A stretch of 64,000 bases of DNA. Source: Neorhizobium galegae bv. officinalis. GTDB taxonomy: Bacteria > Pseudomonadota > Alphaproteobacteria > Rhizobiales > Rhizobiaceae. The notes beneath the pieces were generated by a model that made no database searches, was not told the DNA's origin, and saw only the letters and a list, made by a program, of their open reading frames with translations. How positions within the stretch are numbered: the first letter of the stretch is position 1; each line of letters opens with the position of its first letter. Positions 1 through 64,000 of this stretch are shown here, in pieces. A program made the translations under genes and the position numbers. The stretch spans positions 186,001 through 250,000 of the forward strand of contig CCRI01000012.1 in the NCBI GenBank assembly GCA_000985875.1, written 5' to 3'.

Positions 1-314
1 CTCGAATAACCGCCGCGGTCGGCCTGTATGGCACCACCGATGATGGCACCGGCGCCGAAGGCGGCGAGCGGGAACCAGAACCCGTTGTGATAACGGTAGC
101 CCGACCGGCGGTCACGATAACCGCGGTGGCCGCGATACCAGCCATAACGGTCACGCCGGAAGTCGCGACGGTACTGGACATTGGTGATATCGCCGGCGGC
201 CGAAATGCCGGACGGCGGCGCTGGCATTTGGACAGCCTGCGCCGGGACGACACCGGCAAACATGGTGGCGACGGCAACTGCCGCTGCCGTCAAGCGCAAA
301 CGAAGAGCATTCAT
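1..314 (-). CDS. BA14K family secreted protein, 3' end cut by window edge
   Basis: About 104 codons are visible, starting at the ATG at 314. The N-terminus is a typical signal peptide ([27 protein letters not shown]) with an Ala-x-Ala cleavage site. It is followed by an Arg/Tyr/Gly-rich stretch ([20 protein letters not shown]) and a hydrophobic Gly/Ala segment ([15 protein letters not shown]). This layout matches the BA14K/lectin-like proteins of Brucella and rhizobia, which are envelope-associated and of unclear role. A second ATG lies 2 codons later. The stop codon lies outside the window, so the C-terminal BA14K motif itself cannot be checked. It runs in the same direction as the Rieske gene upstream, 98 bp away. 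Confidence 0.75.
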
Positions 315-412
315 CCTGGGCGTTTCCTCATTCTGATTTTCAATGAGAAAACAACGCCGGATGTGAGATTCCGTTCCTGGCAGAGCGCCCGGCACGGATC
401 ACGACTTGGCGA

Positions 413-1657
413 TCAGGCGACGATCGAAAGTTGCGCCTGGTCGCCCTGCAGCCGGTTGACCATGAAGTTCGAATACCATTCGACGAACTGCATGACGCCG
501 CCCTCGTGGAGCGCCGAATAGGGACCCGGCTCATAGGCGGGCGAGCGGATGCCGAACGCGTTTTCCTCGACGATCTGGCGGTCCTGATCATTGGTCATGT
601 TCCAGACATGGGTCAGTTCTTCGAGATTGTAATCGACGCCCTCGACCGCATCCTTGTGGACCAGCCATTTGGTGGTGACCGCCGTTTCCTCCGGCCCGAG
701 CGGAGTGACGCGGAACGAGATCGCATGGTCGCCGAGAATGTGGTTCCAGGTGCTGGGATAATGGAAGAGCAGCATGGTGCCGATCGAGTTGATCGTCACG
801 TCGTCGGAGAGTTTGCGCTGCACAGCGTTGCGGCCGCTCATCGTATAACTCTCGGCATCCTCGATCAGCGGCATGCGCGCGACGCGGAACTGGCCGGTCT
901 CGTCCATCCGGAACTCGCTCGGCAAACCCGCCTCCTCGCAACGCTGCCAATGGGCGGCGATGACCGGATCGTCCTTGGCGCCCTGGACACCGGTCGCGGT
1001 CGGCGATTCCGGATAGGTGCGGCAGAGTTCCGGGTGGTTGGCGGCACAATGGTAGCACTCGCGGTTGTTTTCCCAGACGAGCTTCCAGTTGCCCTTCTCG
1101 ATGATCGTCGACTGGTGGGCGACCTTGGCTTCCGACAGGCGGTGCGGGGCCATATAGGGTTCGATCGCTGCGCGAACGGGGGCGAAATCCGGTGCCTCGT
1201 TGGCAAGGCAGATGAAGATATAGCCGGCGACGCTCTCGCAATGGACCTTCTTCATGCTGAACTGGGTCTTGTCGAAATCCTGCCCCATCTGGCGGCCGAC
1301 CAGAAGCGAGCCGTCCAGCTCGTAGGTCCATTGATGGTAGGGACAGACAAGCCGGACCGCCGAACCATGTTCCTTGGTGCAGACGCGGCTGCCGCGATGG
1401 CGGCAGGTATTGTGCAGCGCCCGGATCTGGTTGTCGCGGCCGCGCACGACGACGATGGGATAATCGCCGATCTGCAGGGTGAAATAGGCTCCCGCCTTGG
1501 GCAGCTCGCAATCATGTCCGACGAACAGCCAGTCGCGATACCAGATCATTTCCAGATCGAGCTTGTAATAGGCGGGATCGGTGTAGAAGGGCTGTTCGAG
1601 GCTGAAGCCTTCGCGGCGGTTCTTGAGCTGCCGCAGGGCCTGATTGCGAATTTCCAT
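413..1657 (-). CDS. Rieske aromatic-ring-hydroxylating-type oxygenase alpha subunit, GbcA-like
   Basis: The 414-residue protein has an N-terminal Rieske [2Fe-2S] domain with ligands C85, H87, C105 and H108 (CxH...CPYH). A C-terminal catalytic domain carries the mononuclear iron motif ENNRECYHCAANH, giving His203 and His208, and a likely acidic third ligand near NDQD in the last quarter. Length and sequence resemble glycine betaine monooxygenase GbcA and stachydrine demethylase, which remove N-methyl groups with O2 and electrons from a partner reductase. No GbcB-like reductase gene is next to it. It starts at an ATG with AAGGA seven bases upstream. A cobalamin riboswitch lies in the leader, so expression probably rises when B12 is scarce. 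The exact substrate is inferred only from family resemblance. Confidence 0.85.
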   Translation of the reverse strand: MEIRNQALRQLKNRREGFSLEQPFYTDPAYYKLDLEMIWYRDWLFVGHDCELPKAGAYFTLQIGDYPIVVVRGRDNQIRALHNTCRHRGSRVCTKEHGSAVRLVCPYHQWTYELDGSLLVGRQMGQDFDKTQFSMKKVHCESVAGYIFICLANEAPDFAPVRAAIEPYMAPHRLSEAKVAHQSTIIEKGNWKLVWENNRECYHCAANHPELCRTYPESPTATGVQGAKDDPVIAAHWQRCEEAGLPSEFRMDETGQFRVARMPLIEDAESYTMSGRNAVQRKLSDDVTINSIGTMLLFHYPSTWNHILGDHAISFRVTPLGPEETAVTTKWLVHKDAVEGVDYNLEELTHVWNMTNDQDRQIVEENAFGIRSPAYEPGPYSALHEGGVMQFVEWYSNFMVNRLQGDQAQLSIVA

Positions 1658-1764
1658 ATTATCTTCCTTGTCAATGTGGACAGCGGAAGGACATGGAAAT
1701 GCCGGTCGGCCTCAAGGCCTACCCAACACCCTGTCCCGAACGCCCGCCGCGTCCGGTCGTCATT

Positions 1765-1970
1765 TTTGATCCCGAGGCTGGTTTCCGGGCTCAGGAGCTT
1801 GTCCCTTGGGGGACCGGCTCGGCGCCTTCCCGGGCGGCCGTTACGGCTCTTTCCCAGTGGCTCATGCCGTGCCTTGTTGCTCCACCACCGTTGCGGGGGC
1901 AGCGCCGGATTAGGGTTTCTAAAGACCCCTGCCGGCTTCCCAATTCTCCGCCTTCCCTAGTCAGGCGACA
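1765..1970 (-). promoter_or_regulatory. Cobalamin riboswitch in the leader of the Rieske oxygenase gene
   Basis: Read on the minus strand, the block contains the conserved cobalamin-aptamer pieces in order: GGGAAGCCGG near 1945, AATCCGGCGCTGCCCCCGCAAC near 1910-1885, GAGCCACTG near 1863-1855, GGGAAGGCG near 1833, and AGCCCGGAAACCAGCC near 1790-1776. A GC-rich 8-bp stem (1736-1743 with 1749-1756) follows, but it has no U run. A CUUCC in the leader could pair with the GGAAG of the ribosome site, so control is more likely translational than by termination. The downstream gene on this strand is the Rieske oxygenase at 1657. Boundaries are approximate. Confidence 0.92.
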
Positions 1971-2155
1971 CCTCAAGATCGAGGCGGATATAATCATCGA
2001 GCGAGCGTGTCGCATAGGCGACATTGCGACATCGGCAACCGCGTTGGCGACAGCGGCGAAACGGCCCAGAATGCAACACTCCAGCCCCGCGAAAGCGAAA
2101 CCAGTCATTAAGGGATAAGCCATAAAATCCCGGCTCGAATGGGAGCGATGCCACC

Positions 2156-2770
2156 GTGCAGGCCAAGGGAAAGATTCGTTATTACAAAGCTCCTCCGCCA
2201 ACGCCTCCGGCGCCGGTGGTGATGAAGACTGCTGCCCATTCCGAATTCCTCCGGACGGGGCGCATCGCCCGCTACAATCCGGTCTGGCTGCCGGAAGAGC
2301 GCCGCTATCTCACCCATGAAGAGGTCGCCGAGCGCACCGGCAAAAGGCTCGAGGCAGCCGGGGAAACGAGCCACAACCGGATCAACTCCTTCCATCGCTC
2401 GATCCAGTTTCCGAAGATCATCTTTCACCACACGCTCGATGAGCGGCCGCATCTCGGCTATTGCCATGTCACCGCGGCAAGAACGTTTCTTCCACGCGGC
2501 ATCCCTGTGAGCTGGTCGTTCTATATCGCCAACTTCTTCTCCAAGATCGGCGAGGAAGAAACGTTCTTCGAGCATATCAGCCCGGCCTATTCCCGCATGT
2601 ACTTTGCCGTTGCGGTCGAACGCGAGGCCGATCAGCCGCTGAAGATCAACCGCACGATCCGCAAGAACGGCCTCCTGTTCCAGACCAACGATCCGATGGA
2701 AGCGGTCAAGAACGTCCTGATGCTCGGCACTTCCAACGAAATGCTCCGCGAGATCATCAAAAAGCTTTGA
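2156..2770 (+). CDS. Conserved hypothetical rhizobial protein
   Basis: The protein has 204 residues and starts with GTG, with GGGAG ten bases upstream; the first in-frame ATG is codon 23. It has no signal peptide or membrane segment. The N-terminus is proline-rich (PPPTPPAP), and the rest is a mixed alpha/beta-looking soluble domain with many Arg, His and aromatic residues, e.g. RPHLGYCHV and FFSKIGEEETFFEH. Codon use matches the surroundings, so it is very likely a real gene. I do not recognise a functional family; it may belong to a DUF restricted to Rhizobiales. The gene lies 34 bp before tsaC and may be co-transcribed with it. Confidence 0.75.
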   Translation: MQAKGKIRYYKAPPPTPPAPVVMKTAAHSEFLRTGRIARYNPVWLPEERRYLTHEEVAERTGKRLEAAGETSHNRINSFHRSIQFPKIIFHHTLDERPHLGYCHVTAARTFLPRGIPVSWSFYIANFFSKIGEEETFFEHISPAYSRMYFAVAVEREADQPLKINRTIRKNGLLFQTNDPMEAVKNVLMLGTSNEMLREIIKKL

Positions 2771-2803
2771 ACACGCCCGGGTCCGCGTTATTGACGGGCG
2801 GAT

Positions 2804-3781
2804 ATGACGGCTCAAATCATCGACATCACCGGGGATCACGACGGCGCGCTTGCCCAAGCCTGCGCCGTCCTTGCGGAAGGTCTTCCCGTGGCGATCCCGA
2901 CCGAGACGGTCTACGGACTTGCGGCGGATGCCACCAATCCCACCGCCATCACCCGCATCTATGAGACCAAGGGCCGGCCGCGCTTCAACCCGCTGATCTG
3001 CCACATGTCGGATCTCGAGATGGCCGAGCGCTATGCCGACTTCGATCCCATCTCGCGAAAGCTTGCTAGAGCCTTCTGGCCGGGTCCGCTGACCCTGATC
3101 CTTCCCCTGAAGCCCGAAAGCGGCATTCATGCGCTGGCGACGGCCGGGCTCGATACGGTCGGCATCCGGCTTCCCAAGGGCTTCGCTTCGGAACTCATCC
3201 GTGCCTTCGGCAAGCCGCTCGCGGCCCCCAGCGCCAATACGTCCGGCAAGGTGAGCCCGACCAGCGCGCGCCACGTGGCCGACGACCTGGGCGACAAGCT
3301 GGCATTGATCATCGACGGCGGCGCGGCTCCTGTCGGTGTCGAATCGACCATCGTTCGCGTCGAGAACGGAGTGATCCGGCTGCTGAGACCGGGCGGGGTA
3401 GCCGCAGAGGATATCGAGAAGGCAACCGGCCTTGCCGTGATCCGGCCGGAGGGACCGGCGGCGATCATCGAGGCTCCCGGCATGCTGGCCTCTCATTATG
3501 CGCCGGGAGCAGCGGTGAGGCTCAATGCCGACCATGTCGAGACCGGCGAGGCGTTGATCCGGCTCGGTTCCGCTCCGGTAAAGGGAATGGAGCTCGCCGC
3601 AGCGGTTTTTGACCTCAGCCCGTCCGGCGACCTTGCGCAGGCGGCGGCAAACCTGTTCGATTACCTGAAACGCGCCGACGCCACCGGCGCCGCCAGCATC
3701 GCCGTCACGCCCATTCCCGACCATGGGCTCGGCGAGGCGATCAATGACCGGCTGGCGAGGGCGGCCGCCCCGCGGGAATAG
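2804..3781 (+). CDS. L-threonylcarbamoyladenylate synthase (TsaC/Sua5)
   Basis: The enzyme makes threonylcarbamoyl-AMP from threonine, bicarbonate and ATP, the first step of t6A37 modification of ANN-decoding tRNAs. The YrdC domain covers about residues 10-200, with TETVYGL at 33-39 and the RNA/ATP-binding KGRPRFNPLICH at 56-67. SANTSGKVSPTSA is also present. After a linker, the C-terminal Sua5 domain is recognisable by GMLASHYAPG near residue 226. At 325 residues it is the long Sua5 form, not the short TsaC form. The ATG is preceded by a GGCGG-type site. The FAD dehydrogenase starts 27 bp downstream on the same strand. Confidence 0.93.
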   Translation: MTAQIIDITGDHDGALAQACAVLAEGLPVAIPTETVYGLAADATNPTAITRIYETKGRPRFNPLICHMSDLEMAERYADFDPISRKLARAFWPGPLTLILPLKPESGIHALATAGLDTVGIRLPKGFASELIRAFGKPLAAPSANTSGKVSPTSARHVADDLGDKLALIIDGGAAPVGVESTIVRVENGVIRLLRPGGVAAEDIEKATGLAVIRPEGPAAIIEAPGMLASHYAPGAAVRLNADHVETGEALIRLGSAPVKGMELAAAVFDLSPSGDLAQAAANLFDYLKRADATGAASIAVTPIPDHGLGEAINDRLARAAAPRE

Positions 3782-3807
3782 CCGGGGCAAAAGACGAGGA
3801 GACGCTG

Positions 3808-5253
3808 ATGGACATTCCAGGGCCGAAACCAGAACTTCTCGACCGCTTCGCGGCGATCGTCGGCGAGAACCACGTCCTGCGCGACGCGAACGATCTTGCA
3901 CCGCATCTGGTCGAGGGCCGCGGGCTCTACAAAGGTTCTTCGCCTATGCTCCTGAAGCCGGGCTCGGTCGAGGAAGTCTCCGCGATCCTGAAGCTTGCAA
4001 GCGAGACCGGCACGCCGATCGTGCCGCAGACCGGCAATACCGGCCTCGTTGGGGGACAGACCCCGCGCACCGGCGGCAGCGACCTGATCGTGTCGCTCGA
4101 ACGGATGAACCGCATCCGGGACGTCGATCCGGTCGCAAACGTGCTGGTCGCCGATGCCGGCGCGATCCTTGCCGACGTCCAGAAGGCGGCGGAAGCCGTC
4201 GACCGGCTGTTTCCGCTGTCGCTCGGCTCGGAAGGGTCCTGTCGCATCGGCGGCAACCTTTCCACCAATGCCGGCGGCACCGCCGTGCTCGCCTATGGCA
4301 ATACCCGTCAGCTCTGCCTCGGGCTCGAAGTGGTGCTGCCGACAGGCGAGATCTGGAATGGCCTGCGCCAGCTCAAGAAGGACAATACCGGCTACGACCT
4401 GCGCGACCTGTTCATCGGCGCGGAAGGTACGCTCGGGATCATTACCGGTGCGGTGCTGAAACTTTTCCCCCAGCCGGTCGGGCACCAGGTGGCACTTGCA
4501 GGCATCAATTCGCCTGAGGATGCGCTGAAACTCTTCGAGCGGGCCTCGAACCTCTGCGGCACGGCGCTCACCGGTTTCGAGCTGATGCCGCGCATCGGCA
4601 TCGAGTTCGTGACCCGGCATATAGACGGCGTGCGCGATCCGCTCTCCGAGCCGCATCCGTGGTACGCGCTGATCGACATCTCGACTTCGGATTCTGCCGA
4701 GACCGCCAGTTCCATGGTGCAGTCGCTGCTCGAACAGGGTTTCGAGGCGGGCCTGATCCGCGACGCCGTGATCGCCTCCTCTGTCGCCCAGCAGAAGGCA
4801 CTCTGGCACATGCGCGAAAGCATGTCCGACGCCCAGAAGCCGGAAGGAGGGTCGATCAAGCACGACGTGTCGGTGCCCGTCTCGAAAATCCCGAGCTTCA
4901 TGGCAGAATCCGAGCAGGCGGTGCTGGCGGCCATGCCGGGCGCCCGGGTCTGCGCCTTCGGCCATCTCGGCGACGGCAACATCCACTACAATATCTCGCA
5001 GCCGATCAGCGCCGACATGGCCGCCGACAAGGCGGCCTTCATCGGCCGCTGGCGGGAAATCAACGCGATCGTCCACGGCATCGTGTTCGCCGCCGGCGGG
5101 TCGATTTCGGCCGAACACGGCATCGGCCAGTTGAAGCGCGACGAGCTTGCCCATATCCGCTCGCCGATCGAGATGGACCTGATGCGGCGCATCAAACAGG
5201 CGTTCGATCCGGCGGGCATCATGAACCCCGGCAAGGTAGTGGCCATTCCATGA
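3808..5253 (+). CDS. FAD-linked 2-hydroxyacid dehydrogenase (D-2-hydroxyglutarate/D-lactate dehydrogenase type)
   Basis: The protein has 481 residues. An FAD-binding type 4 (PCMH) domain spans roughly residues 35-220, with PQTGNTGLVGGQTPRTGG and GGNLSTNAGGT. The C-terminal FAD-oxidase domain contains FGHLGDGNIHYN and SAEHGIGQLKRDEL, which carry the metal- and substrate-binding residues of the GlcD/D2HGDH family. Members oxidise D-2-hydroxyglutarate, D-lactate or glycolate and pass electrons to a flavoprotein or quinone. The sequence does not settle the substrate. SAxHGIGxxK and single-polypeptide architecture favour D-2-hydroxyglutarate dehydrogenase over GlcD with separate GlcE/F. GAGGAG lies seven bases before the ATG. 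Its stop overlaps the start of the next gene. Confidence 0.9.
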   Translation: MDIPGPKPELLDRFAAIVGENHVLRDANDLAPHLVEGRGLYKGSSPMLLKPGSVEEVSAILKLASETGTPIVPQTGNTGLVGGQTPRTGGSDLIVSLERMNRIRDVDPVANVLVADAGAILADVQKAAEAVDRLFPLSLGSEGSCRIGGNLSTNAGGTAVLAYGNTRQLCLGLEVVLPTGEIWNGLRQLKKDNTGYDLRDLFIGAEGTLGIITGAVLKLFPQPVGHQVALAGINSPEDALKLFERASNLCGTALTGFELMPRIGIEFVTRHIDGVRDPLSEPHPWYALIDISTSDSAETASSMVQSLLEQGFEAGLIRDAVIASSVAQQKALWHMRESMSDAQKPEGGSIKHDVSVPVSKIPSFMAESEQAVLAAMPGARVCAFGHLGDGNIHYNISQPISADMAADKAAFIGRWREINAIVHGIVFAAGGSISAEHGIGQLKRDELAHIRSPIEMDLMRRIKQAFDPAGIMNPGKVVAIP

Positions 5254-5630
5254 GCCAGCCGTCGAAGACCACGATCCGGATCGACCTCGACAACGGCGTG
5301 CGGCTGGGTCCGGGCAAGGCGCAGCTTCTGGAACTCATCGCCGAGCATGGCTCGATCCGGGCGGCAGGCGCCTCGATCGGCATGTCCTACCGGCGGGCAT
5401 GGCTGCTTGGCGACGAAATCAACCGGATGTTCAAGGAGCCGTCGATCTTTACCCGCCATGGCGGGAAAAGCGGCGGGGGGGCGGGCCTGACCGAATTCGG
5501 CCAGGAACTGTTGTCCCGCTACCGGAGGATGGAAAAGGCGAGCCGAGAGGCGATGCGGGCAGATCTCGACTGGCTCGAATCGAACGCCGATCCGCGCTTT
5601 GAAACGGCCGACAAGAGCGACGACGCCTGA
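5250..5630 (+). CDS. ModE-like winged helix-turn-helix regulator, DNA-binding domain only
   Basis: The 126-residue protein starts at the ATG that overlaps the dehydrogenase stop (ATGA at 5250-5253), so the two are translationally coupled. The N-terminal helix-turn-helix contains LLELIAEHGSIRAAGASIG and SYRRAW, followed by a glycine loop (GGKSGGGAGL) and TEFGQELLSRYRRME. This is the N-terminal ModE layout. The molybdate-binding Mop/TOBE domains of full-length ModE are absent. Such short forms are annotated as LysR-type or ModE-like molybdenum regulators. Coupling to the dehydrogenase suggests local control, but no ligand domain is present to say what it senses. Confidence 0.85.
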   Translation: MSQPSKTTIRIDLDNGVRLGPGKAQLLELIAEHGSIRAAGASIGMSYRRAWLLGDEINRMFKEPSIFTRHGGKSGGGAGLTEFGQELLSRYRRMEKASREAMRADLDWLESNADPRFETADKSDDA

Positions 5631-5646
5631 GGAGACCGGTTCGCTC

Positions 5647-8238
5647 TCAGCTCATCCTGATCTGGGACAATGCCCACAGGGTATCCGAGCTGATGCCGGC
5701 CGAACCGCCGCCGCCGCTCATGATGCTGACCGCCGATGGCGTGTTCACGCTGTTCTCCAGATCGTACATGATCGTGAAGCGCTGCACCAGTTTCCTCACC
5801 TTTTCCGGATCGGCAAGGTCTTCGAGATCGAGCTTGCTCTCTACTATCTTGGCCTGCCGGTCGACATCCATATTGCCGATTTCGGCGGGCAGGCTGTAGG
5901 TGACGCGGAAGAACTCCATCAGCGCCTCGTCGCCGAGGATCACGTAAGGATCGGTGATGCTGTCGGACATGCGCTCGAAATACAGCGCGAGGCGGACGCC
6001 CGGATTTTCCTCGCCCTGCTGGGTTTCGAGCATCTGGCGGACGTAAAGGTCCTGGGTCGCCACGACCTCGCCGCCGTTCTGGGCCTCGCCTGCCGAGCTG
6101 CGGTCGATCTCGCCCTTGGAATCGAAATTGAATGTTCCGACGATCTGCGCAAACCGCTTGTCCGTCTGGGTATTCACGAAGCTCTCGGGATCGGCGGGAT
6201 CCGAGTTGAAGGCCTGCTTCAGGAAGTCATCGGTGACCGTCGAAGGGTCTATCCCCTTGGAGATCAGCAGGATGTCCAGCGTCTTGCGGTCGGCGAGCAG
6301 CTCGTCGCGGCTGCCGATACGCTGCATCGCGTCAGTATAATATTTCGCCTCGGTCTGGGCTTTCGCCCTGGCCGCCTTGAGTTCGTCGCCTTCCATGAAC
6401 CGGCTTTGGCGCAGGATATAGTCCTTGGCGACATTGGTGATCGTGGCATTTGACTGGAGCAGCACCTGCCGCGTGACGCCCCCTTTTGTGTCGAAGTTGA
6501 AGAACTTGGCAAGCGAGACGAAGCGCTCATCGTTCAGCTTGTAGATATAGCTGTTCGGATCGGAAAGGTCGCTTTTCAGGGCATTTTTGATCGTCAGTTT
6601 CGAAACGGTCGCCGGGTCTAGCCCGACCGCTTCCAGCGCGAAAACCAAGGAGTCTTCGGCATCCTTGCTCAGGAAATCGTCGAGCGTCTTCACGGCCGTC
6701 AGGTCGAGCTTGTAGAACTTGATGGCCTTCTCGAGATCCGCTTCCTGCTTGTCGTCCCAGCGGCTCATATAGTTGCTGCGGGTGGAGCTGGTCTGCAATT
6801 CGTCCTGGGCCTGGCCGGCGGCGACGGTACCGTCCGTATTGAAATTGAAGGCCTTCGCCAGCTCCAGATATTCCGGATTGGTATCCCCAAAGCGGTTCGC
6901 ATAGCTGTCCGGATCGGAGAGGTCGCTCGTCAGGATCTGTTCGATCGTCGATTTCACGACCGTGGCCTTGTCGAGATTGAAGGCGACCCTGATATATTTG
7001 AGAAGTCGCGGGTCGTCTATGAAGTCGCTGACATTGTCCGCCGTCTTGAGCTCCTGCTCGAAGAGCTCCTGATTGAACATCGCCTCGGCATGCGTGATAC
7101 GGGTCTGCTTGTTGAAGAAGCCGCCGACAATCTCAAGCAGCTTTTCGGGAGTGACCGCGCCGCCTGCCGGCACCGAGCCGTCCGCATTGAACTTGAAATC
7201 CTCGGCAAGCGATTTCATCAAGCCGAGATAGGGCGCATCGGACGCCCCGGCGGCGATGAGTTTTGCAAGCTCAGCGCGCCGCTCGGCCGTCTGGGCGAGC
7301 GGCACCAGCCGCCCATCCAGCTCGGTGTAGCGTGTCTGCGATGTGGCGAGGGTGGTCTGGTCCCTCTGGATCGCCTCCACCGTTTTTGTCAACTCCACCT
7401 GCATGGCGTCGATCTGGGACTGGATTGCCGCGGGATCGCTGCTGCCGGGCAATTCAGCCTGCTTGGCGGCGATCTGGGTTTCGAGATCGGTCTTCTTCTG
7501 CTGGCCAAGCGTGATCGAGTCCTGCAGAGCAGGAATGCCTGTACTGAGGCTCAGCCGCTCGGCAAGCTCACTGTCCTCGGTTTTCACCGCATTATACTGG
7601 TTGAGGGTATTGCCGTAGGCGGTATTGTAGAAGCTCGTCGGGTCGGCCGGATCGCTCACCAGCACGCCGCGGATCGCATTGTAATTGTAGTATTTCGTAT
7701 CGATGCCATAGGCAGTGAACAGATAGTCGCGAAGCCTGGGATTGGCCAGCAGCTGATCGACATTGGTGATATGGCCGGCCTCGCCCAGCATCACCTTGAA
7801 ATAGCGGGTGTCGGCCTCGAGCGTATCGTTCTGGGCGGCGATCGTCTGGTCATAGGTATCGAAGAGTTCCTCCATCTGCCCATTGGACTGGGCGGCGGCC
7901 CCTTCTCCGTTGGAAACGCCGAAATTGAAGGCTGCTGCGATATTCTGATATCGATCGTCAGTCAGGCGGTTCGCGAAGCTGTTGTCGTCGCTGAGATCGC
8001 TTTCCAGCACCTGCTTCATGAACGCCTTGGCGTAGATCATGTCGTCCAGGCCGTGGGCCTGCATCGCATAGGAATAGAGACGATAGTTGTCGAGGAACTC
8101 ATCGACCGTTTTTATCTTGCCGATATTTTCCTGGTAGTACTTCGCGTCATTGACGACCATCGTCTGCCCAGCGATCGTCTTCAGGCTTTTCTGCATGTCG
8201 CGATTGACAAGATCGAAGGTGAGATAGGTCGATACCAC
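5647..8238 (-). CDS. Large multi-repeat DUF1217 protein
   Basis: The likely start is the GTG at 8238, giving MVSTYLTFDL as in other rhizobial DUF1217 proteins; a 12-codon upstream extension to 8274 is possible. The 863 residues hold six copies of a roughly 80-100 residue unit, each with a pattern like IKTVDEFLDNYRL..YAM, then a (D)LSDP(N)SY/FANR stretch, then AFNFD. A Gln/Ala/Glu-rich coiled-coil segment of about 100 residues separates repeats 2 and 3. Family members occur near flagellar genes in rhizobia and are thought to be flagellum-associated, but the role is not established. Here it stands alone with no flagellar genes nearby, convergent with the ModE-like gene (16 bp apart). Confidence 0.88.
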   Translation of the reverse strand: MVSTYLTFDLVNRDMQKSLKTIAGQTMVVNDAKYYQENIGKIKTVDEFLDNYRLYSYAMQAHGLDDMIYAKAFMKQVLESDLSDDNSFANRLTDDRYQNIAAAFNFGVSNGEGAAAQSNGQMEELFDTYDQTIAAQNDTLEADTRYFKVMLGEAGHITNVDQLLANPRLRDYLFTAYGIDTKYYNYNAIRGVLVSDPADPTSFYNTAYGNTLNQYNAVKTEDSELAERLSLSTGIPALQDSITLGQQKKTDLETQIAAKQAELPGSSDPAAIQSQIDAMQVELTKTVEAIQRDQTTLATSQTRYTELDGRLVPLAQTAERRAELAKLIAAGASDAPYLGLMKSLAEDFKFNADGSVPAGGAVTPEKLLEIVGGFFNKQTRITHAEAMFNQELFEQELKTADNVSDFIDDPRLLKYIRVAFNLDKATVVKSTIEQILTSDLSDPDSYANRFGDTNPEYLELAKAFNFNTDGTVAAGQAQDELQTSSTRSNYMSRWDDKQEADLEKAIKFYKLDLTAVKTLDDFLSKDAEDSLVFALEAVGLDPATVSKLTIKNALKSDLSDPNSYIYKLNDERFVSLAKFFNFDTKGGVTRQVLLQSNATITNVAKDYILRQSRFMEGDELKAARAKAQTEAKYYTDAMQRIGSRDELLADRKTLDILLISKGIDPSTVTDDFLKQAFNSDPADPESFVNTQTDKRFAQIVGTFNFDSKGEIDRSSAGEAQNGGEVVATQDLYVRQMLETQQGEENPGVRLALYFERMSDSITDPYVILGDEALMEFFRVTYSLPAEIGNMDVDRQAKIVESKLDLEDLADPEKVRKLVQRFTIMYDLENSVNTPSAVSIMSGGGGSAGISSDTLWALSQIRMS

Positions 8239-8542
8239 GGAAAGGCCCCACGAGTCGGAATGATGCTGTCGCAATCATTGCGAACTAGCCTTGCCCGGGG
8301 CTTTTCTAGGCGTTCCGGCGCCATGCCGTGGTTGTCCCAGGCCCGCACAGGAATGCCGCGATTCACCTTCCGGAAACCCAAAAGCGTGCCCTTTCGCTAA
8401 CCATCCAGGCAGGCAAGGCTTCTTTAACCGCTATTTTTAAGCAGTCTCGAACATGGCCCGCCCTATGCTTTGGCTATCAGAGGACAAAAGTCCCGCAGAG
8501 AAACCGGCAACGGCTCTCAGGTAAAACAAGGGTAGCATATCG

Positions 8543-9109
8543 ATGACCAACACTGTTCTGAAGCCCGTCTGGGCAGGGTCGACATTCAGGCTCGATCCGT
8601 CTCGTTTCCCGCAGCAGGTTACCTATGCGCTGCGCGAGACATCAGGAGATGTCTCCATCACCATCGACGAACGCGGCGCTGTGCTGCGTAAGATCCTCCC
8701 CGCAAGCGGCCTGCCGCTCTCCTTCGCCCTGCCCGCCCGCGCCTTCAAAGGGGTTGCGGCCCGCGCCATAGACCACGGCGACGGCGAAGTGACGGTCACG
8801 CTCGAACTGCATCACGACGACCCGGATCTGTGCATCCCGCTGCTCGTCGCCCACGACCTCTGCGACATCGCCGCCGACTGGCGGAGCTGGTCGGACGCCT
8901 ATCGCATTCCAATGCTGATGGTGGAAGCCGACGGCATCGCCCGGCCGCTGGAAAACCATATCGGCGACGTGCGCACCAATGCCGTCAGGCAACGCCGCCG
9001 TCATTCCTATTTCGCGGCGCGCCGTCCGCGTTTCCTGGTCCGCCGCACCACCGGCAGCCTCGGCGTGACGATGAAGATCGAAGGCAAGGAGATTATCGCG
9101 CGTCGGTAG
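8543..9109 (+). CDS. DUF6101 family protein
   Basis: This 188-residue soluble protein appears conserved in rhizobia and matches what I know of DUF6101. It has an N-terminal beta-rich part (TFRLDPSRFPQQVTYAL, GDVSITIDERGAVLRK), a central stretch with LELHHDDPDLCIPLLVAHDLCDIAADW, and a very basic C-terminus (RQRRRHSYFAARRPRFLVRR). No catalytic motif is visible and no function is known. The ATG is preceded by AAGGGTAG. It is monocistronic, with a strong terminator about 50 bp after the stop. The 268-bp leader shows no element I can name. Confidence 0.78.
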   Translation: MTNTVLKPVWAGSTFRLDPSRFPQQVTYALRETSGDVSITIDERGAVLRKILPASGLPLSFALPARAFKGVAARAIDHGDGEVTVTLELHHDDPDLCIPLLVAHDLCDIAADWRSWSDAYRIPMLMVEADGIARPLENHIGDVRTNAVRQRRRHSYFAARRPRFLVRRTTGSLGVTMKIEGKEIIARR

Positions 9110-9158
9110 GGCTTTGCTTGTCCCTTTGTCCACCACCTCTCGCGATAACATTGGAGGG

Positions 9159-9187
9159 AGCCCGACCGTCAACCGGTCGGGCTTTTT
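9159..9187 (+). terminator. Rho-independent terminator after the DUF6101 gene
   Basis: The arms AGCCCGACCG and CGGTCGGGCT pair perfectly around a short GTCAAC loop, and TTTTT follows on the plus strand. It lies between the convergent DUF6101 and ubiA genes and ends just before the ubiA stop codon. Confidence 0.9.
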
Positions 9188-9190
9188 CCG

Positions 9191-10141
9191 TTAAAGGGCG
9201 AGCGACAGGAGGAGACCGGCAAACAGGATCGCGCCGACGCGGTTGTTGGACTTGAAAAGCCTCAGGCACTGATCGGCATTGTCGATATCGAGGACCAGAA
9301 CCTGCCACCCGAACATCAGTGCCGCGGCGAAAAGACCGAGATAGGCCAGGAACCCCACACCGGCCGATCCGAAAGCGAGCAGCAGGAAGATGAGCGTCAG
9401 GCCGTAAAGGCCGATCAGCCAGGGCTTGGTATTGTCGCCGAACAGACGTGCGGTCGAGCGCACCCCGATCAACTCGTCATCCTCCTTGTCCTGATGGGCA
9501 TAGATCGTGTCGTATCCGATCGTCCAGGCGATGGCGGCGAGGTAGAGCCAGAGGGCCGCGAATGAGAGGCTGCCGAACGTTGCGGCCCAGCCCATCAGCG
9601 CACCCCAGGAGAAGGCGAGACCGAGGAAAAACTGCGGCCAGTCGGTAAACCGCTTGGCGAACGGATAGATCGCCACCACGGCGAGGGACAAAATACCGAG
9701 CAGGATGGTGAAGGCGTTGAACTGGAGAAGCACGAGGAGGCCGACCAACGCCTGCACGGCGATGAAGACCTTGGCCTCGAAGCGGGAGACGCGACCGGAG
9801 GGCAGCGGCCGCGAGCGTGTGCGCGCCACTTCCATGTCGATGTCATGGTCGACCAGATCGTTATAGGTGCAGCCGGCACCGCGCATGGCGACCGCCCCCA
9901 GGAAGAACAGCACGAGGTGGAAAATGACGAGGCCCAGGGAAAACGCGCCCTCCTCCCTGGCGGCGTTCGCCGCCATCGCCGCGGACCAGAAACACGGCCA
10001 CATCAGAAGCTGCCAGCCGATCGGCCGATCCCACCTTGCAAGCTGCGCATAGGGCCAAGCCGGCCGCGGCAGGACGCGGTAGACCCAATTGTCGGATGGA
10101 GCGTCGGCCACGCGGCCGCTGAAATCGTCGGCGTTCGTCAT
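9191..10141 (-). CDS. ubiA: 4-hydroxybenzoate polyprenyltransferase
   Basis: This inner-membrane enzyme attaches the polyprenyl tail to 4-hydroxybenzoate in ubiquinone synthesis. The 316-residue form starting at the ATG at 10141 (MTNADDFSG) is preferred; an upstream extension to 10213 has no family support. About eight or nine hydrophobic helices are visible. The two Asp-rich Mg-diphosphate motifs are present: NDLVDHDIDMEVARTRSRPL near residues 85-105 and YDTIYAHQDKEDD near 205. The tail donor would be the product of a polyprenyl synthase such as the one at 32009-33025. The MipA-family gene upstream on the same strand ends 75 bp away. Confidence 0.95.
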   Translation of the reverse strand: MTNADDFSGRVADAPSDNWVYRVLPRPAWPYAQLARWDRPIGWQLLMWPCFWSAAMAANAAREEGAFSLGLVIFHLVLFFLGAVAMRGAGCTYNDLVDHDIDMEVARTRSRPLPSGRVSRFEAKVFIAVQALVGLLVLLQFNAFTILLGILSLAVVAIYPFAKRFTDWPQFFLGLAFSWGALMGWAATFGSLSFAALWLYLAAIAWTIGYDTIYAHQDKEDDELIGVRSTARLFGDNTKPWLIGLYGLTLIFLLLAFGSAGVGFLAYLGLFAAALMFGWQVLVLDIDNADQCLRLFKSNNRVGAILFAGLLLSLAL

Positions 10142-10216
10142 GGCCGGTTCTAGCGCCGGCCGAACACCACGGTCAAGCGGGCGCTTTGTCGCCTTCCGGC
10201 GTGGAAGAGCCACGCC

Positions 10217-11026
10217 TTAGGGAAGCGAGAAGCCGAATTTGTAGCTGGCCGAAACGCCGAACATCAGCTGGTTTTTGGAGCCGCGCTCGCGCACCAGGCT
10301 GCTGTCGGCGACGTCGCCGGTCAGCCGCTTGTATTCGGCAAACGAGGTGAGTTCGAGTTTCTCGGTCGCCTTCCAGGTCAGCGCCGCACCGACGCCCACC
10401 GAATGCAGGCCGCTGCCCGGATCGTAGGGGGAAAGACCCGAAGCCGCCGACTGGCTCGGAGTCACCTTGTAATAGGCGTCGTTGTAGCCGTTGCTTGCCC
10501 AGGTCGCGCGCGGACCGCCGGAAAGCCTGAGATCCGGCTGAAGATCGGTGAAAGCATCGACCGAGACATCGGCGACGACGCCATCATGGCTGCGGATGCC
10601 CTGCCGGATTTCGGCACGGGCGCGAATCCAGTCGGTCGGATAGATATCGATGAAGCCGCCGAGTTCGCCGCCCAGCTTGACCTTGCTCAGGCCCCTCAGG
10701 TCGTCGGACGTATCATCGTCGCGCGGCATGATCAGCTTGGCCGCCACGCCGGCGCGGATCGAACCCTGGTCGATCAGCGCGAAGGAGATGCTGTCGTTGC
10801 GGGAGGAGAAACGTGCCTGCTTGCTGTTCTGGCGGCCGAGCGAGATGATCGGCGAGAACTGCAGGCTGCGACCGTTGTCGCCCTCGAATTTCGGTGCGAC
10901 GAAGCCGGCGCCGCCAAGCGTCAGGTACCAGTCGCCGGACCAGAAACCTTCCTGGGCCTTGGCGCTGCCGGAAGAAACAATCGAAAAAACGGAAATGAAT
11001 AGAGCAGCCCGGAGAGGCATGGACAT
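10217..11026 (-). CDS. MipA/OmpV family outer-membrane protein
   Basis: From the ATG at 11026 (MSMPLRAALF) the 269-residue product has a signal peptide ending SSGSAKA. It then shows a series of alternating amphipathic beta-strands and a C-terminal aromatic strand (FGVSASYKFGFSLP) typical of outer-membrane barrels. GDWYLTLGGAGFVAPKFEGD and SFRRNDSISF-type strands fit the MipA/OmpV family. Members are linked to scaffold or porin-like roles and to antimicrobial sensitivity; the substrate here is unknown. A 14-codon longer start at 11068 would spoil the signal peptide. Confidence 0.87.
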   Translation of the reverse strand: MSMPLRAALFISVFSIVSSGSAKAQEGFWSGDWYLTLGGAGFVAPKFEGDNGRSLQFSPIISLGRQNSKQARFSSRNDSISFALIDQGSIRAGVAAKLIMPRDDDTSDDLRGLSKVKLGGELGGFIDIYPTDWIRARAEIRQGIRSHDGVVADVSVDAFTDLQPDLRLSGGPRATWASNGYNDAYYKVTPSQSAASGLSPYDPGSGLHSVGVGAALTWKATEKLELTSFAEYKRLTGDVADSSLVRERGSKNQLMFGVSASYKFGFSLP

Positions 11027-11126
11027 GGCAACGGATCCCGAAAACGCAAAACAGAACAGAGATCCCACGGGGGATTTCTGTTCTATTATCGCATTTCCAT
11101 TGCCAGCTTGTTAACCAAGCGGAAGA

Positions 11127-12383
11127 TCACACCGCGACCTTGTCGAGCGGGATGCGGCTCTGTTCGAAGGCCTTTAGCTCCGCCTCGCGCTCGTAGATGT
11201 AATCGCGGTTGTCCGGAACGGCCGTGCGTTTCTTGACGATCTGCATCTGGAAGATGAAGAAGCTTTCGTGGGTGAAGGCCATTTCCGAACCGGCCAGATA
11301 GAACTCCCACATACGCACGAAACGCTCGTCGTAAAGCGCTATCGCCTTGTCCTTGTTGGCGATGAAGCGCTCGCGCCAGTGGCGCAATGTGTGGGCATAG
11401 TGCATCGGCAGGATCTCGATGTCGGAGACCAGCAGCCCCGCCTTCTCGATCGACGGCATCACTTCCGAGATTGCCGGGATATAACCGCCCGGGAAGATAT
11501 ATTTCTCGATCCAGGGATTGTTGATCAGAGCCGGATAGGGCTGGCCGATCGAATGCAGCACCATGACGCCGTCATCGGCGAGCACGTCGTTCACCTTGTC
11601 GAAGAACTTTTGATAGTTCAGCCGGCCGACATGCTCGAACATGCCGACGGAAACGACGCGGTCGTAGCGCTTGTCCGGCGGCAGGTAATAATAGTCCTGC
11701 AGTTCGAAGCGGACACTGTTGGCGAGCCCGCGCTTGGCGGCTCGCTCGCTCGAAATCTTGAGCTGTGCGGTCGATAGTGTGATGCCGGTCACGTCGACGC
11801 CGGAAGACTCCGACAGATACATGGCCATGCCGCCCCAGCCGGAGCCGATCTCCAGCGCTTTCTGTCCGGGCTCGGCCAGGAGCTTGGCGACGATATGGCG
11901 CTTCTTGGCGATCTGGGCCTCGTCGAGCGAAATGCCCGGCGGATTGAAATAGGCGCAGGAGTATTGCCAGTCTTCGTCGAGGAAGAGCGAGAACAGCCTT
12001 TCGTCGAGATCGTAATGATGAGCGACGTTGCGCCGGTTATGGTTGATCGGCACGCGGTTGCGGAACTGGGAGACCAGCACGCGGACAATGCCGCGCCAGA
12101 TCATGCCGAAGGTCAGACCTTCGCTGAGGGTATTGTCCTTGATAAGCGCCAGGAACTCGTAGATGTCGCCGTCATCGATGACGAGACGGCCGTCCATGTA
12201 AAGCTCTCCGAGCTTCAAGGGAGGATCGGCCACCAGTTCGCGTTCGGCGGCTTCGTCGGTAAAGCGTATCGAAACGGAGCGCCCACCGCCGCCGCCATAA
12301 CGCTGCTCGCCGTCCGAGCCGCGTACAATCAAAGTTCCGGTCTTGATGATTTTGCTGAGAAGACTGTGAAGGGACGAGGCCAC
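11127..12383 (-). CDS. cfa: Cyclopropane-fatty-acyl-phospholipid synthase
   Basis: The enzyme transfers a methylene group from S-adenosylmethionine to the double bond of unsaturated phospholipid acyl chains at the inner membrane surface. The 418 residues contain an N-terminal lipid-binding region, the AHHYDLDERLFSLFLD segment, the SAM loop LEIGSGWGGMA near 190-200, and the C-terminal substrate region with GGYIPAI and HYAHTLRHW. Length matches the family. It is transcribed away from tex, with the tex terminator lying just upstream. Rhizobia usually carry two cfa paralogues; which one this is cannot be decided here. Confidence 0.93.
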   Translation of the reverse strand: MASSLHSLLSKIIKTGTLIVRGSDGEQRYGGGGGRSVSIRFTDEAAERELVADPPLKLGELYMDGRLVIDDGDIYEFLALIKDNTLSEGLTFGMIWRGIVRVLVSQFRNRVPINHNRRNVAHHYDLDERLFSLFLDEDWQYSCAYFNPPGISLDEAQIAKKRHIVAKLLAEPGQKALEIGSGWGGMAMYLSESSGVDVTGITLSTAQLKISSERAAKRGLANSVRFELQDYYYLPPDKRYDRVVSVGMFEHVGRLNYQKFFDKVNDVLADDGVMVLHSIGQPYPALINNPWIEKYIFPGGYIPAISEVMPSIEKAGLLVSDIEILPMHYAHTLRHWRERFIANKDKAIALYDERFVRMWEFYLAGSEMAFTHESFFIFQMQIVKKRTAVPDNRDYIYEREAELKAFEQSRIPLDKVAV

Positions 12384-12477
12384 GGACCCACCTCCAATAA
12401 TACTAAGGATGCCTTACTAATCCAAAATCTAGTCGCTTCTCTGCGACTTTCAAGCACATTGCGGCCATGAAAATGAC

Positions 12478-12516
12478 ATAAAAAAACAGGCCGTCAAACC
12501 CTTGGCTGACGGCCCG
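12478..12516 (-). terminator. Rho-independent terminator of tex
   Basis: The stem pairs GGCCGTCA (12489-12496) with TGACGGCC (12507-12514). On the minus strand it is followed by seven T (12480-12486 on the complement). It sits 38 bp past the tex stop codon. Confidence 0.9.
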
Positions 12517-12553
12517 CACGCTGTGATTGAGATTTTCCGGAAGCCCGCGAAAT

Positions 12554-14863
12554 TTACTTCCTTTTTAAAGCTTCTGCGAGTGCCGCACCGAAAGCACCTT
12601 GAGATGAAGGCTTTTCGGTTTTCATCATTTTCGGGTTGACCGGCCGGACGTCGCGGTCGCCGCGCGGAGCGGGTGCCGCCTCGCCGCCGTCCTTGCGCAT
12701 GGTTAACGCTATCCTCTTGCGCTTCACATCGACCTCGACGACGCGGACCTTGACCACGTCGCCGGCCTTTACCACCTCATGCGGATCCTTGATGAAGCGG
12801 TCCGCGAGCTGCGAGACATGGACCAGCCCGTCCTGGTGCACGCCGATATCGACGAAAGCGCCGAAGGCGGCGACATTGGTGACGGTGCCTTCGAGCATCA
12901 TGCCCGGCTTCAGGTCGGTGATCTCGTCCACGCCTTCGGCAAAGGTGGCCGTCTTGAAGCTCGGGCGTGGGTCGCGGCCGGGCTTTTCCAGCTCGGCGAT
13001 GATGTCCTTGACGGTCGGCAGGCCGAAGGTCTCGTCGATGAACCGTTTCGGGTCGAGCGCCTTGAGCGCGGCGCTGTCCCCCATCAGCGAGCGCAAGTCA
13101 CGGCCACAAGCGGCGACGATCTTCTTGGCGACGCCATAGGCTTCCGGGTGGACGGCGGAGGCGTCGAGCGGCTCCTTGCCGTTCGGGATGCGCAGGAAGC
13201 CGGCGGCCTGCTCGAAGGTGCGGTTGCCGAGGCGAGCGACCTTAAGCAGGTCCTTGCGGCTCGAAAAAGCGCCGTTCTGGTCGCGATGGGCGACGATCGC
13301 CTCGGCAATCGAGCGGCTGAGGCCGGAGACGCGGGCAAGCAGCGGCGCGGACGCCATGTTGAGATCAACCCCGACCGCGTTCACCGCGTCTTCGACCACC
13401 GCATCCAGGGAGCGGGAGAGTTTTCCCTGGTCGACATCGTGCTGGTATTGACCGACGCCGATCGACTTCGGTTCGATCTTGACCAGTTCCGCCAGCGGAT
13501 CCTGGAGGCGGCGGGCGATGGAGACGGCGCCGCGCAACGATACGTCGAGGCCGGGGAATTCGAGAGCGGCTGTTTCCGATGCCGAATAGACCGAAGCGCC
13601 GGCTTCCGAAACGATGACCTTGGTCGGCTTCGCTCCCGAGGCAAGCGCCGGCATGTTCGCCAGCATGTCGGCGACCAATTTTTCCGTCTCGCGGCTGCCG
13701 GTGCCGTTGCCGATGGCGATCAGCTCGACATTGTGCTTGCGGAGGAGCGCGGCGAGTTCGGCCTGGGTACCGCGGATATCGTTTTTCGGCGGGAACGGAT
13801 AGACGGTGGTGGTTTCCAGCAACTTGCCGGTGGCATCGACGATCGCCACCTTGACGCCGGTGCGGATGCCCGGATCGAGCCCCATCGTGGGGCGGGAACC
13901 GGCGGGTGCGGCAAGCAACAGGTCCTTGAGATTGCGGGCGAACACGTGGATCGCCTCCTCCTCGGCGCGCTCACGCAGTTCGCGCATCAGGTCCAGCGAC
14001 AGCGATACGGAGAGTTTTACGCGCCAGGTCCAGCCGGCAGCTTCCATCAGCCAGCGGTCGGCAGCACCCCGGTCACGGATGTCGAAGGCGAGCGCGATGA
14101 TGCGCTGGGCGGGTTTGACCGGCGACGGATCGTCCTGATCCACCTCGATCGTCAGCGTCAGGAACTCCTCGTTCCAGCCGCGCAGCATGGCAAGCGCACG
14201 GTGGCCGGGGGCCGTCGACCAGCGCTCGGAATGATCGAAGTAGTCGGAGAATTTTGCGCCGGCCTCCTGCTTGCCGTCGACAACCTTGGCCTTCAGCGTC
14301 GCACCATTACGCATATGCTGACGCAGCTTGCCGAGCAGGTCTGCATTTTCGGAGATCGTCTCGGCGACGATATCGCGGGCGCCTTCGAGCGCCGTCTTCA
14401 CGTCGGCGACTTCATCCTTGACATAGGCCTCGGCCAATTTCGCCGGATCGGTGCTGCGGTCGGCCCAGATCGCTTCGGCCAAGGGTCCGAGGCCGCGCTC
14501 GCGGGCGATCTCGGCGCGGGTGCGGCGCTTCGGCTTGTAGGGGAGATAAAGGTCTTCGAGCTCTGCCTTGGTCGTCGCCCTGCCGATCTTTGCGGCAAGC
14601 TCGTCGGTCATCTTGCCTTGAGAATTGATCGAATCAGCGATGGTCGAACGGCGTGCTTCGAGCTCGCGCAGATAGACCAGACGTTCCGACAGGTTGCGAA
14701 GCTGCGTGTCGTCCAGGCCGCCGGTCACTTCCTTGCGGTAGCGCGCGATGAACGGCACGGTGGCGCCTTCGTCGATCAGCCCGATCGCGGCGGCGGCCTG
14801 TTCGGGACGGGCATTGATTTCCGCGGCAATCGCGGCGGCAAGGAAACGGAGATCGGCGGCCAT
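12554..14863 (-). CDS. tex: Tex-family RNA-binding transcription accessory protein
   Basis: The 769-residue cytoplasmic protein shows the full Tex order. These are a helical Tex-N domain (about 1-190), a central region, a YqgF-like RNase H fold ([18 protein letters not shown] near 325), a helix-hairpin-helix pair ([25 protein letters not shown] near 505), and an S1 RNA-binding domain ([21 protein letters not shown] near 655). It ends in a basic tail. Tex proteins bind nucleic acids and act in transcription, RNA turnover and toxin expression in other bacteria. It appears monocistronic, with its own terminator downstream. Confidence 0.95.
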
Positions 14864-15089
14864 GGGCGTCCTCGTTCAAATGGGAGGCGCGACCATAGTC
14901 GAAGTTTGTGGCAAGGCAACGTGGCGAATGGCGGTTCCACAATTTGCTTGGAGCCAGCCGTGCCGGAACGAAACAGGCGGTGACCGATCGCTAACCAAGG
15001 CCCTGTGGAAAAAAACAACGCACTCTCGCCCCCGGCCAGAGGCAACTAAAACCCATGCCGCCGCATGATGCGGCCGAATGGAGAGACGA

Positions 15090-15299
15090 ATGCCCAAAAA
15101 CGCCGCCAGGATTCTGGCATTTGATACGGCGGTCGCCAATGAAGAGCTCGAGGCTGCCATTTCCTATCTCGAACAGAAGCTGAACGATGCGTCCCTTCGG
15201 AACGAACCGGTGCCTTTCCTTGCTTATCGGAACAGGGTGATCTTCCAGACGACACTGGACATACGACGTGGCGCCAAAAATCGGCGTGGTGAATTCTGA
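15090..15299 (+). CDS. Small hypothetical protein
   Basis: The 69-residue frame begins at ATG 15090 with GGAGAG eight to ten bases upstream. The product is helical in the first half (ANEELEAAISYLEQKLNDASL) and basic at the end (DIRRGAKNRRGEF). I recognise no family. It lies between the divergent tex gene and purD, and a strong stem-loop follows 18 bp after its stop. Protein-like composition and the ribosome site favour a real gene, but no homologue could be checked. Confidence 0.45.
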   Translation: MPKNAARILAFDTAVANEELEAAISYLEQKLNDASLRNEPVPFLAYRNRVIFQTTLDIRRGAKNRRGEF

Positions 15300-15316
15300 C
15301 CTTTATCGAACGCAGC

Positions 15317-15359
15317 GGCCTCCCATCGAAACGCCATGATGGCCACAAGATGGGAGGCC
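15317..15359 (+). other. Nested stem-loop upstream of purD
   Basis: The 11-base arms at 15317-15327 and 15349-15359 (GGCCTCCCATC / GATGGGAGGCC) are perfectly complementary. The 21-base loop contains a second small hairpin (GCCAT/ATGGC). There is no T run on either strand, so it is not a classic terminator. It lies between the small gene and purD, about 90 bp before the purD start. Confidence 0.6.
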
Positions 15360-15445
15360 ACCCAAGCCTTGGCCCTTGACCTTTGCCTCCCCTCCCCTTA
15401 ACCGCCGCGCAAGGCCAAGGTTTTCAGCGCAGGCGAGGGCAGGAC

Positions 15446-16717
15446 ATGAAGGTTCTCTTGATCGGTTCGGGTGGACGCGAGCACGCACTCGCCTGGAAAC
15501 TCGCCCAGTCTCCGAAACTCGGCAAACTCTACGCCGCCCCCGGCAATCCCGGCATCGCCGATCACGCCGAGCTCGTGTCGCTCGACATCGACGACCACGC
15601 AGCCGTCGCGGCCTTCTGCCTCGAAAAGACCATCGACCTCGTCGTCGTCGGGCCGGAAGCGCCTCTGGTCGCCGGGCTTGCAGATGTTCTCCGCGCCAAG
15701 GGCATTGCGACCTTCGGTCCGTCTGCCGCCGCCGCCCAGCTTGAAGGCTCGAAGGGTTTCACCAAGGACCTCTGCGCCCGCTACGATATCCCGACCGGCG
15801 CCTATCGCCGCTTCACCGACGCGGCCGAGGCCAAGGCCTATGTGCGCGAACAGGGCGCGCCGATCGTCGTGAAGGCAGACGGGCTTGCCGCCGGCAAGGG
15901 CGTCACCGTCGCCATGGTTCTCGACGAGGCGCTTGCGGCGATCGACGACTGCTTCGACGGCGCCTTCGGGTCGGCCGGCGCCGAGGTGGTGGTCGAAGCC
16001 TATCTGGATGGCGAGGAAGCGAGCTTCTTCTGCCTGTCCGACGGCAAGACGGCGCTGGCGCTGGCGACAGCCCAGGACCACAAGCGGGTCGGCGACGGCG
16101 ATACGGGCCCGAATACCGGCGGGATGGGCGCCTATTCGCCTGCCCCGGTAATGACACCCGACATGGTGGCGCGCACCATGAAGGAGATCATCGAGCCGAC
16201 GATCCGCGGCATGGCCGAAAGCGGACATCCCTTTACCGGCGTGTTCTTTGCGGGCCTGATGATCACCGCCAAGGGTCCGGAACTGATCGAATACAATGTC
16301 CGCTTCGGCGATCCGGAATGCCAGGTGCTGATGATGCGGCTGAAGAGCGACCTGCTCGAACTGCTCCATGCGGCAGCGACCGAGACGCTCGACCAGGTTT
16401 CCACTGAGTGGAGCGACGACGTGGCGCTGACCGTGGTGATGGCCTCCAAGGGTTATCCGGGCGCCTACGACAAGGGTACCCCGATCGCCCACCTGCCGGA
16501 GGATGCTGTCGGCGGGAAGATCTTCCACGCCGGGACGGCTCTCAAGGACGGTCAACTCGTCGCGACCGGCGGCCGCGTGCTGAACGTTACGGCGACCGCC
16601 GGGACCGTCGCGGATGCGCAGGCGCGCGCCTATCAGCTCGTGGACCAGGTCGAATGGGAAAACGGCTTCTGCCGCCGCGATATCGGCTGGCAGGCGGTCG
16701 CGCACGAAAAGAACTGA
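15446..16717 (+). CDS. purD: Phosphoribosylamine-glycine ligase
   Basis: This cytoplasmic ATP-grasp enzyme joins glycine to 5-phosphoribosylamine, the second step of purine synthesis. The start at 15446 ([19 protein letters not shown]) matches the family, with AGGACAT as a close ribosome site; a longer frame back to 15383 lacks similarity. The 423 residues include [10 protein letters not shown], the ATP-grasp loop [26 protein letters not shown] and [10 protein letters not shown]. Length is normal. A structured hairpin lies in its leader. Confidence 0.96.
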
Positions 16718-16817
16718 GTGCCGGAAACGCCGGTTCATTCAAAATTTACCGATTATCCAGACGGGATGGAAACGAAGCGGCGGTAATCATGCGGGACCTC
16801 AAGAAGGATTCCCGGTC

Positions 16818-17336
16818 ATGCGTCTCGTTCTGGCTACAGCTCTGGTGTTTGCAAGCGGCTCCGCTTTCGCGTCGTCGATCACGGTGATCAACGGCACACA
16901 TCAGCCAGGCGTCAGTATCGTCGCCAAGACCTGCGCAGGCTGCCCGGTCGCCGTGGCACCGGAATCGGACGAAGCGGCCTACAAGGTCCCCGATCTGCCG
17001 GTAGGCACCCAGAAGACGGAAGTCATCGAGATCAACGGTGAGAAGAAGCTGGCGCGTACCGAAGCCTGGCTCGGCGGCTCGCCGGTGATCCATGTCAGCA
17101 AGCTGCCGAAATGGATGGCCGAGGAAAAGGCCATCGCCGAGCTTCACCCGACGACCAACGGCTCGACCCAGACGCAGATCGTCGCCGCGGAAGCACCGGC
17201 TGACGGCATCGATACCGACGCCATGACCAGTGCCGTGAAGACAATCGGCGAGGCATCGGTCGGAATTGCCGAAGCATCCCTCGCGCCGCAGCCGCTTGCC
17301 CTCGACATGTTCCAGCTGCGCACCAACCTGTTCTAA
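16818..17336 (+). CDS. Secreted protein resembling the HPE1-like plant effector domain family
   Basis: The 172-residue product starts at ATG 16818 with a signal peptide MRLVLATALVFASGSAFA. The mature part has a Cys pair (TCAGCP, CxxC) near residue 40 and a beta-rich segment with EVIEINGEKKLARTEAWLGGSPVIHVSK. The tail is Ala-rich and without clear structure. The EAWLGGSPV region recalls Rhizobiaceae proteins annotated as plant virulence effector HPE1-like; that assignment is from memory and unverified. It is likely periplasmic or secreted. It follows purD by 100 bp and may have its own promoter. Confidence 0.68.
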   Translation: MRLVLATALVFASGSAFASSITVINGTHQPGVSIVAKTCAGCPVAVAPESDEAAYKVPDLPVGTQKTEVIEINGEKKLARTEAWLGGSPVIHVSKLPKWMAEEKAIAELHPTTNGSTQTQIVAAEAPADGIDTDAMTSAVKTIGEASVGIAEASLAPQPLALDMFQLRTNLF

Positions 17337-17615
17337 TTTTAGAAAATCATTATATTTACATAGCAGAAAGTGCTTCTGGAACACGCCTTCACGGAATGCG
17401 CGCAAATTGCGCATCATCAAATCCAGACTGCCCAAAATATTTGCTTTTGGCCCTGTCAAGGCCCCGATAATTAAATTTTTATTCAAATGTTCGAGATCAC
17501 TCTCCCGTCATAGTGCGATGTAAGCACGTGACCGGCGCAGGACGCGCTCCCCCCAAAACTTCGCCCCGCTCCGGCTCCTCCGGGAGAGTTCGGCTGCCTG
17601 AAAGTGAGTCGAAAC

Positions 17616-19457
17616 ATGAAGAACCTCAAGATTTCCCACCAGTTATTGGCCATGGTGGCAGTGCTCATGGTGGCCTTTAGCGCCGTCACCTACTATCAGA
17701 TCCGCACATCGATCGCCTCCATCTATGCCGAGCGCTACGAAATGCTGCGCACGCAGGTGGAATCGGGCATTTCCATCCTGCAATCCTATTACGACCGGGA
17801 AAAGTCGGGTGAGCTGAAGCGCGAGGACGCCCAGAAACTGGCTTACGCAACCGTGGCAGGGATCAAATACGAGCCGGCCGGTTACCTCTTCGGCCTGAAC
17901 TACGACACGGTGACGCAGTTCCACTATAATTCCAAGCTGATCGGCGTGAACCAGAAGGGTCAGCCGGACAAGATGGGCAACCTGTTCCGCGAAGAGATGG
18001 TCGCCAAGGGCCGTGCCGGCGGCGGCGTCACCATCTATTACTGGGAAAAGCCCGGCATGCCGGCCGACAAGGTCTTTGAAAAGGCCGCCTATTCCCGCGC
18101 CTTCGAGCCTTGGCAGATCATTGTCGGCACGGGCGTTTACACCGACGACCTCGACGCCAAGATCAACAAGACGATATTGGAAGTGCTCGGCATCGGCTTG
18201 ATCGCCTTCCTGTTTGCACTCGGCATCGCCTTCCTCGTCATCCGCAACATCACCAAACCGCTTGCCGCCGTGCACACGGCCCTGCAGGCCGTCGCCGACG
18301 AAAACGTCACAGCGGCGATCCCGCATACGGAAATGTCGAACGAAGTGGGCATGATGGCGCAAGCCACCCAGGCGCTGCAGGAAAAGATCCGCGAACGCCA
18401 CGCCATGGCCGATCGCGAGGAAAAACAGAAGGCGGAACTCGACCGCGAGCGCCAGCAGAACGTCGATATGCAGCAGAAGGAAGCCGCGCTGCAGAGCCGC
18501 GTGGTGTCCACCATCGGCGAAGCGCTCGAAGCGCTTGCCCAGGGCGACCTCACCATCCGCTGCAACGATCTCGGACCGCGTTACGAGACGCTCCGCCACA
18601 ACTTCAACGAAGCGCTCGCTCATCTCGAAGCGGCGATGAGTAAGGTCAATGCCAAGGGGATCGACATCGGCGGCTCCAAGGAAGAGATCCGCCGCGCCTC
18701 CAGCGAACTGTCGCAGCGTACCGAACGCCAGGCCGCAAACCTCGAAGAGACGTCGGCGGCCCTCGACGAACTGACCGTCGCCGTGCGTCAGACCGCAGAA
18801 GGCGCCCATGAAGCCGCCCAGCGCGTCACCTCTGTCAGCGCCGAGGCCAACCGTTCCGACCAGATCGTCGCCCAGGCGATCGACGCGATGGGCGGCATCG
18901 AACATTCGTCGGAAGAAATCTCCAAGATCATCGGAGTCATCGACGACATCGCCTTCCAGACCAACCTGCTGGCCCTCAACGCCGGCGTCGAAGCTGCCCG
19001 CGCCGGTGAATCCGGCAAGGGTTTCGCGGTCGTCGCCCAGGAAGTCCGCGAACTCGCCCAGCGCTCCGCCGCTGCGGCAAAAGAGATCAAGGATCAGATC
19101 TCGCGTTCTTCCGGCCAGGTGCAGAACGGCGTGCGCCTCGTCGGCGAAGCCGGCGAAGCCCTGAAGCGGATTTCCAACCAGGTGAAGGCGGCGAGCGACA
19201 TCGTCGGCAAGATCGCCCATTCGGCCTCAGAACAGGACACGACGCTGCGCTCGATCTCGTCGTCGCTGAACCAACTCGACGCGGCCACCCAGCACAATGC
19301 GGCGATGGCCGAAGAAACGACCGCCTCGGCCGAAGCGCTTGCCGCCGATACGGATGAGTTGCTGAGCCTGATCAGCAGCTTCCGCATCAGTGCCGGCCAG
19401 AATAGCGGTGCCGGCAGCCTCAACCGCGTCGCCCAGAAAATGCGCCGCGCGAGCTAA
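17616..19457 (+). CDS. Methyl-accepting chemotaxis protein with a Cache sensor
   Basis: The preferred start is ATG 17616 (MKNLKISHQLLAMVAVLMVAF); a GTG four codons upstream is possible. The 613 residues hold a first membrane helix (about 8-28), a periplasmic single Cache domain (about 30-185, with YEPAGYLFGLNYD and VGTGVYTDDLDAKI) and a second membrane helix (LIAFLFALGIAFLVI). HAMP domains and the cytoplasmic signalling hairpin follow, with EISKIIGVIDDIAFQTNLLALNA as the tip. No C-terminal CheR/CheB-binding pentapeptide is seen. Cache sensors of this type bind small organic ligands; the ligand is not predictable here. It is an orphan, with no che genes in the window. Confidence 0.93.
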   Translation: MKNLKISHQLLAMVAVLMVAFSAVTYYQIRTSIASIYAERYEMLRTQVESGISILQSYYDREKSGELKREDAQKLAYATVAGIKYEPAGYLFGLNYDTVTQFHYNSKLIGVNQKGQPDKMGNLFREEMVAKGRAGGGVTIYYWEKPGMPADKVFEKAAYSRAFEPWQIIVGTGVYTDDLDAKINKTILEVLGIGLIAFLFALGIAFLVIRNITKPLAAVHTALQAVADENVTAAIPHTEMSNEVGMMAQATQALQEKIRERHAMADREEKQKAELDRERQQNVDMQQKEAALQSRVVSTIGEALEALAQGDLTIRCNDLGPRYETLRHNFNEALAHLEAAMSKVNAKGIDIGGSKEEIRRASSELSQRTERQAANLEETSAALDELTVAVRQTAEGAHEAAQRVTSVSAEANRSDQIVAQAIDAMGGIEHSSEEISKIIGVIDDIAFQTNLLALNAGVEAARAGESGKGFAVVAQEVRELAQRSAAAAKEIKDQISRSSGQVQNGVRLVGEAGEALKRISNQVKAASDIVGKIAHSASEQDTTLRSISSSLNQLDAATQHNAAMAEETTASAEALAADTDELLSLISSFRISAGQNSGAGSLNRVAQKMRRAS

Positions 19458-19480
19458 TTAAATTTAGTCGGGGGACGGGG

Positions 19481-19514
19481 AACCGCCGGGTCGAAAGATC
19501 CGGCGGTTTTTTTG
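19481..19514 (+). terminator. Rho-independent terminator of the chemoreceptor gene
   Basis: AACCGCCGG and CCGGCGGTT pair around a GTCGAAAGAT loop, followed by TTTTTTT on the plus strand. It separates the chemoreceptor gene from the convergent glyS. Confidence 0.9.
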
Positions 19515-19520
19515 TTCGGG

Positions 19521-21737
19521 TCAGCCGCTGATCTTGGAGAAATCCGCAACCGTCGCGGTCGCTTCCCGGATGGCCTTCAGGAGCGCCAGGCGGTTGGCGC
19601 GGATCGCCGTGTCTTCGTCGTTAACGAGCACGTCCTCGAAGAATTCGTCGACGGGTGCGCGCAGCTTCGACAGGGCTTCCATGGCCGAGCGGAAATCTTC
19701 CTTGGCCACCGCGTCGGACGCTTCCTTCGAGGCGACCACGATGGCCGCCCAGAGCGCCTTTTCGGCATCGAGCCTCAGCAACTCTTCCGAAACGCCATCG
19801 GCAACGACGGTGCCCTTCTTTTCCTCGGCGGCGAGGAGTTGCACGGCGCGCTTGGTGCCGGCGAGCAGGTTCTTGCCGTCTTCCGAGGTGATGAAGGCCG
19901 TCAACGCCTCGACGCGGCGGGCGACCAGCAAGAGGTCGTCGGCGTCCGGCGTGAGGACGGCGTCGATCAGGTCGTGGCGGGCGCCTTGGTCGCGGAGGTA
20001 GACTTTCAGGCGGTCGTGGAAGAAGGTGAGGAGGTCCGTAATGGCGACGTCTTTCGACACGTCAGTGACAAACCGCTTTATGTCTTCGATCGGCAGAATT
20101 GCTGTTCTCAAAACGGTATTCAGCGGCAGACGGACCTTCCGTTCCAACAGGATACGCACCACGCCGAGTGCCGCGCGCCGCAGCGCATACGGATCCTTCG
20201 AACCGGTCGGCTTTTCATCGATCGCCCAGAAGCCGACCAGCGTATCGAGCTTGTCGGCGAGTGCGATAGTCAACCCGAGCTTGTCTTCCGGAAGGCGATC
20301 CGAGGGGCCGTTCGGCTTCCAGTGATCCTCGATGGCCGCGGCGATCGAGGCGTCCTCGCCCTGCAGCATCGCGTATTTGCGGCCCATCAGGCCCTGCAGT
20401 TCGGGGAATTCGCCGACCGCTTCGGTGCGCAGGTCCGCCTTGGCCAGCACTGCAGCGCGATCGACCAGGGCCGGATCAGCACCAGTGACCTTTGCCAGTT
20501 CCTTCGCCAACGCGCGGATGCGGGCGACGCGCTCACCCTGCGTGCCGAGCTTGGCATGGAACGTCACGTTCAGCGCATCGAGCTTCGCCATGCGCTGGTC
20601 GAGCGGCTTTTTCAGGTCGAGGTCGAACTTCGCAGCCGATTCCTTCAGCGTATCGAGGTCCGGCATGTCGCCCTGGTCGCGGGTCCAGAAATGCTTGGCG
20701 TCGGAGAGGCGGGCGCGCACGACCTTGCCGTTGCCGTGCATGATTTCCTTGCCGCCGTCCTTCGCCTCGATGTTCGAGATCAGGATGAAGCGGTTGGAAA
20801 GGCCCTCGCCGCCGGCCTGCGGGCGGGTGACGAAACACTTCTGGTTCGTCTTGATGGTGAGCCGAATGATTTCGGAGGGGATTTCGAGATAATCCTCTTC
20901 GAACTCGCCCATCAGCACATGCGGCCATTCGACGAGGCCGGAGACCTCTTCCAGCAGGCCTTCATCCTCGACCAGATCGAGGCCGTTGGCGAAGGCGAGG
21001 TCGCGCGCGTCGTGCAGGATGACGTCCTTGCGGCGGTCGGCATCAAGCATGACCTTCGCCTTTTCGAGGCTCGCCACATAGTCGTCGAAACGGCGCACGG
21101 TGATGGCGTCGGGCGCGTGGAAACGATGGCCGTAGGTGATGTTGCTTGCCACCAGCCCGTCGATCTCGAAGGGGATGACCTGGGTTTCGTCATGTTCCGG
21201 GCCGAAGAGGCAGACGATCGACTGCAGCGGGCGCACCCAGCGCAGGCTTTCCGGACCCTTGCCGTCGATGCCGGCGAAACGGGCACCCTTCGGCATGGAG
21301 GCGGCACCCCAGCGCATCGATTTCGGCCAGGGGAAATTGCGGATGATGCCGGGCATCACGTCCGCGATGATCTCTTCCGCCGGGCGGCCGGGCTTGGAGA
21401 TGACCGCGACGTAGAAATCGCCCTTCTTCGGATCGTTGACGACCTGTGCTTCCGAGATCGACGACAGGCCTGCACCGCGCAAAAAGCCGGCGATGGCGCC
21501 TTCCGGGGCGTCGGTGCGCGGACCCTTGCGCTCCTCGCGCTGATCGGCCGACCGCGCCGTCAGGCCGCGGATATCCAGCGTCAGGCGACGCGGCGTCCAG
21601 TATTCGCGCGCGCCCTCATAGGTCAGGCCCGCTTCCACCAGCGCGTCGGTGACGAGCTTTTTCAGGTCTCCCGCCGCCTTGCGCTGCATGCGGGCGGGAA
21701 TTTCCTCCGAGCGGAGTTCGAGAAGCAGATCGGGCAT
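19521..21737 (-). CDS. glyS: Glycine-tRNA ligase beta subunit
   Basis: The 738-residue beta chain of the alpha2-beta2 glycyl-tRNA synthetase binds and positions tRNA-Gly. The N-terminal [17 protein letters not shown] motif is the family signature. An HD-like region and a C-terminal anticodon-binding domain ([20 protein letters not shown]) follow. The length is near the usual 690-750. The alpha gene glyQ is 4.4 kb upstream on the same strand, with lemA, an EPSP synthase and DUF2207 between them. Confidence 0.97.
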
Positions 21738-21825
21738 CGATAATCAACTTTTTGATGATTGTTCAACAGGGCGTGGCCTTAGCAAGCCCGCCGCCAAAAG
21801 TCACCAGCCGGATTGGCGAAAGTGT

Positions 21826-23754
21826 TTACCAGCCGCCTCCGCCGCCGCCACCGCCTCCGCCACCGGACGAGCCGCCGGAAAAGCCGGAGGAGGACGAGGA
21901 GGATTTGGGCGCGGGGATGGTCGAGGCGATGGTGGAGGCCATCGAAGAGGAGAAGCCGCCGATGCGATCGCCGAAATTGGAGCCATAGTTGCCGCTATAC
22001 CAGCCGGGCGCATAGGCGCCGGCGGCAGCGCCTGCCACGGCACTCGCAAGCCAGGTCTCGAATGTGTTGCTCCACGGCTTCTCGACGCCGAGCGCCACCG
22101 CATAGGGCAGCAGCTTTTCGAAATGCTGCGGCGACATGGTCGGCGCGCCGGCCGTGTTCATGCGGTCCTTTTCGGCAAGCGTCAGGTAGATGCGCAGGCC
22201 CTCGATGCCGTCCATCAGCTTGCGGCCGAGCGGCGTGGGAGCACCTATCAGGAAGAAGAAGATGACGTTGGCGAGCACGATGCCGCCGACCGAGACCAGG
22301 ATCGGCCAATGCTCGTTGCCGGTCATTTCCACCATGATCGCCACCAGCACCGCCGAGCCGATCGACAGGGCCACCAGGCCGATAAAACCAAGGATCACGA
22401 CCGAGACGATTTTCGATAACAGCGACGACCCGCGGCGAAAGCCCCTGCCGAAACCAACAGCGAGGAAACCGAGGACCACGGCGAAAAACGCGGGGATGAT
22501 CAGCATGGCGATCATGTCCGGTTCGAGATTGCCGAACACCAGCAGAGCCACGATGGACAGCACGCTCAGGATGACGCCGCCGATCACGTAACCCTTGTTG
22601 CCGTTGTAATATTTGCCGCGATGTTCCTTCTCGATCGCCTGGCGGAAGCTCGCGCCGATCGACTGGACAGTGGTGCCGTGTGCCTCGTCGATCACCAGTG
22701 CCTGCCCCTTTGCACCGATGGAACCGAGGATCGAGGCCTGGCCGATCGGCACGTCCCGCGGCACGGATTTGTCGGTGCGCCTGATGACGATCTTCTCCGC
22801 GAGGTCCTCCAGCGTTACGTAACCTTTGACCGCCAGGTCGAGCGCGCTTGCGGCGAAAGCCGTCCAGCCGCCGCCGGAAAAGCCCTTGTTGTCGATGTAG
22901 TTGACGAGGGCCGGCGACAGGCCCTCCGGCGCATCCCAGCGCGGCACCACGACGCCGCGGTCCGGATCGCGGCCGACGCGGCCCCAGAAAAGCGCATAAT
23001 AGCCGACGACGAGGACGAGGCCGACGATCGAGATTATGGTCCCGATATTGTCGCGCCACCACCAGGCGCTTTCCTGTTCTTTCGAAGGGGCAGCGACGAT
23101 CCCCTTAGGAAAGCCGGCGACGATCGTCAGGCCTTCCTGCATGCCGAGCGGCCGAGTGGTCGAAAAGACCGCCTGATTGCCATTTGCCTGCATGCGGGCA
23201 TTCCGGGCTGTCGAGCCCAGCGGGCCGGTATAGGCGGCGGTCTGGGTTATCCGCGCAACACCCGGCAAGGTCACTCGCGCCGAGGCCTGGGCGATGCGGA
23301 ATTCCCAGCCATTGCCGGTGACGTTCCAGTAGAGCTCGTCGTGGTCGTCGAAATAGCGGATCTGCCGGTCGGTCTTGTAGGTGAAGACGAAAGTGTGCTC
23401 GCCATCCGGGAGGAAGGCGTCCTTGTCGCCGGAATAGATGCGGATGCCGCCGGTGACGCTTTCCGTGTGGAAGGGCTCGGCCTGGCCATCGCGGGTGACG
23501 GAAACGACCTCGAAACCGACCCGCACCGTGCGGCCCCTGGCGTCCTGCATCGTCAGCGGGAAATCGCGAAACAGGCCGCGCTTGATCTTGTCGCCTTCCG
23601 CATTGGCGATGATCGTTTCGGTCACCGTCAGGTCGCCGTTGTCGGCGACCTGGATGTCGGAATGATAGGAGCGGATATATTCCTCTGCCGCGGCGGGCAG
23701 CACCGCCGACAGGGAGAAAAGCAACGCCAGGCCAAAGCCGGAGAACCACCGCAT
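21826..23754 (-). CDS. DUF2207 membrane protein with a glycine-rich tail
   Basis: The start at ATG 23754 (MRWFSGFGLALLF) is chosen because AGGAG lies eight bases upstream; a GTG at 23778 is less likely. The 642 residues have a signal peptide ending PAAAEE, then an extracytoplasmic beta domain (YIRSYHSDIQVADNGDLTVTE). A membrane helix near 245 and a cytoplasmic middle part follow, then two or more helices around 400-480. The tail is SSSSSGFSGGSSGGG followed by a poly-Gly run. The partner protein LemA is encoded 1.4 kb upstream; LemA and DUF2207 proteins often occur together. The role is unknown, though the C-terminal tail resembles that of YgcG/TPM proteins. Confidence 0.88.
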   Translation of the reverse strand: MRWFSGFGLALLFSLSAVLPAAAEEYIRSYHSDIQVADNGDLTVTETIIANAEGDKIKRGLFRDFPLTMQDARGRTVRVGFEVVSVTRDGQAEPFHTESVTGGIRIYSGDKDAFLPDGEHTFVFTYKTDRQIRYFDDHDELYWNVTGNGWEFRIAQASARVTLPGVARITQTAAYTGPLGSTARNARMQANGNQAVFSTTRPLGMQEGLTIVAGFPKGIVAAPSKEQESAWWWRDNIGTIISIVGLVLVVGYYALFWGRVGRDPDRGVVVPRWDAPEGLSPALVNYIDNKGFSGGGWTAFAASALDLAVKGYVTLEDLAEKIVIRRTDKSVPRDVPIGQASILGSIGAKGQALVIDEAHGTTVQSIGASFRQAIEKEHRGKYYNGNKGYVIGGVILSVLSIVALLVFGNLEPDMIAMLIIPAFFAVVLGFLAVGFGRGFRRGSSLLSKIVSVVILGFIGLVALSIGSAVLVAIMVEMTGNEHWPILVSVGGIVLANVIFFFLIGAPTPLGRKLMDGIEGLRIYLTLAEKDRMNTAGAPTMSPQHFEKLLPYAVALGVEKPWSNTFETWLASAVAGAAAGAYAPGWYSGNYGSNFGDRIGGFSSSMASTIASTIPAPKSSSSSSGFSGGSSGGGGGGGGGGGW

Positions 23755-23799
23755 CACGACATTTCTCCTCTTCGGCACCAGCCGATCCGGGTTTTCCGC

Positions 23800-25071
23800 T
23801 TAGACTATGTCCGTATATTCGACGCCAAGCGAGGCCAAGACGTCCCAGTAGCTGGGGAAGGTCTTGGCGACGCAATCCGGGTCGAGAATGGTGATGCCAC
23901 CGATCATCAGCCCCGCCAGCGCGAAGCTCATGGCGATGCGGTGGTCGGCGAAGGTATTGATCTCTGCGGATAAGGTCTGGCCGGCGAGCGACGGATCGGA
24001 GGCGACGATCAGGTCGTCGCCCTCTTCCGTCGCAAGGCCCTCGCGAATGGCGTTGAGGCCGAGCGAGAGCGCCCTCACCCGGTCGCATTCCTTGACACGC
24101 AGGTTGGCGATGCCGGTGAAACGCACCGGCGTTTCGTTGAAGGCGGCGAGCACCGCGAGCGTCGGCACCGCATCCTGCATCTGCGAACCGTCGATTTCGG
24201 CCGGCAGGTGCGGGAACTGCGCGATCACTTCGTAGGCCTTGGCATCCGGCTGGGTGAAGGCTGTGGCCGGCACGCCGAGATCGATGGCACCGCCGGTCAG
24301 TACTTCCGCGGCCCAAAGATAGGTCGCGGCAGAGGCATCCGGCTCGATCACAAAATCCGCGGCCTTGTAGCCGGTCGGTTCGACCTTCCAGGTCGCGGCA
24401 TCGATCTGCTCCACCTTGGCGCCGAAGGCCTGCATCGCGGCGAGCGTCAGGTCCACATAACCGCGGGCGCCGATTTCAGCGCCGGCCAGCGCAACCGTCA
24501 AGGGGGCGTTGGCAGCTTGCTTGGCAAGCGGTCCCGCCATCAGCAGCGCAGAGACGTATTGGCTGGAAAGACCGGCATCGATCTCGACGCGGCCCGATGC
24601 GAAATGGCCGTTGCCGCGCACCGTTACCGGCGGGCAACCGGTCGGCGCCTTCGCATCGATGCCGAGCGACTTCAGGGCAGTCACGAGCGGGCCGATCGGC
24701 CGCTTGCGCATGTGTTCGTCACCATCGACGACAACGGTGCCATCGACAGAAGCGACAGCGGCGGTGAGGAAGCGGGTCGCGGTGCCGGCATTGCCGAGGA
24801 ACAGCGGAGCGGACGGGGGCAGAAGCCTGCCGTTGCCGGTCACGACGAAGGTCGTCTCGTCCGGTTCGTCGACCGCCACGCCCATGGCCCGTAATGCGTC
24901 GGCCATATAGCGCGTATCGTCGCTCCGCAGCGCGCCGGTCAGCCGGCTGGTGCCTTCGGCAAGGCCCGCCAGAAGCAGCGCGCGGTTGGTGATCGACTTG
25001 GAACCCGGCGGCATCGCGCGTCCGGAAAGCGGCTTGCCCGGCGGCAGGATGGTGAGTTTGGCTCTACCCAT
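23800..25071 (-). CDS. aroA: 3-phosphoshikimate 1-carboxyvinyltransferase (EPSP synthase)
   Basis: The enzyme joins phosphoenolpyruvate to shikimate-3-phosphate in aromatic amino acid synthesis. The 423 residues have PPGSKSITNRALLLAGL near the start, LGNAGTATRFL near 93, KRPIGPLVTAL, DAGLSSQYVSALLMAGP, RVKECDRV and DHRIAMSFALAGL. The LGNAGTAxR loop is closer to the E. coli-type class than to the CP4-type class common as the main AroA in rhizobia. In E. coli numbering, Pro101 is replaced by Phe. A second aroA may exist elsewhere in the genome. It sits between lemA and DUF2207, 45 bp from the latter, which is an odd place for a shikimate gene. Confidence 0.9.
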   Translation of the reverse strand: MGRAKLTILPPGKPLSGRAMPPGSKSITNRALLLAGLAEGTSRLTGALRSDDTRYMADALRAMGVAVDEPDETTFVVTGNGRLLPPSAPLFLGNAGTATRFLTAAVASVDGTVVVDGDEHMRKRPIGPLVTALKSLGIDAKAPTGCPPVTVRGNGHFASGRVEIDAGLSSQYVSALLMAGPLAKQAANAPLTVALAGAEIGARGYVDLTLAAMQAFGAKVEQIDAATWKVEPTGYKAADFVIEPDASAATYLWAAEVLTGGAIDLGVPATAFTQPDAKAYEVIAQFPHLPAEIDGSQMQDAVPTLAVLAAFNETPVRFTGIANLRVKECDRVRALSLGLNAIREGLATEEGDDLIVASDPSLAGQTLSAEINTFADHRIAMSFALAGLMIGGITILDPDCVAKTFPSYWDVLASLGVEYTDIV

Positions 25072-25163
25072 GATATTCGTCTCTTAACGCCAAATGGAAT
25101 GCCGCAATAAGGCGGCCGACCGCGCTCTTAAACCGTTGCGGCACGAAGGTCCAATGACGGATT

Positions 25164-25715
25164 TCAGAACTTGACGGTGGGGACCGCCCGATCGGCCGCG
25201 TTCTCGATCTCGAAATACTCGCGCTTCGAGAAACCGAACTGGCCGGCGACCAGGTTGTTGGGGAAGCTTTCGACCTTGACGTTCAGGTCACGGGCAGCAC
25301 CGTTGTAGTACCGCCGCGACATCTGGATCTCGCTTTCGATGGTTTCGAGCGATTCCTGCAGTTCGGAAAAGTTCTGGTTCGCCTTGAGGTCCGGATAGGC
25401 TTCGGCAAGCGCGATGATCTTTCCAAGCGCCTGGCCGAGCAGGCCTTCCGCCTGGGCGCGGCCGGCGACATCGCCTGCCGGCACAGCCTGCGCCTGGTTG
25501 CGCAGCTTGACGACTTCCTCGAACGTGTCCTTTTCGTGGGCCGCATATCCCTTCACCGTCTCGATGAGGTTCGGGATCAGATCGGCGCGGCGCTTCAGCT
25601 GAACGTCGATGCCGGACCAGGCCTCCTCCGCCATCTGCCGGGCTTTGACGAGGCCGTTGTAGATCATGACGACGTAGAGTGCAGCGAGAACAATTATGCC
25701 GATCAAAATGTACAT
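25164..25715 (-). CDS. LemA family protein
   Basis: The 183-residue form starts at ATG 25715 (MYILIGIIVLAALYVVMIYN), giving a single N-terminal membrane anchor. The upstream 58 codons are out of character and not used. The rest is a four-helix bundle with the LemA signature EAWSGIDVQLKRRADLIPNLIETVKGYA and RYYNGAARDLNVKVESFPNNL. LemA proteins face the periplasm and their function is poorly known. It is the first gene of a likely run lemA-aroA-DUF2207-glyS. Confidence 0.93.
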   Translation of the reverse strand: MYILIGIIVLAALYVVMIYNGLVKARQMAEEAWSGIDVQLKRRADLIPNLIETVKGYAAHEKDTFEEVVKLRNQAQAVPAGDVAGRAQAEGLLGQALGKIIALAEAYPDLKANQNFSELQESLETIESEIQMSRRYYNGAARDLNVKVESFPNNLVAGQFGFSKREYFEIENAADRAVPTVKF

Positions 25716-25915
25716 CTGAGTCTCCCGACTTGCCGTTGCGATGGGACAGTAGAGGCCTGGTATAAAAAAGTGGTTGAAGTCATCGATTATTTTTCGCGGT
25801 AACAGTTTTGATTTACAGCAAAGTTTCGACCGCGTGGATACCTTAGATTCTCTTGCAGAATAGGGGCGATTCCGAAGATTCGGCCCCACCCCAAAACAAT
25901 CTGGATGGAATTGCC

Positions 25916-26113
25916 ATGGCGTCCTTGGTGCGAACCGCCAATGTGCTGGCGTTTGCCGTGCTGTTTTTTCAGTACGGCGTGATGATGAAGCCGCCGGAAC
26001 CGGCCGGCACCCGCCGGTTTCTGCAGATCTATGCAGGGCAGCTTCCGACCGGGGCCTATCCGACCCTCAAGCCCGTCTGGCAGTTGGGCACGCAATGGAC
26101 GGGAGCCGTTTGA
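25916..26113 (+). CDS. Small single-pass membrane protein candidate
   Basis: The 65-residue frame starts at ATG 25916. It has an N-terminal hydrophobic helix (ANVLAFAVLFFQYGVMM) and a soluble tail rich in Pro, Thr and Gln (GTRRFLQIYAGQLPTGAYPTL). It lies on the strand opposite to lemA and glyQ, filling the gap between them and ending 31 bp before the glyQ stop. The composition is protein-like, but the ribosome site is weak. I do not recognise a family. Confidence 0.42.
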   Translation: MASLVRTANVLAFAVLFFQYGVMMKPPEPAGTRRFLQIYAGQLPTGAYPTLKPVWQLGTQWTGAV

Positions 26114-26143
26114 ACGGTTCGCCGCAGGCGGCCAGGCCCGAAA

Positions 26144-27103
26144 TCAGGCAGCCTTGCCGAAATTCACACCACCGGCATCGGTCATCAGGAAGGCTTCGCC
26201 GCAGGCCTTTGCGAGCGTGCGCACACGCAGGATGTAGCTTTGGCGTTCGGTGACCGAGATCACTCCGCGGGCATCCAGCAGGTTGAAGACGTGGGACGCC
26301 TTGATGCACTGGTCATAGGCCGGGAAGACGCATTTGTGCAGCATCTGGTTGGCGTTCGCACCCGGAGCACCGGCTGCGAGCAGCGCCTGGCATTCCTTCT
26401 CGGCGTCGATGAAGTGCCGGTGCAGCATGGCGGTATCGGCGAATTCGAAGTTATGGCGGGAATATTCCTGCTCGGCCTGCAGGAAGACGTCGCCATAGGA
26501 GATCTTTTCCTCGCCCTCGCGGCCGTTGAAATTGAGCTCGTAGATGCTGTCCACGCCCTGCAGATAGGTGGCGAGGCGTTCGAGGCCGTAGGTCAACTCG
26601 CCGGCGACCGGCGAGCATTCGATGCCGCAGACCTGCTGGAAGTAGGTGAACTGCGAGACTTCCATGCCGTCGCACCAGCATTCCCAGCCGAGGCCCCAGG
26701 CGCCGAGCGTCGGGCTTTCCCAGTCGTCCTCGACGAAACGCACGTCATGCAGCAATGGGTCAAGGCCGATCGCCGCAAGCGATCCGAGATAGAGTTCCTG
26801 CAGGTTCGGCGGGTTCGGCTTCAGGATGACCTGAAACTGGTAATAATGCTGCAGGCGGTTGGGGTTTTCACCGTAACGACCGTCGGACGGACGACGCGAC
26901 GGCTGAACATAGGCGGCCTTCCACGGCTTGGGGCCGAGCGCGCGCAGCGTGGTGGCCGGATGGAAGGTACCGGCACCGACTTCCATGTCGTAGGGCTGCA
27001 AGATCGCGCAACCCTTGTCGGCCCAGTAATTCTGGAGCGCGAGGATCAGCCCCTGGAAGGAGCGGGTCGGAGACATGTGGTCGGGCAGCTCGGTCATGGC
27101 CAT
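26144..27103 (-). CDS. glyQ: Glycine-tRNA ligase alpha subunit
   Basis: The class II catalytic alpha chain activates glycine and charges tRNA-Gly with the GlyS beta chain. The core begins [26 protein letters not shown] and includes [36 protein letters not shown] and [14 protein letters not shown] use the ATG at 27103 (319 residues); ATGs at 27097 and 27082 are alternatives, and the frame back to 27142 is unsupported. Length fits the roughly 300-residue family. It is transcribed away from the toxin-antitoxin pair. Confidence 0.96.
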
Positions 27104-27242
27104 ATCTGTATCGGTTCGAGGATGCGGACGAGTGCCACGCATCAGGGGCGCGGGTCAAGGATTTATGCGTTTGCGGCGGTTGCGGGGATGCACGCCGGGC
27201 GCGACCCATGTTAAGCTTCGTTCGTTCTTCCGGAGAAAAACC

Positions 27243-27527
27243 ATGAACGTCAAGAACAGCTTCACCTTGTCCGAACGCTCCCTGCGGCTTGCCGAAAAGC
27301 TCGTCGAGGACGGCCAGTTTCCCTCGGTCGAGAAAGTGCTCGAGGCTGGCATCGATAGTTTGTTGCGGGACGAGGAGAGTTCCGCTCATGACGACCCGCT
27401 GATCGGCATGAAGGACGAGATCCGCCGCCGCGCTGAACTGCCGCGAGATCAGTGGTTGCCCTGGGATGGGGACGAAATGGCTAACCGCATCAAGGCAAGG
27501 CTGGACGAGAAATATAAGAACCGCTGA
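27243..27527 (+). CDS. ParD-like ribbon-helix-helix antitoxin
   Basis: The 94-residue protein starts at ATG 27243 with GGAGAAA upstream. The N-terminal MNVKNSFTLSERSLRLAEKLV looks like the beta-strand and first helix of a CopG/ParD-type DNA-binding fold, followed by FPSVEKVLEAGIDSLL. The C-terminal half is charged, ending IKARLDEKYKNR, and would wrap the toxin. Its stop overlaps the ATG of the toxin gene by one base (TGATG), so translation is coupled. Such antitoxins usually repress their own promoter. Confidence 0.85.
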   Translation: MNVKNSFTLSERSLRLAEKLVEDGQFPSVEKVLEAGIDSLLRDEESSAHDDPLIGMKDEIRRRAELPRDQWLPWDGDEMANRIKARLDEKYKNR

Positions 27528-27841
27528 TGAGCTACACGATCATCAAGCACCCGCTCGTCGAACTCGATATCTTTGACATTACCGATTTCATTTCGTCCTA
27601 TGCCGGCACTGCCATCGGCAAATCCAAGGTCGATGAGATCACGCTGTTCATCTCCCGCCTTACAGATTTCCCCAAAATCGGGACCATCCGGGATGACATT
27701 CTACCCGGTCTACGCGCCATCCCGGCCTCAGAAAAAGCCGTCGTCTGCTTCACCGTGAACGATCAGAACCTGACCGTCTCCATTCTCCGCGTAAGCTATG
27801 CGGGCTCCGATTGGGCATCGCGGGTGAAGGAACGGGTTTAA
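27527..27841 (+). CDS. ParE/RelE-family toxin
   Basis: The 104-residue protein has the RelE/ParE fold pattern: an N-terminal strand (SYTIIKHPLVELDIFDI), two helices with ISRLTDFPKIGTIRDDI, and C-terminal strands (AVVCFTVNDQNLTVSILRVSYAG). FPKIGTIRDDILPGLRAI resembles ParE (PxxGxxRxDI.PGLR). ParE toxins act on DNA gyrase; RelE members cut mRNA. The sequence favours ParE. Its 3' end overlaps a small gene on the other strand by four bases. Confidence 0.87.
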   Translation: MSYTIIKHPLVELDIFDITDFISSYAGTAIGKSKVDEITLFISRLTDFPKIGTIRDDILPGLRAIPASEKAVVCFTVNDQNLTVSILRVSYAGSDWASRVKERV

Positions 27842-27990
27842 TCGCTATTCGTCTCACGGCTGTTGGCCCCCTCGCGATCGAATTTCCAGCCGTCCGGCAA
27901 ATCCCACGTGAAAGCGCGAATCCTTTCCAGTGCCGCACGTCTTTCGTCGGCATCGGCCTCCCCGACGGCAGACGTCTTCTCATCGGGCAT
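27838..27990 (-). CDS. 50-residue small protein with an antitoxin-tail-like C-terminus
   Basis: The frame runs from ATG 27990 to the TAA at 27840-27838. A strong ribosome site (GAGGAG) lies eight to thirteen bases upstream. The product is acidic and ends RIRAFTWDLPDGWKFDREGAN followed by a short polar tail. FDREEAN-like tails are common at the C-termini of small alphaproteobacterial antitoxins. It follows the small membrane protein gene by 5 bp and is probably the last gene of the sppA operon. Its end overlaps the ParE toxin end by four bases on the opposite strand. Confidence 0.6.
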   Translation of the reverse strand: MPDEKTSAVGEADADERRAALERIRAFTWDLPDGWKFDREGANSRETNSD

Positions 27991-27995
27991 GAGTT

Positions 27996-28187
27996 CTACT
28001 CCTCGTCCCGCTTCACCCGGTATTCCCCGGTCGCCGGGTCCCGTTCCAGCGTGCCGATTGCGCCGGTCTGGCGCTCCTTTTCCTCCCGGCGGGTGCGCGA
28101 TGACAGTCGTTGGGCGTCCTTGATGAACTTCTTGTAGAGCATCCAGCCGCCGCCGATGACGATGATCAGAAATATAAGCTGCGCCAT
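27996..28187 (-). CDS. Small single-pass membrane protein
   Basis: The 63-residue protein has one N-terminal membrane helix (LIFLIIVIGGGWMLYKKFI). A strongly charged cytoplasmic tail follows (RLSSRTRREEKERQTGAIGTLERDPATGEYRV). It lies 27 bp after sppA and 5 bp before the 50-residue gene, so it is probably part of an operon with the membrane peptidase. I know no function for this family. Confidence 0.72.
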   Translation of the reverse strand: MAQLIFLIIVIGGGWMLYKKFIKDAQRLSSRTRREEKERQTGAIGTLERDPATGEYRVKRDEE

Positions 28188-28214
28188 TTCCCCTCTCGCG
28201 CTATTCTTGCGACC

Positions 28215-29081
28215 TCACAGGCCGTAGCGGCTCCACATTGCCTTTTCTTCCAGGCTCGCGGCAAGTCCCGTGACCGCGCCTGCGGCGATTTCTCCGGCCT
28301 TGCCCTCGCCGAAGACGACGCCGGGCACGCGGCGGCCGAACAGGGTGCGGGCGCTGCCGATCAGTTCCAGCTTCGTGTCCTTGCCATAACGGCGCTTGAG
28401 GACTTCGCGCATGTCGCCGAGACTGTCGATCAGGCCGAGATCGAGGCCTCGCAATCCGCTCCAGAACAGGCCGGAAAAGATCGTCGCGTCATCGGCCAGC
28501 CGCTCGCCGCGGCGCATCTTGACCATCTCGATGAACACATTGTGGATTTCGAGCTGCAGGGCCTTCAGGTATTCGATGTCGCCTTCCTTTTCCGGCTGGA
28601 AGGGATCGAGGATCACCTTGTTTTCACCGGCGGTATAGACGCGGCGCTCGACGCCGATCTTGCGCAGCAGTTCCGGGAAGCCGAAACCACCGGAAACGAC
28701 GCCGATCGACCCGACGATGGAGGTCGGGTCGGCAAAGATCTCGTCGCCGGCGAGCGCGATCATGTAGCCGCCCGAGGCCGCGACATCCTCGACGAAGACC
28801 AGGACTTTCTTGTCCTTTTCTTCCGCCAGCGAACGGATGCGCTGGAAGATCAGGCGCGACTGGACAGGGGAGCCACCCGGCGAATTGAGCGAGATCGCAA
28901 CGACCGGCGCATCTTTCTTCGAAAAGGCCTTTTCGAGCATCGGTGCAACGCCGGCGAGGTTGAGGCTCGGCTTGAACTGGCTGCCGCCGGCCATGATCGC
29001 CCCGTGAAGCCGGACGACGGGTATCGTCAGCCCCTTCTTACGGAACCTTTTCGGCGTCAACCTCTGCAAAAACCCAGCCAT
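28215..29081 (-). CDS. sppA: S49-family signal peptide peptidase
   Basis: The preferred start is ATG 29081 (MAGFLQRLTPKRFRKKG) with GGAAAAG upstream, giving 288 residues; a frame back to 29156 is less likely. The ClpP/crotonase-like fold is visible: PVVRLHGAIMAGG, NSPGGSPVQSRLIFQRI, the catalytic Ser in DVAASGGYMIALAG, and GSIGVVSGGFGFPELLRKIG. It would degrade leftover signal peptides or membrane proteins at the inner membrane. No clear membrane helix is seen, so it may associate through the small membrane protein encoded downstream. It is divergent from mntH. Confidence 0.9.
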   Translation of the reverse strand: MAGFLQRLTPKRFRKKGLTIPVVRLHGAIMAGGSQFKPSLNLAGVAPMLEKAFSKKDAPVVAISLNSPGGSPVQSRLIFQRIRSLAEEKDKKVLVFVEDVAASGGYMIALAGDEIFADPTSIVGSIGVVSGGFGFPELLRKIGVERRVYTAGENKVILDPFQPEKEGDIEYLKALQLEIHNVFIEMVKMRRGERLADDATIFSGLFWSGLRGLDLGLIDSLGDMREVLKRRYGKDTKLELIGSARTLFGRRVPGVVFGEGKAGEIAAGAVTGLAASLEEKAMWSRYGL

Positions 29082-29179
29082 TTCTTTTCCTTCTGTCGCG
29101 TTCGGCTCTGCCAAAGCATGTATGTGACGGATTTTCAAACGCAATGGCTGCCCCACTTAAAGCAGGGTTTTCATTTTCC

Positions 29180-29220
29180 AGTTGCGAATGACTTGCATTA
29201 TCATTCCAACTGCGCATTAT
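29180..29220 (+). promoter_or_regulatory. mntH promoter with an overlapping metal-regulator-type palindrome
   Basis: The -35 CTTGCA (29192-29197) and -10 CATTAT (29215-29220) are separated by exactly 17 bases. They match the rhizobial housekeeping consensus CTTGAC-N17-CTATAT reasonably well. An inverted repeat, GAATGA (29186-29191) and TCATTC (29201-29206), extends outward with one bulge to AGTTG/CAACT and covers the -35. A GATAAT-like core on the complement recalls Fur/Mur sites. In rhizobia, manganese uptake genes are repressed by the Fur homologue Mur. A site here would block RNA polymerase when manganese is ample. Confidence 0.65.
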
Positions 29221-29247
29221 CGCTCTCGCGAACGGAGATAGGCAAAG

Positions 29248-30588
29248 ATGGACGTTTTGGGTTCGAAGCAGGACAGCGGCTGGCGGAACAAGCGCGGAGA
29301 GGCATCGCTCTCCGACGTCCATCGCAGTATCAACATCTCGCACTCCGGATCGCGATGGCGACGGCTCGCCGCCTTCGCGGGTCCGGGTTACCTGGTCGCG
29401 GTCGGCTACATGGATCCCGGCAACTGGGCGACCTCGCTCGCCGGCGGATCGAAATTCGGTTACGCGCTGCTCGCGGTCGCACTGCTGTCCAACCTGATGG
29501 CGATCGTGCTGCAGTCGCTCTGTGCGCGTCTTGCCATCGCATCGGGCCGAGACCTCGCGCAGGCCTGCCGCGACGCGTTCCCGAAATGGGTTTCCATTCC
29601 GCTCTGGGCGCTTGCCGAAATCGCCATCATCGCCACGGATATCGCCGAGGTGATCGGCACAGCGATCGGTCTCAACCTGATCTTCGGCATCCCCCTGGAG
29701 CTCGGCGTGCTGATCACGGCTCTCGACGTCTTCATCATCCTTTACCTGCAGAAGATGGGCTTCCGATGGGTCGAAGCCTTCATCATCACCCTGCTCGGCG
29801 TCATTGCCGTGTGTTTCGCGATCCAGATCTTCCTTGCCGATCCGCAGTGGGGCGGCGTCATCCGCGGTTTCTTCCCGACGACCGAGATCGTCACCAATCC
29901 GGAGATGCTCTATCTGGCGCTCGGCATTCTCGGCGCGACCGTCATGCCGCATAACCTCTACCTGCATTCCGGCATCGTGCAGACCCGCAACTATGGCCAC
30001 ACCCTGCCGGAAAAGAAAGAAGCGCTAACCTATGCGACGATCGACTCCACCGTCGCGCTCTGCTTCGCGCTGTTGATCAATGCCTCGATCCTGATCCTTG
30101 CGGCAGCCGCCTTCAACAGTACCGGGCGGACCGAGGTAGCCGAACTCGGCGAAGCGCATTCGCTGTTGGCGCCACTTCTCGGGCTTGCCATCGCACCGAC
30201 GCTGTTCGGGATCGCCCTGCTCTGCTGCGGCCTGAATTCGACCGTGACCGCGACGCTCGCCGGCCAGATCGTCATGGAGGGCTTCCTCAAGATGAAGCTG
30301 CCGCCATGGGTCCGCCGCCTCATCACCCGCGGGATCGCCATCATTCCGGCCGCGTTCGTGACCATATGGTACGGCGATGCGGGCACGGCGGAACTGCTGA
30401 TCCTCACCCAGGTCGTGCTCAGCCTTCAGCTTTCCTTCGCGGTCTTTCCGCTCGTCATGTTCACCGCCAGCAAGGCCAAGATGGGCGAACTCGTGGCGCC
30501 GATCTGGCTCTCCGGCATCGCCTGGCTGATCGCCGTCGTCATCGCCGGCCTCAACGTCAAGCTGCTGATCGATTTCGTTTCGGGCTGA
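29248..30588 (+). CDS. mntH: Nramp-family proton-coupled manganese transporter
   Basis: The 446-residue inner-membrane protein imports Mn2+ (and some Fe2+) with protons. About eleven membrane helices are visible. The Nramp signature DPGN lies in [15 protein letters not shown] (TM1) and the TM6 metal-binding MPHNLYLHS is intact, so it should be functional. The ATG is preceded by CGGAGATAGG. The upstream palindrome suggests manganese repression. Its 3' end overlaps the convergent trmN6-like gene by 32 bp. Confidence 0.96.
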
Positions 30589-31357
30589 GGCGGGAATAGG
30601 CGGCCCGGCCATTGTTCAGGTCGTCCACGAACGCCGAAAACGCATGGCCATCCGCGCCATGCACGAAAAGCGGCGCCCGGAATGTCAGCCGGGCACGCGA
30701 ACCCTTGACGGCGGTGACGAGGATGCGCGTGGCGCTTTCGTCCGGGCGGGGGTGAAGAGCGGTGATTTCCAGCCCGCCGAAACGCCTGCCGCAGGCCTCG
30801 ATGATCTCGGCGATCGATTGCGGCCGGGCGATCAGCGACAACTGCCCGCCGGGCTTCATGATCGCACCTGCAGTGCGGATCCAGGCCTCGAACAGGTCTT
30901 CCGTCATCGCATGCGCCTCGGCCTTCAGCGCATCGGGCGTCTTGCGGTCGCTGGCGTCGTTGAAGGGCGGGTTCATGATCACGTGGTCGTGGATCTCGTC
31001 GACGAGGCCGGCGGCGAGCCTTGGCTTGCCGGTCAGCGTCACGTCGGCTTCCAGCACCTCGACCCGACCGGCTATGAAGGCGTTTTGGGGAAGTTCCAGC
31101 GTCCTGCGGGCATAGTCCGCCATCAGCGGCGATTTCTCGATGAGTAGGACCTTTGCCCGCTCCAGCCGCGCGGCGACGGCAAGACCCGCCGCACCGGCGC
31201 CCGAGCCGAGATCGGCAACGCTCACCGCCTTGTCGGAGGCGACCAGCGAGGCGAGCAGCATGGCATCGACGCCCGAGCGATGGCCGCCACCCTTCGGCTG
31301 CATGACGTGAAAGCGGCCACGGTGGAAGGCGTCGATGGTGTGGCTCTGTGTGGTCAT
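30557..31357 (-). CDS. TrmN6-like N6-adenine methyltransferase
   Basis: The 266-residue protein starts at ATG 31357 ([21 protein letters not shown]). It carries the SAM-binding loop [14 protein letters not shown] near 50 and the N6-adenine/glutamine catalytic motif NPPFND near 130. In E. coli the family member TrmN6 (YfiC) methylates A37 of tRNA-Val. Rhizobial members are longer and their target is inferred. The 3' end overlaps mntH in a convergent arrangement. Confidence 0.88.
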
Positions 31358-31418
31358 TTGAGTTGGCGCCATTGAATGTCGATGGACACCGGCCTGCTTT
31401 GAACCTCGGCGGTCGGCA

Positions 31419-31592
31419 GCCCCCCTCTGCCCTGCCGGGCATCTCCCCCTCGGGTGGGGAGATTGGCTGGGCGCCTGCTCACCGCTCTACATCCAATGTC
31501 TCCGTCTGCACGCCGTTTCTGGAGAAGCTGGGATCGTGCAGCTCGTGATCTCCCCCCTTGAGGGGGAGATGCCCGGCAGGGCAGAGGGGGGC
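31419..31592. repeat. RIME-like large palindromic intergenic repeat
   Basis: Two inverted copies of a 33-base block lie at 31419-31451 and 31560-31592, beginning G-CCCCCC-TCTGCCCTGC when read inward. Each copy continues into its own short palindrome: ATCTCCCC...GGGGAGAT at 31441-31463 and 31548-31570. The 85-base centre has a further stem, CTGCACG/CGTGCAG. This is the build of the Rhizobium-specific intergenic mosaic elements, which are dispersed in many copies. It fills the 322-bp gap between the methyltransferase and DUF2007 genes. Confidence 0.8.
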
Positions 31593-31679
31593 GATCCGCG
31601 AATACGTTCGAGGCTGAGGCTCCGCATAGAGCCGACGCCAAGACTTCAGAAAAACTCAAGACCCAAGCTCCCTCGGACA

Positions 31680-31901
31680 TCAAGGCCGCAGCTCCGCTTC
31701 CAGCCCCGCATCCTTCAAGATCCGCCGCGCCTCGTCCGCCCGCTCGCCATCGACCATCAGCCGGCGCTGCAGCAGGCCGAGCGAGCCTTCGAGCACGCTC
31801 ATCGACTGGTCGGCGACCATGCAGTAGATGCCCGCATCCTTCATCAGGCTCTGTGCCAGCGACAGGATCACGATGTCGTTGGTGCGGATGATCTCCAGCA
31901 T
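31680..31901 (-). CDS. DUF2007 domain protein (putative signal-transducing)
   Basis: The 73-residue protein matches the DUF2007 layout. LEIIRTNDIVILSLAQSLMKDAGI is the first beta-alpha unit, followed by CMVADQSMSVLEGSLGLLQRRLMV and ERADEARRILKDAGL. It resembles the PII-fold-like domain of unknown role found in many alphaproteobacteria. It is divergent from the polyprenyl synthase gene, and the 107-bp region between them includes a TATAAT at 31919-31924. No ligand or partner is evident. Confidence 0.85.
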   Translation of the reverse strand: MLEIIRTNDIVILSLAQSLMKDAGIYCMVADQSMSVLEGSLGLLQRRLMVDGERADEARRILKDAGLEAELRP

Positions 31902-32008
31902 GATGTCTTTGTTACCCCATTATAATCCGGAGGGATGCGATTTGCGCTTGCCGCACTATCAGCCTCTTTCTATTGTCGTTTGAAAGATTTCGATAGGGAG
32001 GCCTGACA

Positions 32009-33025
32009 TTGGGCGTCGTCATACCGCTTGAAGAAGGCAAAAACAAACTGGCATCCGTCAAGCCGCTGGTGGATCTGACCAAGGCGGACATGGATCGGGT
32101 CAACCAGCTGATCCTTTCCAAGGCCGGCTCCGACGTGCAGATGATCCCGGAAGTCGCCAACCACCTGATCTCGTCGGGCGGCAAGCGGCTGCGGCCGATG
32201 CTGACGCTCGCGTCCGCCGCCCTGTTCGGATACCAGGGCGAGGCCCATGTGAAGCTTGCGACCAGCGTGGAGTTCATGCACACGGCAACGCTTCTCCACG
32301 ACGACGTGGTTGACGAAAGCGACCTGCGCCGCGGGCGCTCGACCGCACGGATGATCTGGGGCAACCAGGCGAGCGTTCTGGTTGGCGATTTCCTGCTCGG
32401 CCAGGCTTTTCGGATGATGGTCGATGTCGGGTCGCTCGAAGCGCTCGACGTGCTGTCGGCCGCAGCGTCCGTCATCGCCGAAGGCGAAGTGCTTCAGCTT
32501 TCCGTCGCCAAGAACATGGAAACGACCGAGGACGACTATCTTTCGGTCATCCGCGCCAAGACGGCTGCGCTGTTTGCAGCCGCCGCCGAAGTCGGGCCGA
32601 TCATCGCCAATGCCGACAAGGCCGGCCGGGGCGCGCTGAAATCCTACGGCATGAACCTTGGTCTTGCGTTCCAGCTCGTCGACGACGCGCTCGATTACGG
32701 CGGCAAGGCTGCCGATCTCGGCAAGAATGTCGGCGACGATTTCCGCGAGGGCAAGATCACGCTGCCCGTCATCCTCTCCTATCGCCGCGGCACCGAGGCC
32801 GAGCGCGCATTCTGGCGCCAGGCGATCGAGAAGGGCGAGAGCAGCGACGAAAACCTGGAAAGGGCGCTCGGCCTGATCAACAAATACGGCGCCCTGAACG
32901 ACACGATCGGCCGCGCGCTGCATTACGGGACGATCGCCCGCGATGCGCTGGCACCGCTTCCAGCCTCGCCGCTCAAGGCCGCCCTTCTCGAAGTCATCGA
33001 CTTTTCGATCCAGCGCGTCAACTGA
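32009..33025 (+). CDS. Long-chain polyprenyl diphosphate synthase (octa/decaprenyl type)
   Basis: The enzyme extends farnesyl or geranylgeranyl diphosphate with isopentenyl units to make the ubiquinone tail. The start is TTG at 32009, supported by a strong AGGGAGG site ten bases upstream; the first ATG is 27 codons inside. The 338 residues include GGKRLRPMLTLAS, the first aspartate-rich motif LLHDDVVDES near 96, and the second LVDDALDYGG near 228. In Rhizobiaceae the product is usually Q-10, which would make it a decaprenyl synthase; chain length is not provable from sequence alone. UbiA at 9191-10141 would use the product. Confidence 0.93.
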   Translation: MGVVIPLEEGKNKLASVKPLVDLTKADMDRVNQLILSKAGSDVQMIPEVANHLISSGGKRLRPMLTLASAALFGYQGEAHVKLATSVEFMHTATLLHDDVVDESDLRRGRSTARMIWGNQASVLVGDFLLGQAFRMMVDVGSLEALDVLSAAASVIAEGEVLQLSVAKNMETTEDDYLSVIRAKTAALFAAAAEVGPIIANADKAGRGALKSYGMNLGLAFQLVDDALDYGGKAADLGKNVGDDFREGKITLPVILSYRRGTEAERAFWRQAIEKGESSDENLERALGLINKYGALNDTIGRALHYGTIARDALAPLPASPLKAALLEVIDFSIQRVN

Positions 33026-33182
33026 CGCTCGGCGTCCGTTGACGAAGGTGTGACCGGCGCCGCCCCCATGCGGCGCTGGGGATTTCCTTGCGGACGTGCT
33101 TCAAAAAAGCCATTCTATCATGAATCAATAGGGCACAATTGGCGGCGGTATCTCATCGAATCGCCATGCTCTTACGAAAGGC

Positions 33183-35024
33183 ATGTTTATGCGGCAGAAA
33201 TCCAGCCTTCTTCTGCTCTCCAGCGCGGCGCTTGCAACCGTTCTCCTGTTCGGAACGGTGGCCAATGCGGCGACGGCGGAAGCGAAGCCAGCGGTGAAAG
33301 ACACGGTGACGTTCAGCCCTGGCAACGTGAAGACGTTTTCCGGCGCATTTCTGGCCGCCCGGACAGCCGACGTCGACCATGATTACGAAACCGCGATCGC
33401 GCTCTACCGCAAGGCGCTGGCTTTCGATGCCGCCAACCTGGAAATCCGCGAACGGCTGATGATCTCGCTGTTGCTCAACGGCGATTTCGACCAGGGCCTC
33501 GCTGAAGCCAACGCGCTCAAGGACGACAACGCCGTCGAGCGGATCACCAAGATCGTCCGCGGCCTCGATGCCCTGCGCGCCAAGAAGTTCGATACGGCCA
33601 AGAAGGTTCTTGCCTACGAAGGCCCGAACGACCTCGATCGGCTGACCCACCAGCTCCTGTCCGCCTGGGCGGATGTCGGGGCCGGCAAGGGCAAGCAGGC
33701 GATGGCCGGCATCAACAACCTCAAGGGACCGGCCTGGTACAAGGTATTCACCGATTACCATCTCGGCGCCATGGCGCTGGTGACCGGCGATATCGGTACT
33801 GCGCGACAGCACCTCAATACCGCCGTCACCAACAAGGAAGCCGTCGCCACCGCGCCGGACACCTTTATGCGCGCGGTGATGGCGCTGGCACGTCTCGAAG
33901 CGGCGGCCGGCAACAAGCAGAAGGCGCTGGACGCGATCTCCGTCGGTGACGGCATGGTCTCCAACTATGCGCCGCTGAAGGCCCTGCGCCAGAGCATCGA
34001 GAAAGGCCAGAAGCCCGAACAGCAGGTGAGCAATGCCGCAGAAGGCGCTGCCGGCGTCCTGTTTTCGATCGGCGGCGCGCTGAACCGCCAGGGCGCCGAG
34101 GACATGGTCTCGCTCTACCTGCAGATTTCCCACGCGCTCGACCCCAAGAGCGCCGACACGCTGATCCTGCTCGGCGGCATCGCTGAGAAGCTCAAGCAGC
34201 CGGAGCGGGCCATCAAGTTCTATGCCAGCGTTCCGGCCGATTCGCCGATGCGCCGCATTTCCGAGCTGCAGCTGGGCGTGACGCTTTCCGACACGGGCAA
34301 GGTGGACGAAGCCAAGCAGCACCTGAAGTCGCTGATCGATTCCGATCCGTCCGACATCCGCAGCTACATCGCCTATGGCAGCGTGCTTTCCGACGCCAAG
34401 GACTACAAGACCATGGCGGAGACCTACGACAAGGCCGCCGAGGTCATCGGGCCCGTGCCGAAGCCCGGCGACTGGACGATCTTCTTCCAGCGCGGCATCG
34501 CCTACGAGCGGCTTAAGAACTGGGCGAAGGCCGAGCCGAATTTCCGCAAGGCGCTCGAGCTCAATCCCGAACAGCCGCAGGTCCTCAACTATCTCGGCTA
34601 TTCCCTGGTCGACATGAACAAGAACCTCGACGAAGGTCTCGACATGATCAAACGGGCCGTCGATGCGCGGCCGGATGACGGTTATATCGTCGATTCGCTC
34701 GGCTGGGCCTATTTCCGCATGGGCAAGTTCGACGAGGCCGTGACCGAACTGGAACGCGCGGTGCAGCTGCGCGCCGGCGATTCGACGATCAACGACCATC
34801 TCGGCGATTCCTACTGGCGCGTCGGGCGCAAGCTCGAGGCCGTCTACCAGTGGAACCGGGCTCTGATCTCGGAAGGCGAGGACATCAACCGCGAGCAGAT
34901 CAAGGAGAAGATCGAGAAGGGCCTGGCGCCGCTCGATCCGAACGCCACGACGGCCGACCGCAGCCCGACGGAACCGGTGGCACCCGCCCCGCCGGCGCCG
35001 GCCAATCCCGACAAGAAATCCTGA
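33183..35024 (+). CDS. Secreted tetratricopeptide repeat protein
   Basis: The 613-residue protein has a signal peptide (MRQKSSLLLLSSAALATVLLFGTVANA). At least eight TPR units follow from residue 60 to 570, e.g. DYETAIALYRKALAFDAAN, WAKAEPNFRKALELNPEQPQVLNYLGYSL and FDEAVTELERAVQLRAGD. The tail is Pro/Ala-rich. It is probably a periplasmic scaffold; TPR proteins of this build support envelope assembly, but the partner is unknown. It ends 5 bp before ispE and is probably co-transcribed with ispE and moaB. A second in-frame ATG lies two codons inside. Confidence 0.9.
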   Translation: MFMRQKSSLLLLSSAALATVLLFGTVANAATAEAKPAVKDTVTFSPGNVKTFSGAFLAARTADVDHDYETAIALYRKALAFDAANLEIRERLMISLLLNGDFDQGLAEANALKDDNAVERITKIVRGLDALRAKKFDTAKKVLAYEGPNDLDRLTHQLLSAWADVGAGKGKQAMAGINNLKGPAWYKVFTDYHLGAMALVTGDIGTARQHLNTAVTNKEAVATAPDTFMRAVMALARLEAAAGNKQKALDAISVGDGMVSNYAPLKALRQSIEKGQKPEQQVSNAAEGAAGVLFSIGGALNRQGAEDMVSLYLQISHALDPKSADTLILLGGIAEKLKQPERAIKFYASVPADSPMRRISELQLGVTLSDTGKVDEAKQHLKSLIDSDPSDIRSYIAYGSVLSDAKDYKTMAETYDKAAEVIGPVPKPGDWTIFFQRGIAYERLKNWAKAEPNFRKALELNPEQPQVLNYLGYSLVDMNKNLDEGLDMIKRAVDARPDDGYIVDSLGWAYFRMGKFDEAVTELERAVQLRAGDSTINDHLGDSYWRVGRKLEAVYQWNRALISEGEDINREQIKEKIEKGLAPLDPNATTADRSPTEPVAPAPPAPANPDKKS

Positions 35025-35029
35025 CGCGC

Positions 35030-35944
35030 ATGTTTCTGGACAATCCGTCATCCGACAACTGGCTCGCCGACAAGGCGGGCCTTTTCGAACTTGCGCCCGC
35101 CAAGATCAACCTCGCCCTGCATGTGACCGGCCAGCGGGCCGACGGGTATCACCTGCTCGAGAGCATCGTGACCTTTGCCGACACCGGCGACCGGCTGGCT
35201 TTCTGCGATGTGGATGCCGACGATTTTTTCGTGTCCGGCCGTTTCGCTTCGCTGCTGCCGACCTCTGCCGAAGGCAGGCACGGCAACCTCGTGCTGAAAG
35301 CCCGCGACATGCTGCGCAAGGCGCTGGAGGACAAGGGCGTTTCAACGCCGCCGGTTGCCATCCACCTCGAAAAGAACCTGCCGGTCGCAGCGGGCATCGG
35401 GGGCGGCTCGGCGGATGCGGCTGCGGCCCTTCGCGGCCTGATGCGTTTCTGGAATGCCAGCCTGCCGGACGCCGAGCTGGCAGCGCTCTGTCTTTCGCTC
35501 GGCGCCGACGTGCCGATGTGCCTCAGGGGCGAGCCGCTGCTGGCCAAGGGGATCGGCGAGGAGCTGACAGCACTTCCCGGCCTGCCCTCGCTGGCACTGG
35601 TGCTCGGCAATCCGCTGGTCGGGGTTTCGACGCCCGACATCTTCCGCCGCCTGATGCAGAAGGACAATCCGCCGATCGGCACGTACGACAGCGACTGGAT
35701 CGGCTTTCTGAGGACGCTGCGCAACGATCTCGAACCGCCGGCACGCTCGCTGGTGCGTGAGATCGACCAGATTTCCAGCCTGATCGGCGCGGAAGGCACG
35801 ATGCTGACGCGGATGTCCGGTTCCGGCGCCACCTGTTTCGGGATATTTCCTTCCTTCGAAGCGGCGGAAAGAGCGGTGGAAAACCTTAACGGCCAGAAGC
35901 CGGAATGGTATTTTCAGGCAGTGAGAACCGTTGGCCAGGGCTAG
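35030..35944 (+). CDS. ispE: 4-diphosphocytidyl-2-C-methyl-D-erythritol kinase
   Basis: The GHMP-fold kinase phosphorylates CDP-methylerythritol in the non-mevalonate isoprenoid pathway. The start at ATG 35030 gives 304 residues. AGLFELAPAKINLALHV is the N-terminal signature, PVAAGIGGGSADAAAALRGL near 125 is the ATP loop, and MLTRMSGSGATCFGIF near 265 is the third motif. It follows the TPR gene by 5 bp and precedes moaB by 10 bp. It would supply precursors for the polyprenyl synthase encoded 2 kb upstream. Confidence 0.96.
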   Translation: MFLDNPSSDNWLADKAGLFELAPAKINLALHVTGQRADGYHLLESIVTFADTGDRLAFCDVDADDFFVSGRFASLLPTSAEGRHGNLVLKARDMLRKALEDKGVSTPPVAIHLEKNLPVAAGIGGGSADAAAALRGLMRFWNASLPDAELAALCLSLGADVPMCLRGEPLLAKGIGEELTALPGLPSLALVLGNPLVGVSTPDIFRRLMQKDNPPIGTYDSDWIGFLRTLRNDLEPPARSLVREIDQISSLIGAEGTMLTRMSGSGATCFGIFPSFEAAERAVENLNGQKPEWYFQAVRTVGQG

Positions 35945-35954
35945 AGAAAACCCA

Positions 35955-36503
35955 ATGAACCGGATCGACGAAACCCGCTCCTTCATACCCGTCGGCATCG
36001 CCGTGCTGACCGTTTCCGATACACGCACGCCTGCCGACGACAAGTCCGGCGACACGCTGGTGGCGCGGATCGCGGAAGCCGGGCATGAGCTGAAAGCGCG
36101 GGCTATCATGCCCGACGACAAGGACCGCATTGCCGGCCAGGTGCGGGAGTGGACGCTCGATCCCGATATCGACGTGGTGATTACCACGGGTGGCACGGGT
36201 TTTACCGGCCGCGACGTGACGCCCGAGGCGCTGGAGCCGCTGTTCGAAAAGCGCATGGACGGATTTTCGGAGGTGTTCCACCGCATTTCCTACGACAAGA
36301 TAGGGACCTCGACGATCCAGTCGCGGGCGACGGGCGGCGTGGCGAACGCCACCTTCATCTTCGTGCTGCCGGGTTCGCCCGGCGCCTGCAAGGATGCCTG
36401 GGACGGCATTCTGAAGGCGCAGCTCGACTACCGTCACATGCCCTGCAATTTCATCGAGATCATGCCGCGGCTCGACGAGCACCTGAAGCGCGGCGGCAAA
36501 TAG
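35955..36503 (+). CDS. moaB: Molybdenum cofactor biosynthesis protein B
   Basis: The 182-residue protein has the MoaB/MogA fold, with VLTVSDTRTPADDKSGD near residue 20 and the molybdopterin-binding TTGGTGFTGRDVTPEAL near 78. GSPGACKDAWD lies near 145. It acts in adenylylation of molybdopterin or a related step. ATG 35955 is used; a start eight codons upstream would overlap ispE. It is the last gene of the TPR-ispE-moaB run and is convergent with the glycosyltransferase-like gene 4 bp away. Confidence 0.93.
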   Translation: MNRIDETRSFIPVGIAVLTVSDTRTPADDKSGDTLVARIAEAGHELKARAIMPDDKDRIAGQVREWTLDPDIDVVITTGGTGFTGRDVTPEALEPLFEKRMDGFSEVFHRISYDKIGTSTIQSRATGGVANATFIFVLPGSPGACKDAWDGILKAQLDYRHMPCNFIEIMPRLDEHLKRGGK

Positions 36504-36506
36504 CTG

Positions 36507-37034
36507 CTACCTGACTGCCGCTGCCACCCAGGCCGGGATGATCTCGCTGGCGAGCTTCGACACCTTCTGGCCGCGCGCCAGGGTTTCCAGGTCCATTCCC
36601 GATTTTGCGAGCGCGATCGCCTGCCGCTTCGGCAGCAGCATGCCGTATTCCAGCGGCGGCACGCTTCGGCCGATGCGCCTGAAGAACGGCCGCCGGTAAT
36701 TGCGCGCCGGCGCGAAACGGGCCGGCTGCTTGTTCAGCGCAATATATTCCATCACCTCGTCGATCCAGCCGGCCTGCAGCCGGGCGCCGGGCTCGACGAG
36801 CAGCAGCCATTCTCCTCGGGCGCCGCGCAAAATATCCTTGATGTCCCAATGGCCGTAAAAACGGCAGCCGGCCGCATCGGCGACGCGGGAGGAACCGTCC
36901 CGCGAACCGTGATCGAGCACCACGACATCGCTCACGAGTCCCTCCACCGCAGCGGAAACGAGCACCGAGAGCGTCTGCGCCAACTCGGATTCCTGATCGC
37001 GGCATTCCATGATGACAGTCAGCATCCCTGACAT
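36507..37034 (-). CDS. Glycosyltransferase family 2-like protein
   Basis: The 175-residue form starts at ATG 37034; ATG 37025 (MLTVIMECRDQE) and an upstream start at 37100 are alternatives, as no ribosome site decides. A GT-A-like Rossmann start is visible (LTVIMECRDQESELAQTLSVLVSAA, DVVVLDHGSRDGSSRVADAAG). WLLLVEPGARLQAGWIDEV follows at the position where GT2 enzymes have their DxD. The DxD itself is replaced by EPG, so activity is doubtful. The C-terminus is helical. It is divergent from the radical SAM gene. Confidence 0.68.
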   Translation of the reverse strand: MSGMLTVIMECRDQESELAQTLSVLVSAAVEGLVSDVVVLDHGSRDGSSRVADAAGCRFYGHWDIKDILRGARGEWLLLVEPGARLQAGWIDEVMEYIALNKQPARFAPARNYRRPFFRRIGRSVPPLEYGMLLPKRQAIALAKSGMDLETLARGQKVSKLASEIIPAWVAAAVR

Positions 37035-37159
37035 GTAACGCATTGCAACACGGAACGCCAGAAACGCGGGCTTCGAATTTTGTTCTTGCAATGTTCTCAT
37101 ATCAGCGCTAGGAATTTAGTCATCAGGAACGGGGAATTTCCCCCTTCAGGAGCTAACCC

Positions 37160-38317
37160 ATGAACGAGCTGCATCAATTGCGGCAGGACGCTTTCGCGCC
37201 TGCCCATACGGCCGATATTGCCGATGCGTTGGTCAAATCCTCCGGTCTTCGGGTGGAAATCGATCGGCGTCGCGGGCGCGGCGCGGGGCTCAATCCGAGC
37301 GGCCGTTTCGAGGAAGAGCGCCGCGAGGCATTCGATGACGGCTGGCAGACGCTGGAGGAGCTCGAACCGTTCCGGACCGAGGTGCAGGTGGAAAAGCCGC
37401 GCACGGCCATCACCCGCAACGAATCGCCGGATCTTTCGTTCGACCGATCGATCAATCCCTATCGCGGCTGTGAGCATGGCTGCATCTATTGCTTCGCCCG
37501 ACCGACCCACAGTTTCATGGGGCTTTCGCCGGGTCTCGATTTCGAATCGAAGCTGTTCGCCAAGCCGGACGTGCCGAAGCTGCTCGAGCGGGAGCTGAGC
37601 CGCCCGGACTACAAGGTGCGGGCGATCGCGATCGGTACCAATACCGACCCCTATCAGCCGATCGAGCGGGAATGGCGGATCATGCGACAGATCCTCGAAG
37701 TGCTGCAGAAGGCCAACCACCCCGTCGCGATCGTCACCAAGTCGGCGCTGATCACCCGCGACATCGATATTCTTGCAGACATGGCGTCGAAAGGGCTTGC
37801 GAAGGTCGGGATTTCGGTCACCACACTCGACCGCAAGCTTGCCCGCACCATGGAGCCGCGCGCCTCGACCCCTCCCAAGCGCCTCGCTGCCATCAAGGCG
37901 TTGACCGATGCCGGCATTCCGACCGCGGTCATGGTGGCACCCGTCATTCCGGCGCTGAACGACCACGAGATCGAGCGCATCCTCGACGCCGGTCACGCGG
38001 CGGGGGCGACGGAAGCAAGCTACGTTCTCCTGCGCCTGCCGCTGGAGGTGAGCCCCCTCTTCCGGGACTGGTTGCTGCAGAACTATCCGGACCGCTACCG
38101 GCATGTGATGTCGCTCGTCCGCTCGATGCGCGGCGGCAAGGATTACGACGCCGAATGGGGCAAGCGGATGAAGGGTGCCGGTCCCTATGCCTGGCAGATC
38201 GGCCGGCGTTTCGAGATGGCGACCAAGCGGCTCGGCATGGTGCGGCGCGGCCTGCCGCTGCGCGACGACATTTTCCTCCGTCCCGACGGCGGCGGCATCC
38301 AGCTTTCGCTGCTCTGA
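37160..38317 (+). CDS. PA0069-family radical SAM protein
   Basis: The 385-residue protein has the cluster-binding CEHGCIYC (CxxxCxxC) near residue 109, preceded by [20 protein letters not shown] as in spore photoproduct lyase-like enzymes. [20 protein letters not shown] and [14 protein letters not shown] follow. The PA0069 group is widespread in proteobacteria, but the reaction is not established. The leader has GGAGCTAACCC before the ATG. It lies 167 bp upstream of rnhB on the same strand. Confidence 0.9.
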
Positions 38318-38466
38318 CGGGACCTTATACGAGCTTAACAGCGAATTCCCATTTCCGACGCGACCCGCCCTGTCCCCCGCGTCGGAAAATACCCCGGTTC
38401 CACCGCCGCCCCTCGGTGGATAGCGACGCCGCAATCGCCCGCCGGGGGTTGCAGGAGGTCGGGACG

Positions 38467-38500
38467 ACGTGCGAGGTTGCCGCCATGTTACCTCGCACGT
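38467..38500 (+). promoter_or_regulatory. Perfect hairpin holding the rnhB start codon in its loop
   Basis: ACGTGCGAGG (38467-38476) and CCTCGCACGT (38491-38500) are perfectly complementary over 10 bases. The 14-base loop contains the ATG at 38485. Either this is a translation-control hairpin or dimeric protein site, or the true start is the ATG at 38515. Confidence 0.55.
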
Positions 38501-39153
38501 CTCCCGATTCTCCGATGCTTTTCGAAGACGTTCCGCTGGTTCCGGATTTCAGCCTGGAACTGGTGGCACGAAAGGCTGGACACTGGCCGGTCGCGGGCAC
38601 CGACGAGGCCGGGCGCGGGCCCTTGGCAGGCCCGGTGGTGGCGGCCGCGGTCATCCTCGACCCCGACAACATCCCCGACGGCCTCAACGATTCCAAGCAG
38701 CTGACCCTTGCCCAGCGGGAAGTTCTGTTCGAGGCGATCATGGCGACGGCGGAAGTCTCGATCGCGGCCTCCGGTCCGCGCCATATCGACGAACGCAACA
38801 TCCTGCGCGCCAGCCTCGACGCCATGCGCCGAGCCGTGGCGGGGCTGGCCGTCACACCGGCCTATGTACTCGCCGACGGCCGCGACGTGCCGCAGGGTCT
38901 CTGCTGCCCCGGCAAGGCCGTCATCAAGGGTGACGCCCGCTCGGTCTCGATCGCCGCCGCCTCCATTATCGCCAAGGTCACCCGCGACCGGATGATGACC
39001 CGCGCGCATCTGGTCTTCCCGGCTTACGGTTTTGCCAATCACGTCGGTTACGGGACGGCCCAGCACCGCGCCGGCATCGAAGCGCATGGGCCCTGTTCCC
39101 TGCACCGGATGAGTTTTAGGCCGCTGCGCAAGGATGACCTGCCGGAGAGCTGA
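38485..39153 (+). CDS. rnhB: Ribonuclease HII
   Basis: The enzyme cuts the RNA strand of RNA-DNA hybrids and removes single ribonucleotides from DNA. The 222 residues include the catalytic [19 protein letters not shown] near 40, [15 protein letters not shown] and [16 protein letters not shown] 38485 is the likely start; ATG 38515 ([13 protein letters not shown]) is an alternative. The upstream start lies inside a hairpin loop. In several alphaproteobacteria the DNA methyltransferase gene ccrM follows rnhB, but here a convergent nucleotidyltransferase-fold gene does. Confidence 0.95.
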
Positions 39154-39170
39154 CCGGCAATCCTCTCCAT

Positions 39171-39920
39171 TCACTTGCGCCATTTGGCCAGTGCGTCGGC
39201 ACGATAGCCATCAAACAGCAGTCCGCCATGTGGGGCGAAGACTTTTTCCGCGCAATCCAGGATCGGCTTGGTCTCTCCTTCGCGAAACAGCGCATCAAAG
39301 GCTGCAATGAATGCATCGCCCAGCACCGGATCGAATGCCCTCACCTGCCGCGGCAGCCATTTGCTGGCGCCGGACCATTGCCCGTTACTGCGCAGGATAA
39401 AATCGCCGAGCGCCTGATAAAGCGCCGCGCCGATCGCCACCCGCTCGAACTCGGGCCGTTCGTCGGCGAGATCGATCAGCATGCTCGAAATGACATACCG
39501 CATTCGGTCGAGCGCCTCTCGGTCCAGCGGAGGCGGACCTTTGATCAGGAGAGCCTCGGCCTCGCGGCGAAGCGCATCCGCCCGCTGAGGGCGCGGGCCG
39601 ATAGGAGCGCCTTCCATAACCATCCGGATCAGCACGGGACGGCCCGCTTCTACATCCGCCTCAAGGAACCAGCGTAAGGTCCCATCGTCATGGACCAGGG
39701 CTTCGAACGGCACCCCCTCGAAGACCTCCGACTCGCGATGGGCATGCGGCAGGGTCGAATGCAGAACGACGAGATCGATATTGGAGGACGGAGTTCCCGT
39801 GCCGCGCATGATGGAGCCGGCCACGAAGGCGAAGTCCGCATCGGCAAAGCGCGCGCTCAGAAACCGTTCGGTCAGGGAGAGCGCTTGTTCCCTCGACAGA
39901 GTTGTCACAGTCAGATCCAT
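39171..39920 (-). CDS. Nucleotidyltransferase-fold protein
   Basis: The 249-residue protein starts at ATG 39920 with GGAGGA upstream. The GSIMRGTGTPSSNIDLVVLH motif near residue 37 is the GS...SxIDL signature of the Pol-beta-like nucleotidyltransferase superfamily. Here the usual second Asp of DxD is Val, i.e. IDLVV, so catalysis may be weak or use another residue. The remainder is helical with many acidic residues. Such proteins include aminoglycoside-type and minimal nucleotidyltransferases; I cannot assign a substrate. It is convergent with rnhB (17 bp apart). Confidence 0.75.
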   Translation of the reverse strand: MDLTVTTLSREQALSLTERFLSARFADADFAFVAGSIMRGTGTPSSNIDLVVLHSTLPHAHRESEVFEGVPFEALVHDDGTLRWFLEADVEAGRPVLIRMVMEGAPIGPRPQRADALRREAEALLIKGPPPLDREALDRMRYVISSMLIDLADERPEFERVAIGAALYQALGDFILRSNGQWSGASKWLPRQVRAFDPVLGDAFIAAFDALFREGETKPILDCAEKVFAPHGGLLFDGYRADALAKWRK

Positions 39921-39943
39921 CACGATCCTCCATTCGCCCAAAA

Positions 39944-39973
39944 CAAAAAAGGCCGGGTTTTCGCCCGGCCTTT
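39944..39973 (-). terminator. Rho-independent terminator of the ATP synthase F0 cluster
   Basis: GGCCGGG (39951-39957) pairs with CCCGGCC (39964-39970), and on the minus strand a run of six T follows. It lies 22 bp past the atpF stop codon. The flanking AAA/TTT may let it act weakly in the other direction too. Confidence 0.88.
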
Positions 39974-39995
39974 CAGAAGTCTTATGTGACTGAAA

Positions 39996-40481
39996 TCAGT
40001 TCAGTCTCGACTGCACCTTGCCGACGGCGTCCTGGAAGAGCGTGTCCTGGGTGGAGGCATCGGCCTTGCGGGCGATGACGCTCTGGGCGGCGGCGATGGC
40101 GAGATCGACGGCGGCGGCGCGCACGGCGCCGATCGCTTCGGCTTCCGCCTGTTTGATCTTCTGCTCGGAAAGCGCGTTGCGGCGGGTGACGAATTCGTCG
40201 GTCTTCTGGCGAGCTTCCTCGGTCAGGGCCGCAGCTTCACGCTCGGCGACGGCCACGATCTGGGCGGCTTCCGCTTCGGCTTCCTTGCGCTTGCGCTGGT
40301 ATTCGGCGAGCAGGGTCTGCGCTTCCTCGCGCAGACGCTTGGCTTCGTCGAGTTCCTTGCTGATGTTGGCGGCGCGCTCGTCGAGCGACTTCGCCATCAT
40401 GCCCGGCACTTTCAGGTAAACGATCAGGGCCAGGAAGATGACGAGTGCGACGAGTGCGAAAAATGTTGCATCCAATGTCAT
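39996..40481 (-). CDS. atpF: ATP synthase F0 subunit b
   Basis: The peripheral-stalk subunit has an N-terminal membrane helix (TFFALVALVIFLALIVYLKVP). A long charged coiled coil follows (KSLDERAANISKELDEAKRLREEAQTLL ... EAEAEAAQIVAVAEREAA). From ATG 40481 it has 161 residues, the normal length; an upstream start at 40511 would overlap the b' gene. The gap to the b' stop is 4 bp. The stalk pairs one b with one b' chain in alphaproteobacteria. Confidence 0.96.
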   Translation of the reverse strand: MTLDATFFALVALVIFLALIVYLKVPGMMAKSLDERAANISKELDEAKRLREEAQTLLAEYQRKRKEAEAEAAQIVAVAEREAAALTEEARQKTDEFVTRRNALSEQKIKQAEAEAIGAVRAAAVDLAIAAAQSVIARKADASTQDTLFQDAVGKVQSRLN

Positions 40482-40485
40482 TGGA

Positions 40486-41100
40486 TCAGGCCTCCGTCTT
40501 CGCGGCTGCAACTGCAGCCTTGATGTCGTCGCCGCTTGCCTTGGCGCCGATCAGCTGATTGACGATGGCGGTAGCGGTCTCTTCGGCGATCTGGCCGACT
40601 TCTGCGAAAGCCTTTGCCTTGATTTCGCCGATGCGGGTCTCGGCGGCGGCCAGCTTCTCGGTCAGTTCGGCCTCGATCGCGGCGCGGTCGGCGACAGCCT
40701 TGGTCTTGGCGGCCTCGCGAGCGGTTTCGGCGATCTTGTGGCCCTTGGAACGGGCGGCTGCCAGTTCCTTTTCATAGGTCTCGACGGCGGCGTCCGCTTC
40801 CGCCTTCAGGCGGGCGGCCTCGTCGAGATCCTGAGCGATCCGGTCGTGGCGGTGTTCGAGAATGCCGCCGACGCGCGGAACGATGACCTTCTTCATCAGG
40901 AGATAGAAGAGGCCGAAGCTGATGATCAGCCACAGAAGCTGCGAAGCGAAATAGGTGGAATCCAGGGGCGGGAACGCACCCTTGTGTTCGCCGCCGTGGG
41001 CAACGCCGGTTTCGGTATGCACTTCGCCAGCGGGCGCGGCAGGCGTATTTGGAGCGGCCGGCGCGGTCTGCGCATATGCCGAGGTCACGAACATCATCAC
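40486..41100 (-). CDS. ATP synthase F0 subunit b'
   Basis: The 204-residue b' chain has an extracytoplasmic N-terminal stretch ([19 protein letters not shown]), a membrane helix ([26 protein letters not shown]), and a coiled coil with [26 protein letters not shown]. It is homologous to b but diverged, as in Rhodobacter and rhizobia, and is the reason for calling this an alphaproteobacterial operon. It lies 76 bp after atpE, with a hairpin between the two. Confidence 0.94.
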
Positions 41101-41130
41101 CTCCAGGTGAATTCCAAATGCGAAAGACCA

Positions 41131-41153
41131 CGGCCGCCCTGTTCAGGCGGCCG
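41131..41153 (-). other. Intercistronic hairpin between atpE and atpF'
   Basis: CGGCCGCC (41131-41138) and GGCGGCCG (41146-41153) form a perfect 8-bp stem with a 7-base loop. Only a weak T-rich stretch follows on the minus strand. It sits in the 76-bp gap where differential mRNA stability could boost the c-subunit. Confidence 0.6.
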
Positions 41154-41176
41154 CGATCGAATTCCTGGCCTGGATA

Positions 41177-41404
41177 TCAGACCACGAACAGGAGAAGGAG
41201 AGCGACGAGCAGCGAGAAGATGCCCAGAGCTTCCGTAACGGCGAAGCCGAATACCAGACGGCCGAACTGGCTGTCAGCGGCAGACGGGTTGCGCAATGCG
41301 CCCGACAAGTAGCTGCCGAAGATGTTGCCGAGGCCAAGAGCCGTACCGGCCATACCAAAGCAAGCCAGGCCTGCACCGATGAACTTTGCTGCTTCCGCTT
41401 CCAT
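41177..41404 (-). CDS. atpE: ATP synthase F0 subunit c
   Basis: The 75-residue proteolipid forms the rotating c-ring. Two membrane helices are joined by the polar loop LSGALRNPSAADS. The proton-binding carboxylate is Glu58 in FAVTEALGIFSLLVALLLLF, consistent with proton rather than sodium coupling. GAGCGT-free leader GGAGTTTCTC gives a good ribosome site. It follows atpB by 66 bp. Confidence 0.97.
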   Translation of the reverse strand: MEAEAAKFIGAGLACFGMAGTALGLGNIFGSYLSGALRNPSAADSQFGRLVFGFAVTEALGIFSLLVALLLLFVV

Positions 41405-41470
41405 GAGAAACTCCTTCGAAATGGTTGTTGCGGCTGTAGACTGACGCCTATGACGCCAATGTCTTTATCC

Positions 41471-42223
41471 TTAGTGCCCGCCGGGATGGACCGCGTCGTT
41501 GAGGTACATGCAAGTGAGCACCGCAAAGACGTAGGCCTGGAGGAAGGCGACGAGGAATTCGAGACCGGTCAGGGCGACGGTCATGATGAGGGGCAGGATG
41601 GCACCACCGATGCCGAGTGCGCCGAGCGCTCCGAGCGAACCGACGAAGCCCGCGAACACTTTCAGCGTGATATGGCCGGCCAGCATGTTGGCGAACAGAC
41701 GAACGGAGAGCGAAATCGGACGCGAGAGGAACGAGATCACTTCGATCGCCACGACCAGCGGCAGAAGTGCCCCCGGGACGCCGCTCGGCACGAAGAGCTT
41801 GAGGAAATGCAGGCCGTGCTTGTAGAAACCGTAGACGATGACCGTGCCGACCACGAGAATCGCCAGCGCAAAGGTGACGATGATCTGGCTGGTGACGGTG
41901 AAGAAATAGGGGAACATGCCGAGCAGGTTTGCGGTCAGCACGAACATGAACAGCGAAAAGACCAGCGGGAAGAACTTCATGCCATGGCTGCCGGCGCCTT
42001 CGCGCAGCATGTTGGCGATGAACTCATAGGACATTTCCGCAACCGACTGCGCGCGGCCCGGGACGACCGAGCGCTGCGACGTGGAGAAATAGAGGAAACC
42101 TGCGGCGCAAGCCACGGTCGCAACCATGAACAGGGATGCATTGGTAAAGGAGAAGTCGATGCCGCCGATCTCGATCGGAACGATCTTGTTGATCTGGAAC
42201 TGATGGATCGGATCGTTTGCCAC
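41471..42223 (-). CDS. atpB: ATP synthase F0 subunit a
   Basis: The 250-residue stator subunit carries the proton half-channels. Five to six membrane helices are visible. The essential Arg lies in [21 protein letters not shown] near residue 178, and [18 protein letters not shown] is the first helix. The length is normal. It lies 61 bp after atpI and starts with AAAGAGGTAG upstream of the ATG. Confidence 0.96.
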
Positions 42224-42284
42224 CGTCTACCTCTTTCATTCGCCGCCTTGAGCGGCTCCCTTCACTTCGCCGGAAGCGCCCTTC

Positions 42285-42647
42285 TTAAAGGCCGCCTTCC
42301 TTTCCGTCCCCGTCGCTGCGCTTCTGCAGGGCAGGCGGCTGAGCCACCTTTCCCACCGAGCGAAGCACGTTCAAGACACCGGCACAGAAGCCGAGGAGGA
42401 GAAGAACGATCATCCCCCACGGCGTCGTGCCGACATAATAATCGAGCGCATAGCCCAGAATCGCACCCACTGCGATCGCGGAGATGAACTCGGAGGAAAT
42501 CTTGAAGCCGAGGGCCATGCCCTTTCGGCTTTCTTCAGATTGCGCGTCCCGCCTCGCCTCTGCGTCGTCTTCGGCCTTCCTTTCCGCAAGTTTTGCGGAA
42601 AGACGCCGCCGGCGCTCTTCCAGACCATCGTCGCGGTGATCCGTCAT
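42285..42647 (-). CDS. atpI: ATP synthase assembly protein AtpI/AtpZ
   Basis: The 120-residue protein starts the F0 cluster. A charged N-terminus (LEERRRRLSAKLAERKAEDDAEARR) is followed by two membrane helices (SEFISAIAVGAILGYALDYYVG and TPWGMIVLLLLGFCAGVLNVLRS). AtpI helps c-ring assembly. The 265-bp region upstream, between this gene and the sleB-type gene, is where the promoter must lie. I see an inverted repeat AACCG...CGGTT near 42820-42842 but no clear promoter. Confidence 0.9.
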   Translation of the reverse strand: MTDHRDDGLEERRRRLSAKLAERKAEDDAEARRDAQSEESRKGMALGFKISSEFISAIAVGAILGYALDYYVGTTPWGMIVLLLLGFCAGVLNVLRSVGKVAQPPALQKRSDGDGKEGGL

Positions 42648-42913
42648 GTGCGTCCTCCCCTATTTCTGCTCCCGGCACAACCGGTTTTATGCTTTCCAAC
42701 CGCAAAAAAGTGCGATTAGCGAGGGATTTCGCGCCGTCCGGCCCGTTTTCAAGTCGCGCGCAACATAGTTTTGCCCGCCCCCATAGTCAAGGCGTCCGAG
42801 GTTCTTCGATTGAGGTAAATTAACCGAGCAAATTCAATCGGTTAAAAGCGGTACAACCGGAGTCGGGTAAAACTGTCGCGGGAATCGCCGCCTATTGAGG
42901 CGGCCGAACCGGC

Positions 42914-44101
42914 TCAGCTCCAGCCGCCGCCATAGGTGCGATAGAAGACGTGCAGGCCGATGCGGCCGACCTTCTTCATCGTGCGCGCCCAGTCGGGACG
43001 AACATAGACGGCATGATAATGCGTGGCGGAGCCGACTTCCGGAAGCCAGATCTTGCCGGCGGCCACGGCCAACGCCACTTCGCGGGCCATCTTCCAGTGG
43101 TATTCGGAGCGGATTCGGTCCTTGACGTTGTCGCAGGCAAACGAGAACTGGCAGCGATTGCGCCAATCTTCATTCTGGTAGACGACGTCGCAGATCGTCT
43201 TCGGATAGGCCGGATTGCGCACCCGGTTGAGGATGACCTGAGCGACGGCGGCCTGGCCGCGGGCGGATTCGCCGCGCGACTCGAAATAGATACCGGATGC
43301 GAGGCATTGCTGCTGCTTGGCCGAGAAGGAATCGGGCGGCAGCGGGGTTGCGGCCCAGGCGTGGTCATCGGCACTGATCGGCGGGATGAACCGGCCGGGC
43401 TTTTTCTTTTCCGTCAGAATGGCGTCGAACGGCGACTGTTTGGCGAAATCGGGTTCCGACGGCGCATAGGCGGCCGCCAGCACATCGGCAGTCGGATTGT
43501 TGATGAGGCTGGCGATCATCGGCATGAGGTCGTCCTCTGCCCGCTTCGGTTCATCCTTGCGGAAATAGAAGGACGCGAGCTCTACCGGAGCGTCATTCTT
43601 GCCGGCCTTCAAGAAGGCTGTCATCGCATCCTTCTCTTCGACGGGCGAAGTGAGCGCACTCGAACGCTGCAACACGGAGCCGGCGGAGAACGCCTTCGGC
43701 GGCAACATGGGCTCGACGGTGACGATGCGGCCCTTCTTGGCGGCGCGATTGACGCGGTCTTCATCGGGGCGCGGATCCGAGGACCTGTTCTCGCCGACAA
43801 GCGCGATCTTGCGGCCGTCCGGGAGTTCGAGACCGGCATTGCCGGATACCGCCTTGTTGAGGCCGGGAAATGCCAGAGAAGCCTGATGGATCGAGCCGGC
43901 CGGCGAATCGGTCAGCACCATGCGCCATTGTTCGGTGCCGTCGAAGCCGGTCAGAAGATCGGCGAGATCGCCATGAGCCGGGGCGGACGGAAAGACCAGC
44001 CAGCATGCAAGGCCGAAAACGGCCGGGGAAGTCCATCCACTCAGTCCGGATGAGGACTTGCGACGCAAAACACTATTCGAACGCAAAACCGGAAACTCCA
44101 C
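42914..44101 (-). CDS. SleB-type cell wall hydrolase
   Basis: The 395-residue protein has an N-terminal hydrophobic signal or anchor (SPAVFGLACWLVFPSAPAHG) and a long Pro/Ala/Lys-rich linker region (about 60-260). A C-terminal Hydrolase_2 (SleB/CwlJ) domain follows, with CLASGIYFESRGESARGQAAVAQVILNRVRN and CQFSFACD. The Glu in YFESRGE is the likely catalytic acid. It should cut peptidoglycan glycan strands in the periplasm. The linker is much longer than in Bacillus SleB, as is common in rhizobia. No partner gene is adjacent. Confidence 0.9.
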   Translation of the reverse strand: MEFPVLRSNSVLRRKSSSGLSGWTSPAVFGLACWLVFPSAPAHGDLADLLTGFDGTEQWRMVLTDSPAGSIHQASLAFPGLNKAVSGNAGLELPDGRKIALVGENRSSDPRPDEDRVNRAAKKGRIVTVEPMLPPKAFSAGSVLQRSSALTSPVEEKDAMTAFLKAGKNDAPVELASFYFRKDEPKRAEDDLMPMIASLINNPTADVLAAAYAPSEPDFAKQSPFDAILTEKKKPGRFIPPISADDHAWAATPLPPDSFSAKQQQCLASGIYFESRGESARGQAAVAQVILNRVRNPAYPKTICDVVYQNEDWRNRCQFSFACDNVKDRIRSEYHWKMAREVALAVAAGKIWLPEVGSATHYHAVYVRPDWARTMKKVGRIGLHVFYRTYGGGWS

Positions 44102-44236
44102 AGGGCAACAAGAACCCGATGAAGATCAATCATTAACCTTGATGAGCGGTTAACGCCGGCCGCCGAAACGCCCGGCAGCCGGCTTGAATTAGCACATTCA
44201 CATCAATGTCAGCGAAGGGAATCCCAATCGGACATC

Positions 44237-46138
44237 TCAAATGATGACATGCGAGCCGAGCTCGACGACGCGGTTGGCCGGCAGATGGAAATAGTCTGAC
44301 GGGTCGGTCGCAGTGTTGGCCATGGCGATGAACAGGCGGTCCTGCCACATGGGCATGCCGGAGGCGGCATCCGGCACCAGCTTGCGGCGGCCCAGATAGA
44401 AGGAGGTCGACATGATGTCGAACTTGAAGCCCGTCTTGCGCAGATAGGCGAGCGCCTGCGAGACATTGTGCGACTGCATGAAGCCGAAGCGCAGTTCGAT
44501 CAGCGTGAAACGCTCAGAGACCTTCTCGATCTTGAACCGCTCCTCGAGCGACACGCGCGGCTTGTTGACCGTGATGATGGTCAGTATCACGTTCTTTTCG
44601 TGCAGGACGTGGTTGTGCTTGATGTTGTGCAGCAGCGCTGCGGGCGCGGTTTCCGGATCGCTGGTCAGGAAGATCGCGACGCCGGGCACGGAGACCGGGG
44701 CATGATCGCTCTTCTTCTCGACCATGGGAATGAAGGTTTCGAGCGGCACGTCGATGCGGCGGGTCTTTTCGAAAAGGATCGCGGTACCGCGCTTCCAGGT
44801 CCACATGACGATGGTGAAGATGATCGCCATCGAGACAGGGACCCAGCCGCCGTCGTGGACCTTCAGGAGGTTGGCGCCGAGGAAGACCAGTTCCAGCGCA
44901 AGCAGCGGGGCCAGAACGCAGATCGCGAACGTCTGCGGCCATTTCCACTTCACGCGCACGAACTCGAACGCCATCAGCGTGGTGACGACCATGGCGCCGG
45001 TCACCGAGATACCATAGGCGGTTGCGAGCGATTCCGAGCTTTCGAAACCCAGAACCAGCGCGATGACGCCGACCAGAAGCAGGGTGTTGACCGACGGCAG
45101 GAAGATCTGTCCGGTATTGGTTTCCGAGGTGAACTGGATCTGCATACGGGGCAGGTAGCCGAGATGGATCCCCTGGCGGACCAGCGAGAAAGCACCGGTG
45201 ATGACCGCCTGGCTGGCGATGATGGTGGCCGCGGTCGCGAGAATGACGACCGGCAGCAGCGCCCATTGCGGGAACATCAGGTAGAACGGATCGGACATCG
45301 CTTCCGGATGCTTCAGCACCAGAGCGCCCTGCCCCAGGTAGTTCAATGTCAGCGCCGGAAAGACGAGCGTGAACCAGGCCCACTGGATCGGGCGTCGGCC
45401 GAAATGGCCAAGGTCCGCATAAAGCGCTTCGGCACCAGTGACCGTCAGGAAAACGGCGCCGAGGACGATAATGCCGACGAAGCTCTCGTTCAGCATGAAT
45501 TCGACCGCATAGATCGGATTGAAGGACGCCAGGATGCTGTAGTCGTCCGAGATATGGGCGATGCCGCCCGCGCCCATGACGATGAACCAGACGGCTGTGA
45601 TCGGCCCGAAGAAGCGCGATACAAGGCCGGTTCCCTTCGACTGGATGGCGAAAAGGCCAATCAGGATGCCGACCGAGATCGGCACGACGGCGCTGCTCAT
45701 CGACGGCGCCACCAGCTTCAGGCCCTCGACCGCGGACAGCACCGACAGTGCCGGAGTGATCATCGCATCGCCGAGGAAAAGTGCTGCACCGATGAGACCG
45801 AGCAGCATCAACAGCGCCCTGTGGCCATTGGCGGACTTGGTCAGAAGGGCAAGGAGCGAGAGCGTGCCGCCTTCGCCATCGTTGTCGGCGCGCAGCAGGA
45901 AAAGCACGTATTTGAACGTGACGATGATCGTCAGCGTCCAGATCATCAGCGAAATGAGACCGATGATCTCGAGTTCCGTGACGCCGTCGTGGGCGATCGG
46001 CTTCAGAGCCTCGCGGAACGCATAAAGCGGGCTCGTACCGATGTCGCCGTAGACGACGCCGACGGAGCCGAGTGCGAGCGCAAAAAGGCCTTGGACCTTC
46101 GTTTTCTCGGCGTCGTGATGTTCAGCGGGGTGACCCAT
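44237..46138 (-). CDS. kup: KUP-family potassium transporter
   Basis: The 633-residue inner-membrane protein takes up K+ with protons. ATG 46138 ([19 protein letters not shown]) is used; an upstream frame to 46243 is unsupported. About twelve membrane helices are visible. [22 protein letters not shown] near the start is the family signature, and [13 protein letters not shown] carries ion-path residues. A soluble C-terminal domain of about 170 residues ends in [13 protein letters not shown]. It follows corA by 14 bp and is probably co-transcribed with it. Confidence 0.95.
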
Positions 46139-46152
46139 GGGGGATGTCCGGC

Positions 46153-47124
46153 TTAAAGCCAGCCTTTCCAGCGAAAGAAGAAAAAGGGGATGATGGCGGA
46201 CAGCAGCATCGCGACTATCGCGAGAGGATATCCGATATGCCACTCGAGTTCCGGCATGAACTGAAAGTTCATGCCGTAAATCGAGGCAACGAGCGTCGGA
46301 GGCAAGAACACGACCGACGCGATGGAGAATATCTTGATGATGGAGTTCTGCTCGACATTGATCAACCCGAGGGAGGCATCCAGCAGAAAGGCGATATTGC
46401 CGGCGATGTAAGAGGCATGTTCCGAAAGCGAATCGACATCCCGCGCGATGGTGCGGCAGAGGTTGTCGTCGCTCTTGTCCTGGCTGATCAATGGCACGTT
46501 CATGAGAAAGGTCAACAGCCGGGCGAGCGAACCCAGGCTATCGCGCACCTTGCTGATCAGCCGATGGTATGCGGCGATATCGGCCAGCTTACGTTCCAGG
46601 AACTGCGGCGGGCGGCGCTTGCCGCGGTCGCGGAAGATGTCGGTCGACAGCGCATCGACGTGATCGACCGTCTGCTCAAGAATTTCGGCTGTGCGATCGG
46701 CGATGGTTTCCAGAAGTCTTGCCAGCAAAGTGGCACCATCGCGCCCCGGTTCCGGCAGACGGCTCAAGCTGGCGATGAACAGCTGGAAGCTTTTCGGCTC
46801 GGCGTAACGCACGGTGATCAGTCGGCTGCCGGACAGGATGAAGGCGACGTCGGTGAGCTGCGGATCCTTGCCATCGGCGCGCCATACAAGCGACGCGGTC
46901 ATGAACACCGAGTCCTTCTCTACATAAAGCCGACTCGAAGGTTCGATGTCCTTCAGGTCCTCTCTGGTCGGAACCTGAATTCCGAGGAGACCCTCGACAT
47001 AGGCGTCCTCCTGCGGGGTGGGTTCGACCAGATCGAGCCAGACCATGTCGTCTGGAAGCTGACGCAGCGCCTCGGCCGGCGCAAGCGTCTTCATCGAGCC
47101 AGTGGCGCTATAGGCATTGATCAA
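46153..47124 (-). CDS. corA: CorA-family magnesium transporter
   Basis: The 323-residue protein is started here at TTG 47124 ([12 protein letters not shown]) with GGAGA seven bases upstream. This matches family N-termini; a longer ATG-type frame reaches 47154. A cytoplasmic N-terminal domain is followed by two C-terminal membrane helices with the selectivity loop [13 protein letters not shown] (GMN motif intact). It should import Mg2+ (or Co2+/Ni2+) as a pentamer. The TTG assignment is inferred. Paired with kup, it makes a small ion-transport unit. Confidence 0.9.
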
Positions 47125-47432
47125 TCGTGGTCTCCGGCCGAAAGTCGTCGGCACTGAACGAGAAGCGGGCTTGCCGGCCCCTGGTTGCGGGACCGCCAGC
47201 CGGCCACCAGCGGGACGGGCCTATAGAGACAGCCATAGTCAAAATCAAGAGCCGTATAAACCTCCTGGTGGGCGCCGCAACATGACTCCCGCGCCGAATA
47301 TGTTCAAGGGGGCTTCGATAACAGGACGATTCGTGTCCTACATCAAAGCCTTGACCGGAAACCGCCTTTAAAATGAGTGTCCATCGACGCGAGGGAGGTA
47401 TTCCAAAATGTCGGGAACATATATGCGAATTC
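47125..47432. other. 308-bp intergenic region upstream of corA and after mrp
   Basis: The region carries the corA leader on the minus strand and the space after the mrp stop. I see no terminator with a T run, no RNA gene and no convincing frame; a 29-codon plus-strand frame at 47282-47371 lacks a good ribosome site. Confidence 0.5.
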
Positions 47433-48629
47433 TTATTCGAAAACGATTGCAGGCGCCGGTCGCGGAGTAAGGCCACCAAGCTCGGCCCAGACCCTGGCGG
47501 CAATCTCACGGTAGATCTTCGCCGACGCCCCTTCAGGATCGGAGGCGACGACGGGGGTGCCCGCATCGGACCGTTCGCGAATGTCGATCGTCAGCGGAAC
47601 CTCGCCGAGGAACGGCACGCCGATCCGCTCCGCCTCGGCCCGAGCGCCGCCATGGCCGAAGATGTCGTAGCGCTTGCCCGTATCGGGAGCGAGGAAATAG
47701 CTCATGTTCTCGACGATGCCGAGCAGCGGCACTTCGACCTTGCGGAACATGGCGATCCCCTTGCGGGCATCGAGAAGCGCCAGATCCTGCGGCGTCGAAA
47801 CGATCACCGCGCCGGCCAGCGGCACCTGCTGGGCCATGGTAAGCTGCACATCGCCGGTACCCGGCGGCATGTCGACGACGAGCACGTCGAGATCGCCCCA
47901 GGCGACTTCGCGCAGCATCTGCAGCAGCGCGGACTGGACCATCGGCCCGCGCCAGATCATCGCTGTCTCCTCATCGACGAGGAACCCCATCGACATGGCC
48001 TTCAGGCCGTAATTTTCCATCGGCTTGATGATGCGGTTTTCGATCTGCTGCGGGCGGCCGGTGATCTTCAGGAGACGCGGCACCGACGGCCCGTAGATAT
48101 CGGCATCGAGAATGCCGACCCGCAGGCCGTTCGCCTGCAGCCCGAGCGCGAGATTGACCGCCGTCGTGGACTTGCCGACGCCGCCCTTGCCGGATGCCAC
48201 CGCGATGATGGCGCCGACACCCGGCACGCCGGGCTTTTCCCGCTGCTGGGGCTGGGCTGGCTGCTGTTCCCGGGGCGCATGGCTGTGGCCGTGATCGTGG
48301 GCGTGCCCGTGCGAATGCGAATGCGAATGGGCAGCCGGAGCGGCAGGCTGCGGCCGCGGCGGCGGAGCGGAACCGGCCTTGCGGTCCGCCGTCAGCGTCA
48401 CCAGCGCGCCTTTGACGCCTGGCATTGCCTTGACGGTGCGTTCCGCCGCCACGCGCAATGGCTCCAGTTCGGTCGCCCGCGCTGCCGGCACCGTAATCGA
48501 GAAATAGACCTTGTTGTCGGAGATGAAGACGTCCGAGACCATGCCGCGCGAGACGATGTCGCCTTCGAGGTCCGGCCCGCGCACCTTCGCGAGAACCGCC
48601 AGAACTTCTTCTTTCGTCACGTCGGCCAT
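47433..48629 (-). CDS. Mrp/ApbC-family iron-sulfur cluster carrier ATPase
   Basis: The 398-residue P-loop ATPase starts at ATG 48629 (MADVTKEEVLAVLAKVRGP). An N-terminal DUF59-like domain (about 1-95) is followed by a His-rich linker (HSHSHSHGHAHDHGHSHAP) near 115-135 and the Walker A loop SGKGGVGKSTTAVN near 165. The dimeric cluster-binding CxxC of Mrp is absent: after ENMSYF the sequence is LAPDTGKRYDIFGHGG. Mrp proteins deliver Fe-S clusters to apo-enzymes. The His tail suggests metal binding. The loss of CxxC, common in rhizobia, needs testing. Confidence 0.9.
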   Translation of the reverse strand: MADVTKEEVLAVLAKVRGPDLEGDIVSRGMVSDVFISDNKVYFSITVPAARATELEPLRVAAERTVKAMPGVKGALVTLTADRKAGSAPPPRPQPAAPAAHSHSHSHGHAHDHGHSHAPREQQPAQPQQREKPGVPGVGAIIAVASGKGGVGKSTTAVNLALGLQANGLRVGILDADIYGPSVPRLLKITGRPQQIENRIIKPMENYGLKAMSMGFLVDEETAMIWRGPMVQSALLQMLREVAWGDLDVLVVDMPPGTGDVQLTMAQQVPLAGAVIVSTPQDLALLDARKGIAMFRKVEVPLLGIVENMSYFLAPDTGKRYDIFGHGGARAEAERIGVPFLGEVPLTIDIRERSDAGTPVVASDPEGASAKIYREIAARVWAELGGLTPRPAPAIVFE

Positions 48630-49005
48630 GATTTCAAAACTCCCGAATGCCTGATGCGATACCGATCCCTCAAGGGGGATGCCGCGTTCGCAGATATATA
48701 GGAGTTCGGCATTGCCGGGGGCAAGCAAGATAAACCGCCGTTCGATCGGCAGCCATGTGGCGCACTGATCGAACGGTGGCTTTTCTTGTCACGCCTCTTG
48801 GGGCGCTTGCAGTCCCCTCTGGACCTGCCCCTACAGAAGCACGAAACATGCCAGACGGGAAGATACTTCTTATTGATGAGCTTTTTCAAACACTTCCGGG
48901 CGAAACCGCTATTGCGGCGCAGCATCCCCTGATGGAAGCGGCATTTTGTGACCGCTCAAGGCTTGAGCGGTGGCTAAATTTTGTGCGGCGCAGCATTCGA
49001 TTTGG
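48630..49005. other. 376-bp intergenic region with a 19-base palindrome
   Basis: Between the LuxR-family stop and the mrp start. A perfect palindrome, CCGCTCAAG G CTTGAGCGG (48952-48970), lies 36 bp past the LuxR stop. It could be a weak terminator without a T run or a regulator site. No other gene or RNA is supported. Confidence 0.5.
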
Positions 49006-49740
49006 CTACTTGATCAAACCGATCCTGAGCGCCTTGGCCACCGCCTGGGTGCGGTTGACCGTATCCAGCTTCTTGGCCGCACGGTTCAAATAGTGATTGA
49101 CCGTATGTTCGGAGAGGCCAAGGATTTCTGCGATCTCTGCGCTGGTCTTGCCGGCAGCCGTCCAGTTGAGGCAATCGATCTCGCGGTCGGTCAGCACGTC
49201 CGTAGTGCGCACATCGAGGTTGCGGATTTCCGCCAGACGCTCGAAGACGTGGATGGAGATGTACATCAGCTCCATCATCTGCTGGTGCGTGAAGGACGGA
49301 CCATCGCCCGAGAAAGAAACGGCACCGCGGCTGCCGGACATGTCATGGACGGGGAAATAAGCACCACGGACGAGGCCGAACCTCCCGAACATGCCGCGGA
49401 TGGCCGGCCCTTGCCGCTCCGGCGGCACGGTCTCAAGATCGAAGGTGAACGGGATCGTCGAGACGCGCAGCCGCCGAAGTACGGGGCTGGTCTGCATCAT
49501 GCCTTCGCGGTCGAAAAGAGACATCAGCTCCGCGGGCCAGTTGGTGATGACCGTGTTGTTGGAGAGTTCGAGCGACGTGGCGTGGGGCAGGTTGAGAACC
49601 ATGAACGTGCGGCAGCCGTAATGCTCGGTTACCCGCTTCATGAACCGGAACACGTCGAACTGTGTCTTGAGATCAGCGATTTCTCCGACACTTCCGCCAA
49701 AGACACGAGCTTCTTCTGCTTTCTCGGTATTGGCCATCAT
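49006..49740 (-). CDS. LuxR-family regulator with an autoinducer-binding-type domain
   Basis: The 244-residue protein has a LuxR-type ligand-binding fold in the N-terminal 165 residues (TQFDVFRFMKRVTEHYGCRTFMVLNLP, FGLVRGAYFPVHDMSG). A C-terminal GerE-type helix-turn-helix follows (VLTDREIDCLNWTAAGKTSAEIAEILGLSEHTVNHYLNRA). No LuxI-type synthase lies in the window, so it is a candidate solo. Aromatic Trp/Tyr/Asp ligand residues of TraR are not fully recognisable, so acyl-homoserine lactone binding is uncertain. Confidence 0.85.
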   Translation of the reverse strand: MMANTEKAEEARVFGGSVGEIADLKTQFDVFRFMKRVTEHYGCRTFMVLNLPHATSLELSNNTVITNWPAELMSLFDREGMMQTSPVLRRLRVSTIPFTFDLETVPPERQGPAIRGMFGRFGLVRGAYFPVHDMSGSRGAVSFSGDGPSFTHQQMMELMYISIHVFERLAEIRNLDVRTTDVLTDREIDCLNWTAAGKTSAEIAEILGLSEHTVNHYLNRAAKKLDTVNRTQAVAKALRIGLIK

Positions 49741-50148
49741 CTGCTTCTCTGTCCGCCGGGTGGCGTCGAGCGATTCCTGCTATTTCCCATACATCCGCCC
49801 AATCCGGTCCTTTATATTCACCTCCCCGCCTTCGGCGCGTGGGGCGGAAAGCGGCTCTCCGGATTTGCCCGGATAGCTCCCGCCCAACGTGCCTGCGTGG
49901 TGGAGGCTGCTATTTCAGATTTTAATTAGATGCTAAATTTGTGGCTAGTATCAATTCCGAATAATACGACATCAATTATCAAGTTTCGACAATGATGACA
50001 TCTACTCGGATTTGCAAACCTTTGCATGCCTCCGGCTGTTTGTCAGGAGATAATTGTTGGGGATCAAATCGCCTATGCCTGCAGTTTGCCGACTCTCTCC
50101 CGTCGATGATACTAATCGATCACCTCGGTATGCAATTGGAGATTTCAT
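49741..50148. other. 408-bp divergent promoter region
   Basis: It separates the LuxR-family gene (minus) from the SMP-30 gene (plus). The middle (about 49915-50000) is noticeably AT-rich (TTTTAATTAGATGCTAAATTT and similar), as expected for divergent promoters. I see no RNA gene, terminator or convincing palindrome. Confidence 0.5.
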
Positions 50149-51030
50149 ATGGCGACCACACACGCTTTCGAAGGCCGTGTCCTTTCTTCTTCCCTGTGTG
50201 AACTCGGAGAAGGCCCCACCTTCGAAACGGAGACGGAGACGCTCTGGTGGTTCGATATCCTTGGCAAAGGATTGCACGAATTGCATCTGCCGACCGGGCG
50301 GGAGATCGTTCATGCCTTGCCGGTGATGGGCAGCGCGCTCGCCTCGATCGACGCCGCCCGGCAGATGATCGCCAGCGACAAGGGGATGTTCATCCGTGAT
50401 CGCGCGACCGGCGCGCTATCCCCCTATCTCGAACTGGAGCCGGAAAAGCCGGGCAACCGTTCGAACGACGGCAGGGTACATCCCTCCGGCAGCCTCTGGA
50501 TCGGAACGATGGGACGAAAAGCCGAGGACGGCGCCGGCGCTATCTATCATGTCCGTCAGGGCGAGGTGACGAAGCTTTTCGACCGCATCAGCATCCCCAA
50601 CTCCATCTGCTTCTCGCCGGACGGAGCGATCGGTTATTATACCGACACCCGCATCAACCGGCTGATGCGGGTATCCCTCGACCCGGCGACAGGCCGGCCA
50701 AACGGCGAAGCCGAGATTCTGGTTGATGAAAACGGCAGGCCGGGCGGCATAGACGGGTCGATCTGCGCCAGCGACGGAACGATCTGGAACGCACGCTGGG
50801 GCGAGGGTGCCGTCGATCGTTATTCGGCTGACGGCCGGCATCTGTCGCGTCACCTGGTGCCGGCCAAACGCACCACCTGCCCCGCCTTCATCGGCAAGGA
50901 CCGGCTGGCCGTGACGTCGGCCCGGGAGGGACTGGACGAGGCCGCTCGTGCTGCCGACCCGCTGGCCGGCTCGCTGTTCGAAATCGCCGTTTCCATTCAC
51001 TGCGATCCGGAGCCCGCCTATCGCCTATGA
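50149..51030 (+). CDS. SMP-30/gluconolactonase-family lactonase
   Basis: The 293-residue beta-propeller protein has the family markers CELGEGPTFE near 17 (metal-binding Glu), NRSNDGRVHPSGSLWIGTMG near 103, PNSICFSPDGAIGYYTDT near 150 and GGIDGSICASDGTIWNARWG near 203. Family members open sugar lactones such as gluconolactone or arabinonolactone with a divalent metal. No sugar operon surrounds it, so the substrate is open. The start is ATG 50149 with TTGGAGA upstream. It is divergent from the LuxR solo. Confidence 0.9.
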   Translation: MATTHAFEGRVLSSSLCELGEGPTFETETETLWWFDILGKGLHELHLPTGREIVHALPVMGSALASIDAARQMIASDKGMFIRDRATGALSPYLELEPEKPGNRSNDGRVHPSGSLWIGTMGRKAEDGAGAIYHVRQGEVTKLFDRISIPNSICFSPDGAIGYYTDTRINRLMRVSLDPATGRPNGEAEILVDENGRPGGIDGSICASDGTIWNARWGEGAVDRYSADGRHLSRHLVPAKRTTCPAFIGKDRLAVTSAREGLDEAARAADPLAGSLFEIAVSIHCDPEPAYRL

Positions 51031-51222
51031 AGGATGCAAAAGGCGCTCCAAACAAGCAAAACGCGAAAAGGTTCCAGTGAAATCGCCTAAAATTTCAGCA
51101 ATATCAGCCGGAACCAATCCTTCCTCATAACATTTTCCTCTCGAACCAGCGCGGTCGGACAGCTCCATCACGGAGGGCCGCGTGTTCAGAGATGATGTTG
51201 AGCACAGGAAGGTAGGTTCGTT

Positions 51223-51840
51223 ATGAAGAAGACCCTTAGCACGATGGCAGCCGTTGTTCTTTTGGCGTCCACCGCCATGGCACCGGCATTTGCCCAGACC
51301 CAGCCAACGCCGGCCTCCCCGGCTCCCGCCGCAACCCCTGCCGCTCCGACAGATCCGGCTGCAAAACCGGCTGACAGCGCCGCAATGCCGGCTCCGAAGA
51401 CCGGTACCGACACGGCCGCCGCTTCCGGCAGCTACCTCACCGAGCAGACTGAAAACCAGATCAGCGCCAACGACTATATCGGCAAGTCGGTCTACAACGC
51501 AGAAGACAAGAGCATCGGCGACGTCAACGACCTGATCCTTGAAGAAAACGGCGGTATCGTTGCCGCTGTGGTCGGCGTTGGCGGCTTCCTCGGCATCGGT
51601 GAAAAGGAAATCGCCCTGCCGATGGACAAGATCACCATGACCCGCGATGCGGACAACAACAACGAAGTCCGTCTGACCACCACGGAAACGGCAGAAGCCC
51701 TTCAGGCGGCTCCGGAATTCAAGACGCTGGCAGACAAGCAGGCAGAAACCGACCGGACGACCACGTCCTCCACCGGCACCTCGATGCCTGCAGGCGGCGC
51801 CACTAACCCGTCGACGACACCGGCTGCCCCGAGCAAATAA
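51223..51840 (+). CDS. Secreted PRC-barrel domain protein
   Basis: The 205-residue protein has a signal peptide (MKKTLSTMAAVVLLASTAMAPAFA) and a long Pro/Ala/Thr-rich linker (about 25-80). A PRC-barrel near 90-150 follows: ISANDYIGKSVYNAEDKSIGDVNDLIL and VVGVGGFLGIGEKEIALPMDKI. The tail is Thr/Ser/Ala-rich. PRC barrels in this setting are periplasmic or surface proteins of unknown role in rhizobia. The leader has GGAAGGTAGGTTCGTT before the ATG. A terminator follows. Confidence 0.87.
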   Translation: MKKTLSTMAAVVLLASTAMAPAFAQTQPTPASPAPAATPAAPTDPAAKPADSAAMPAPKTGTDTAAASGSYLTEQTENQISANDYIGKSVYNAEDKSIGDVNDLILEENGGIVAAVVGVGGFLGIGEKEIALPMDKITMTRDADNNNEVRLTTTETAEALQAAPEFKTLADKQAETDRTTTSSTGTSMPAGGATNPSTTPAAPSK

Positions 51841-51890
51841 GCGCTCGATCAGTCAACAGTCCGGAACGGGTGACACGTCGTCACCACAAA

Positions 51891-51925
51891 AAGGGGCGGT
51901 ACTCCAGGGTGCCGCCTCTTTTTTG
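51891..51925 (+). terminator. Rho-independent terminator of the PRC-barrel gene
   Basis: AGGGGCGGTAC and GTGCCGCCTCT pair (one G-T wobble) around a TCCAGG loop, followed by TTTTTT on the plus strand, 50 bp after the stop codon. Confidence 0.88.
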
Positions 51926-52070
51926 CGTGAAAAACAAGGGTGCATTCTCTAAGGCCGAATGACCCCGCCTCGCCAGGAGCGATGAAGGATTTACCGGCTG
52001 TGTCGAGACCAATAAAGCACGTCTACGGGAGCGAGGGGGTCAACATGCCATTCCAGGAGGGGTGATCGCG

Positions 52071-53426
52071 TCAGGCCCGTTCGATGGTCATGAAGTCGCG
52101 GTAGTGTTCCTGGAGGTAGCGCAAGGTGGCAGCGCTGTCGGCCGGTCTGCCGTAATAATAGCCCTGCCCCATCGCGCAGCCGAGTTCGTTGAGCTTGTCC
52201 GCGTCGACCTTTTCCTCGATGCCTTCCGCTACAACGGCCAGATTGAGGCCGTCGCACATGGCGATGATCGCCTTGACGATGTGTTCCGATGCGCGGTCCG
52301 TGGTGATGCGCGAGACGAACGCACGGTCGATTTTCACCTTGTCGAAGGTGAAGTCCCGCAGCCGCCCGAGGCTCGACTGGCCTGTGCCGAAATCGTCGAG
52401 CGAGATGCGCACGCCCTGCTGGCGCAGGTCGGTGATGATACGCTGGGCCGTATCGGCCGAGGTCATCACCGCCGTTTCGGTAATTTCCAGCTCCAGGCGA
52501 TGAGGATCGAGGCCGACGCGTGCGAGGGTCGCGAGGATGGTCTCGGTCGTGCCGGGGTCCATCAGCTGTGCTGAAGACAGGTTGAAGGAAAGGAAAAGCT
52601 CGCGCGGCCAGGAGAGTGCAGCCTCCGCTGCCTTTTGCAGTAACGTTTCAGAAAGCGCGTCAATAAAACCGCGCTCTTCGGCAAGGGGCACAAAAACCGC
52701 GGGCGAGACGAAGCCGAGATCGGCATCGTTCCAGCGCGCCAATGCCTCGAAACCGACCACTGCGCCATCGCTGATGCGCACGATCGGCTGAAAATGGACA
52801 TCCACGGCATCGGCGATGATGGCGTTGCGAAGTGCCTGTTCCAGCTGTGTCGCCCGCTTCATCTCCTGGGCGATCTCGCGAGAATAGACGGTGATCTGCC
52901 CGCGGCCGCGGCGTTTGGAACGGTAGAGTGCGGTTTCAGCGCTTTTCAGCAGTTCCTCGAAATCCTCGCCGGCGAAGGGATAGATCGCAAAGCCGAAGGA
53001 GGCGGACAGGCGGACGTTGCGGTCGCCAAGATCGTAGGGGGCGGACAGGACGTCCTTGATCATCTGCCCGATCCGTTCGGCGCCGATGCGCTCGAAGACC
53101 AGAGGCAGGATGAAGGCAAATTCGTCGCCATCATGCCGGGTAACGGTCGCGCCGTCCGGAATGCAGGCTTTCAGACGATGAGCGACCTGGCAGAGAATTT
53201 CGTCGCCCGCTTCGGCACCGAACAGATCGTTGATCGGCTTGAAACCGTCGAGATTGGCAATGCAGATGGTAAAGGGTGCAGGATCCTGGGCCCGCTCGGC
53301 AGCCAGCAGGCGCACCTTGTCACGCAGGCGGTATCGATTTCCCAGACCAGTCAGGGCGTCACTGTAGGCCATTGCCTGCAGTTCATTCTGGCTGACCTGC
53401 GGCAATGGGTTTCCCGCCGACTTCAT
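52071..53426 (-). CDS. GGDEF/EAL dual-domain cyclic-di-GMP protein
   Basis: The 451-residue protein has no membrane segment. The GGDEF domain (about 15-180) has a degenerate active site, HDGDEF in TRHDGDEFAFILP, so cyclase activity is doubtful. The EAL domain (about 200-445) keeps EALARW, FNLSSAQL, EITETAV, DDFGTGQSSL, KIDRAFV, AEGIE and QGYYYGRP, the residues needed to hydrolyse cyclic-di-GMP. It therefore looks like a phosphodiesterase with a possible GTP-binding regulatory domain. It lies downstream of, and on the same strand as, the PAS-REC protein (100 bp apart). Confidence 0.9.
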   Translation of the reverse strand: MKSAGNPLPQVSQNELQAMAYSDALTGLGNRYRLRDKVRLLAAERAQDPAPFTICIANLDGFKPINDLFGAEAGDEILCQVAHRLKACIPDGATVTRHDGDEFAFILPLVFERIGAERIGQMIKDVLSAPYDLGDRNVRLSASFGFAIYPFAGEDFEELLKSAETALYRSKRRGRGQITVYSREIAQEMKRATQLEQALRNAIIADAVDVHFQPIVRISDGAVVGFEALARWNDADLGFVSPAVFVPLAEERGFIDALSETLLQKAAEAALSWPRELFLSFNLSSAQLMDPGTTETILATLARVGLDPHRLELEITETAVMTSADTAQRIITDLRQQGVRISLDDFGTGQSSLGRLRDFTFDKVKIDRAFVSRITTDRASEHIVKAIIAMCDGLNLAVVAEGIEEKVDADKLNELGCAMGQGYYYGRPADSAATLRYLQEHYRDFMTIERA

Positions 53427-53526
53427 GAATAATCCCGTTGCGCTTCACAGACCGGCGCAGGATGCGGGAAAAAGATTAAAAAATAATGGCCCGCGCTTAA
53501 CTTACATGAACAGATTGATTAATCGG

Positions 53527-55200
53527 TTAAGCATACGACCTCTTTGCGGATATGCCGAGGAACGTCTGGAAGACGGCTTCCAGCGCTTCGGGGCTAATCG
53601 GCTTGAGGATCACTTCGTTCATGCCGGAGGCGAAACATTGGTCACGGTCGCGCTCGAAGGCCTGGGGAAGGACGCCGATGATCGGGATAGAATTGTCGAT
53701 CGTCTCCAGGTTCCGGATGCGCACGCTCGCATCGAAGCCACTGAGCTTTGGAAGGGTGATATCCATCAGGATCAGACGCGGCGATCGTTCCTGCCAGAGC
53801 CGGACCGCTTCTTCGCCATCGGCGGCGATCACATAACGATAACCCAAACCCTCGAGGATCTGCGAGAAAACGATCTGGTTCACCTCGTTGTCTTCGGCGA
53901 CCAAAATGTCGATGCCATCGCTTTCGCCGGTTTGCGAGACAATCCGGGTGTCTTCGTCGCCTGCAGTTTCGTGGGTTGCGGGCTGGCTGAACTGGCGGGT
54001 GACGCCGGCGGCCAGTTCCCGCTTCACCCGGACCCCGTTAATCGCCAGGGCGGGAATGCGGTGTCGCTGGACGATTTCGAGGCAGGCCTTGTCCGCCAGC
54101 GTGTCCACGACGACGAGATCGATTGCGATGCTGGCTTCCTTTGCCAGCTGCAGGAAGAGCTCCAGTTCCTCACCATCTGAGACCGAGGAGGTGTCGAACC
54201 CCAGATCATCGAGAATTTCCAGCGCCTCGGCACTCGTCCTCGGATCGGAGGAGGCGACGAGAACCTTGCGGTTGGAGAGAGGGGTCGTATCGGATGCAAC
54301 CGTCACCGTCGCCGGCACATTGTGCTCCTGCCGGGCCAGCGAAGTGGTGATCAAACCGCCGCGGCTCATGCGCGGCTTGATCTGCTCGCCGTCTTCATCG
54401 GTCGCGACCAGGCCGGTAATGTCCTCCATGGCGGTCACCAGGTAATAGCGGCCCGGCTTTCCGATACGGTATTTGTTGGCGATGATGACGACCTGCGAGC
54501 CGTCCGGCCGCGTCACCAGTTCGGACATCTGCTGGGGCTCGCCAAGATCGAGGACCCCGCGATTGATGCGGTCCAGGCGCTGCTCCACCTGCGGCGGATG
54601 AATGTCGGATCCCTTGTGACCGAGGATCGCTTCCGGCGGCAGATCGAGGAAGTTCGCGGCCATCTTGTTGACGGCGACGAAGGTCAGGCTGCTGTCCTTG
54701 ACGGTAATCGGGAACGGCAGGTTGTCGAGCACCTCTTCGGTGATCTGCACCCGTTCCATGTCGGCGCGCCACTGTTCCTCGCGTTTCTTGTGATCCGAGA
54801 TATCCCTGACGACGCAGACACCGTAACCGGAGGAAAGCCGGCGCTTGGTGAAGCTCAGCCAGCGGTCGGTGCCGCGGCGCTCCTGCGACTCGGCCCGTTC
54901 CTTCCAGAGTGTGGCGATCTGTTCGGCAACCCAGTCCTCGCGGCTCAGTATCCGGCGCGGACCGGAAACATCGGTCAAGAAGCGTCCGCCGCCATCGTAG
55001 ACGGCCCCGAGAAAATCCCGAAGGCGTGTGCCGGGCGCCAGAAAGCTCTTCGGAACCGGCAGGAGGGTCAGTAATTGCTGGCTCGCAAAGACGATCAGGT
55101 CGTTCTTGTCATAGACAAATACGCCGCCCGAAATGCCCTCGGAAATCACTTCGAGCATGACAGCTTGAATGTTTGCGTCCGCCGACGCCAAATCATTCAT
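53527..55200 (-). CDS. PAS-containing tandem receiver protein without a kinase domain
   Basis: ATG 55200 (MNDLASADANIQAV) is used, giving 557 residues; a frame back to 55332 is unsupported. Two PAS-like domains (about 15-120 and 145-260, with FVYDKNDLIVFAS and ITVKDSSLTFVAVNKMAANFLDL) are followed by two receivers. The first (VLVASSDPRTSAEALEILDDLG) keeps a central VVVDT but lacks the C-terminal Lys. The second keeps AEDNEVN, the phosphorylated Asp in LILMDITLP and KPIS, but the conserved Thr/Ser position is Leu (GVLP). No HisKA or HATPase domain exists. It may sense and relay with the GGDEF/EAL protein next door. Confidence 0.85.
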   Translation of the reverse strand: MNDLASADANIQAVMLEVISEGISGGVFVYDKNDLIVFASQQLLTLLPVPKSFLAPGTRLRDFLGAVYDGGGRFLTDVSGPRRILSREDWVAEQIATLWKERAESQERRGTDRWLSFTKRRLSSGYGVCVVRDISDHKKREEQWRADMERVQITEEVLDNLPFPITVKDSSLTFVAVNKMAANFLDLPPEAILGHKGSDIHPPQVEQRLDRINRGVLDLGEPQQMSELVTRPDGSQVVIIANKYRIGKPGRYYLVTAMEDITGLVATDEDGEQIKPRMSRGGLITTSLARQEHNVPATVTVASDTTPLSNRKVLVASSDPRTSAEALEILDDLGFDTSSVSDGEELELFLQLAKEASIAIDLVVVDTLADKACLEIVQRHRIPALAINGVRVKRELAAGVTRQFSQPATHETAGDEDTRIVSQTGESDGIDILVAEDNEVNQIVFSQILEGLGYRYVIAADGEEAVRLWQERSPRLILMDITLPKLSGFDASVRIRNLETIDNSIPIIGVLPQAFERDRDQCFASGMNEVILKPISPEALEAVFQTFLGISAKRSYA

Positions 55201-55555
55201 AGGATGGAACTCCCCGTATGCTTTTTCGGACCGGATAAGGGCCGGACCGTAATGCCGATATTCGCCTCTCGGCGTTATTCCTTCTAGTTTTCGTCTTGTC
55301 GGCGTGGGAACATGCTGGCTCCAAGTCCTCAACGGGTGATCAGGGCTCGCATGGCGGTGCCCAGCTGGCCGCCATCCCGGTCACTCGCGGGAAGCTGGCG
55401 CCTCCCCGGTTTCATCCAAGTTTAATAGGGAACAAATTATCGCCTTTATCTTAAAGTCGGATTAATGAACGGCCGTGCATCAACCTTCATTTCAATCGGT
55501 TAGGAAAGGTGCGATCCGGGCTTTCCTTCCGGCGCCGAATCCGGGAAAATGGCGC
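55201..55555. other. 355-bp divergent region between the PAS-REC gene and mutL
   Basis: It must hold both promoters. A G-T-tolerant 9-bp stem (TAATGCCGA/TCGGCGTTA) lies near 55253-55280, and an AT-rich stretch near 55420-55465 is the likely mutL promoter. No RNA gene is supported. Confidence 0.45.
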
Positions 55556-57370
55556 ATGTCCGTCAAACAGCTGCCCGAGACCCTGATCAACCAGATCGCC
55601 GCCGGCGAAGTCATCGAAAGACCTGCCAGCGCCGCGAAGGAACTGATCGAAAATGCCATCGATGCCGGCGCGACCCGCATCGAGATCGCCACCGCCGGCG
55701 GTGGCAAAAGCCTTATCCGCATTACCGACAACGGTTCCGGCATGGATGCGGCCGATCTCGATCTTGCGGTGCGGCGCCACTGCACATCAAAGATATCCGA
55801 GACGCTCGACGATATCCGCACGCTCGGTTTCCGCGGCGAGGCCCTGCCCTCGATCGGTTCGGTGGCGAAGCTCACCATCACCAGCCGCCGCAACGGTCAT
55901 TCGGAAGGATCGCAGGTGGCGGTGATCGGCGGCAAGATGTCCGGCGTGAAGCCGGCGCCGGCCAATACTGGCACGGTCGTCGAGGTGCGCGACATCTTCT
56001 TTGCGACGCCGGCGCGGCTGAAATTTTTAAAGACCGAGAAGGCCGAGGCCGGCGCGATCACCGAAGTGGTCAAGCGCATGGCGATCGCCTTCCCGCAGAT
56101 CCGTTTCGTGCTGTCTGGCTCGGACCGCACGACGCTGGAATTCCCGGCGACCGGCGACGACCACCTCGCCCGCATGGCGCAGATTCTCGGCGCCGATTTT
56201 CGTGACAATGCGATCGAGATCGACGCGATGCGGGAAGAGGTCGGACTTTCCGGCTTCGTCGGCGTGCCGACCTTCCATCGTGGGAACTCGGCGCATCAAT
56301 ATGCCTTCGTGAACGGGCGGCCGGTGCAGGACAAGCTGATCCTCTCGGCCCTGCGCGGCGCCTATGCGGAAAGCGTACCTTCCGGCCGCTATCCCGTGGC
56401 GGTCCTGTCGATCAAGATCGATCCGGCGCTGGTGGACGTCAACGTGCATCCGGCCAAGTCGGACGTGCGCTTCCGCGATCCCGGCCTGGTGCGGGGCCTC
56501 ATCGTCGGAGCGATCCGCGAGGCGCTGCACCGCGAGGGCGACCGGGCGGCGACGACCGGAACCTCGGGCATGATGCGCGCCTTCCGCCCCGGCTTCCAGC
56601 CGACCCAGGCAGCACCGCGTACCCCCTGGGCGGCAGCGGCCTCGCCCTTCCGGCCTCTCTATCCGCAGCCCGCGAACGATTTTGCCGAGCAAGTACAATC
56701 CGGTTTCGACGTGCTGACCATGCCGGCCGCCCGCGCCGATGCGGTCATCGCGGAACCCGCTCCGAAGACCGCCGGTGAAGATGCGCCGCGCTATCGTCTG
56801 GGTGCCGCGCGCGCGCAGGTTCACGAGAACTATATCGTGGCGCAGACCGAAGACGGGCTGGTCATCGTCGATCAGCACGCCGCCCATGAACGGCTGGTGT
56901 TCGAGGCGATGCGCAAGGCGCTCGACAACAAGCGGCTGGCGAGCCAGGTGCTCCTGATCCCGGAAATCATCGACCTTCCGGAAGAGGATTGCGACCGGCT
57001 GATGGCGAATGCGGAAGAGCTCGACCGGCTGGGGCTGGCGATCGAACGGTTCGGTCCCGGCGCTGTCGCCGTGCGCGAGACGCCCGCCATGCTGGGCGAA
57101 GTCGATGCGGCCTCGATGGTTCGCGATCTGGCCGACGAGATCGCCGAATGGAACACCGCCGGGGGCTTGCGCGGCAAGCTCGAATATGTCGCCGCCACCA
57201 TGGCCTGCCATGGCTCGGTGCGTTCCGGCCGACGGTTGCGGCCGGAGGAAATGAACGCGCTTTTGCGGGAAATGGAAGCCACGCCCGGCTCCGGCACCTG
57301 CAATCACGGACGGCCGACCTATATAGAACTCAAGCTTTCCGACATCGAGCGGCTCTTCGGCAGGAGCTGA
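55556..57370 (+). CDS. mutL: DNA mismatch repair protein MutL
   Basis: The 604-residue protein starts at ATG 55556 ([23 protein letters not shown]); the frame back to 55475 is not used. The GHKL ATPase motifs are [20 protein letters not shown] and [13 protein letters not shown]. The transducer domain has [16 protein letters not shown]. The C-terminal domain has the endonuclease motif [12 protein letters not shown], and ACHGSVRSG and GTCNHGRP. MutL therefore nicks DNA itself, as expected in bacteria without MutH. It binds MutS and directs strand removal. A DUF2093 gene follows 66 bp downstream. Confidence 0.97.
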
Positions 57371-57436
57371 AAAAGCTGGCAATTCAGGTTCAATCGGGTT
57401 AGAGCAGGCGCCATGTTTTTCCGCAGGAGACGACAG

Positions 57437-57670
57437 ATGAACCGGTTCGAGGGAAGCGGGTTCCGCGAAGCGAAGATCCGGTATCTCGATGGCGACTACC
57501 AGATCCTGACCGCCGGCTCCTATGTGATATGCGCCATGACGGGAGCGCAGATTCCGATCGACGAATTGCGGTACTGGAGCGTCGCCCGGCAGGAGCCCTA
57601 TGTCGATTGCGCCTCCTCGCTGGAAGCCGACAAGCGCGCCGGCATTCTGCCCAACCAGAGCCGCGGCTAA
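57437..57670 (+). CDS. DUF2093 family protein
   Basis: The 77-residue protein starts at ATG 57437 with AGGAGACGACAG upstream. The family signature [28 protein letters not shown] and [21 protein letters not shown] is present. It is conserved in Rhizobiales next to mutL or lpxK. Its function is unknown. Its last four bases overlap the convergent lpxK stop codon. Confidence 0.9.
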
Positions 57671-58713
57671 ACCTTCGCGGCGTTTCCTTCCCTGATCCGC
57701 CGCTCCCGGAAATTGGCGATTGCCGTGTCGATGATCTTGCCGGGCGCCTGCGGATCGTCGAACGCCATGTCGACCTCGACCACGCTTACCTTCTCCGCCA
57801 GTTCCTCCATGCGCCCGTGATGTCCCTGCAGCCGCACCGCATCCTTGGCGGTGGTGACGAGCGTCAGTCTGTCCTTGGCGGCATCGTCCAGCAGGTCCGA
57901 GATCTCGTCCTCGGTGAAATAGTGATGGTCGGGGAAGTCGCGTTTTTCCATCACCAAGCCGCCTACCTGCTTGACGGTGCGATAGAATTTTTCCGGATCG
58001 GCGATGCCGGCGAAGGCGAACAACGCCTTGCCGGCGATGTCGCGATTTTCGCGCGGCTTCAGCGCCGCCACATAGACCTGCTTGCCGGCGCGGGCAGCCT
58101 GGCGCACCAGCTTGTCGGCCGCCTCGCCGCTGCCGACCTTGAGGATCGCCGAGAGCTGCCGCATCTGCTCGGATATCGGCGCCCTCACCGGCCCGCCCGG
58201 CACGAGATGGCCGTTGCCGATGCCGCGCACCGTGTCGATGACGACGAGGGCGAAATCCAGCGCCAGCCGGGCGCTCTGGAAACCGTCGTCCATGATGATC
58301 AGGTCGGCGCCCTCGGCCACCAGTCGATGAGCCCCCTCGACGCGGGTGCGGGAAATGACCGTCAGCGTCTCGCGGCAGAGCAAGAGTGCCTCGTCGCCCA
58401 CCGCCTCGGCCCGATGGTGTTCGGGATCGACCACGGTCGTGACGTCAAGCGAGCCGCCGTAACCGCGGCTGAGGAAACCCGGCTTCAGGCCCTTTTCCCT
58501 GGCGGCGCGGGCAAGCGTGATCGCGGTCGGCGTCTTGCCGGCGCCGCCGACCGTGAAATTGCCGACGCAGATGACCGGCACGGGAATGCTGGCGCGCCTG
58601 GCCTTGGCCATGCGGCGGCCGGCGATCCGGCCATAAAGAAACGAAACGGGGGCAAGGCCCCAGGCACGCCAATCCGCTTTCGTCCACCAGAATGGCGGTG
58701 CTTCCGATACCAT
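57667..58713 (-). CDS. lpxK: Tetraacyldisaccharide 4'-kinase
   Basis: The inner-membrane kinase phosphorylates the 4' position of the lipid A disaccharide. The 348-residue form starts at ATG 58713; two codons upstream another ATG is possible. The Walker A loop is in [19 protein letters not shown] near 53, preceded by [23 protein letters not shown], the membrane-interacting N-terminus. [13 protein letters not shown] near 140 follows. It belongs to the lipid A/Kdo group with kdtA upstream on the same strand, a HAD phosphatase lying between them. Confidence 0.95.
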
Positions 58714-58803
58714 ACCCAAACTCCGGCTGATCCGTCCTGAAACAGCCCGCGAACAAAATGGCAGTTTTGGAAAAAAGGCAAGTCGTTGAAACCAAAGCCC
58801 GGT

Positions 58804-59532
58804 TCAGGCGTGAAGCTTTTCCGGCAAAAGGTCCACCAGCGCGGTGATATCGGCAAGGCAGATATCCGCCGATGCCGACAGCGTTTCGCGGGAGCCGGTG
58901 CCGGTCAGCACTGCGACCTTCAGGCCGACGCCAGCGCTCGCACCCATATGCATGTCGTGATTGTTGTCGCCGACCATGGCGACCTCGGCGGGATCGAGGC
59001 CGGTGGCGCGGCAGAAGCCGAGCACCATGCCGGGTTCCGGCTTCACGCCATGACCGCTGTCGTAGCCGGCGATGAAATCGACATGATCGATGATGCCGAA
59101 GCGGATGGCGGTCTGCCGGATCGCCTGCTCGTTGTCGCTGGAGGCGATGCCGAGCTTGAAGCCCCGCGCCTTGAGCTTGCCGAACAGCGCCGCCAGATCG
59201 GTGACGGCCACGGAAAACTCAGCCGAACGGATGAAAAGGTCGTCGAGCAGCCGGGTGAGCTCACCCACCTCGATCGGCGAACCGGCGGCAACAAAGCCCG
59301 CGGCGATCTCGGCGGCGTTGCCGGCGGCCAGCAGACTGTCCGGCCGGGTGTGGCCGGATACCGGGTCCATCCCACCGGAAAACAGAAGCTGCGGTTCGAG
59401 TTCGGCGTCACCGGCGGAGGCGATGCGGGCGGCCTCCCGGTTCACCGGTCCCCAGCTCTCGTCATAGAGCAACAACGTGCCGTCCTTGTCGAACAGGATG
59501 CCGGCGATGTGTGCGAGCTTTTCCGGGGTCAT
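58804..59532 (-). CDS. HAD-superfamily phosphatase
   Basis: The 242-residue protein starts at ATG 59532, which overlaps the kdtA stop (ATGA), so translation is coupled. The DxDGT nucleophile motif FDKDGTLLLYDESW lies near 15, GIASSDNEQA near 125 is motif II, and GVKPEPGMVLGFCRATGLDPAEVAMVGDNNHDMHMG near 165 contains motifs III and IV. Resembles phosphoglycolate phosphatase/Gph and YrbI-type enzymes. Coupling to Kdo transferase suggests an envelope-sugar phosphate, but the cap type and substrate are not assignable. Confidence 0.87.
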   Translation of the reverse strand: MTPEKLAHIAGILFDKDGTLLLYDESWGPVNREAARIASAGDAELEPQLLFSGGMDPVSGHTRPDSLLAAGNAAEIAAGFVAAGSPIEVGELTRLLDDLFIRSAEFSVAVTDLAALFGKLKARGFKLGIASSDNEQAIRQTAIRFGIIDHVDFIAGYDSGHGVKPEPGMVLGFCRATGLDPAEVAMVGDNNHDMHMGASAGVGLKVAVLTGTGSRETLSASADICLADITALVDLLPEKLHA

Positions 59533-60908
59533 CGAGCGGCGGCGGCTTTCGGCTGCAGCCTGGCGCTCACCGTCAGCGGGTTGACATAGGGTTCCAGCGC
59601 CTTGATCGTCTTCGCCAGCGCACCGCGCATCTCGTCCATCGCGCCATGGCCGGAATCGATCATCTTCACACGGGCGAGATCGTTGATCATCAGGTAATGG
59701 ACCGCCTTTGCCAGCATCTCCACATCCTTGACGATGCGAGCGCCGCCCTTGCGCACCAGATGCTGGTAGGCGTCGCGGAAATTCTGGACATGCGGGCCTG
59801 AAAGCACGGCGCAACCGAGCATGGCCGGCTCCAGCGGGTTCTGTCCGCCCTCGTTCGTCAGCGACCTGCCGACGAAGGCGATTTCGGTCAAACGCAGGTA
59901 AAGCCCCATTTCGCCGATGGAATCGCCGAGGAAGACGTCGGTCTCCGGCGTCACAACGTCGTTGCGCGAGCGGCGCGCGACGGTCAGGCCCATTTCCTTC
60001 AGCATCTCCTCGACCGCGTCGGCGCGATCGGGGTGGCGCGGCACGAGAATGGTCAACTGTCCGTTCTTCGGTTTCAGCGCCTTGTGGACGGTGGCCGCCG
60101 CCTTTTCCTCGCCGTCGAAAGTCGAGATCGCCGCCCAGGTCTGGCGGCTGCCGATCTGCTTGCGATAACTTGCGAGCACCGCCTCGTCGCAGGGCGGCGG
60201 ATCGGTATCGCTCTTCAGGTTGCCGGATGCGATGACAGGCCAGGCCCCGAGATCGCGGAAGCGCTCTGCATCCAGATCCGACTGGGCGATCACCAGAGCC
60301 ATCTTGCCGAAGATGGCTTCGGCAATCGAACTGCGGTTGCGCCAGCGATCGAAGGAGCGGTCGGAGATGCGGGCATTGACGCGGATCTGCGGAATGCGGC
60401 GGCGGGCGAGTTCGGCGATGGTGGTCGGCCAGATCTCGGATTCCGCCGTGATGCAGGCATCCGGCTTCCAGTAGGCGATGAAGCGCTTGATCGGAAATTT
60501 CAGGTCGAGCGGCACGTATTGGTGGATCACCTCGTCGGCTAGCCGCGACCGGACGAGATTTGCGGAGGTGACGGTGCCCGTCGTCAGAAGGATGTGGATC
60601 TCGCGGCGCCGCAGTTCGCGGATCATCGGCATGATGGCGATGGTTTCCCCGACGCTTGCCGCGTGCACCCAGATCAGCGGCCCCCGGGGGCGGGCAAGGC
60701 TTGCATAACCAAGCCTTTCCAGCTTGCGGGTCCTGTCTTCCTTGCCCTTCATGGCGCGATAGGCAAGGTAAGGGCCGACCAGCGGATAAAGGGAAACACC
60801 GGCCACCCGATAACAAGCAAGGGCCAGGCGCGCAGAAATCTTGCTCACCGCGTCCGCCCCCGATGCGTGATGGCCGCCATCAATATAATAGACCCTCCGA
60901 TTGCTCAT
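59529..60908 (-). CDS. waaA: 3-deoxy-D-manno-octulosonic acid transferase
   Basis: This membrane-associated GT30 enzyme adds Kdo to lipid IVA. The 459 residues have a hydrophobic N-terminal anchor (ISARLALACYRVAGVSLYPLVGPYLAY), the N-terminal domain PLIWVHAASVGETIAIMPMI and ITAESEIWPT, and the C-terminal domain FVGRSLTNEGGQNPLEPAMLG. ATG 60908 is used; a GTG at 60848 (SKISARLALACYR) fits family N-termini better and may be the true start. It overlaps the HAD gene start by four bases. Rhizobia add two Kdo residues with one enzyme. Confidence 0.94.
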   Translation of the reverse strand: MSNRRVYYIDGGHHASGADAVSKISARLALACYRVAGVSLYPLVGPYLAYRAMKGKEDRTRKLERLGYASLARPRGPLIWVHAASVGETIAIMPMIRELRRREIHILLTTGTVTSANLVRSRLADEVIHQYVPLDLKFPIKRFIAYWKPDACITAESEIWPTTIAELARRRIPQIRVNARISDRSFDRWRNRSSIAEAIFGKMALVIAQSDLDAERFRDLGAWPVIASGNLKSDTDPPPCDEAVLASYRKQIGSRQTWAAISTFDGEEKAAATVHKALKPKNGQLTILVPRHPDRADAVEEMLKEMGLTVARRSRNDVVTPETDVFLGDSIGEMGLYLRLTEIAFVGRSLTNEGGQNPLEPAMLGCAVLSGPHVQNFRDAYQHLVRKGGARIVKDVEMLAKAVHYLMINDLARVKMIDSGHGAMDEMRGALAKTIKALEPYVNPLTVSARLQPKAAAAR

Positions 60909-61017
60909 CCGTAACCCAGTTTTTTGTGTTTTACAAATGCGTCAAAAAAGGGTCCCCGGGATCGATACCAGGCGAGGGACCGGCATTGCGAGCACATTGT
61001 AAAACGCGAGGCTTATC

Positions 61018-61260
61018 TCAAGCCGACTTAGTATCAGGATCGAGCAGACGGTGCATGTGGACGATGAAATACCGCATATGGGCGTTGTCGACCGTCTGTT
61101 GCGCCTTGCCCCGCCAGGCGATCAGCGCACTCGCATAGTCCGGATAGATGCCGACGATATCAAGCGCCGAAAGATCCTTGAATTGAAGGCCTTCCAAGCT
61201 CTGCAGTTCGCCGCCGAAGACCAGGTGCAGAAGTTGTTTTTTTTCGCCCGTTTCCGTCAT
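61018..61260 (-). CDS. DUF4170 family protein
   Basis: The 80-residue protein starts at ATG 61260 (MTETGEKKQLLHLVFGGELQ), preceded by a GGACGGATACGGACA leader. The markers LVFGGELQSLEGLQFKDLSALDIVGIYPDYASALIAWRGKAQ and MRYFIVHMHRLL fit DUF4170. The family is conserved next to kdtA/cysQ in Rhizobiales. Function is unknown. It is 61 bp from cysQ and 109 bp from kdtA. Confidence 0.85.
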   Translation of the reverse strand: MTETGEKKQLLHLVFGGELQSLEGLQFKDLSALDIVGIYPDYASALIAWRGKAQQTVDNAHMRYFIVHMHRLLDPDTKSA

Positions 61261-61321
61261 TGTCCGTATCCGTCCGTTCCAGCTCCCCCGGCTCTTCCTG
61301 TGCTGCATTCCAAAGGAAAGG

Positions 61322-62125
61322 TCAACCCGGAGCGAGCCCGGTAAGCTGGGGCAAAAGGCTGCGGAGCGCGTGTTCGGCGCCGGCGGCCAGCATTTCGTGG
61401 CTGACGGTCTCGCGATTGTAGACAAGCCGGTTGCCGGCAAGATCGGTGAGGCGCCCGCCTGCCCGTTCGAGAATGAGGTCGGCGGCGGCAAGATCCCAGT
61501 CGTGGGAGGCGCGCTTGACGACCGTGCCGTCGATGCTGCCGTCGGCGATCATGGCAAGCCGGTAGGCAAGCGACGGGACGTGACGCACCCGGCGGACTTC
61601 ATCGCGAAAACCCGGCTCGAATTTCTTGACGAGGTTCTCGTCCGCCGCGATGACCAGTTCGCCATTGCTGCGGCCGGCGGTGACCGAAATCGGCCGGCCG
61701 TTCTTCAGCGCCGGTCCATCCTTCACCGCGCAAAACTCCTCGTCGAGCGCCGGCGCCACAAGAACACCGGCCACCGGTTGGCCGCGATGCACGACGGCGA
61801 CCGAGACGCACCAGGTCTTCTCGCCGTTGATGAAGGCGCGGGTACCGTCGATCGGATCGACGACGAAGAGCGTTTCGCGGCCAAGCCGGGCCACGTCGTC
61901 GTCGGTCTCCTCGGAGAGCCAGCCGTAATCCGGCCGGGCCGTCAGGAGCAGGCTCTGCAGCCGGTCGTTGGCGGCGAAGTCGGCGGCGCTGACAGGGGAC
62001 CTCCCCTCGTTCTTCCACCAGACTTCCGGCGAGCGGCCGAAAAAGCCATGGGCGATCTCGCCGGCCTGGCGCGCCGCGTCGAGAATGAGTTCGAGATCCT
62101 GCCTCCAGGCTTCCGTAACCGCCAT
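61322..62125 (-). CDS. cysQ: 3'(2'),5'-bisphosphate nucleotidase
   Basis: The 267-residue inositol-phosphatase-fold enzyme converts PAP (3'-phosphoadenosine 5'-phosphate) to AMP in sulfur assimilation. The metal-binding residues lie in EETDDD near 85, in VVDPIDGTRAFINGEKTW near 100 (DPIDGT motif) and in HDWDLAAADLILERAGG near 210. The length is normal. The gene is preceded by pmbA on the same strand (5 bp gap). IMPase-type enzymes acting on inositol phosphate are the alternative. Confidence 0.9.
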   Translation of the reverse strand: MAVTEAWRQDLELILDAARQAGEIAHGFFGRSPEVWWKNEGRSPVSAADFAANDRLQSLLLTARPDYGWLSEETDDDVARLGRETLFVVDPIDGTRAFINGEKTWCVSVAVVHRGQPVAGVLVAPALDEEFCAVKDGPALKNGRPISVTAGRSNGELVIAADENLVKKFEPGFRDEVRRVRHVPSLAYRLAMIADGSIDGTVVKRASHDWDLAAADLILERAGGRLTDLAGNRLVYNRETVSHEMLAAGAEHALRSLLPQLTGLAPG

Positions 62126-62130
62126 CGGGA

Positions 62131-63477
62131 TCAGCGTCCCGCCAGCGTCATGCCCTCGATGGCGATGGTCGGGGAGGCGACGCCGAACTTCCGGTCGATG
62201 TCGTTGGCCGGCGTCAGGCGCATGAACATGTCCTTGAGATTGGAGGCGATCGTCACTTCCGAAACGGGATAGGCGAGTTCGCCATTCTCGATCCAGAAGC
62301 CGGTCGCGCCGCGCGAGTATTCGCCGGTGATCATGTTGACGCCCTGGCCGATCAGTTCGGTGATGTAGAAACCGTTGCCGATCGACTTGATCAGGTCCTC
62401 GGGCGAGATGTCGCCCGGCTCCAGCGCCAGATTGGTGGAGGCGGGCGAGACGGCCGTGCCGCCGCGCACGCCGCGCCCGTTGGTGGCAAGCCCCAGTTCT
62501 CGCGCGGTCGAGGTCGACAGGAACCAGTGGTTCAGGACGCCGTCCTCGATCATCACCATGCGTTCGCCGGACACACCCTCACCGTCGAAAGGGCGCGAAG
62601 AGGAACCACGCACGATCAGCGGGTCGTCGGTGATGCTGAGCCCGGCCTTCAGCACCTGCTGGCCCATCTTGTCGCGCAGGAAGCTGGTCTTGCGGGCGAC
62701 GGACGCGCCGTTGATGGCGCCGGCAATGTGACCGACGAAACCGCGGGCAATGCGCGGATCGAAGACGACGGTGACGTTGCTGCCAGTATCGACCTGGCGC
62801 GGATTGACGCGCTTGACGGCGCGCTCGCCGGCGCGGAGGCCGATCAGCTTCGGATCGTCGAGGTCAGCGGCATAAAGGCGGCTATCGAAATCGTAGTCGC
62901 GCTCCATCTTCGTGCCCTCGCCGGCAATGACGCTGACGGAGCGGCCGAAACGGGATGCCATGTAGCTGCCGGAAAAGCCGTGGGAGGTGACGAGCACGAG
63001 GCCGCCCATGCCGGACGATGCGCCGGCGCCGGAGGAATTGGTGACGCCCTGGACGGACAGAGCTGCCTGTTCCATTTCGAGCGCCGCTTCCCGCAATGCA
63101 TCGGTCGGCACATCGGTCGGGTCGTAGAGTTCAAGATCCGGATAGGATCTGGCGAGATCGGCTTCGTCCGCAAGGCAGGCGAAAGGATCTTCGGGGGAGA
63201 CCTTGGCCATGGCGACGGCGCGCTCGGCAAGCACCTTCATGTCGAAGCCGGGATTGGCCGAGACGCTGGCCACCTGCCGGCCGACGAAGACGCGAAGCGA
63301 GAAATCGTCGGCCTCGGACGCTTCGGTACCCTCGACCTTGCCGAGGCGGACGCTGACGGAACGGGACCGGGAGCGAACCACGACCGCATCCGCCTGATCC
63401 GCTCCCGCGGCCTTGGCTAGATCGATCAGTTGGCTGGCGCGGGAAAGCAGTTCGGCGGAATCGATTTCAGAGGTCAT
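62131..63477 (-). CDS. pmbA: PmbA/TldD-family metallopeptidase partner
   Basis: The 448-residue protein starts at ATG 63477 (MTSEIDSAELLSRASQLIDL); the frame back to 63558 is not used. PmbA (TldE) acts with TldD to mature microcin and degrade unfolded peptides. The signatures SVSVRLGKVEGTEASEADDFSLRVFVG, DPLIVRGSSSRPFDGEGVSG and EYSRGATGFWIENGELAYPV are present. No HExxH is found, as in PmbA rather than TldD. No tldD gene lies in the window. It is divergent from the antiporter gene. Confidence 0.93.
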   Translation of the reverse strand: MTSEIDSAELLSRASQLIDLAKAAGADQADAVVVRSRSRSVSVRLGKVEGTEASEADDFSLRVFVGRQVASVSANPGFDMKVLAERAVAMAKVSPEDPFACLADEADLARSYPDLELYDPTDVPTDALREAALEMEQAALSVQGVTNSSGAGASSGMGGLVLVTSHGFSGSYMASRFGRSVSVIAGEGTKMERDYDFDSRLYAADLDDPKLIGLRAGERAVKRVNPRQVDTGSNVTVVFDPRIARGFVGHIAGAINGASVARKTSFLRDKMGQQVLKAGLSITDDPLIVRGSSSRPFDGEGVSGERMVMIEDGVLNHWFLSTSTARELGLATNGRGVRGGTAVSPASTNLALEPGDISPEDLIKSIGNGFYITELIGQGVNMITGEYSRGATGFWIENGELAYPVSEVTIASNLKDMFMRLTPANDIDRKFGVASPTIAIEGMTLAGR

Positions 63478-63582
63478 GATTGCAAGCCTTTCATTCTCGT
63501 CCCATTTATTGTGCACTGTCAGAAGCATCAAGGGCGGCTCGCCGATTCTTGATTTCACATCTTAGACTGAAAGTATCCCGCA

Positions 63583-64000
63583 TGACCGCTACCGGCTCGC
63601 TATTTTCCCAAATGCTGCTCCTGCTTGCCGGTGCGGTGATCGCCGCCCCGGTGTTCAGAAAGCTGGGGCTCGGCACGGTCCTTGGTTATCTCGCTGCAGG
63701 CGTGGTCATCGGGCCGATCATGCAGCAGATCGTCGAGACGGAGGAAGTACTGCATTTCGCGGAGTTCGGCATCGTTTTCCTGCTGTTCATCATCGGGCTC
63801 GAACTGAAGCCTTCCCGTCTCTGGCAGATGCGCGGCGACGTGTTCGGCCTCGGCCCGGCGCAGGTGGTGATTTCGGGACTGGCGTTGAGCGGACTGGCAA
63901 ATCTGACCAACATGGCAGACTGGCGCGGCAGCCTGATCGTCGGTTTCGGTCTTGCATTGTCCTCGACGGCGTTTGCGTTGCAGATCCTCAATGACGACGG
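63583..64000 (+). CDS. CPA2-type monovalent cation/proton antiporter, cut by window edge
   Basis: The first 139 residues are visible from ATG 63583. At least four membrane helices show the CPA2 pattern: LLLLAGAVIAAPVFRKLGLGTVLGYLAAGVVIGP, EFGIVFLLFIIGLELKPSRLW and SLIVGFGLALSSTAFALQIL. KefB/KefC-type K+/H+ antiporters have this start (GYLAAGVxIGP, GLEL.P..LW). The RCK domain that would confirm KefB/C is outside. It is divergent from pmbA, with 105 bp between the two starts. Confidence 0.9.

Follow-up and report, generated by a model that had tools for sequence, protein, structure and literature searches.

A cobalamin aptamer precedes a Rieske oxygenase gene

The window analysed here is a stretch of 64,000 nucleotides from Neorhizobium galegae bv. 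officinalis (contig CCRI01000012.1, positions 186,001 to 250,000). On its minus strand it carries a gene for a Rieske oxygenase, and the following features were located in that gene and its leader:

413..1657, minus strand: Rieske non-heme iron oxygenase of the group Vb type (GbcA/Stc2-like), 414 aa, from Pfam, NCBIfam, structures and motifs
1652..1698, minus strand: predicted hairpin (fold) enclosing the ribosome-binding site and start codon, a candidate expression platform
1663..1669, minus strand: putative ribosome-binding site, 5 nt 5′ of the start codon, read from the sequence
1736..1756, minus strand: hairpin with a G-rich loop directly 3′ of the aptamer, from the fold and also found in aligned relatives
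1759..1990, minus strand: cobalamin riboswitch aptamer RF00174, 90.8 bits, full model
1776..1792, minus strand: B12 box, 0 mismatches to the scan pattern, at -135 from the start codon
1890..1903, minus strand: conserved aptamer motif on the L5/P6 side, matching the scan pattern with 0 mismatches, at -246 from the start codon

A preliminary description of this DNA had placed a cobalamin aptamer in the minus-strand leader of a GbcA-like oxygenase gene and proposed a search of that leader against RF00174. The search bears this out. The match at 1990..1759 on the minus strand scored 90.8 bits (E 3.3e-22), well over the gathering score of 31.5, and spans the whole model (1-189 of 189). It is the only gathering-level Rfam match in window positions 1..6000. 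The coordinates first given, 413..1970, located both the aptamer and the gene, but the aptamer extends 20 nt past 1970. The spacing between the aptamer and the start codon of the oxygenase is 101 nt. The hairpin at 1736..1756 is a candidate partner of the C-rich aptamer loop, with which it may form a kissing loop, a known feature of other cobalamin riboswitches. B12 riboswitches are found on genes for cobalamin synthesis and uptake and on those for two B12-independent isozymes, and a GbcA-like gene is, as had been noted, an unusual client.

Two further observations concern the surroundings of the gene. A DUF6656 protein is encoded at 2156-2770 on the plus strand of the window, divergent from the riboswitch, and a DUF6656/Sua5/FAD-oxidase neighbourhood adjoins the oxygenase gene in several relatives. 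Moreover, a 509-aa frame lies opposite the oxygenase gene (431-1960, plus strand) and was assumed to be a shadow frame.

The client is a group Vb Rieske oxygenase

The oxygenase is built of a Rieske domain (PF00355) and a Ring_hydroxyl_A domain (PF00848). It keeps the Rieske ligands CxH...CxxH as well as the bridging Glu, the Cys pair and two His (motifs 85-108 and 200-208), and its Asp lies within NDQDRQ, from 356. Moreover, reading of the sequence places Asn198 two residues ahead of Glu200. In the accessible part of the literature on this group, an Asn in place of the aromatic residue of group Va marks clade Vb, carnitine and choline oxygenases have the aromatic residue at that position, and clade Vb takes N-methyl groups off glycine betaine and proline betaine (PMC7948474). 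The window oxygenase has the residues of a group Vb betaine N-demethylase and, judged by them, probably removes methyl groups from betaines.

Against the GbcA equivalog model NF058607 the oxygenase scored 517 bits, under the cut-off of 670, and the oxygenases of two relatives, G017 and G389, scored 524 and 505 bits. The earlier term 'GbcA-like' is therefore apt as far as the match goes, but 'GbcA' itself is unproven, since the cut-off was missed. The nearest solved structures are 3n0q (559 bits) and 3vca (about 525 bits in a full-length alignment). The latter, together with 4qup, we take to be the stachydrine demethylase Stc2, with which the oxygenase shares the iron-site motif; its nearest solved structure is 3n0q rather than 3vca. 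The host genome, which is Neorhizobium-like, encodes one full-length Rieske oxygenase of the GbcA-like type, and the best named match of this protein comes from N. vignae (99% over the protein).

The reductase is missing from the host genome

A GbcB-like ORF is found no more than 1.6 kb downstream of the oxygenase gene in 139/170 loci, that is 101/110 loci with the leader aptamer and 38/60 without it. On the GbcB model, whose cut-off is 500 bits, the reductases of two relatives reached 379 and 360 bits. No such ORF follows the window oxygenase gene, and a GbcB query at E <= 1e-20 retrieved no homologue from the host genome or from G140; a GbcAB system, which takes a GbcB encoded in the genome, is thus not what the host has. 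The downstream reductase is also missing at L013, L014, L042, L043, L044, L046, L076 and L078, as it is at 22 loci that have no aptamer, including those of Rhizobium leguminosarum and its kin. The oxygenase had been described as lacking its reductase; this holds for the host genome but does not define the unit, given the 139/170 loci with a GbcB-like ORF. The missing reductase is a derived loss in the host's clade and in some others.

Comparison of the window oxygenase with five of its reductase-less Neorhizobium-type relatives gave dN/dS values of 0.03-0.11. Therefore, the oxygenase still looks selected, and if active it needs another electron donor.

Other cobalamin aptamers and an mtg cluster in the host genome

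RF00174 has five matches in the host genome, of which the oxygenase leader scores lowest. Two lie back to back between the cob cluster and the CbtA-CobO genes; within the cob cluster CobG was confirmed (TIGR02435, 273 bits, cut-off 235), whilst CobW and CobN were read from the sequence. Another precedes a nitroreductase-family gene, which was taken for BluB. On host contig C13 (L008, 4879-8397, minus strand) an aptamer of 125.6 bits is followed by a [2Fe-2S] thioredoxin-like/weak CbiX gene and further by genes for a family 5 binding protein and permeases, making this a candidate operon for cobalt or corrinoid uptake.

Outside the window, in L229, lies the single PF06253 (MttB/MtgB family) gene of the host genome (768 bits). 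It belongs to an mtg cluster that further encodes B12-binding domains (a two-domain corrinoid protein), a Pterin_bind methyltransferase, an S-methyl_trans homocysteine methyltransferase, a RACo-type reactivator and DUF1638, and a gene for a glycine-betaine-type binding protein (OpuAC) lies in the same stretch. The corrinoid protein scored 211 bits on the MtgC model NF047996, under its cut-off of 370. The cluster matches the MtgBCDE gene set, namely MtgB, a corrinoid protein, methyl-folate and homocysteine methyltransferases and a reactivator. In the available portion of its description, MtgBCDE is a system of aerobic bacteria that depends on cobalamin to demethylate glycine betaine and also makes methionine (Mausz et al. 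2025, PMC12478193).

The leader aptamer is widespread

Aptamers in other genomes were called by motifs within 600 nt upstream of the oxygenase gene. Rfam was run on 31/170 of the Rhizobiaceae loci, where RF00174 matched 7/7 of the aptamer-positive and 0/24 of the negative leaders (L063 and L066 included). Among the matches listed, the aptamer lies 5′ of the oxygenase gene in 85/120 Rhizobiaceae genomes (orthologue identity 66-100%), 83 of these being motif calls and two, L017 and L032, full aptamers found by Rfam (68.8 and 112.5 bits). Across 80 named loci it is present in 41, absent in 36 and in pieces in 2 (L063, L066); at L047 the upstream DNA is too short for a call. In the host's order outside Rhizobiaceae, 11/21 genomes with an oxygenase homologue have the leader aptamer, and outside the order it occurs at 7/13 sampled loci, down to 48% identity. 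As it is present within the family, within the order and beyond, the association of aptamer and oxygenase reaches across Alphaproteobacteria. The comparison of orthologous leaders suggested at the outset had a divided outcome: 110/170 carry the aptamer but 60/170 do not, and 53 of the latter are also without PF06253.

Aptamer and PF06253 are inherited together

We tabulated the leader aptamer against PF06253 in 170 Rhizobiaceae genomes (among the matches listed). Both were present in 106 and neither in 53, with the aptamer only in 4 and PF06253 only in 7, so that PF06253 is found in 106/110 aptamer-bearing versus 7/60 aptamer-less genomes. Two subsets were also counted. In 120 Rhizobiaceae genomes the figures were 81 with both, 33 with neither, 4 with the aptamer only and 2 with PF06253 only. 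In 50 named genomes, whose loci had been chosen as 25 with and 25 without the full aptamer when their PF06253 status was not yet known, PF06253 is present in 25/25 with the aptamer and 5/25 without. The set of 170 omits G245 (a match with two in-frame stops), 30/80 named loci, 8 outgroup homologues of 53-57% identity with no aptamer by motif, and homologues near 45%. The 21 genomes of the host's order outside the family comprise 11 with both, 7 with neither, 3 with PF06253 only and 0 with the aptamer only; here PF06253 is present in 11/11 aptamer-bearing and 3/10 aptamer-less genomes (Fisher p 0.001 for 19 of the 21 genomes).

Kinship inflates such tables and hence we applied tree-aware tests. 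These used a FastTree of the oxygenase in lieu of a species tree, and are weaker for it. On this tree each of the two traits changed at least 12 times. Nine independent pairs differed in the aptamer, and in these PF06253 differed in the same direction in 6.1 on average, in the opposite direction in 0 and not at all in 2.9 (median p 0.03, range 0.016-0.125). Moreover, a dependent-rates model fitted the oxygenase tree better (LR 56.8, 4 degrees of freedom), with either trait lost faster once the other was gone. These computations show the aptamer and PF06253 to be co-inherited.

A general loss of B12 regulation from the aptamer-less genomes was considered and rejected. RF00174 was found in 72/72 genomes checked, and all 35 of these without the leader aptamer have it elsewhere (1-6 matches each); B12 regulation as such has therefore not been lost there. 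In the same 72 genomes MetE was not linked to the leader aptamer, being present in 8/35 without and 7/37 with it (p 0.78). In the family and in the rest of the order, the aptamer-led oxygenase is accompanied by PF06253, the proposed B12-dependent counterpart family. Since the aptamer tracks PF06253, the oxygenase is most simply read as a cobalamin-free counterpart of the MttB/MtgB route.

Exceptions and decaying leaders

PF06253 occurs without a leader aptamer at L060, L062, L063, L079, L084, G102 (L184) and G174 (L179) within the 170 genomes, and at G528 (L242), G556 (L251) and G576 (L250) within the 21. Rfam found RF00174 in none of these ten leaders (seven of the 170, three of the 21). In Rhizobium freirei (L063) and R. 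lusitanum SEMIA 4060 (L066) the aptamer core, some 130-240 nt ahead of the oxygenase gene, is deleted, and the leaders keep the 5′ flank (both flanks), the B12 box and the hairpin that follows it. The whole aptamer is present in R. lusitanum Opo-234 (L045) and R. tropici (L073). The genomes of these last two have two PF06253 each (best 763 bits), that of R. freirei has one of 587 bits and that of SEMIA 4060 none.

In genus g94 the aptamer occurs without PF06253 in all 4 genomes. Two conserved motifs of its leaders each carry a single base change, and the aptamers of two members score 58 and 61 bits in Rfam. From their sequences, the g94 aptamers look to be decaying.

A proposed switch between two routes of betaine demethylation

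There was no terminator-like site in 1600..2250. The stretch after the aptamer, 1758..1645, has a fold z-score of -3.2 and places the ribosome-binding site and start codon within a hairpin. Predicted pairing of the ribosome-binding site averages 0.74 in 125 aptamer leaders versus 0.54 in 70 leaders without, a difference confounded by base composition and kinship. Swap tests gave no sign of co-evolution between ribosome site and anti-site, as 720/2000 swaps reached the observed value for contiguous stems (60/125 distinct aptamer leaders) and 559/2000 did so for duplex energies (70 leaders). The leader likely acts as a translational OFF-switch.

We propose the following sequence of events. With enough cobalamin the aptamer would fold and the ribosome-binding site would be masked, so that the oxygenase is not made. 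The corrinoid route encoded by the mtg cluster would then demethylate the betaine, most likely glycine betaine, and would involve MtgB/MttB, the corrinoid protein MtgC, MtgD, the RACo-type reactivator and the homocysteine methyltransferase MtgE/Bmt. When cobalamin runs low the switch would open and the Rieske oxygenase would strip the methyl group using O2 and reducing power, a route that would spare or replace B12. We consider it likely, with some reserve, that the leader is a cobalamin OFF-switch which exchanges the corrinoid route and the Rieske oxygenase for betaine demethylation; we infer the OFF direction and the shared substrate.

Gene neighbourhoods lend support to betaine as the substrate. 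In G389 the aptamer-gbcA-gbcB unit adjoins a PF06253 gene and a gene for an FAD/GcvT-type dehydrogenase of the dimethylglycine/sarcosine kind, which scores under the cut-offs of the curated models. In G395 gbcA-gbcB adjoin metH.

Other neighbourhoods held additional cobalamin aptamers. In L255 (G406) a second one (6414-6618, minus strand, 136 bits; L243:813-1017) points the opposite way and faces a LysR-family gene, behind which a methionine synthase is encoded in split form (S-methyl_trans, then Pterin_bind/B12-binding/Met_synt_B12 genes). A B12 riboswitch on what appears to be a regulator-metH unit is odd. In L256 (G492) an aptamer at about 7689-7886 on the plus strand is divergent from the gbcA unit and lies ahead of a gene for a TonB-dependent receptor. 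This is probably btuB, which would put the oxygenase and B12 uptake back to back under two switches.

Alternative explanations

The oxygenase and the PF06253 enzyme may instead use different methylated compounds, for example proline betaine and glycine betaine, in which case the switch would change the diet of the cell when B12 runs short and would not exchange enzymes for a single substrate. The oxygenase falls under the GbcA cut-off and is close to 3vca; moreover, PF06253 is a broad family with many substrates, of which many genomes carry several copies. However, the host has a single PF06253 gene and therefore one corrinoid partner remains there, and this lone gene clusters with OpuAC and the homocysteine methyltransferase. 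As the neighbours in G389 also suit a single betaine pathway, we regard separate substrates as unlikely.

It had been suggested earlier that, under B12 scarcity, demethylation of a betaine may supply one-carbon units or methionine. Here, formaldehyde would pass into folate-bound one-carbon units, with no part played by a corrinoid route for betaine. The gene probably encodes a demethylase, the host genome has no MetE, and the adjacent metH in G395 would suit such a role. However, this leaves the co-occurrence with PF06253 without a reason, and the presence of MetE does not go with the aptamer (8/35 without versus 7/37 with it). The link to B12 scarcity is retained in our reading, but methionine supply fits poorly with the p of 0.78 for MetE and with the products of GbcAB, which are dimethylglycine and formaldehyde in the accessible part of the source (PMC12478193). 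We think this explanation improbable.

A third possibility is that the host unit is a relic, its reductase gone, its enzyme idle and its aptamer in the course of being lost. The GbcB query retrieved no reductase from the host genome, and the aptamer is the lowest-scoring of its five. Against this, the aptamer matches the full-length model, and both aptamer and gene are kept in six reductase-less Neorhizobium-type relatives (L013, L014, L042, L043, L044, L046), with the dN/dS of 0.03-0.11 applying to five of these six; a relic is therefore very unlikely. Lastly, cobalamin riboswitches mostly control cobalamin genes, and the oxygenase could work in cobalamin synthesis, standing in for example for CobG, the oxygen-using step of the aerobic pathway in the available part of PMC8123684, but we give this almost no credence as the active-site residues fit betaine N-demethylases, and a stand-in is rejected for the host genome, which has CobG in its own cob cluster (TIGR02435, 273 bits > 235).

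Relation to known systems and significance

The arrangement proposed here, a cobalamin OFF-switch between corrinoid and Rieske routes, has a precedent in metE, which is under a cobalamin riboswitch in bacteria that also have MetH, following the logic of a B12-independent isozyme. As with metE/MetH, a B12 aptamer precedes a B12-free enzyme and the B12-dependent counterpart is encoded in the same genome; G189 offers a case of the former, with a cobalamin aptamer directly 5′ of metE (C7:28404-28609 and 28738-29700). Unlike metE, the client here is a catabolic oxygenase that resembles its proposed counterpart neither in sequence nor in chemistry; it consumes O2 and yields formaldehyde and no folate-bound methyl group.

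GbcAB is the glycine betaine monooxygenase of Pseudomonas and Chromohalobacter, according to the accessible parts of PMC12478193 and PMC7948474. The host oxygenase resembles it as a group Vb Rieske oxygenase, and a GbcB-like reductase usually comes next in relatives; it differs in its score (517 bits versus the cut-off of 670), in the cobalamin aptamer of its leader and in that no reductase was found in the host genome. The proposed partner of the switch, the host mtg cluster, matches the gene set of MtgBCDE (in the available portion of PMC12478193). There, GbcAB and MtgBCDE are presented as distinct routes, each belonging to different bacteria, and the paper contains the word 'riboswitch' once, in a reference on a glycine riboswitch. 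Neither PMC8123684 nor PMC4239095 mentions a Rieske-oxygenase client in the parts that were accessible. Moreover, no report of a riboswitch-led Rieske or betaine client was found in the open-licence literature (titles and abstract starts), a scope that takes in no B12 regulon survey from the early 2000s. We rate the riboswitch-controlled, B12-independent counterpart as a known principle, and the client and partner as new.

If the aptamer is deleted or decays once the corrinoid enzyme is lost, then a genome that has the switch should have the second route as well. On balance we lean towards a wider claim, that across Alphaproteobacteria the riboswitch toggles betaine demethylation between the corrinoid and the Rieske routes as a third widespread B12-dependent/independent pair, in osmolyte catabolism, and that the aptamer is lost or decaying where the corrinoid enzyme is gone. 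In industrial B12 production betaine is fed to 'Pseudomonas denitrificans' and Sinorhizobium meliloti, as stated in the accessible part of PMC8123684, and the switch may matter there should the producer strains carry the unit. If true, the pair would stand beside MetH/MetE and NrdJ/NrdAB, and it would link the supply of a vitamin with how a very common osmolyte is turned over. B12 would also be tied to the fate of the methyl groups, which would be either kept on folate or released as formaldehyde. This reading makes a concrete prediction that applies to many genomes, and it may explain why both routes are kept by some bacteria.
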